A stretch of 30,934 nt of DNA from the IMG/VR virus record IMGVR_UViG_3300030202_001327, positions 21,609 through 52,542 of that record; one strand, given 5' to 3'. Position numbers and translations under genes: made by a program. This DNA comes from a virus. The notes below the pieces were generated by a model, which saw only the letters and a list, made by a program, of their open reading frames with translations, was not told the origin of the DNA and searched no databases. Below are positions 1-30,934 of this stretch, piece after piece. The first letter of the stretch is position 1, and every line of letters begins with the position of its first letter.

Positions 1-338
1 TGACCATAAAGAGCAGAAAATACAGCGTTTGTAGCTATATCTTTTGCCGCATCCTTACCACCTTCGTCACCATAAAATTCACCAATGTCAGTAATTTGTT
101 CGTATAAATTACTAAACGAGTTTTTTATAGATTGCCAAGTGCTAATCTTTGGAGGTGATTCCAATGAACCATCTTCCGATACTGAGGCCGTATTGTTTTT
201 TGATCCCGCAGTTGCCTCTACAGTTGCAGGATCCGATATCTTTCCCGGCGAGTTGTAGTGTTTAACTACCGAAGCTATAGCTTCTTCAGACTCACCAGCG
301 TCTATCATGCGCTGCACGATTACTTCTAATTCTTTCAT
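1..338 (-). CDS. Virion/cargo protein, N-terminal part (cut by window edge)
   Basis: The frame opens at an ATG at 338 and stays open to base 1, so only the first 112 residues are present. The protein begins MKELEVIVQRMIDAGESEEA, a short helical motif I associate with the start of large internal virion proteins in marine phages of Bacteroidetes. It continues through a Ser/Thr/Pro-rich linker (about residues 30-65) into a mixed helical stretch rich in Gly and Asp. It lies 12 bases downstream of the 402-aa gene and has an A/T leader without a Shine-Dalgarno sequence. Its position after the Ala/Gln-rich internal protein suggests a cargo or DNA-ejection protein. No catalytic motif is visible in this fragment, so the function is inferred from context only. 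Confidence 0.7.
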   Translation of the reverse strand, partial: MKELEVIVQRMIDAGESEEAIASVVKHYNSPGKISDPATVEATAGSKNNTASVSEDGSLESPPKISTWQSIKNSFSNLYEQITDIGEFYGDEGGKDAAKDIATNAVFSALYG

Positions 339-350
339 GAGTAATTTTGT

Positions 351-1559
351 TTATGAATATTTTGTTATATAATCTTGAGCTGTCATTTGCTCAGGGTTTT
401 GTTGGCTTGCATTGTTAAGTTTTGGCCAAAGGTTATCTGGTATATTTTGTCCAGATAGTAAATGATATAAATCACTTGGATTTGTAGGGTCTATTAAAGC
501 AACCTTGTTACCTGAATAGTATTCAAATAAACCAGGCTCTTCTTCAGAAGGTATTATTTCATCATTACCAGTTAATATACTATTTAAATAGCTAGCATCA
601 CCTTGAGATAACATATCCCAACCATTTAATACATTATTCATTCTAGCTTGATATTTTCTTGCAGAAGCTGTACCTCCAGGTAACTTATTATTTGAAGATT
701 TAGCTGAAGATGATTGAGCGGCTGTATTTTTAAAAGACTGTACATAAGAGTCTATTACAAATTGTCTTAATTCATCTTGCCTACTATCATCGTGTAATAA
801 CAATGGGTCTACACCTAAACCACCTGGTACAATAAAATCATCAGCGGCTAAAGACTTAGCTGTGTTGATTTTACTAACTAACTTTGTCATTTTCATACGA
901 TATAGGTTTTCTGTATGTTTATCAAAAGGTCTACCAGCTTTGTAAGCGCTATCATTCATATCTATTATATCTTGAGCAGCTACGTTATCTTTTACAATAT
1001 AATCGTCCATATCGTTAAACTTAGCATAACCTTCTTCATTAGTAAAAAATATATCCCCAGTTTTACCGATCTTCATGTTCATTTTATCAGTATATACATT
1101 AGATAATAAACCTAATTTAGTGCTACTATTTGCCCTACTCATTTGACCATTAGTTTCTGTTACTAAATAATCTTCTTTGTATTTTTTAAAATTTTCAAAC
1201 TGTGTATTTAAATTAGCTACTCTATTTTGAACAGCAGATAATTGTTGTCTAAATTGTAGGTTAGCAGGACTACCAGCTTCTGTTTCTTTTATTTTTTTCT
1301 TTAAATAGAAAGTCTCTTGTATAGCTTGATTTGAAAATCTAGTTACCTCTCCTTTGTACTTTGGAGGAACTTTAGATATATCTACGCCTTCAGGTATTTT
1401 ATCAAAATAAGCATTAGCTTCAGCGTTGCTTCTTTGTTTGTAATACTCTTCTCTTAGTTTAAGTTCTTCTCTATTTACAGAGACATTATTATTTTTATCT
1501 TTAACTACTAATCCTGAACCAACTAAATCCGCAAAATAATCTTTATCTAATAAATTCAT
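351..1559 (-). CDS. Putative internal virion (cargo) structural protein
   Basis: This 402-aa protein has no recognisable enzyme motif. Residues 30-50 and 75-135 are charged and helical (for example LKKKIKETEAG near 86-96), with likely coiled-coil character. The second half is more mixed, with an Asn/Ser-rich patch near residue 290 and a polar C-terminus. It starts at ATG 1559, 13 bases after the stop of the 217-aa gene, with an A/T-rich leader and no Shine-Dalgarno sequence. It sits between the Ala/Gln-rich ejection-like protein and the truncated cargo gene, after the tail genes. That is where podoviruses of this type keep proteins stored in the capsid or tail for injection. There is no signal peptide or membrane segment. 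The role is inferred from position. Confidence 0.75.
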   Translation of the reverse strand: MNLLDKDYFADLVGSGLVVKDKNNNVSVNREELKLREEYYKQRSNAEANAYFDKIPEGVDISKVPPKYKGEVTRFSNQAIQETFYLKKKIKETEAGSPANLQFRQQLSAVQNRVANLNTQFENFKKYKEDYLVTETNGQMSRANSSTKLGLLSNVYTDKMNMKIGKTGDIFFTNEEGYAKFNDMDDYIVKDNVAAQDIIDMNDSAYKAGRPFDKHTENLYRMKMTKLVSKINTAKSLAADDFIVPGGLGVDPLLLHDDSRQDELRQFVIDSYVQSFKNTAAQSSSAKSSNNKLPGGTASARKYQARMNNVLNGWDMLSQGDASYLNSILTGNDEIIPSEEEPGLFEYYSGNKVALIDPTNPSDLYHLLSGQNIPDNLWPKLNNASQQNPEQMTAQDYITKYS

Positions 1560-1572
1560 AATCTAATTTTTA

Positions 1573-2226
1573 TTAATATTGAACACCACCTGATTGACCA
1601 ACTCTATGTAAAGAGCCACCTGGCAATGTTTCACTACCAAATCCAGTTACTTGACCTATACCACTCATTAATTGGTCAGTAGCTGCTTGTTTAGCCGCTA
1701 TAGCATCAGTAAATCTTTGCTCAGCTCTACCAAGCATACCAGCGTTTCTTGAAGCTTGAGCTTTTCTATTATACATTTCCCCTTGAATAAACCTTTGGTT
1801 TAATACATCTTGTTGGGCCATTTGTTTCATTTGGTTAGCTTGCTCTTGAGCCCCTATACTAGCTGTAGCTCTTTGTAAGTTTTGAGATTGCTGATTAGCC
1901 ATTGATTGCGCTAAAGCAGCTATACCACTACCTCCTGCTGCTCCTTGAAGATTACCCATTGTGTTAGCTAACGATTGTTGTTGTTGCGCGGCTAACATAT
2001 CTGCTTCTTGTGTATTGACAGTTAAGTCTTCATACACATTCTCTTGATTCATATATGGGTTTGATATATCCTGACTTTCTAAAGCCGCTAATTGTTTATC
2101 ATAACCAAGTTCTGCTTCTCTTAATTCTCTCTTTCTAGCTCTACTACCTATCATAGATCCTATGATATTCATACCTCCAGACTTTAAGAAGCCTTTGGCC
2201 ATTCCAAATAAATTTGCACTACTCAT
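1573..2226 (-). CDS. Ala/Gln-rich internal virion protein, DNA-ejection type
   Basis: This 217-aa protein starts with a Gly- and Met-rich amphipathic helix (about residues 1-27), followed by a basic patch (SRARKRELREAE). Residues 55-70 contain NPYMNQENVYEDLTVN, a motif I recognise from small internal proteins of marine podoviruses. The middle (80-160) is a low-complexity helix dominated by Gln, Ala, Met and Gly, and the C-terminus is Gly/Ser-rich. This composition resembles P22 gp7-like ejection proteins: an amphipathic start, a long Ala/Gln helix and no enzymatic motif. It stands at the head of the cargo cluster, 34 bases after the 115-aa gene. Release with the DNA and insertion into the host envelope are inferred from composition and location. 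Confidence 0.7.
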   Translation of the reverse strand: MSSANLFGMAKGFLKSGGMNIIGSMIGSRARKRELREAELGYDKQLAALESQDISNPYMNQENVYEDLTVNTQEADMLAAQQQQSLANTMGNLQGAAGGSGIAALAQSMANQQSQNLQRATASIGAQEQANQMKQMAQQDVLNQRFIQGEMYNRKAQASRNAGMLGRAEQRFTDAIAAKQAATDQLMSGIGQVTGFGSETLPGGSLHRVGQSGGVQY

Positions 2227-2260
2227 ATTTTCTTTTTTATTATAGTTATATTATTACACA

Positions 2261-2608
2261 TTATTTACTACTTTCAAATACTTCCGAACTTATGTGAAAA
2301 ATTTCAGCATGTGTTTCACTGTTGTTAGATAGTTTTACTTCTGCGTAGTAACCTGTCATAGTTGAGGCATTACCTCTATTGTCTTTACTAAACATTATAT
2401 AATCACCACTTGATGGTCTAGTTAGATCATCAGGTATATTACATGTTAATGAATATGGTGGGTTAATTGCTGTGCAATCCCCCATTTTAATTATATTATT
2501 AGCTGTGTTAAAAGTACCAACAGTACTTGTTTTACAGTAATATATAATATCTCCTTTTTGAACTGAATCTTGTATGGGGACTGCGAAAGTTAAAGTTATA
2601 CTTGCCAT
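2261..2608 (-). CDS. Small beta-rich virion-associated protein, unknown function
   Basis: This 115-aa protein is predicted to be mostly beta-strand (ASITLTFAVPIQDSVQKGD at the start, then alternating polar/hydrophobic strands), with three Cys residues in its first 55 residues. There is no signal peptide, membrane segment or catalytic motif. Its start codon is 3 bases after the stop of the 47-aa gene, so the two are probably co-translated. It lies between the cadherin-like virion protein and the ejection-type protein, which suggests a structural or assembly role. I recognise the pattern as a small conserved protein of marine phages but know no assigned function. Confidence 0.7.
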   Translation of the reverse strand: MASITLTFAVPIQDSVQKGDIIYYCKTSTVGTFNTANNIIKMGDCTAINPPYSLTCNIPDDLTRPSSGDYIMFSKDNRGNASTMTGYYAEVKLSNNSETHAEIFHISSEVFESSK

Positions 2609-2611
2609 ATT

Positions 2612-2755
2612 CTATTTTTTATAAGGAAACATTTTATTTAAATTTTCCTTTCTTCTATTACACCCACAGTTAGGGTTTATTTTTTCTACAACCTTTTTTA
2701 TTCCAGTTGCTTTTGTAATTTTTTCTATAGTATCGCCTAATCCTTTTGATTTCAT
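2612..2755 (-). CDS. Small Cys-containing conserved phage protein (47 aa)
   Basis: The open frame extends upstream to 2845, but the likely start is the internal ATG at 2755, directly after the upstream stop (TAA A ATG). This gives MKSKGLGDTIEKITKATGIK followed by a CGCNRRKE motif and a C-terminus of NKMFPYKK. The segment before 2755 would overlap the end of the 752-aa gene by 89 bases and looks like read-through sequence. The GLGDTIEKITKATGIKK helix plus Cys-Gly-Cys and a basic tail is a pattern I recall from short proteins in phages of Bacteroidetes. Metal binding by the two close Cys residues is possible, but two ligands alone do not prove it. The function is unknown. Confidence 0.7.
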   Translation of the reverse strand: MKSKGLGDTIEKITKATGIKKVVEKINPNCGCNRRKENLNKMFPYKK

Positions 2756-2756
2756 T

Positions 2757-5015
2757 TTAACAAATTGTTGCGTTTTGACTATTTTCTGCGTCTGTTCTAC
2801 TGTTGTAATACTTATCATCATGTACGTAAGCCGTAGGTGTTCCATTTGTGTGAGATCCTATAATTTTACCAACCATAACTGATCCAGAACAACCTACTCC
2901 TAACCTAACCCACTTATTAGTTAAACTACCAAAACTCAAACAAGTTGCTGCTAAACTACCACTACTACAAACTTGTGTTCCATGCACATAATGTGTCGAT
3001 GTATAATTACCACTTGTATTATAAGTATCTACTCTAAATCTAGATGTAGTACCTTCACTAACATCGTTTATTGTTATTGTAAATGCTTTTTCAAAATACA
3101 AACTTCCATGAACAGAATCAGTAGATCTTACTCTAATAGAGTATGAGTTTTTAGTTTCATAATCAAAAGAGGTACTAGCTCTTAAATTACTACCACTTAT
3201 ATTAAAGCTTGAGTTATCCGTGCTACCTGTACCAGATACTAAAGTGTAAGTATAACTTCCAGCTCCATCAGGATCAGTTGACGAGAATGCTCCAATAACT
3301 GCATTAACTAAATTATTTTCATTAATTGATGTAGCAGATAGCGATATGTTAGTTGGCGCATCAGCTACAGCCGCTACAACAACAGTTGCTGTTGCGGTAT
3401 TACTATCTTGATACCCGTCATTACATTTCCATGTAAAAGTTGTAGTACCATTCCAATTTGCGTTTGGTGAAAACGTAACGTTAGATCCAGATATACTAAC
3501 AGTAGCATTTGCTGGGTTACCAACTATACTATAAGTTAAAGTATCACTATTAGCATCTGTTGCTTTACCTGATAAATCAATAGTAACATTAGTATCTTCA
3601 TTAGTGTTATATGAATGACTAGTTGCCACTGGAGGTAAGTTTATAAAATTATCTAAAGCTAAAGTATGAGTTGATACAGCTTCGCCAAAACTTTCTAAAT
3701 CTACATTTACAGTAAAGGTTAAACTGCTATACACATTGTTGTCAGCTGGAACATAAGCCGTACCATTAGACGTTATAGATTTTATAATCATGTTACTATC
3801 ACCAGTTTCACCATTACAGTTAACAGCCACAAAATCACTTTCAGTTGGTAATCTTCTTAAAGCCATACTGACATTATCAGTTAAAACTAAGTTTATTGTT
3901 TTACTAATTAATGAATTAGCAACTTCTTGGTTAACAGATCCACTGTAAGCTTGGCTAGGTGAACTAGTGTAAGATCTTCCAGATGCTGAGTTTGTAGCTA
4001 CAGTATATGTGACATTAGCTAAAGCAGCAACTGTAAATGTAGCAATACCATCTGAATTTGAATCTATAGATGTGCTTAGATCTGTGCCACTATAAGAAGT
4101 GCTGTTCAATGTAAATGTATATGTTTCCGCTGATGTTATAAGCGGATAATCAATTAAAGTTGTAAACTGACCAGTAGAACCTATTGTTATATTTAAATCA
4201 GCACCACTTGTAAAATTACCGTTTGTAAAATTATACTTATTACCATTAGACTTAACCAGTGTTAGCTTTACCTGTGCTCCAACATCACCATATATTGTTA
4301 AAGCTCTTTTCGTTCTAGCAAAAGATAAAGCACTTTGATCATGAACAAAAGAACTTATTATTTTATTTCCAACAGCAGGTATTGTACCAGCCGCATTAGC
4401 TGTAAATGTTATAGCATCACCAGTAGAACTTTGATTAAAAGTGTATTTAACAGTAAAAGTTTTAGCTGTTACTAAACCATTTGATTCAGTTACAGTTGAC
4501 GTTACTTCGTAATTAGATGAATTATTAGATGTTATAACATAACTAGGTTCATCAACAAAGTATTTACCACTAGCAGCGGTATATGTTCTTGTAAACAAAG
4601 TTACCGTAGTTGGTTTAACACCTGATCCAGTATATGGTTGAGTAGCTGTATTAACAGTAGCATTAGTCAACGTGTTTGTTATACTTCCGGATACGGTTAA
4701 TGGTTCTTGTTTAGCTAAAATAGCAGCACCATCAATATCAATAGTTAAAGTAACATCATTATTACCAGGATTATAAGTATTTGTTAGATCACATGTGACA
4801 GTAACAGTATTGTCTAAAGCATATGCTGTTGTACTATCCGCTAACGTTATAGTGCTTATTCCAGTTGGAGGTGATTGTTTTGAAAAATCAGCAGCTCTAA
4901 CAACGTATCCTTCATCTGGTGTTATAATTAAAACCTGATTAGCAGTAGTTCCTACCGCTTGGTTTTTAGTTACATCTACCGCAGCTTGTGTTATAGTGCA
5001 ATTAATTAATGCCAT
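2757..5015 (-). CDS. Virion surface protein with cadherin-like/Ig-like domains
   Basis: This 752-aa, Thr/Ser/Asn-rich, all-beta protein has an N-terminal part (1-455) that looks like a series of Ig-like or beta-sandwich modules. Residues 461-552 form a cadherin-like domain of the tandem/VCBS type, with NEDTNVTIDLSG, then TDANSDTLTYSIVG, then WNGTTTFTWKCNDG. Residues 553-654 form a second, classical cadherin-type repeat with INEN, STDPDGAGSYTYTL, FDYETKNSYSIRVRSTD and a closing ITINDVSEG. The DPD and DYE acids are typical calcium-binding positions. The C-terminus (655-752) is a separate Cys-containing module ending YYNSRTDAENSQNATIC. The start is 1 base after the stop of the muzzle-like gene (TAATATG). 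A role in host-surface adhesion or virion decoration is inferred from the domain type. There is no signal peptide. Confidence 0.8.
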   Translation of the reverse strand: MALINCTITQAAVDVTKNQAVGTTANQVLIITPDEGYVVRAADFSKQSPPTGISTITLADSTTAYALDNTVTVTCDLTNTYNPGNNDVTLTIDIDGAAILAKQEPLTVSGSITNTLTNATVNTATQPYTGSGVKPTTVTLFTRTYTAASGKYFVDEPSYVITSNNSSNYEVTSTVTESNGLVTAKTFTVKYTFNQSSTGDAITFTANAAGTIPAVGNKIISSFVHDQSALSFARTKRALTIYGDVGAQVKLTLVKSNGNKYNFTNGNFTSGADLNITIGSTGQFTTLIDYPLITSAETYTFTLNSTSYSGTDLSTSIDSNSDGIATFTVAALANVTYTVATNSASGRSYTSSPSQAYSGSVNQEVANSLISKTINLVLTDNVSMALRRLPTESDFVAVNCNGETGDSNMIIKSITSNGTAYVPADNNVYSSLTFTVNVDLESFGEAVSTHTLALDNFINLPPVATSHSYNTNEDTNVTIDLSGKATDANSDTLTYSIVGNPANATVSISGSNVTFSPNANWNGTTTFTWKCNDGYQDSNTATATVVVAAVADAPTNISLSATSINENNLVNAVIGAFSSTDPDGAGSYTYTLVSGTGSTDNSSFNISGSNLRASTSFDYETKNSYSIRVRSTDSVHGSLYFEKAFTITINDVSEGTTSRFRVDTYNTSGNYTSTHYVHGTQVCSSGSLAATCLSFGSLTNKWVRLGVGCSGSVMVGKIIGSHTNGTPTAYVHDDKYYNSRTDAENSQNATIC

Positions 5016-5016
5016 A

Positions 5017-8000
5017 TTAGTCGTTATTTTCTACTATTGTTATTGTTATCTTACTAGGTGTTGTGTCTCCAGTTGGATTAGCTGATAATTTACCTATACC
5101 TTGAACAGAAAATTCTTTAGTATCTAGATTACCACTCTGGTTAGAGTTGTTCCAAGTTGTTTCAGTTCCTTGTATATAACCAAACCATTTATTTTCTTTT
5201 CCTTTAAACTGGTGTACTGTACCATCTTGTAAATCTGTTGTTATAAAATTTGTATACCAACCATTTTTAGCTACATTGTTAAAGTATTCATTGTCTGTTA
5301 AGTTTTGTATCACTTTACTTTGAGTACCCTCATAGTTAAGAGTGTTAAACCCTTTCACAGTGTCAGGACCATCATTGAAAATAATATTAACTGAGGATTC
5401 ATAGAACTTAGTAGCATCGTTTTCACCAGCAGATGTATCATAAAATCTATTTCTCTTGGTATTCGTATGTGACCACAGCTCACCATTTTTAAAAGTATAA
5501 AATATATTATTTAATGATAATCCATTTTCTGGTATAAATGATTTTCTACTAGGCCAACCTTGAACTGTTTCCATAAATGAAACTGTATCATCAAAGTTTC
5601 TTATAGCGTTACTCTGTAACGTTACATTATATAGATCTTTACTATCGTCATAATATCCTAATATAGTATCTGAGCTAGCTAACTTATCCTTAAAGTAATC
5701 ATCCATACCGTAGTTAGATATTTCTGTTACTCCGTCCATAGAAAGTCTCAACATTTTACCTCTTGGCTTATCAGCAAAATAACATCTATAAGCATAGTTA
5801 GCAAAACTTTCTGGGTTAACACCTATACCAAACTCTCCAAATGTAGGTGGTATAATTGCTTGACCAAGAACTGCATTAGAAGCTGTTAAGTTAGCATTAC
5901 CATCAGCATTATATAAAGCATCTTTATTAGCTAATATCTTAACAACCTTATCTTCGCAAAAAGCTAACAAATCAGTTTCTCTTGTATGTAGTAACTGTAT
6001 ACTACCATATTCAGGATTTAAATCTTTTGTTACTTTATCAGCCATAACAAATTGATTTAAATAATTTATACCAGATGTAGAATTAAATATACCAGAGTAT
6101 ATTAATCCTGTTTTCTTGTGTTCTTCTTTATATTGTTCAGCTAATACTGATGAAGCTTTAACACCTTTAGATATTTGAGAAGCGTTGTAATCATCTCTAA
6201 TTCTATTAGATTCTACACCATTAGCAAAACTATAACAGTTATGATAATCTAAACTTTGTGTTGTAGCATGTGTGTTTATAGCGAAAGCATTACTAGCTTC
6301 ATAGTATATGTCTAATTCAGCTACTTCTTTTGGTTCTGTCTCCCATATAGCTGGGTTACTAGAGCTAAATCCTTCAAGATCATTATCATCTACATATAAA
6401 GTACCTATTTGTATAGGTAAATTGTTATCTATATCTGTTGTTATACCACTTATATTATCTTCTGGTGCCCACTCTACAGGTTTATCTAACTTAATAGTCC
6501 AATATATAATTCTACTACTAGCAAAAGTACCAGATCTTCCTCCACCATTACTTTTTCTTCCTTTATATCCAACACCTCTGTTTCTAGCCCAACCTTTTAT
6601 TTCATAAACAGTATCGTTAGGATCACCTGAAAATTTTATATAATTACCAACAGATTCTATACCGTTAACCATGTCTTTATATTGTGGCTCTACAGTGTTA
6701 CCAAATTTAACCCACTCACCCCAAGCATCATCTTGGCCATTTTTATTATTTTTAAACTTATCACCAAAATTATGAAAACCTATTTCTATAACATCTTCTC
6801 CTTGTCTTATACCGAAACCTTGAATATCGTTAAACGCGTTTGACCCTGTATCTACATCATCACCTTGATTTCTATTATTTTGTATGTCACCAGATATATT
6901 TAATTGTTTAAAGAAATCCATTCTACCCCATCTACATATATGCCAACCAGCAGGGTGACTACCATTACCTTTGTTTTTCTCTCTCCAAAAATTATATCTA
7001 CTAGATTGACTACCACCTGTGTCATAACCTAAAGATGTAGTTGATGTGCTACCATTAGCACCTCCACCTACTTGCCAATAATTCTGTTGTGCAAGTATTC
7101 TTAATTCATCAAGATTATTAAACCTCAATATATTTTGCTCTAATGTAGTATCTCTAAATATTTTAGCAAAAAATCTACCTTGAAACTCTGGATTTAATTT
7201 CTTAACTTTTTGTGCTATTTCAATTTTCATTTGAGGACTTTGTACATTCGTACCACCACCAACGGTACCTAGCCATTCAACATCAGATTCATCAAATGTA
7301 CCATCAATTGTTATTTGCCAATATTTTGTTTTACCATCATCTACTGGTAAGTCATCAGTTGTACCCGCGTAGTCTAAGTCTGCTACGGTAGGTTCATAGC
7401 TAATTAAAGCTACATCGTAATACTTTGTAATATTAGCACCTTTTTTAATTCTTACAACCAGATCAGATTGACTGTGTATTGCTGTTGCAGATAAATTTAC
7501 CTCATCAGCACTACCAGTTGTACCTCCAAAATTTACTTTCCATAATTCATGTGGTATTCTAATAAATGATGTTTGTTTTTCTGGATAACCACCTGATACA
7601 AATAAATTACCGTCGCTATTTGCTACAGCATGTCCTTTTGAAACCTTTTCTATAGTTAAAAATTCTGGAGCATTGTTTTCAATAGCTAATATTTTATATC
7701 TTGCCTCTTCCTGAACAAAAGTGTCAGAGTCATGTCTTTTCTTTAATACTATAAATGTTTCCTCACTTACTTTATTTCTTTCTGATGAAGGAAAAGCTAA
7801 CCAAACGTTTCCATCTTCTGCTGGATAATGTCTATCCATTGATAAATTATAATACTCAGCAGATGTTTCTTTTACAAAATATTTATAATGTGTAGCCCAA
7901 GATGGAGGATTACTGTCCATAGATATTTGTAGTACATTATACTGATTAGCTTGATCTTTATCTAATATTATCGAACCAGATGGATCTGTTAAAACCGGTG

Positions 8001-9513
8001 TTTCTCTACCAAACTCGTCTTTATAAACAATACCTATTTGATAAGTCCTCATTGATTTTAATGATTTACCAGGATAACCAGCTTCATAATCAGAATTATT
8101 AGCTTGTACTATTGACACGTTAAACTTAGGGGTTATTTCGCTATTGTCAATATCTTTTAGATCATATTGTTGTAGATAATTACCATATACTATTCTATTA
8201 GCAACTAATTCTTGTGATTGAGCTTTTTTAGGAACGTTGTCCCATGGTCTCAATAACTCCATAGATGGTAAAACTTTGTATATAACCTCTGATTTTATTT
8301 CAATAGAATTACTAGCCCACTCATCATCACTTGGTTTTATCGACTTTACAGTGTAAACATTTGTGTTTGAATCTTCTTTATATAGTATATCTACTTCAAC
8401 TACGTCTTTAGGTTTTTGTGTTGTTTTAAAATTAGATATAGTTAATTTTCTTAATTTATTAACCATACCTTTATTATAACCTTTTCTAGGTTCATAATCA
8501 AACTCTTGTGGTAAAAATGCTACTTGTGAAAATGGACCCATAGCAGAGTATTGACCATCTGAATACTTATACCTATAAGCAAATCTTGGAAACTTAAACT
8601 CAAATAGAGCTTTTTTCTCCATGAGTACAACTTTCCAATCCTTATTACCACTCGGAACATCTTCCGGTACAGCGTCCATGTTTACCTTAAAACTACTAGC
8701 GTTTGTAGGCGATGTAGCTAAAACACTTAATATAACTTCTTCATTTTCACTTTCGTCTAACAATGTTAACTTAACTCTATCACCTACTGATAGATTAATA
8801 TCTGATGTAAAATCTACAAAACCATTGTTTAATGGATATACTAAACCTGACTCGTAAGGTTCACTGTTACTATCAGTAAAAGAAACTTGTAGCAAAGATG
8901 TTTCAACTATACCAGATGTTCTAGATGCAGCCATAGTTAAAGTAGGAGCTTCAATAGGTGCTTTCTTTATAACAGTAATGTCATCAATAGTAAAGTTATA
9001 ACTTGTAGTTCCATCAGATTCATCTATCAGCGTAGTGTGTGTAGAATAGTTTGAGCTACCCGCTTTAAATCTTTTTATATCTATTTTTTTAGGTTCAGAG
9101 TTGTTATCAGTCCAATATATAAAACCTTCTATTATATTAACACCTATTATTTTATATTTATTTTCTGTGCTAAAGTTTAAAATATTATTAGCGTCAACAA
9201 CTACTGGTGATACTTCTTTAGTATATTGATCGTATTCAGCTATAACATCTCTGCTAGTTCCAGATATAAACCAATATATTTTATCATTAGCCGTATCTCT
9301 AACAGATCCAATACACTTAGCGCCTGCTACGTTAATAGCACTTGAATAAGCTAACTCGTTACCAAGTATGTTTTGAGCAGTACCTACATCACTACCCTCA
9401 GAACCAGCAACTTGTATATTTAAAGCGTCTCTATACTCACCGTTAGGAATTAACCTTTCGTCTAGGTCTTTATTCATTTTACCCATACGAAAATTTCTTT
9501 TTAATTCCGCCAT
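5017..9513 (-). CDS. Large tail-hub/muzzle-like stabilization protein
   Basis: This is a 1498-aa protein. It begins with NFRMGKMNKDLDERLIPNGE (residues 7-26), then YRDALNIQVAGSEGSDVG, a signature I know from the large tail stabilization proteins of marine and crAss-like podoviruses. The N-terminal half reads as beta-propeller-like repeats: KIYWFISG near 78, FIYWTDNN near 135, and later CYFADKPRGKMLRLSMDGV followed by LGYYDDSKDLYNVTL. The middle (about 850-1000) is Gly/Asn/Trp-rich. The length and the position after two ring-type proteins fit the muzzle protein of crAss-like phages, which forms the distal end of the short tail. It starts 4 bases after the stop of the 297-aa ring protein. A tail-needle or other adhesin role is less likely given the N-terminus. 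Confidence 0.8.
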   Translation of the reverse strand: MAELKRNFRMGKMNKDLDERLIPNGEYRDALNIQVAGSEGSDVGTAQNILGNELAYSSAINVAGAKCIGSVRDTANDKIYWFISGTSRDVIAEYDQYTKEVSPVVVDANNILNFSTENKYKIIGVNIIEGFIYWTDNNSEPKKIDIKRFKAGSSNYSTHTTLIDESDGTTSYNFTIDDITVIKKAPIEAPTLTMAASRTSGIVETSLLQVSFTDSNSEPYESGLVYPLNNGFVDFTSDINLSVGDRVKLTLLDESENEEVILSVLATSPTNASSFKVNMDAVPEDVPSGNKDWKVVLMEKKALFEFKFPRFAYRYKYSDGQYSAMGPFSQVAFLPQEFDYEPRKGYNKGMVNKLRKLTISNFKTTQKPKDVVEVDILYKEDSNTNVYTVKSIKPSDDEWASNSIEIKSEVIYKVLPSMELLRPWDNVPKKAQSQELVANRIVYGNYLQQYDLKDIDNSEITPKFNVSIVQANNSDYEAGYPGKSLKSMRTYQIGIVYKDEFGRETPVLTDPSGSIILDKDQANQYNVLQISMDSNPPSWATHYKYFVKETSAEYYNLSMDRHYPAEDGNVWLAFPSSERNKVSEETFIVLKKRHDSDTFVQEEARYKILAIENNAPEFLTIEKVSKGHAVANSDGNLFVSGGYPEKQTSFIRIPHELWKVNFGGTTGSADEVNLSATAIHSQSDLVVRIKKGANITKYYDVALISYEPTVADLDYAGTTDDLPVDDGKTKYWQITIDGTFDESDVEWLGTVGGGTNVQSPQMKIEIAQKVKKLNPEFQGRFFAKIFRDTTLEQNILRFNNLDELRILAQQNYWQVGGGANGSTSTTSLGYDTGGSQSSRYNFWREKNKGNGSHPAGWHICRWGRMDFFKQLNISGDIQNNRNQGDDVDTGSNAFNDIQGFGIRQGEDVIEIGFHNFGDKFKNNKNGQDDAWGEWVKFGNTVEPQYKDMVNGIESVGNYIKFSGDPNDTVYEIKGWARNRGVGYKGRKSNGGGRSGTFASSRIIYWTIKLDKPVEWAPEDNISGITTDIDNNLPIQIGTLYVDDNDLEGFSSSNPAIWETEPKEVAELDIYYEASNAFAINTHATTQSLDYHNCYSFANGVESNRIRDDYNASQISKGVKASSVLAEQYKEEHKKTGLIYSGIFNSTSGINYLNQFVMADKVTKDLNPEYGSIQLLHTRETDLLAFCEDKVVKILANKDALYNADGNANLTASNAVLGQAIIPPTFGEFGIGVNPESFANYAYRCYFADKPRGKMLRLSMDGVTEISNYGMDDYFKDKLASSDTILGYYDDSKDLYNVTLQSNAIRNFDDTVSFMETVQGWPSRKSFIPENGLSLNNIFYTFKNGELWSHTNTKRNRFYDTSAGENDATKFYESSVNIIFNDGPDTVKGFNTLNYEGTQSKVIQNLTDNEYFNNVAKNGWYTNFITTDLQDGTVHQFKGKENKWFGYIQGTETTWNNSNQSGNLDTKEFSVQGIGKLSANPTGDTTPSKITITIVENND

Positions 9514-9517
9514 TTAA

Positions 9518-10411
9518 TTAATGTTTTATTTGTTTTGACTTACCTCTCATAACTTGAGTAAGTTCTCCTATTTTCAAATTAGATAATCTTAATTTAGCTT
9601 GTCTTATAGCAGCAAATCTTTCTTTTTTAAATCTTGCTACTAAATATTCAGGCATATTTTCTCTTGTGGATAAAATAGCATGCGCTAACCATTTATACAT
9701 AGCTTCTTCAGCAAACTTATGTACTATTCTCTCATTGTCTGTCGCTAAGCTATCACTTATATATTTTAAAGTTATTGTTTTGTTTATTAAGTCAGAACTA
9801 AAATGTATTCTACCTCTTTTGTAATCTATATAATAAACACCGTTGTTTTGAGCGTTTTCTGGATTTAAACCAAATCTCTTACCAGTATCAGTATTGTATT
9901 CATATATGTTTTCATCACTACTAGTGTTACTACCAGAATTATCTTTAAAGGATAACCAAGTGTCAGAGTCACTAGCTTCAGATAAATCGTTATTAGTAAA
10001 CATGTAGTTATAATTACCGTCTTGCAATATAGCTGTTGGATTACTTGTTTTTCTAGCGGGATATATAATGTGCTCTAAACCGCTGTCATCTTTAAAACTA
10101 ACTTGAACATGATTAACAAAGTCATGTGGTAAAGGCATGGTTAATGAATTTGGTATTTCTATTTCCTGAGACTTAGTTGATCTAAAAACATCATAACTAA
10201 GTTCTTGTATTGCTCTTTGAGCGTGGAATAAAACATCTTGTCTTTTAACTCTAGGTATTACTTTACCTTCACCGACATAAGATATTATAAAGTTATTAAT
10301 TATATCTTTTAAAGATATAAATTGATAATTACCGTAATTTTCATCACCAGTATTAAAGTTACCATCTGCACCTTCATAGTACGCTTTTTGAGTTCCTGTA
10401 AATAATGCCAT
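9518..10411 (-). CDS. Collar/ring protein (tail-tubular-like)
   Basis: This 297-aa protein contains FISLKDIINNFIISYVGEGK (residues 31-50), then VKRQDVLFHAQRAIQELSYD and LTMPLPHDFVNHVQVSF. This pattern is widely conserved in ring/tail-tubular proteins of crAss-like and related marine podoviruses. The helical N-terminal bundle followed by a beta-rich middle (YYIDYKRGRIHFSSDL) and a basic C-terminal helix suits the adaptor rings below the portal. It follows the 248-aa ring protein by 3 bases and precedes the muzzle-like gene by 4, so the three tail genes form a tight translational unit. The assignment as ring protein rests on pattern recognition and gene order. Confidence 0.8.
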   Translation of the reverse strand: MALFTGTQKAYYEGADGNFNTGDENYGNYQFISLKDIINNFIISYVGEGKVIPRVKRQDVLFHAQRAIQELSYDVFRSTKSQEIEIPNSLTMPLPHDFVNHVQVSFKDDSGLEHIIYPARKTSNPTAILQDGNYNYMFTNNDLSEASDSDTWLSFKDNSGSNTSSDENIYEYNTDTGKRFGLNPENAQNNGVYYIDYKRGRIHFSSDLINKTITLKYISDSLATDNERIVHKFAEEAMYKWLAHAILSTRENMPEYLVARFKKERFAAIRQAKLRLSNLKIGELTQVMRGKSKQIKH

Positions 10412-10414
10412 TTA

Positions 10415-11161
10415 TTATGATTTTTCTTGTGTTAATTGTTGTTGCTCTTCAGCCGCTGCTAATTGATATAAGTTTGGATCTTTTATAAGTATACCAGCTA
10501 ACTCTAATATTTTTAATACTAAATTCTTTTCCTCTGATTGATGTAGTTCAAAGTTTGTTGTATAGGCAGGGTCAGAGTTATATAATGGTTTTTCATTAAC
10601 TATTGTGTAACCCCATGCAACCTTAGCAGGTCTAGCTATATAATTACAGACAACATTATCACTACTACCTATTGTAGTTGGGTATATCTGTATTCTACGT
10701 TCTCTATTTGTTTGAGTGTCTCCAGCTGCCGAAAATCTAACATAAACAGGATAAGTTTCTGTTGGAGCTGTTAAAGGTGAGTTCAGTATATGATGTACTT
10801 CGTTTTGATTTATTTTTTCTACTTCAGCATCATAACCACATTTGTCCGTGTATATTTCACCCATTCTATAATAATCAGGTAAAACTCCTACACCGCCGTT
10901 TGACATAGTTACAGTTTGTCTATACTTTTCAAAATGATCTATTTTTTCATTTATAAGATCAATCATATCAGCATAAGTTGTATCATTTTTCCTTTGCAAA
11001 ACTTCTTCAAACTGACTTAAGTCGTAAAAATATTGTTCAAATATCATCATTTGAGCTTGATTAGCTAGTAAGTTAAACTCTATAGGTGTTATATAACCTC
11101 TTTGTTCTTTGTTAGCTATATTTAAAACTCTTTGATATACTGTATCTATGCTTACTGCCAT
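10415..11161 (-). CDS. Head-to-tail ring/adaptor protein
   Basis: This is a 248-aa protein. The N-terminus IDTVYQRVLNIANKEQRGYI (residues 5-24) and the following TPIEFNLLANQAQMMIFEQY form a helical head typical of the first ring protein in crAss-like and related phages. A beta-rich centre contains a YYRMGEIYTDKCGYDAEVEK stretch, YPVYVRFS and RRIQIYPTT. The C-terminal helix is Gln/Glu-rich and may be flexible. The gene follows a 61-base leader that contains a strong hairpin (11178-11209), after the 252-aa head-protein gene. It probably binds the portal or its clip and connects it to the next ring. The identity is inferred from sequence pattern and synteny with the 297-aa protein. Confidence 0.78.
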   Translation of the reverse strand: MAVSIDTVYQRVLNIANKEQRGYITPIEFNLLANQAQMMIFEQYFYDLSQFEEVLQRKNDTTYADMIDLINEKIDHFEKYRQTVTMSNGGVGVLPDYYRMGEIYTDKCGYDAEVEKINQNEVHHILNSPLTAPTETYPVYVRFSAAGDTQTNRERRIQIYPTTIGSSDNVVCNYIARPAKVAWGYTIVNEKPLYNSDPAYTTNFELHQSEEKNLVLKILELAGILIKDPNLYQLAAAEEQQQLTQEKS

Positions 11162-11177
11162 AATTTCTTTTTATTTA

Positions 11178-11209
11178 TAGTAAAGGCCACCTTTATAGTG
11201 ACCTTACTA
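11178..11209 (-). promoter_or_regulatory. Hairpin in the leader of the 248-aa ring protein gene
   Basis: Read on the minus strand, TAGTAAGGTCAC pairs with GTGGCCTTTACTA across a 7-base loop (TATAAAG). The stem has 12 pairs, with one G-U pair and one bulged T. It ends 16 bases before the ATG at 11161. The sequence after it is A-rich and lacks a U-run, so it does not look like an intrinsic terminator on this strand; the other side has no U-run either. It may protect a processed mRNA 5' end or affect translation of the ring protein. This function is inferred. Confidence 0.55.
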
Positions 11210-11222
11210 TAAAAGTGACTAT

Positions 11223-11981
11223 TTAAAGTCTTTTTTGTATTGATGTTAAAACCTCCATACCTTCGTCGGTTTTAAACCACGCCGCTAATGCTGAGTAAGG
11301 ATGTTCGTCTAAGGGAACAGTAAATAATATTCTACCGTTACTAGCCCATTTAAACTTCCTGTTATCAGGCGACAATGTTAGTATACTAGCTTCAACAGCT
11401 TTTATACCTATATTTCTAAGTTCTACGTTATCATCTTGAATTAATTCTAAGAACATAAGAGGGTTTCTTTTTGCCATTAGCAATACATCTCTTTTAATTT
11501 CCTTAGAAGTCATGTTAGATACCTTAGAACCAATCTCTACTCTTAATATAGCTTCTGCTTGCTCTATATCTATCTCTTTAGCCGCAACTAAAGCTGCAAT
11601 CTCAGCTTCTATATAATCTAAATCATTACTTGCTATTTGCACCTCATCATGTTCATAATATATAACATCTTTCATTGGGTGATATAGTGATAATAATTTT
11701 TGTAAATTTTGCTTTCTTTTTGGTACTACTAAAGTTCCATTTTTAAAAGCTATGTGACCTAAGGTTGCAACACCTTTTTGTTCAGATACAAAAGGAGAAC
11801 TCATGTTTGTAGCATATCTAAGCTCTTCTTGTTGACCACTTTCAGTGTCAAACCATAATAATGGTTTTCTTCTTGTATGTCTACCTGGTATCACATATAA
11901 TAAAGGAGTTTCACCTTTTAGAACATAAGTTCTATCTTTTACTTCCCATTCAGCTGGGTTTTGTATTTTTTTCTTTGCCAT
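11223..11981 (-). CDS. Head-associated structural protein, unknown role
   Basis: This 252-aa protein has two regions. The N-terminal 110 residues are beta-rich and basic, with YVLKGETPLLYVIPGRHTRR (19-38) and GTLVVPKRKQNLQKLLSLYH. The C-terminal part is helical, with acidic DLDYIEAEIAALVAAKEIDI, then a basic helix, and ends in a mixed segment with KWASNGRILFTVPLDEHPYS. I recognise it as a protein found beside the capsid gene in marine phages but know no proven function; head completion or DNA binding are possible. It lies between the post-capsid terminator and the ring-protein gene. Its leader (TTAAAAAGT-type A/T run, no Shine-Dalgarno) follows the terminator, so it may be expressed at a lower level than the capsid gene. 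Confidence 0.72.
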   Translation of the reverse strand: MAKKKIQNPAEWEVKDRTYVLKGETPLLYVIPGRHTRRKPLLWFDTESGQQEELRYATNMSSPFVSEQKGVATLGHIAFKNGTLVVPKRKQNLQKLLSLYHPMKDVIYYEHDEVQIASNDLDYIEAEIAALVAAKEIDIEQAEAILRVEIGSKVSNMTSKEIKRDVLLMAKRNPLMFLELIQDDNVELRNIGIKAVEASILTLSPDNRKFKWASNGRILFTVPLDEHPYSALAAWFKTDEGMEVLTSIQKRL

Positions 11982-11999
11982 AATATAATATAATTAAAA

Positions 12000-12041
12000 A
12001 GTTAAAATAAAAGCCTAGGGAGCCGAAGCTCCCTTTGCTTT
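12000..12041 (-). terminator. Intrinsic terminator after the major capsid gene
   Basis: On the minus strand the core stem GGGAGC-TTCG-GCTCCC (12018-12033) carries a C(UUCG)G tetraloop, an exceptionally stable loop. An outer stem AAAGC/GCTTT flanks it across a small internal loop. The stem is followed by a U-rich run (TTTTATTTT). It lies about 20 bases after the capsid stop and before the next gene's leader. It should stop or attenuate transcription beyond the capsid gene and stabilise the capsid mRNA 3' end. It is the clearest terminator in the window. The plus-strand side also has a partial T-run (TTTGCTTTT), so some bidirectional function is possible, though there is no plus-strand gene to serve. 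Confidence 0.85.
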
Positions 12042-12060
12042 TAATTATTGTTGTAGATTA

Positions 12061-13542
12061 CTAGTCAGCATCTCCAATTACTCCGTCACCAGACTTAAGC
12101 AAAATAAAGTTATTTGCTCCCTGAACACATAAACATCTCTCAGATAAGAAATGTACGTTCATAGCGTCTTCGTCAGAAGAGAAGTTACCTCCAACAGAAC
12201 CTGTGATCCAAGATTTCATTCTTCTATCATCAGCTTCTGAAGCTCTATATCTAACATGTAGGAAAGGTCTTTGAATGTTCTTTCCAAGAATCTGATCATA
12301 AACAGTAGATACACCTGCTGGTACAACCACACCTTCTACATCTTTAACTAAACCTCTAGTAGTAGAGTCGTTAAGATATTTCCAGTCAGTTTTGTAGAAG
12401 TCATAAGAACCTCTTCTGAAACCAGAGAAACCTAAGTTTAATGCCATATCTTCAGAGTTGTCAAATACACCATAAGATGTACCACCAGCTCCGTAAGAAT
12501 TTTGAGTTGCTAACATGTTATCGATAGCTAATGAAACTCCTCTATTAAGGAATAACATATTTTCTTCGATAGCACCTTGCTTGTCTAATTCTTGTAGGAT
12601 GTTATCAAAATCAGCTAATCCATCAGTCGCATGTGATCCACCGAAATCAGCGTCAGAGTAAACTAATCCTCTTGCGTTGATAGCAGCAAATAAACCTTCA
12701 GTACCTTTAACAGTGAAACTGTTAGATCCAGCACCTGGGTCTGCAGTAAATGAATGTGCAGCTTTTTCTGATTCAATCATAACCATCTCTAATTGATCTT
12801 CAAATCTTAATCTTGCTTCATGCTCAGATTTAAGATACCAAAGATAACCTGATGTTCCAACTTCTGTTGCAACTTCAACCCAACCGATCTGTGCAGTATC
12901 AGAACCGTTTACAGAATATTTGTCTCTAATAATGATTGGAGAATTGTTAAAGTATTCGCTTTTAGCGTTTACAGTATTTCCAACATTGATAGAGCCTTTT
13001 CCGTATTCAGAACCGTATACAAATACAGCGATTCCTGTCGTTGCAGCATTGTTAGCCCAACCACCTGCAGCAGCGTCAGCTAAATCAGCAGACTTATAAG
13101 GTACAGCAGTAATAGTAGTAGAAGAAGGTTTAGCAGTAACGTAAACTTTTGTAGTTTTACCGCCTTTACTTACAACTAATGTATCACCAATGTTAATATA
13201 AGATGCATTATCAGCACTTGCAAATGTGATTTTGTTTAGAGCAGCGTCTCCACTAGCAGCAATTGAACAATCGTCAAATGCAATGTGGATTCTTCCCTGC
13301 TCAGCCCAAACAACCTGATCAGAAGCCATTGGCATTTCAGCGCCAACCATTCTTAAAAATCCGCCGATCGTTCTGTTTCCATAACGCTCAACTTCTTTTT
13401 CATAAACTTCTGGTAAGAATTGCTTAGTGAAATTAAAGTCATTACCTGTAATTGACAGGTAATTACTCCCGAATAATGTTTTATCCGGTCTTGGGGTAAG
13501 GTGCTGTGCGCTAGCCCCACCCGAGAATGTTCCTAAAGCCAT
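12061..13542 (-). CDS. Major capsid protein
   Basis: This 493-aa protein is the shell subunit, presumably of the HK97 fold. The evidence is its position after portal and scaffold, its length, and the N-terminal pattern TPRPDKTLFGSNYLSITG followed by FLPEVYEKEVERYGNRTIGG and FLRMVGAEMPMASDQVVW, which I know from capsid proteins of marine crAss-like and related phages. An insert (about 95-170) is Ala/Thr/Gly-rich and could be a surface-exposed loop or domain. The C-terminal third contains GFRRGSYDFYKTDWKYLNDS and a final domain with RYRASEADDRRMKSWITG. Codons ending in C (TTC, AAC) look more frequent than in neighbouring genes, as expected for a very highly expressed protein. A strong terminator follows. 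Confidence 0.88.
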   Translation of the reverse strand: MALGTFSGGASAQHLTPRPDKTLFGSNYLSITGNDFNFTKQFLPEVYEKEVERYGNRTIGGFLRMVGAEMPMASDQVVWAEQGRIHIAFDDCSIAASGDAALNKITFASADNASYINIGDTLVVSKGGKTTKVYVTAKPSSTTITAVPYKSADLADAAAGGWANNAATTGIAVFVYGSEYGKGSINVGNTVNAKSEYFNNSPIIIRDKYSVNGSDTAQIGWVEVATEVGTSGYLWYLKSEHEARLRFEDQLEMVMIESEKAAHSFTADPGAGSNSFTVKGTEGLFAAINARGLVYSDADFGGSHATDGLADFDNILQELDKQGAIEENMLFLNRGVSLAIDNMLATQNSYGAGGTSYGVFDNSEDMALNLGFSGFRRGSYDFYKTDWKYLNDSTTRGLVKDVEGVVVPAGVSTVYDQILGKNIQRPFLHVRYRASEADDRRMKSWITGSVGGNFSSDEDAMNVHFLSERCLCVQGANNFILLKSGDGVIGDAD

Positions 13543-13559
13543 TTTTGTTTAATTTTAAG

Positions 13560-14756
13560 TTATTTTCGTTTTATTTTAAATTTGAAGTCACTTGAAGAGT
13601 CTCCAGATACCGCTCTTACTTTAAAGCCGCTAGCATCTCTAACTTTTTCGTGAGTACCACGAGCAGACATGTCAACGTTTTTAGCTTTTGCCATACTTTG
13701 TTTTATAGCATCAGCTTTACCTTGTTCGTAAAAGTGTTGAGCGACTAGGTCAGGATTCATTGCTGTAAATAAAGATTTATGATAACCTTCTGCATCAGTA
13801 ATATGTTGAGTATCTTTGTCTACAAATTTACTCACAAAATTATTAATATTGCTTTGAGTTTCTTTAACCTTACCAGCGTCCTTTACGTTAAATCTATATT
13901 TTTTATCTCCTACTTTGTAATCAAAACCTTTGAAACTTTCAGAAAAAACCTTATCGGTTTTATTTAAAAATACAGAATTAGCCTCTTCGCTTATCTTCTG
14001 ATTCTTCTCATAACGGTTGAAAAAATCTACAGCTTTTTGTTGTTCTTCATTTAAATTAGAACCAGCTTTGATTTCTTCGTAATATTTAGACTTTAACCCG
14101 TCTAAGTGGGACTTAGCATTTGCAACTTGCTCTTTTAATGCCAATTTTTTTCTCTTAACAACTCTTTCATCTTCCTCATCTTCACTATAACTAAAGTTAT
14201 CTTCCATTAAAAAGTTAACTTCATCATCAGTTAAATGTGGTTTAGTTGTTTTATAGTATTCTCTTAACAAAGATTTATCATCATGTTTTGAATAATCCTG
14301 ATTAAGTCTTACATAATCTTCTAAAGAACCACCAGTTTCATTCATAAAGTCTATAACTTTCTGTATGTTTTCTGGTAGTTTTTCACCAGTTTGTTGAGAT
14401 TGTTCTACAACCTCCTCAACCTCTTCTTTTAATTCTTCAACCTTCTCTTGAACCTCTTGTTCTTGTTCTTCAGTTATTTCCTCAAGCACAGGTTGTTCTT
14501 CTGGTTCCTCTTGTACTTCTTCTACTTCAGTTTTAGGACTTCCAATTTGATTTGATTCAGCATTAGGATTTTTATCATCAATGCTAGTTAAATCTAATTT
14601 AATTGTTCCGTCTTCTAAAACTTCGTTTTTAGGTTTTTCTTCTTTAACCTCTTCGGCAACCTCTTTTTCTGGTTGCTCTTCAACAGTTTCTTGTTTATCT
14701 ACTGTTTCTTCAACAACCTCTTCAAGAGGCTGTTTCTCTTCTTTATTTTCTGCCAT
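13560..14756 (-). CDS. Capsid scaffolding protein
   Basis: This 398-aa protein lies between portal and major capsid genes, the usual place for a scaffold. Residues 1-130 are extremely acidic and low-complexity (Glu/Val/Lys/Pro runs such as EEVVEETVDKQETVEEQPEK). The middle is helical, with likely coiled coils near 195-260. The C-terminal part contains YHKSLFTAMNPDLVAQHFYE followed by QGKADAIKQSMAKAK, a pattern common in scaffold proteins of this phage group. It ends with a short basic tail (FKFKIKRK) that may bind the capsid subunit's inner face. No protease motif is visible, so removal could be by exit or by a protease encoded elsewhere. The leader is a 28-base A/T stretch after the portal stop. 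Confidence 0.8.
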   Translation of the reverse strand: MAENKEEKQPLEEVVEETVDKQETVEEQPEKEVAEEVKEEKPKNEVLEDGTIKLDLTSIDDKNPNAESNQIGSPKTEVEEVQEEPEEQPVLEEITEEQEQEVQEKVEELKEEVEEVVEQSQQTGEKLPENIQKVIDFMNETGGSLEDYVRLNQDYSKHDDKSLLREYYKTTKPHLTDDEVNFLMEDNFSYSEDEEDERVVKRKKLALKEQVANAKSHLDGLKSKYYEEIKAGSNLNEEQQKAVDFFNRYEKNQKISEEANSVFLNKTDKVFSESFKGFDYKVGDKKYRFNVKDAGKVKETQSNINNFVSKFVDKDTQHITDAEGYHKSLFTAMNPDLVAQHFYEQGKADAIKQSMAKAKNVDMSARGTHEKVRDASGFKVRAVSGDSSSDFKFKIKRK

Positions 14757-14784
14757 AATATAATATTATAAAATTTAACAAATG

Positions 14785-17214
14785 TTATCTTGGATCAAAA
14801 GCATTTAATCCAAATCCACCACCTAATATATCATTACTTGACGACTCAAAGTTTTTAGGTGGTTTTCCTGTTTTTCTCTGGTCGATTAGTTCGGACTGTT
14901 GACTAGCTTGTATTCTAGTTCGTTCGTCCTTACGATCTTCTTTCTTTTTTTCATTAGAATTAGCTACATCAAGTTCCATTTGCTTAAGTCTACTATTGAT
15001 CATAAACTCATGGTTCATTAATTGCTTTTTAAGCATAGCTTCTTTTTCTAATTTCTGCATATCTAAAGTAGACTGTTGTTGTGCTAATTGAGCTTTTTGG
15101 TTTGTTATAGCTTCTTGTTTTTCTACTTCTGCCTGTGCAGCAACTTGTTGTGCCTGAGCATTTGCTTGAGCTTGTTGTTGTATATTAGCTTGAGCTTGTT
15201 GCTGTTCTAATTCCATTTTCTTCTTACGTCTTAATTTAAGAAGTTGATTAGCTAGTTTTATATTTTTAATATCTCTTAAATCAATAGCATCTTCAATATC
15301 AATACTTCCTTGTTGAAGACCCATTTGGATATTATTTTCTAGCATTTGTTTTTCTTCTTCATCTGGCGCCATTTCAATAAATATACCAAAATCATACAAA
15401 TGTAAATTAGACATTTCTTCTAACGTAGCAACATTGTGTGCACCTATTTGTTGTATAAAAGCATCTCTTGTTGGTGAATATTCTATAATATCTGATATTC
15501 TTAACATTATAGCTTCAGCTACTTCTGCAGTTATAAACATACTACTTTGTAATATATGTCTAGTTGCTGTGTTACTATTAGCAGCAGCTAATTTTTGAAC
15601 ACCAACTAAAGCATCTTTTGAAGGCGAACTAGCATCTCTTGCTTCATTTAATCCGGTGACATCTCTTATCATTTGTAAATAATAATTATATGTTTGGATT
15701 AATGATTGTAATTTAGCACCACCTGCACCTGACTGTATTTCCTGTATTGGAACTTTACCTGGGTTCATATCACCCTCGCTAGTCATAGATCTACCTATAA
15801 TAGAACCAGTTTGGAAAAACATATTTAAAGCTTCTTGCGGATTGTAATTAGTACCGTTACCTAAATCTATTTCAGCAAGACCATCTGCGTCTAAATAAAT
15901 ACCATCTGGTACTAATCTAGACATTACTTGTTGTAATTTAAGATGTGTTAATTGTATCATATCAGCAAAACCAGTTATTCTACTAACTAAGCTTTCTATT
16001 CTACCTTTGTAAATTCTAGGAGCAACAATACTATAATTCATTTTAACCTTAGTGAAATCACTTTTAGGTCTCATCATGTTTCTAGCAAGTTCCCATTTTA
16101 GTAATTGTTTAGAACCTAGAACTATAGCGCCTTCATACAAAACCTCTATAGATCTAGACATTTTACCAAACCTAGCTTCTAACTCAGCGTCCATTTGCGG
16201 ATTAAACGTATCGTCTTTTACTATTATCTTTGTAGCACCAGTTGCTGTTTCTTTTACTTTATACACTTCGTTAGCGTATGTTTTATAATTGAAATATAAA
16301 ACTTGTATTTGATTTTTATCTGTTTGATTTGATTCAGATAAATTTCTGTTGTAATAACCAGAATTTTGGAAACCTTGACCTAAAGCCTTTTTTAAACCAT
16401 CTTCATCTAAATCAGGAAATTCTTTTTTTAATTCGTTTAAAGGTACACTTTTAACTTCACCAACGTAATATATATCATCAAAATAAGGATCTTCTGTATA
16501 AGAATAAATTAAATTTGCTGGATCAACGTAATTTAATTTAACTCCTTCAGCTTTTGAAAAAGTAGTTTTTGCAGCACCTATACCTAAAACAGTTAAATCA
16601 TAATTTAATCTTTTTCTAATTAAATCATAATTGTTACCTTTAAATACAGTTTCAATAGCTTGTTCTTCAGCAATTTCTACAGCTTGCTTGTAATTAAGCT
16701 GCATGTGTAATTCTAACTCCTGTATATTATCTGGCAACTCTTGATCTGGGTTTTGTCTCAAATCAACACCAAATGAATTATAAACAAACTCAGTCATATC
16801 TTTAGTTTCCATATCTAACAATATAGATTCCATATATTGAGTACGTTTACTTACACCATGTGGATCTTGTGAGAATGCTTTTACATCAAACATTCTTTCT
16901 GATATACCATTAACAACTATATCTACAAACTTAGGTATAATAGGTACTGGTTTCCAGTCTAAATTAAGGTAAGATAAATCACCGTTTATAGATAATTCAT
17001 CTTTGTATTTTTGTATTGATTGTTCTCCCCTAGCGTATAGCCTTAGTTTATGAAACTCTGTTTGATTACCATAAAATCTGTTAGTACCAGAGTCACGTTT
17101 AAACCACTCTGCCTCAATAGCTTTTGCGACTTTAAGTCCATACTCAGGACTCATTTTTTCCATATCGCTAGCTACTTGACTAGGAAAATAACTTTTTACA
17201 ACTGACTCAGCCAT
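14785..17214 (-). CDS. Portal protein
   Basis: This 809-aa protein forms the ring through which DNA enters and leaves the capsid. The N-terminal region contains KLRLYARGEQSIQKYKDELS, INGDLSYLNLDWKPVPIIPK and FVDIVVNGISERMFDV, the characteristic start of crAss-like and related marine phage portals. Further on are a DPANLIYSYTEDPYFDDIYY stretch and an ITGFADMIQLTHLKLQQVMS helix suited to the stem and crown-side helices. Residues 660-790 form a long Gln/Ala-rich, then charged, coiled coil, which probably makes the barrel inside the head. The C-terminus is Gly/Asn-rich. It begins 1 base after the terL stop (TAATATG), so it is translated in close coupling with the terminase. Confidence 0.88.
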   Translation of the reverse strand: MAESVVKSYFPSQVASDMEKMSPEYGLKVAKAIEAEWFKRDSGTNRFYGNQTEFHKLRLYARGEQSIQKYKDELSINGDLSYLNLDWKPVPIIPKFVDIVVNGISERMFDVKAFSQDPHGVSKRTQYMESILLDMETKDMTEFVYNSFGVDLRQNPDQELPDNIQELELHMQLNYKQAVEIAEEQAIETVFKGNNYDLIRKRLNYDLTVLGIGAAKTTFSKAEGVKLNYVDPANLIYSYTEDPYFDDIYYVGEVKSVPLNELKKEFPDLDEDGLKKALGQGFQNSGYYNRNLSESNQTDKNQIQVLYFNYKTYANEVYKVKETATGATKIIVKDDTFNPQMDAELEARFGKMSRSIEVLYEGAIVLGSKQLLKWELARNMMRPKSDFTKVKMNYSIVAPRIYKGRIESLVSRITGFADMIQLTHLKLQQVMSRLVPDGIYLDADGLAEIDLGNGTNYNPQEALNMFFQTGSIIGRSMTSEGDMNPGKVPIQEIQSGAGGAKLQSLIQTYNYYLQMIRDVTGLNEARDASSPSKDALVGVQKLAAANSNTATRHILQSSMFITAEVAEAIMLRISDIIEYSPTRDAFIQQIGAHNVATLEEMSNLHLYDFGIFIEMAPDEEEKQMLENNIQMGLQQGSIDIEDAIDLRDIKNIKLANQLLKLRRKKKMELEQQQAQANIQQQAQANAQAQQVAAQAEVEKQEAITNQKAQLAQQQSTLDMQKLEKEAMLKKQLMNHEFMINSRLKQMELDVANSNEKKKEDRKDERTRIQASQQSELIDQRKTGKPPKNFESSSNDILGGGFGLNAFDPR

Positions 17215-17215
17215 A

Positions 17216-19435
17216 TTAATTCTTTATTAATTTTGAATGCATGCCAGATTGTTTATATCTAGCAAAACTTATGTTTACTTTTTGTTTTTCTTTTTTATTA
17301 ATTGGATAATATAAATGTCTATTACAAGCCATAATTGCTAAACCACTACTAATGGTAGCATCAAACTTTGTTCTATTGTTTATATCATATCTTGCCCAAT
17401 CATTTAAAGTTCTATTGAAATACATATTACCACATGTACCATCTGATTTAAGACCAACATGGTCTTGTATATACATTTCAATTGCAGCACCGTGTGCTTG
17501 TCTAATATCTTCACTTGAGTTAGGTATTCCACCAACTTCTCTTTCAGCAACAGATAATTTATTCCAAAGCTTATCAGGTCTATTCATACTAAAACCTCTA
17601 TAACCCCTACGTTTTAAATAATATAATAATCTAGGTTTATTATTTTCTGCAAGTATTGGCATACCATAAAATACCAATGCCATTAATACATCTTCAAAAA
17701 ATATTTCAGCAGTAGCGGGTCTAGCTACATATTCAAGAAAAAATTGATTTGGTGGTGCATCTTCCATGGAAAACTTACTTAATCCGTGTAAAGCTCCTTT
17801 TGATCCTTGACCATCGACAGTTCCTGATATATCATAACTGTCACAACCAAAAGCACCCATATGCTCATTACCAGGATATTTTCTTCCTTGCTTTAATATA
17901 ATATTATTTTGTAATGATTTTTGTGGTATCCAAGATACCCTAAATCTACCTTTAGAATCTGGATAAAATATAACAGTACTATCTTTAACACCATTAACCC
18001 ATTGAAAATTACCTATAGTTATAGCGTTTTCTTGATTTAATTCTTCGTTATAATCTATTTGCTCGTATATTTTTGCTAAATTAAATATACTGTTTTTTGT
18101 CTCATCTCTAAAAGCATGCTCTTCAGTCCTTGGAAACTGTCTATAAAATTCATTTAAAGCATCTCCATCATTTTTTAAACCTTCAGCTTCATTATCCCAG
18201 TGATCTATAACACCAATATCTATATAATCTCCATGAGGTCCCGTAACTTCTGTTTCGGGTGTATCGAATACAGGTATGCCATAAGAATCAATGAATCCCT
18301 CGTAGTTCCATTCCATAGGTATGAACAAACTATAGAGTCCCGAACTTGTTTGTCCATTTCTGTTTCTTTTTGTAACATCTGAATCTTTATAAAGTTTCTT
18401 AAAATTATCACCTCCTTTATCCAAAGCATTACTAGTAGATCCCATCATACATTTACCAATAATCCTGCTACCTAACCTTAATGTTGTTTTTGTTACACGC
18501 CAGTTATTTAATATATTATTAGGTCTTTCCCATTTACCACTTTCATCATGTACTAATAGTTTTAGCTTTTCACCATCATAACTATTATCTCCAGTGTTTT
18601 TCCAATCAATAGTTGTATCTAGTCCAGTTAACTCTTCTGGTCTATCATCTGTTGACGTAATGTTTCTTCTAGTTAACTTACTAGCTGGTACTCTATATGC
18701 TAGTTCTGTTTTAGGTCGATCCATACCGTCTTGAATTGGTTTAAAAAAGAACGGGTAGTTAACTGAAATAGGTACAACTTTATCCGTGAACATTTTTTTA
18801 GCATCAGGTCCAGATTTTGATAGTATACCAAATCTTGAATCTGAACTAATTGTAGCCATGTTTACAGCCTCACCTGAAGCCATAAAAGAAAAACCAGATC
18901 GTCTATTTTTAAGATAACACATACCGTAGCATCTATTATCCGCTTTACAAGCTTCCCAAAATATATAAAACAATCTATTAGCTTCTCTAAAATCAGGTTT
19001 ACCTACATCAATCTTTGACCATTGTAGATACATGTAATGTGTACCAGTGATATAAGTTGCTTTTTCTTTATTATAAAACCAAAAACCTTCATCACGTCTA
19101 CTAAACTCATTTTCTATGTAATCTATATAATCTCTTTTAAAGTAATCTGGATAACCTTTCCAATCAAATATAGTTTTTATTCTACTTAATTCTTTTGGAT
19201 AATCTGATACCTCCCATGTATTAGATTTAAACTTTTGTACTTTTTTTGGTGCTTTTGGTAATGCTATCCTAAGATTTTGGATTTCATATATTTCACCAAT
19301 TTGACCATTTTTTGATATAACGACAACATCATGTTCTTTATTGTATCCATATTTCCACTTTTTTGTTTTATTTAATCTCTTTATGGTGTTTATCTTGATA
19401 GGTTCTATTACTTGGTATAATGTTTGAGTATACAT
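17216..19435 (-). CDS. terL: Terminase large subunit (packaging ATPase and nuclease)
   Basis: This 739-aa motor protein drives DNA into the prohead and cuts it. A degenerate Walker A lies at KNRRSGFSF (176-184), Walker B at KLLVHDE (292-298, D297/E298) and a coupling motif at MMGSTSN (330-336). The nuclease domain has a first acid at D532 (GAFGCDSYDISG), a second at E597 (MPILAENN) and a third at D692 (FDATISSGLA), as expected of an RNase H-like TerL nuclease. PATAEIFFEDVL (573-584) and EYVARP before it match the family's nuclease core. An N-terminal extension of about 90 residues precedes the ATPase. The start overlaps the stop of the 91-aa gene by one base (TAATG). The portal gene follows 1 base after its stop. 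Confidence 0.93.
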   Translation of the reverse strand: MYTQTLYQVIEPIKINTIKRLNKTKKWKYGYNKEHDVVVISKNGQIGEIYEIQNLRIALPKAPKKVQKFKSNTWEVSDYPKELSRIKTIFDWKGYPDYFKRDYIDYIENEFSRRDEGFWFYNKEKATYITGTHYMYLQWSKIDVGKPDFREANRLFYIFWEACKADNRCYGMCYLKNRRSGFSFMASGEAVNMATISSDSRFGILSKSGPDAKKMFTDKVVPISVNYPFFFKPIQDGMDRPKTELAYRVPASKLTRRNITSTDDRPEELTGLDTTIDWKNTGDNSYDGEKLKLLVHDESGKWERPNNILNNWRVTKTTLRLGSRIIGKCMMGSTSNALDKGGDNFKKLYKDSDVTKRNRNGQTSSGLYSLFIPMEWNYEGFIDSYGIPVFDTPETEVTGPHGDYIDIGVIDHWDNEAEGLKNDGDALNEFYRQFPRTEEHAFRDETKNSIFNLAKIYEQIDYNEELNQENAITIGNFQWVNGVKDSTVIFYPDSKGRFRVSWIPQKSLQNNIILKQGRKYPGNEHMGAFGCDSYDISGTVDGQGSKGALHGLSKFSMEDAPPNQFFLEYVARPATAEIFFEDVLMALVFYGMPILAENNKPRLLYYLKRRGYRGFSMNRPDKLWNKLSVAEREVGGIPNSSEDIRQAHGAAIEMYIQDHVGLKSDGTCGNMYFNRTLNDWARYDINNRTKFDATISSGLAIMACNRHLYYPINKKEKQKVNISFARYKQSGMHSKLIKN

Positions 19436-19710
19436 TATTTAGATTTCCTTTCAGCAAAACCACTCCAACTTTGTTTATCTTTCTTATCATTAACAACTCC
19501 ATCTAATAAATTCTGCTCTTCCTGTATACGATTAAGTATTTCAAAAGCATCAAATATTGCTAGTTTTTTAGTTGCTGCCGCATTTTTAAGTCTATCAGCT
19601 GAAACATCATCATCAGTTTCTACTATAGGTTCTTTTGCTACTTTAATAAGTTCTTCAACAGCTCTATGTCCAGACTGGATTATATTCCTTTTCGTTTCCT
19701 TGATATTCAT
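19435..19710 (-). CDS. Small helical protein, candidate small terminase subunit
   Basis: This 91-aa helical protein lies directly upstream of terL, with its stop overlapping the terL start by one base (TAATG). The N-terminal helix has NIKETKRNIIQSGHRAVEEL (2-21). Next come an acidic linker and a second helix with DRLKNAAATKKLAIFDAFEI, and the tail is polar and basic (SWSGFAERKSK). Length, helical content and position fit a small terminase subunit that recognises DNA and feeds the large subunit, but no helix-turn-helix is obvious. I recognise the pattern from marine phages, where it is usually unnamed. The start at 19710 lies 47 bases inside the end of the GroES-like gene, a real overlap between two conserved-looking frames. 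Confidence 0.68.
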   Translation of the reverse strand: MNIKETKRNIIQSGHRAVEELIKVAKEPIVETDDDVSADRLKNAAATKKLAIFDAFEILNRIQEEQNLLDGVVNDKKDKQSWSGFAERKSK

Positions 19711-20260
19711 ATTTAATAGTTAGATCTTTTGTTCTAACTCTATACAGTTTTTCACCATCAATAATAAATTCGTATTCACTATTTGGTGTAAAACCAACTA
19801 AATCACCTTCTTTTAAAAAAGTGCAATTAGCGTCTAGATATTTTAAAACACCTTTTAATTCATGTTCTTTATCTAAACTAAAAATATCATTAGAAACAAT
19901 TGGTTTAACAAAAGAGTAACCTGGTAAAGGTTCCCATTTTGATTTTCTTTTATAAGCAAAAATTTGATCTATATTGCATAGATAATTATTGTCATCTATA
20001 TAACTCTTACTGTTTTGTTCATCACCTCTTATATTATGAAATCTTCTAAAAATATTATGATGAACAATAACATTATCACCTATTTTTAAATTATTGTTTT
20101 CATTTAATATAGGTAATGACTTAATTATACCTACTCTATTAACGTTTTGATGTGTAAATATTTGAGTATTTAATATTAAGTCTGTATCGTTTATTTTTTT
20201 AGTATTGTTATACCTTTTATTGTTGTAAGGTTCTACAACAAAGCTAAAAATACTACGCAT
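19664..20260 (-). CDS. GroES-like (co-chaperonin-type) protein, two-barrel
   Basis: This 198-aa protein resembles a co-chaperonin. Residues 40-70 (VNRVGIIKSLP, then LKIGDNVIVHHNIFRRF) match the phage GroES-like pattern of strand, glycine turn and IGDxVIVHHxxF. Residues 115-183 repeat the layout with YSFVKPIVS, GVLKYLD, LKEGDLVGFTPNSEYEFIID and GEKLYRVRTKDLTIKY, which parallels the Cpn10 C-terminal half (EGD..., then IDGEKLYRVR with a DL/DI exit). A mobile-loop-like insert (71-110) is Asn/Asp-rich. It may cooperate with host GroEL to fold capsid or fibre proteins, as T4 gp31 does. This function is inferred, and the sequence is divergent. The start overlaps the stop of the 73-aa gene by one base (TAATG). 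Confidence 0.6.
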   Translation of the reverse strand: MRSIFSFVVEPYNNKRYNNTKKINDTDLILNTQIFTHQNVNRVGIIKSLPILNENNNLKIGDNVIVHHNIFRRFHNIRGDEQNSKSYIDDNNYLCNIDQIFAYKRKSKWEPLPGYSFVKPIVSNDIFSLDKEHELKGVLKYLDANCTFLKEGDLVGFTPNSEYEFIIDGEKLYRVRTKDLTIKYEYQGNEKEYNPVWT

Positions 20261-20481
20261 TAATATTCCAAATTATATTCCACAGATACAGCCATGTTTT
20301 TATTAAAATCTTTCCAAGGTAACAACTCGTTGTTCTTAGTAATAAAAACGCTAAACTTATCTTGATCTTCAATTATACTATCAATGATATGCCCTCCGTA
20401 GACCTCTTGACCTACAGAGTAATGCATAGCATCGTTTTTATAATCTTTACCAATACTAATTTTTCGTATCAGCTTGTCCAT
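20260..20481 (-). CDS. Small conserved phage protein (73 aa), unknown function
   Basis: The longest frame starts at 20511, but the ATG at 20481 is preferred. It gives MDKLIRKISIGKDYKNDAMH followed by YSVGQEVYGGHIIDSIIEDQ, a complete compact beta-rich domain, whereas the extra ten residues upstream are hydrophobic read-through. With this start it overlaps the coiled-coil gene by 26 bases. The KLIRKISIGxDYK, HYxVGQEV and EYNLEY pattern is one I recall from short proteins of marine phages. There is no membrane segment, Cys cluster or catalytic motif. Its stop overlaps the GroES-like start by one base, so the two are probably translated together. The function is unknown; an accessory to the neighbouring chaperone-like protein is only a guess from linkage. 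Confidence 0.65.
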   Translation of the reverse strand: MDKLIRKISIGKDYKNDAMHYSVGQEVYGGHIIDSIIEDQDKFSVFITKNNELLPWKDFNKNMAVSVEYNLEY

Positions 20482-20746
20482 CTTGTTCAGGTATTTCAGT
20501 AAGAGTACCATCAGTTAAGTTAACAGATACTTTACCATATTTATCTTCAAGTTGTTTTTGAATCACTTGTAGTTCTTGTTGATGACCTTTTAGTGTTTCA
20601 ATGCCTAGGGTTTTTTGAACCTCTAAACCACCAATTTGCATCTGAACTTGATTTATTGCGTTTACCTTTTCTTGAACTGATTTTAATTCTTCATCAGTAA
20701 TCTTTTTTACATCTTGAGCGATGTCCTCTATTTTTACGTCTTCCAT
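20456..20746 (-). CDS. Small coiled-coil protein
   Basis: This 96-aa acidic protein is almost entirely helical up to residue 72. The heptad-like stretch LKSVQEKVNAINQVQMQIGG (21-40) and EVQKTLGIETLKGHQQELQV (42-61) indicates a coiled coil. It is followed by KYGKVSVNLTDGTL, a short beta segment, and a polar tail. I recall similar short proteins with a coiled coil ending in a YGxVxxNLxDG motif in marine phages, where they are uncharacterised. A scaffold-like or adaptor role is possible. The leader is 25 bases of A/T after the 137-aa gene, without a Shine-Dalgarno sequence. The last 26 bases are shared with the next gene. Confidence 0.65.
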   Translation of the reverse strand: MEDVKIEDIAQDVKKITDEELKSVQEKVNAINQVQMQIGGLEVQKTLGIETLKGHQQELQVIQKQLEDKYGKVSVNLTDGTLTEIPEQDGQADTKN

Positions 20747-20771
20747 TGTATTTAATTTAAATTGTTAAAAA

Positions 20772-21185
20772 TTATTCACCACCTTCTTCAGATGATTCTT
20801 CTTCAGTCTCTTCTTCTTCAGTCTCTTCTTCTTCAGTCTCTTCTTCTTCTGCTGGAGGTTCTTCTGCTGGAGCCCAAGGCATATCAGCATCTACTTGCGT
20901 AGGTGTTTTTGCTTCATTTATTTGTTTTTCGATCACTTCATTCATGTGATCAGTTGGGTGATTTTCTTTTGCCCACTCTATAACTTCAGCTTCTTTTAAA
21001 TCAGCTAAAGGTGTAAAATCTTCAGCATCAGGCGCAGGAACTGGACAAGCACCCATAAAACTAGCTGTGTGATCTCCGTCTACCCCTTTATACTCAAAAT
21101 TAATGTGTGTGATCACATCTGACAAACCGTCAAGTGATGGAGCTTTTTTTAAAGCCGTGATCTTCCATGTGTATGTAATTGCCAT
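20772..21185 (-). CDS. Small beta protein with acidic repeat tail
   Basis: This 137-aa protein has a compact N-terminal domain (1-100) beginning MAITYTWKITALKKAPSLDG. It contains VITHINFEYKG and VIEWAKENHPTDHMNEVIEK, a layout I associate with a small phage family of unknown function often found near fibre genes. Residues 100-137 are low-complexity and very acidic: a Pro/Ala/Glu stretch followed by three copies of EETEE-type repeats and a Ser/Glu end. The acidic tail is encoded by a 15-base tandem repeat, so its length may vary. The gene follows a 60-base A/T leader after the methyltransferase stop. I assign no function. An assembly chaperone or DNA-mimic tail is conceivable but unsupported. 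Confidence 0.7.
   Translation of the reverse strand: MAITYTWKITALKKAPSLDGLSDVITHINFEYKGVDGDHTASFMGACPVPAPDAEDFTPLADLKEAEVIEWAKENHPTDHMNEVIEKQINEAKTPTQVDADMPWAPAEEPPAEEEETEEEETEEEETEEESSEEGGE
20796..20849 (-). repeat. 15-bp tandem repeat encoding an acidic tail
   Basis: Three consecutive copies of the unit CAGTCTCTTCTTCTT (plus strand) occupy 20804-20848, with a partial copy before them. They encode repeats of Glu-Glu-Thr-Glu-Glu in the C-terminal tail of the 137-aa protein. The unit is five codons long, so slippage would change tail length without shifting the frame. Confidence 0.85.
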
Positions 21186-21245
21186 AACTATTATTTTAAT
21201 TGTTTTTCTATGTTTATATTATTACGCTATTTTCACGTTTTTTAC

Positions 21246-21800
21246 TTATATCCACTCGTTATCAGTTAATGTAACATAAATTATGTCTAAAGTATCATCA
21301 TAATACCATTTTTTAGTATTATCATCTAACGTTATTGTTTTATAAGTGTTTTTATTTTTAGGTATATTACTGTTCATACCCCAAGATGTTTGTATTAAAA
21401 CACATCCATCATTACAAATATTTTTTACTTTTTCAGCAAAAGATTCTAAATCATCAGGATGATCTTGATCAGCGTCCATGTATATACCATCAAATTTGTC
21501 TGTTATATTTTCTATAACATTTTTCCAATCACCTAATATTACTTCTACATTTTCTTTATCTTCTGCCCACTCTAAAGCTTTGTTATATATTTCTTCTTCA
21601 ATCTCTATTATTACGTGTTTTGTTGGATTATTGCTTTGTACTTTATTTGCAGATATACCCAAACCAAAACCTACTTCTAATATATTTCCTCCATTTTCTG
21701 ATACTATATCAGCTGTGGACTCTGAATATAAAGTAACATCACTATGCATAATTATCACGTCATCTTTATATATACTGTCTGTATTTATTACTATTCCCAT
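21246..21800 (-). CDS. SAM-dependent methyltransferase, guanidinoacetate/arginine MTase-like
   Basis: This 184-aa class I methyltransferase has the SAM-binding motif I at ILEVGFGLGIS (40-50). An acidic end of strand 2 follows (HVIIEIEEEIYNKALEWAED, 62-81), then motif II-type VILGDW (87-92) and strand 4 with KFDGIYMDAD (102-111). The sequence from ADIVSENGGNILEVGFGLGI (30-49) through KVQ and ALEW closely follows the pattern of guanidinoacetate N-methyltransferase (GAMT) and RMT2-type arginine methyltransferases (GRVLEVGFGM..., KVQ, WIIE, LKGLW, FDGILYD). The catalytic acid region is less clear. The short length suggests only the core fold. It lies 4 bases after an FN3-like protein gene in the fibre-to-packaging transition. 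Its target could be an arginine on a virion protein or a small guanidino compound; neither can be read from sequence. Confidence 0.8.
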   Translation of the reverse strand: MGIVINTDSIYKDDVIIMHSDVTLYSESTADIVSENGGNILEVGFGLGISANKVQSNNPTKHVIIEIEEEIYNKALEWAEDKENVEVILGDWKNVIENITDKFDGIYMDADQDHPDDLESFAEKVKNICNDGCVLIQTSWGMNSNIPKNKNTYKTITLDDNTKKWYYDDTLDIIYVTLTDNEWI

Positions 21801-21804
21801 TTTT

Positions 21805-22434
21805 TTAACATAAACTTTGTAGTGACCAAGCTGTACCGGTCCATCTTCCTTTTCTTATTCCAGTTGAATACCATACTAAACCACTAGGTTGAGCAGAGTT
21901 GCCACATGTTGCACTTGTATAGACTGGTGTACCTTGCGATATAACTAAATCTGAAGAGTTATCTGATTGAGCATATACGGTTACTGTATTAGTACTGTTA
22001 CAAACTAAACCACCACCAAACTTACCTGTAGCATATTTAAACGTATGAGGTCTACGTGTTGTTTGAACTGTCATTAAACTAGAATAAGTAGTACCTTGAG
22101 AGTTTGTTGCATAACCCTTAACATAAACATTTTGACAAGCGCTAAAGTTACCAGCAGCTGGAATATCTTTACTAAAACCAGCTGTACCAGTTCCATCGGT
22201 ACCTTGTGTTACACCAGATCCACCAATTATAGGATTTGAGTTAGATGTTGAGTAAACAATACCTTTACTTGTTATAGGTGCTCCTCCATCACTAGAAATG
22301 CTAACTGTTACTCTAAAAGAATCCCACTCAACAAGACTGTTAGTTATAGTAATACCACTTGGCGCTGTTGCTGAAGTACAATCTTGATCGTATCCGTAAA
22401 AATTTGAAAATTTATATGGCTTTAATATTGGCAT
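21805..22434 (-). CDS. FN3-like surface/adaptor protein
   Basis: This is a 209-aa protein. After an N-terminal anchor-like motif (LKPYKFSNFYGYDQDC, 4-19), residues 26-127 form a beta-sandwich of the Bacteroidetes FN3-like type: SKGIVYSTSNSNPIIGGSGV (56-75), then GTGTAGFSKDIP, and YVKGYATNSQGTTYSSLMTV. This arrangement, with GxVYSTSxxNP and VKGYATNSxGTTY, is common in surface proteins of Bacteroidetes. Residues 130-209 make a second beta module with Cys145, Cys177 and a Trp-rich end (GRWTGTAWSLQSLC). It sits 11 bases after the Cys-rich protein gene and 4 bases before the methyltransferase. A role in the baseplate or fibre network is inferred from neighbours. There is no signal peptide. Confidence 0.7.
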   Translation of the reverse strand: MPILKPYKFSNFYGYDQDCTSATAPSGITITNSLVEWDSFRVTVSISSDGGAPITSKGIVYSTSNSNPIIGGSGVTQGTDGTGTAGFSKDIPAAGNFSACQNVYVKGYATNSQGTTYSSLMTVQTTRRPHTFKYATGKFGGGLVCNSTNTVTVYAQSDNSSDLVISQGTPVYTSATCGNSAQPSGLVWYSTGIRKGRWTGTAWSLQSLC

Positions 22435-22445
22435 AGTTTATAATT

Positions 22446-23012
22446 TTAACAAGTTCCATATGGATCACTTTCCATTATTCCGTTTGTAAAGGTTAATGCT
22501 TGAGAAGAGCAACCACAATTGTGATTACATCCATTACAACCAGAAGATCCGTTATTTGCTAATATAACGTCAATAGTGTAAGTACCACTTAACAAAGCCC
22601 CTGTATTTGGATTAGAATAAAAAGTTAATAAACTAGGTCCAGCAGCAGGCCAAAACTCACTAACAGTTGAACCAGCTTGAACAAAAACAGCATCTGAAAT
22701 ATCATTTCCATTTGAATCATATATTATAGCTCTAACTGTACAGCTAGATCCACAACCAGTACAACCACTTATAGGTGTTAAATCTTCAATAGCTACTGCG
22801 GCTGAAAAAAGATTTGAACCTGTGTTAGCCGCGTTGTTACAAGAATTAGTGTTAATAGCAGGATAACTTAATGTTGATCCTCCAGCACTACCACCTTCAA
22901 GCAAATCACGCATAGATATAGTACCCATGGTTTGACTACCATTGTAATTATTATACTTTCTCTCTCTGGCTATTTTAACCATACTTAAAGCTCCACTAGT
23001 TGGTACTGCCAT
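22446..23012 (-). CDS. Cys-rich fibre-associated virion protein
   Basis: This is a 188-aa protein. The N-terminus MAVPTSGALSMVKIARERKY, followed by TISMRDLLEGGSAGG, is a pattern I know from phages of flavobacteria, in small structural proteins beside fibres. The remainder is beta-rich, with nine Cys residues at 58, 84, 87, 91, 159, 162, 166, 168 and 188. The clusters GCTGCGSSC (83-91) and GCNGCNHNCGC (158-168) have CxxC-type spacing. Such paired clusters could bind a metal ion or form a small disulfide or Fe-S-like site; the sequence does not decide between them. The stop of the S74 fibre gene overlaps this start by one base (TAATG), so the two are translationally coupled. Confidence 0.72.
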   Translation of the reverse strand: MAVPTSGALSMVKIARERKYNNYNGSQTMGTISMRDLLEGGSAGGSTLSYPAINTNSCNNAANTGSNLFSAAVAIEDLTPISGCTGCGSSCTVRAIIYDSNGNDISDAVFVQAGSTVSEFWPAAGPSLLTFYSNPNTGALLSGTYTIDVILANNGSSGCNGCNHNCGCSSQALTFTNGIMESDPYGTC

Positions 23013-25180
23013 TACTTAATTTGTTTTTTAAGTTCTTCTATTTCCTTTTTTAAATCTTTTATAGCTTCAATTAAGTAACCTGTTATATTACCATATGCTA
23101 CAGCTTTATACTCACTATCATTACTTACTAACTCAGGTGCTACTTTTTCTAGTTCTTGAGCTATAACACCACTACCATCTTTTTCATCTTTAGTAAAGCT
23201 TACACCTCTCATTTTGTAAACTTTAGAACCATCCAATGTTTCTATATCAGTTTTTAATCTTTCATCTGAATAAGCTACAACATCTGTAGTTGCAGTTATT
23301 TTACCACCAAAAACAGCGTCACCTGTAGCAGATATTTTTAAATCGTATCTTGAGTCTGTCATATTATATATAACAAATCCTTGACTATCAACACTTATTT
23401 CCCAATCATCATACGAGGCTGGAGTAAATTTTATTTGACCTCCATCATTATCAAGCTCTATATCTCCAGCTACTTTTAATGATGTGCTTGTACTGCCTGG
23501 GTCTAAATAATAACCCGTGCTATCTATGTCAATAAGCTGTTTAGTATAAAAAGTACCACCTTGATGAAACTCATGTGTGTATTGTCCACTGTTACCAGTT
23601 TTTATTTGTAGTCCATCACCACTTCTTTTTAATTTAACATTTGTATCTCCATCATTGCTAGCAAAACATAAATTTGGCTCACTACCACCTTCAGCAGACA
23701 TAGATGTACCAAATATTAATTTATGTTCGTGAGTTGTATTAGTTGATGCCGTACTAGTAGGATTTGTAGTAATATCTATTTCACTAGATAGAGCTTCAAT
23801 AGTAAAATAATAAGTAGCAGCATTAGAAGAACCAGATTTATAAGACATGGTGTATTGACCATTACTATCACTTTCTACTTTTATAACTCCATCAGTGTAA
23901 TTACCACACGATGATGTTATGTTTACATCTTGATGATGATTAACAATAATTTCAGCTGTAAAAGCTCCAACATGACTATTACCATGTGACGTACCTGTAA
24001 CTTTTACTATACTAGCTAACTGACTACTATCAGTTGATACAGAATAAACTCTAACATAAGAGTTGCTAATAGAAGCTGTACATTGTTTTTTACCTTTTGA
24101 TAATACATGACCCGTAGCTTCAATATCTCCACCAGAAACTAATCTTAAACAAGATGCGTTATTAGATCCTAGGTAAAGCTCATCACCTGCGTGAGCAAAT
24201 ATACCTATAGCGTTTGTTCCAGCATTTTGTACAGAAAGTGAACTGTCAGAGTCAGCATGTATATTAATAGTGCCTCCTAAAACAGAACCACTAGCTGGAT
24301 TAACATAATAATTAGTATCATTAGAATCATAGAATACCGGAGCTCTCATATCAACATATCCTTGAATCGCACCACCCCCATGTATTCTCATTCTTGTTGT
24401 AGCAACTGTATTGTTTGCGGCAGCAGTTCCAAATATAATATTAGAGCCACCATTAGGACCCTGTAATCCTATATGTGCGTGTGATTTTCCTGTATCTATA
24501 AAAGCTCCTGAGTTAGGATTTCTTTGGGTGTTAAATTGTAAGTTATTTCCGTCAAAATCTAAAAATCCTGCGTTACCACTTCCTGTACCCAATATCATTT
24601 CTCCACCAGAATTAATTTTCATTTTTTCTGTACCGTTTGTAACAACAAAATAAGTATCAGCAGCAGGAAAACCAAAATAAGTATTAGTATCTCCTACGTG
24701 GTATATGTAATCTGGTATCCATACAGGTGCTCCAAAAGTTGAATTTCGATTAGAATCTATTGTAAGTCCTGTACCACCAGCTGTAACAACTGTAAAATGA
24801 TCATTACTAGGAAAACCAAAATATGTATCAGAACTAGGATCGCCTTTGTGTGAAATATAATCTTCAATTTGAATATTATTCATAACACTATTACTTGCTG
24901 GATTTACATAATAATTTGTGTTATTAGAATCATAATATGTAGCAAATGAAGCTGTATGAGTACCGCCATAAGAGGCTATGTTACCATTAATTGATAAAGG
25001 TTTGCTAAAATAAAAAGTACCTCTATCTGTACTTATATGAAAATAGCTAGTATTACCAGAGCCAAGATTACCACTACCGGTAGATGTCGTAATTTGTAAA
25101 CCATTACCACCATGTGACAAAACTGGGTAATAGTTATGATTACCTGCTGATAACTCTATTTCGTCAAATCTTATTGCCAT
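23012..25180 (-). CDS. Tail fibre/spike with S74 self-cleaving chaperone domain
   Basis: This 722-aa fibre has an N-terminal module (1-90) beginning MAIRFDEIELSAGNHNYYPV. A repetitive beta-rich shaft with three copies of the FYDSNxTNYYVNPAS-type repeat follows, then a beta domain near residues 355-470. The C-terminus (637-722) is a Peptidase_S74 intramolecular chaperone: YSDERLKTDIETLDG (S638, D639, K643), GVIAQELEKVAPELV and a terminal helical coiled coil (AIKDLKKEIEELKKQIK). In this family the domain trimerises the fibre and then cleaves itself at the Ser of the SD motif, leaving the mature shaft. Here the Ser and Lys positions are intact, so self-cleavage before S638 is expected. It follows the 1915-aa fibre by 6 bases and shares repeats with it. 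Confidence 0.88.
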   Translation of the reverse strand: MAIRFDEIELSAGNHNYYPVLSHGGNGLQITTSTGSGNLGSGNTSYFHISTDRGTFYFSKPLSINGNIASYGGTHTASFATYYDSNNTNYYVNPASNSVMNNIQIEDYISHKGDPSSDTYFGFPSNDHFTVVTAGGTGLTIDSNRNSTFGAPVWIPDYIYHVGDTNTYFGFPAADTYFVVTNGTEKMKINSGGEMILGTGSGNAGFLDFDGNNLQFNTQRNPNSGAFIDTGKSHAHIGLQGPNGGSNIIFGTAAANNTVATTRMRIHGGGAIQGYVDMRAPVFYDSNDTNYYVNPASGSVLGGTINIHADSDSSLSVQNAGTNAIGIFAHAGDELYLGSNNASCLRLVSGGDIEATGHVLSKGKKQCTASISNSYVRVYSVSTDSSQLASIVKVTGTSHGNSHVGAFTAEIIVNHHQDVNITSSCGNYTDGVIKVESDSNGQYTMSYKSGSSNAATYYFTIEALSSEIDITTNPTSTASTNTTHEHKLIFGTSMSAEGGSEPNLCFASNDGDTNVKLKRSGDGLQIKTGNSGQYTHEFHQGGTFYTKQLIDIDSTGYYLDPGSTSTSLKVAGDIELDNDGGQIKFTPASYDDWEISVDSQGFVIYNMTDSRYDLKISATGDAVFGGKITATTDVVAYSDERLKTDIETLDGSKVYKMRGVSFTKDEKDGSGVIAQELEKVAPELVSNDSEYKAVAYGNITGYLIEAIKDLKKEIEELKKQIK

Positions 25181-28100
25181 ATCTTTTTATATTAATCTTC
25201 TAAATTTAAATCTCATTATTTTACTTCCTCCATTATCTAAAGCCGCGTTATATGCTATATTATGTTTTACCTGCAGCATTAAATCATGTGAATCTGTACC
25301 TAGAGCTCTTTGCGTTCTAAACTGTACATCACCAGCGTTAGGAGCATGACCAGCTCTATGAACAATTATTTCATCTACATTTGTACTATTAGTAGCAGAT
25401 TCATACCAACTTATTGTTGCAGAGTAGTATTCTCCGTAATGTTGACCACCAACACCATAGTCATTTACATAAACCTGCATAGCGTAAGTTCCCGTTGCTA
25501 AATCAGTCCCATCAATACCAGTATCAGTCCATGTATTTGCAGCCAACTGGAATGTCATTGCAAATTCTTTTACTTGATCAATAGACGTTCCACTTGATAA
25601 TGTTTGTAAACCTTTGTGTTCAAATTTACCATCTTCGTATATTTTAACTTTGTCACCACCGCTAGCACCTATACTAATAAAATCTGTACTACCACTAGCG
25701 CTCTCACATTTGAACTCCCAGTTTTCATTACCACTATGATTTATGCCAAGGAAAATATTACCATCTGTACAGAACTGTTGTATTTTTCCTTTTATATTTA
25801 AAGATGTACCTGTAGCTGATGGATCAACATAATAACCTGTATCATTTAAATCATAGAATATTGGAGCTCTTGCAGAGGTTGATCCATATGTATGGTTAGC
25901 TTCAATTATACCATTACTTTCTAATGTATATGTTCCACTATTGTTAAAGTTTGTTGTAGGATTTTTTGTAAAGTAAGAACCACTTGTAGTTTGGGCTACA
26001 TTCCAATCACCCATGTAATCTATACTATCATTATAATAACAAGCTCCGTGAACTTTAGCGACGTGCACTGTAGCATAACTCCATGATGAGTTTGTTTCAC
26101 CAATAGCAATACATCTTCTTTCGTTAGTACCATCGTTTCTTCTACCAAAATAAATTGGTTTGTCTAAAGCACCTATAACTTGTACGTTTACATTGTACCA
26201 TTGTGTAGTACTAGTATTACTATTACCACCAGTGTTCCAGTTATGACCACCAATTATAAGTTTTGACGCACCTGCTCCAGAATATTCGTATATGTCTATT
26301 TCCATATACATCATATCGTAGTTAGCTAGTGTTCCTGGTAAATCTATTACAATTTGACCTGTTGTGGTGCCTTGACCATCCCATGATGCTTCTTTACCTG
26401 GATATACTATCTTTGGATGTGTGTAGTCACCAAAACCTAAATGACCTACTGTACCTATAGACACACTACCATATGTTCTTACAGCTCTATCGCTACTATA
26501 AAGGTCTGCATAGTAACTAGTATTATCTTTATCATAGAATATTGGTGTTCTAACACTATCATTTACATTTAGATAATGATGTATATTTGTAAAAGCATTA
26601 CTACTTTGTACTGCCCAACTTTGATCAGGAGATAATGTTCCAAAATACCCACTTTCAGCGTAAACAGTACCTGTTGCATTGTTATTACCGTCTTTAAATT
26701 TAATTTGACCGTAGCCAGTATCACCGTATTTATAATCTAAAGTACTATCATTTCCGTTATCAACAAATCTTACATTATCTTGGAAATGTAATTGATTAAC
26801 TTGATCAATATCTTTACCACTCATGTTAATGTGAGCGTTATATAAAAATACTGGGTCTGTTGAATCAGCTACACTTAATCTAGTTGTACCTTCAAACACC
26901 ATAGCGAAAGCATCATTTCCAGTAAATCCAAAGTATGTATGAGTATCACCTTTATGATATATGTAATCGTCTATCTCAATGTCATTCATTGCGCTAGTAC
27001 CTGCTGGATCAACCCAATAGGATGTATTAGCCCAATCATAAAATTTATTTGCTGTAACATCACCTCCATTTGTGTGTAAACCTCTATTACCACCTGTTAG
27101 TATTTCAGCTAATGAAGGCTCGTCACCATTTATTTCATAAAATCCTGGTTTTGCAAATTGTAATTTAGCATTAGCATTGGTAGAGTAGTAATGGAAAAAT
27201 CTAATACCGTTATTCAATGTAGATCCAGCACTACCCATTTTCCAAGCATTGCTTGAATTCATTATTTTTTGGCCGGTATCACATCTGTATATACCTTGTA
27301 AATCGCCACTACCAGTTTTGGCGGTTGTATTATCATCATTATTAGCTTGTATAACACCAATAGATACACACCATACGTCTTGAGGAAAACTACCTAAATT
27401 AGGATAATGAAAATAAGGGTTTGTATTAGAATTACCAGATAAGTCTGTTATTTGATTTGTACCAGCACCAGTACCATGATATACGTTACCAGTTCCCTCG
27501 CTGCTAATTCTTTTTATATAAACTATAGATAAATGAGCTTTGTTTATATCTAAATTGTTAATAGCTTTTACATAACCACCATCATAATCATTATTAGTAT
27601 CACCAGATGTTTCAGCTGCTAAAGTTCTTTCTCCGTGAGGACCATCAACCCATTTAGTTGTTATTTCACTACCACCAAAGTTACCTCCATACCAACCTGT
27701 TTGAGCACCAGTACCGCCTTCAGCCCAAGAAGATGATGTAGCTTTATTTAATCTATATCCTTTTATAGCATCACCAGAGCCATCTGTAACTTCTTTTGAA
27801 AATGATGTATATGTTGAAAAACTTGTTTCAGTATTTGTTAATGTTAGTCTATCAGTACCACCAGTTCTTAGCTTTATACTATCAGTTTCAAAATATAAAT
27901 ATGTATCAGTATCTCCATTATGATATATATAATCATCTATACTTATTTCATTAAGCACACTACCACTTGATGGGTTCACGTAGTAACCTGTGTTATCTGA
28001 ATCGTAGAATAAAGGTGCTTGCATATTGCCTGTTGCTAGAACAGTACCACTACCATAAACTCTAAGTAAGTGGTTATTAGCAAAATGACCTATACTAACA

Positions 28101-30712
28101 AAGTTATCGTCGGATCCATTTGCGTGCCAATAATAACCTAAATAACCAGAATTTTTTGTACTACCTGATTTACCTACTAATATTATTTCACTTTCTCCTT
28201 GAACTAAGTTACCGTTATATACTTCAATACCGTGATTAAATGTTGTGTGGTTTAAGTTGTTAATTCTTAAAGCTGGACTACCACCTGTTCCAGCGCTACT
28301 TATTACTACGTCACCTATAAAAGTTGCTGATTTAGCGCCATTACCACTATTACTGTTACCACCGTTTAATTGAAGTAATATATTACCAGAACTATCTACG
28401 AATTTATGACCTTCATTAGCATGTGCTCCGTACTCATTCCAATAAGCATTAGTTCTTATGTATTTACTTACATCGGAATTATCTGTTGTTTTGAGTATTA
28501 ATTTAGCAGTTGTACCACTTGTTCCACTTTCTAATCTTAAATCACCACCAAATTTTGATGTTCCAGTACCCGCGAATGTTGCGGTACCAGCTGCATTTAA
28601 TGATGTGCTAGCGTTTGATGCGTCTAAATAATAAGCTGTATTATCTTGATCTCTAAATATTTGAGCTGTAACATTATTTACAGTTCTTATGTGACCATCT
28701 CCATATATAGTAACCTTTTCTGTACCACTAACATCATATATTAATGTGTTAGCTGCAATACCCGATGTATTATTGTGAAGTGTAAAACCAGTTGTATCTG
28801 TACCAGCTATGTTGAATTTTAATTTTGCTGTTCTTGTAGATGAAGAACTATCTAATGATCTAATAGTTAACTCACCATTATTAGTACTGGTACCAATTTC
28901 TACATCACCGCTAAACGTTGTATTTCGGTTAGTGTCAAAGGTTGCTACTACATCATTTACTCCTGCACCACCCGCGTATATAACAACGTCATTACTGCTT
29001 GATTTTAAAAACAATGGTTTACCAACAGCATATACCCATGATGCATTCCAATCAGAAGCACCATAATTAGGAGCATGACCTACACGAAGTTCACTGCTAC
29101 CAGATTGACCAATAACATGTTCTACATAAGCACCACCACCCGTATTAGTGTTTCTCCATGTTTGTATAAATCCAGAGTTACCATGATCTACATCAGCACT
29201 GTATTCACCTGCAACCTTAATAGCAAGGCTCGTGTTAGCTGGGTCTATATAGTAAGCAGTATTAGCACGATCGTAGAATATAGGTGCTCTTAAATCACTT
29301 GTTGCGTCAAATGTACCTAAAACAAAACTAGATCCATTACCAGATAGTCTACCAAATTCTACTTTATTATTCTTGTTGTATAAATGTAAAGTACCAGCAC
29401 TAGTACTATCATTATTAATCCATATCTTCCAACTTTCCCAAGCAGAAACCATATGTGTACTAGCACCACCAAACGTAATGTGATCTTCGTTATCTGACCA
29501 TATATTTAATTTTGATCTAAACGTTGTAGAGGTTGCAGTTGTAGCATCTAAACCATAGTCACCTCTTCTGTGTGGAAATATACTAATTGAACCGCCGTCA
29601 CCTATAAGAATATCATCATCGTCATATATACCACTATTACTACTACCATCAGTAAATGTTCCAATTTTTATTTGAGAATTAGCTTCTGGTAAGATTGTTG
29701 TTCCGTAAATATTAACATTACCATTTTGTGATAGTCTAAATATAACGTTACCTGTACCAGTTGTACCATCACCAACCTCAAAATAACTTGTACCGTTATT
29801 GTTGTTACTATCAATATTAAATCTTATGTGGTTATATGAGTTTAATGTAATGCTATCATTAAAAGTACCACCATAACTAGAAGTTAAAGAATGCTCAAAG
29901 GCAGTTCCATATGAATCTGAGTCCCATGTAAGATATAGTCCACCAAATCTATATAATTTAGAATACGAGTTATTTACAGATCTACCGTAAATATGATTAG
30001 TAGTAATTAACTCACCAACGCTTGTAGATCCTGTAAATGTTTTATCTCCTGATATTGTTTGACTTGTATCAGTGGTTACCATATTTGATGGTGCACTAGC
30101 TGAAATTCCTGTTAAATTGCTACCATCTCCGTAAAAATAAGTACCTGTTACAGTACCGGCGAAAGTAGCATTTCCTGCAGCAGTAACTCTAAGTAATTGA
30201 CCTGCAGAATCTACTCTATCTAAATTGAAAGAATTTGTTGATGAATCTATACGGAAACCATAGTGTATTGTACTATCTGTCGGTTGTAAACTTAAAGCAA
30301 CATCACCTGCTGTATTGCTTCTTACTCGTCTTGCTTGAACATCACCATCTGAATTTATTTCAAACCTATGACCCGCTGTTCCACCAGTTGTCGCGTCGTA
30401 AATATAAAATAAATTTTCAGCATTAACATTATTTGTACCATCACCACCAGTACCAAGTCTAAACTCTCTAAGATCTGATTTAAATGCAAGCTCTGCATAA
30501 CTATTAGTAGCAGCTTGCTCGATCATTATTCCTCTATTATCACCGGATGTATTTTTTATATGAACATGATGACTAGCTGTATGTGTTCCACCAACAGATA
30601 GCTTACCTGCAAAAGTTGCAGCGCCAGCCACTTTTAATGAGGTAGCTGTGCCCGCTGGATTTAAAAAGTAATTAGTATCATTTGAATCATAAAAAATTGG
30701 AGCCAAGACATC
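23490..30712 (-). repeat. Repeat family (FYD-x-x-NT-x-YY) across both fibre genes
   Basis: A unit of about 20 residues, consensus [A]PIFYDSNNTxYYVDPAxTS, recurs ten times. Seven copies lie in the giant fibre, near 30655-30705, 29239-29290, 28617-28664, 27959-28020, 27001-27046, 26500-26555 and 25818-25870. Three lie in the S74 fibre, near 24893-24943, 24291-24347 and 23499-23535. A second unit, DDYIYHxGDTxTYFGF, occurs twice in each gene, near 27895-27945, 26930-26980, 24820-24865 and 24670-24720. The units are spaced by different module bodies, so they look like conserved joints between exchangeable segments. The copies differ in codons, so they are old. Coordinates are approximate. Confidence 0.8.
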
Positions 30713-30934
30713 ACCTGTAAAAGTTGCATTACTTTGATCAAATTTTAAAACTGTTGTATCAGGTGTATTATCAGCAGCATCAGATCTTCTTAATTCAAAC
30801 CTACCATAAGCACCTTGTTCACCTATAAACGCCCATGATCTACTAGACGTTTGACCAGACGTGTGAGGCCACACTATAGATCTTACAGAGCTATTAAAAT
30901 GAAGACTTCCTTGTAAAGGATAACCTGAGCCAGC
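25187..30934 (-). CDS. Giant repetitive tail fibre (N-terminus beyond window)
   Basis: The frame stays open from the stop at 25187 to the right edge, so at least 1915 residues are present and the true start lies outside the window. A GTG at 30874 is not a convincing start, because sequence upstream in frame (AGSGYPLQGSLHFNSSVRS) continues in the same style. The protein is a chain of beta-rich modules: typical phage-fibre repeats with KVAGxATFAGxLSVGG, AxGNATFxG and YGDGHIR patterns, seven FYDxxNTxYYxxP copies and two DDYIYHxGDT copies. The last 140 residues form a distinct globular end (ATGTYAMQVYVNDYG, SATISWYESATNSTNV, KIMRFKFRRLI) with no S74 chaperone. It probably binds the host surface. 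The downstream fibre supplies S74 in its own C-terminus only. Confidence 0.85.
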   Translation of the reverse strand, partial: AGSGYPLQGSLHFNSSVRSIVWPHTSGQTSSRSWAFIGEQGAYGRFELRRSDAADNTPDTTVLKFDQSNATFTGDVLAPIFYDSNDTNYFLNPAGTATSLKVAGAATFAGKLSVGGTHTASHHVHIKNTSGDNRGIMIEQAATNSYAELAFKSDLREFRLGTGGDGTNNVNAENLFYIYDATTGGTAGHRFEINSDGDVQARRVRSNTAGDVALSLQPTDSTIHYGFRIDSSTNSFNLDRVDSAGQLLRVTAAGNATFAGTVTGTYFYGDGSNLTGISASAPSNMVTTDTSQTISGDKTFTGSTSVGELITTNHIYGRSVNNSYSKLYRFGGLYLTWDSDSYGTAFEHSLTSSYGGTFNDSITLNSYNHIRFNIDSNNNNGTSYFEVGDGTTGTGNVIFRLSQNGNVNIYGTTILPEANSQIKIGTFTDGSSNSGIYDDDDILIGDGGSISIFPHRRGDYGLDATTATSTTFRSKLNIWSDNEDHITFGGASTHMVSAWESWKIWINNDSTSAGTLHLYNKNNKVEFGRLSGNGSSFVLGTFDATSDLRAPIFYDRANTAYYIDPANTSLAIKVAGEYSADVDHGNSGFIQTWRNTNTGGGAYVEHVIGQSGSSELRVGHAPNYGASDWNASWVYAVGKPLFLKSSSNDVVIYAGGAGVNDVVATFDTNRNTTFSGDVEIGTSTNNGELTIRSLDSSSSTRTAKLKFNIAGTDTTGFTLHNNTSGIAANTLIYDVSGTEKVTIYGDGHIRTVNNVTAQIFRDQDNTAYYLDASNASTSLNAAGTATFAGTGTSKFGGDLRLESGTSGTTAKLILKTTDNSDVSKYIRTNAYWNEYGAHANEGHKFVDSSGNILLQLNGGNSNSGNGAKSATFIGDVVISSAGTGGSPALRINNLNHTTFNHGIEVYNGNLVQGESEIILVGKSGSTKNSGYLGYYWHANGSDDNFVSIGHFANNHLLRVYGSGTVLATGNMQAPLFYDSDNTGYYVNPSSGSVLNEISIDDYIYHNGDTDTYLYFETDSIKLRTGGTDRLTLTNTETSFSTYTSFSKEVTDGSGDAIKGYRLNKATSSSWAEGGTGAQTGWYGGNFGGSEITTKWVDGPHGERTLAAETSGDTNNDYDGGYVKAINNLDINKAHLSIVYIKRISSEGTGNVYHGTGAGTNQITDLSGNSNTNPYFHYPNLGSFPQDVWCVSIGVIQANNDDNTTAKTGSGDLQGIYRCDTGQKIMNSSNAWKMGSAGSTLNNGIRFFHYYSTNANAKLQFAKPGFYEINGDEPSLAEILTGGNRGLHTNGGDVTANKFYDWANTSYWVDPAGTSAMNDIEIDDYIYHKGDTHTYFGFTGNDAFAMVFEGTTRLSVADSTDPVFLYNAHINMSGKDIDQVNQLHFQDNVRFVDNGNDSTLDYKYGDTGYGQIKFKDGNNNATGTVYAESGYFGTLSPDQSWAVQSSNAFTNIHHYLNVNDSVRTPIFYDKDNTSYYADLYSSDRAVRTYGSVSIGTVGHLGFGDYTHPKIVYPGKEASWDGQGTTTGQIVIDLPGTLANYDMMYMEIDIYEYSGAGASKLIIGGHNWNTGGNSNTSTTQWYNVNVQVIGALDKPIYFGRRNDGTNERRCIAIGETNSSWSYATVHVAKVHGACYYNDSIDYMGDWNVAQTTSGSYFTKNPTTNFNNSGTYTLESNGIIEANHTYGSTSARAPIFYDLNDTGYYVDPSATGTSLNIKGKIQQFCTDGNIFLGINHSGNENWEFKCESASGSTDFISIGASGGDKVKIYEDGKFEHKGLQTLSSGTSIDQVKEFAMTFQLAANTWTDTGIDGTDLATGTYAMQVYVNDYGVGGQHYGEYYSATISWYESATNSTNVDEIIVHRAGHAPNAGDVQFRTQRALGTDSHDLMLQVKHNIAYNAALDNGGSKIMRFKFRRLI

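Follow-up and report, generated by a model that had tools for sequence, protein, structure and literature searches.

In this study we describe a guanidinoacetate N-methyltransferase (GAMT)-like, SAM-dependent methyltransferase encoded among the tail genes of a phage, in a window (the whole stretch of DNA analysed here) of 30,934 nucleotides taken from a 52.5 kb, possibly incomplete virus record. With a confidence that stops somewhat short of even, we propose that a phage-specific GAMT-like branch serves the tail module by N-methylating a side chain on an adjacent tail or adhesin protein, and that the target has been altered in the clade to which the window belongs. Still more tentatively, hundreds of uncultured phages might carry a dedicated protein-arginine N-methyltransferase for a single loop arginine of an adjacent carbohydrate-binding-like tail protein, with the window's clade retargeted after the loss of a glutamate. 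The fold, the family, the SAM motif, the catalytic aspartate, the virion-cluster context and the purifying selection on the gene all speak for the tail-module proposal.

According to the sequence and the list of open reading frames, the enzyme gene is a minus-strand frame with an ATG start (Table 1). It contains every stretch that the first-pass annotation had quoted from it (ADIVSENGG, ILEVGFGLGIS, KVQ, ALEW and KFDGIYMDAD), and its start lies 4 bases past the stop of the FN3-like gene, the spacing given there. Its described location between FN3-like and packaging genes is borne out by the gene order, which reads S74 tail fibre, 188 aa protein, FN3-like protein, methyltransferase, DUF7936 protein, small genes, GroES-like protein, large terminase and portal. 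The gene of the GroES-like co-chaperonin (19664-20260, minus strand; phrog_13932, 6.7e-21) shortly precedes that of the large terminase. At the other end, the S74 tail fibre gene adjoins a very long fibre-like frame (25187-30874, minus strand; 1,895 aa, with a GTG start close to the end of the window) that carries repeated 'FYDSxDTxYY' segments. The window phage is a marine Flavobacteria phage, and its terminase places it near podoviruses of Flavobacterium, Cellulophaga, Tenacibaculum and Maribacter. Other viral contigs encode homologues of the enzyme at 78-88% identity, and in all five cases whose surroundings could be read the neighbouring genes are the same; the FN3-like protein of this clade carries conserved basic stretches.

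Table 1. Location of the enzyme, its key residues and the neighbouring genes in the window
Feature	Position	Strand	Basis or remark
GAMT-like SAM methyltransferase, 184 aa	21246..21800	-	sequence, profile, fold
SAM-binding motif I, residues 40-48, ILEVGFGLG	21657..21683	-	sequence
D109, equivalent of GAMT catalytic Asp134	21474..21476	-	alignment
V22, equivalent of GAMT Glu45	21735..21737	-	alignment
FN3-like protein, 209 aa, 4 bases upstream of the enzyme gene	21805..22434	-	putative partner or substrate
Tail-cluster protein, 188 aa, conserved in the window's clade	22446..23012	-	
Tail fibre with Peptidase_S74 (endosialidase chaperone) domain	23012..25180	-	
DUF7936 protein, next gene downstream of the enzyme	20772..21185	-	
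Coiled-coil-type protein, 96 aa	20456..20746	-	26 loci encode a family member 1 to 4 genes downstream of their enzyme
Terminase large subunit	17216..19435	-	

The top match of the window protein in the PDB is human GAMT (phmmer, E=9.3e-11), with rat GAMT at ~5e-10, and since the next family follows only at 6.7e-5, the likeness is more than chance. With a profile built from 66 phage relatives, GAMT is matched at 1e-29. The AlphaFold2 model used here was computed from 64 aligned sequences (pLDDT 91.4), the single-sequence model (pLDDT 35.5) being useless; compared with GAMT it gives a Z score of 21.3 over 178 residues, against 15.5 for the next family, and a Foldseek search with the same model agrees on GAMT. 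Sequence, family profile and fold thus give GAMT as the best match, which upholds the earlier reading of the protein as a GAMT-like enzyme rather than a methyltransferase of DNA or caps; at the superfamily level, that reading is right. Pfam returned general methyltransferase models only, below their cut-offs, for the window protein, and PHROG gave no match for it and a weak one in at most 4 of the 66 relatives. A DNA methyltransferase was considered and rejected: Pfam, NCBIfam and PHROG yielded no DNA methylase match, and the (D/N)PP(Y/F)-type motif is absent, its position reading MDAD.

A weak secondary similarity to TrmR, a tRNA 5-hydroxyuridine methyltransferase (8k1f), and the fact that tail modules adjoin receptor-binding genes would suit an enzyme that aids infection by modifying a surface glycan or the RNA of host or phage. 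We regard such a role as very unlikely, given that the TrmR match is far weaker than that to GAMT in sequence (6.7e-5 vs 9e-11) and in fold (E of ~1e-6 vs 2e-12), and that the enzyme consists of a single domain with no added RNA-binding part.

Relatives of the enzyme are encoded on at least 218 IMG/VR contigs; the analysis covered 80 of these loci, and the counts below refer to 69 non-redundant loci. The phages collection held a single clear match, in a 634 kb metagenomic genome, together with a weak match in a Vibrio phage. Tree reconstruction unites the phage proteins in a single branch (100/97), to the exclusion of their bacterial and human relatives; one contig labelled Flavobacteriales is placed within this branch. 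The window's clade is nested in the phage branch, on a long stem, beside a glutamate-bearing type here called 'MH' (97/89). The 'MH'-type relatives (L009-L026, L050, L051 and L070) lie outside tail clusters and have 2OG-Fe(II) oxygenases and kinase-, glycosyltransferase- and sulfotransferase-like genes as neighbours.

Besides Asp134, the active site of GAMT relies on Glu45, which also holds the guanidino group. As the methyl group is transferred, Asp134 takes up the substrate proton (PMC12471008). The aspartate is present in all 69 phage proteins (D109 in the window protein), and G38, L41, E42, G44 and G46 are invariant among 66 sequences. The position of Glu45 holds glutamate in 60 of the 69 proteins, valine in the window's clade (six of six aligned members), glycine in L041 and L045, and aspartate in L025; between this position and motif I the alignment is free of gaps. 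The residues after the catalytic aspartate differ as well, D-A-D in the window protein versus D-T-Y in GAMT, with threonine following the aspartate in 52 of 69 phage proteins. The window protein therefore has the SAM motif I, the catalytic aspartate and the best sequence and fold matches of a member of the GAMT-like superfamily, but of the features specific to guanidino substrates it has neither the glutamate of the W-E motif nor the Thr-Tyr pair after the aspartate. In this regard, only one of the two catalytic acids of GAMT is kept, and the arginine or guanidino chemistry suggested in the first-pass annotation, well motivated for the family, is doubtful for the window copy, because Glu45 is conserved in most phage members but replaced by valine in this clade.

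These replacements, together with the long stem branch and the observation that elsewhere in the family a change of Glu45 to glycine accompanies the loss of an arginine in the partner protein (see below), might also indicate that the window's clade represents a former methyltransferase, now a non-catalytic SAM-binding or structural virion protein. We consider this improbable in view of the intact SAM motif and aspartate and of the purifying selection on the gene in this clade (dN/dS 0.11-0.17), although the latter is not decisive because a conserved non-catalytic protein would give a low dN/dS too. Retargeting of an active enzyme is the reading we prefer: the window copy has been kept under selection despite the loss of Glu45, so that it probably no longer acts on the ancestral target.

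At least one tail or virion family lies nearby in no fewer than 48 of the 69 loci, and a recognisable tail fibre is encoded within three genes of the enzyme in 39. In 35 of the 69 loci the enzyme gene directly abuts one for a protein of ~230 aa that we call CBM96-like, a label that rests on weak Pfam matches in 5 of 34 members; the two genes are mostly joined by a 4-base overlap of stop and start codons. In the window's clade, the 209 aa FN3-like protein takes the place of this neighbour. The sister 'MH' type, which sits among modification genes and not tail genes, counts against a tail-protein target.

Comparison of the CBM96-like proteins from phages with and without the enzyme has highlighted one loop, which reads R-G-[GAS] and precedes an anchor arginine by about nine residues. 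The loci analysed combined a first set with those from a scan whose pattern contained neither the loop nor the enzyme, and which was built on a closer subset, the full CBM96-like alignment being too divergent; partner loci from the scan amounted to 80 of 125, and the partner proteins came from searches seeded with enzyme-adjacent members. As tblastn of two CBM96-like proteins against isolate phages gave no match, the enzyme-less controls were taken from IMG/VR. Sequences were clustered at 60% identity, leaving out loci where a contig end cuts the side of the enzyme. The loop arginine is present in 35 of 35 clusters whose neighbouring enzyme is present and not Glu45-deficient, counting a few in which a contig end cuts the enzyme before Glu45. 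The ten clusters that lack the enzyme, or have glycine for Glu45, comprise five with lysine, four with arginine and one mixed (p=2.6e-5). When all 81 testable columns were scanned, the loop arginine ranked first (4.5e-7), almost four orders of magnitude ahead of the next column (0.0037), which guards against a choice of column by eye.

Individual lineages follow the same pattern. In L041 and L045 (the same phages as L246 and L247) the change of Glu45 to glycine occurs together with that of the loop arginine to lysine, as if both sides of the modification had been lost, and in L200 and L202 loss of the enzyme goes with arginine to lysine within a clade that otherwise keeps both. In 34 of 35 enzyme-less contigs there is no copy of the enzyme elsewhere, the lone match being a fragment cut by a contig end, and the contigs behind these absence calls may be incomplete. 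Tree-aware pairs gave three to five contrasts, all of which agree with the prediction, but these are too few for significance (p 0.06-0.25). Several enzyme-less lineages keep the loop arginine, and some of the lysine lineages (L230, L233, L238 and L245) are distant from the rest. In the enzyme-less phages the tail fibre is mostly encoded directly before the CBM96-like gene. A number of enzyme-less CBM96-like proteins (L203, L216-L218, L225, L228, L236, L237 and L240) carry a shorter loop sequence, 'RTKRFKR', where GRGG would otherwise stand. All together, the covariation suggests that most family members methylate one arginine of the neighbouring tail protein. The first-pass annotation had proposed that a fibre or capsid protein could be modified; for the family, both the persistent location in virion gene clusters and this covariation favour a virion-protein target. 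The arginine reading is not directly transferable to the window protein, because Glu45 and the CBM96-like neighbour are both missing there.

The closest relative that has been characterised, GAMT, acts on a small molecule, and some bacterial relatives form the C-terminal domain of condensation/AMP-binding (NRPS-type) proteins. It could therefore be argued that the phage enzyme, like GAMT, has a small metabolite with a guanidino or amino group as its methylation substrate, and that its position in the tail cluster is an accident of gene acquisition. This is unlikely in our judgement: the adjacency of tail genes is persistent, the neighbour's loop arginine covaries with the enzyme, and a search of the window's virus record for an amidinotransferase-family gene (PF02274) gave nothing, which leaves a creatine-type role without support.

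In the tail-module model that we favour, the enzyme would be made beside a tail or adhesin protein and would N-methylate one of its side chains, either ahead of tail assembly or in the course of it, possibly tuning binding or stability. In the sister lineages, to judge from the covariation, the target would be the loop arginine (R-G-[GAS]) of the CBM96-like protein from the abutting gene: the equivalents of Glu45 and Asp134 would hold the guanidino group, SAM would donate the methyl group and the proton would pass to the aspartate, as in GAMT. After the change of Glu45 to valine, the window's clade would have kept SAM binding and the aspartate and would now methylate another kind of side chain, with the neighbouring FN3-like protein (209 aa) as the most likely bearer, unless methylation was lost. 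If this model is correct, phages encode their own enzyme for methylating a chosen residue on the host-facing part of the virion. The proposal specifies the enzyme as well as the residue it acts on, and the clades without Glu45 would offer natural experiments in the change or loss of target of a GAMT-type active site.

Among known systems, GAMT itself (PDB 3orh, 1xcj and 1khh) shares with the window protein the fold, motif I (LEVGFG) and the catalytic aspartate, and with most phage members the W-E motif carrying Glu45. It differs in sequence (~22-24% identity in structural alignments) and in the Glu45 and T-Y pair that the window protein lacks, whereas the tail-cluster context belongs to the phage enzyme. 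RMT2, the yeast delta-N-arginine methyltransferase of ribosomal protein L12, which the first-pass annotation had also named, is a GAMT-related protein arginine methyltransferase with a longer architecture, unlike the single short domain found here; the structure and model libraries searched yielded no RMT2 match. Bacterial GAMT-like proteins, which stand alone or end NRPS-type proteins, belong to the same superfamily and show the Glu/Asp pattern in the sequences read, but fall on separate tree branches and have other gene contexts. Examples of the fused kind are L124:878-4525 and L143:911-4525, where the domain is at the C-terminus of condensation/AMP-binding proteins, and three alphaproteobacterial domains (L091, L092 and L096) follow long N-terminal extensions, with TPR repeats in L096.

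Our search of the literature on phage-encoded GAMT-like enzymes found no paper. Recently, in 2026, lysine and arginine methylation was reported on structural proteins of Cellulophaga phages, including a tail fibre, and the authors, who knew of no methyltransferase in those phages, considered host enzymes (PMC13288928). Like the window phage, these are phages of Flavobacteriia, and the terminase of phi38:1 is related to that of the window phage (38% identity). Unlike them, the window phage encodes a candidate enzyme of its own, and, if our proposal is right, this enzyme would be a phage-side candidate for the methylation of virion proteins seen in the Cellulophaga phages.
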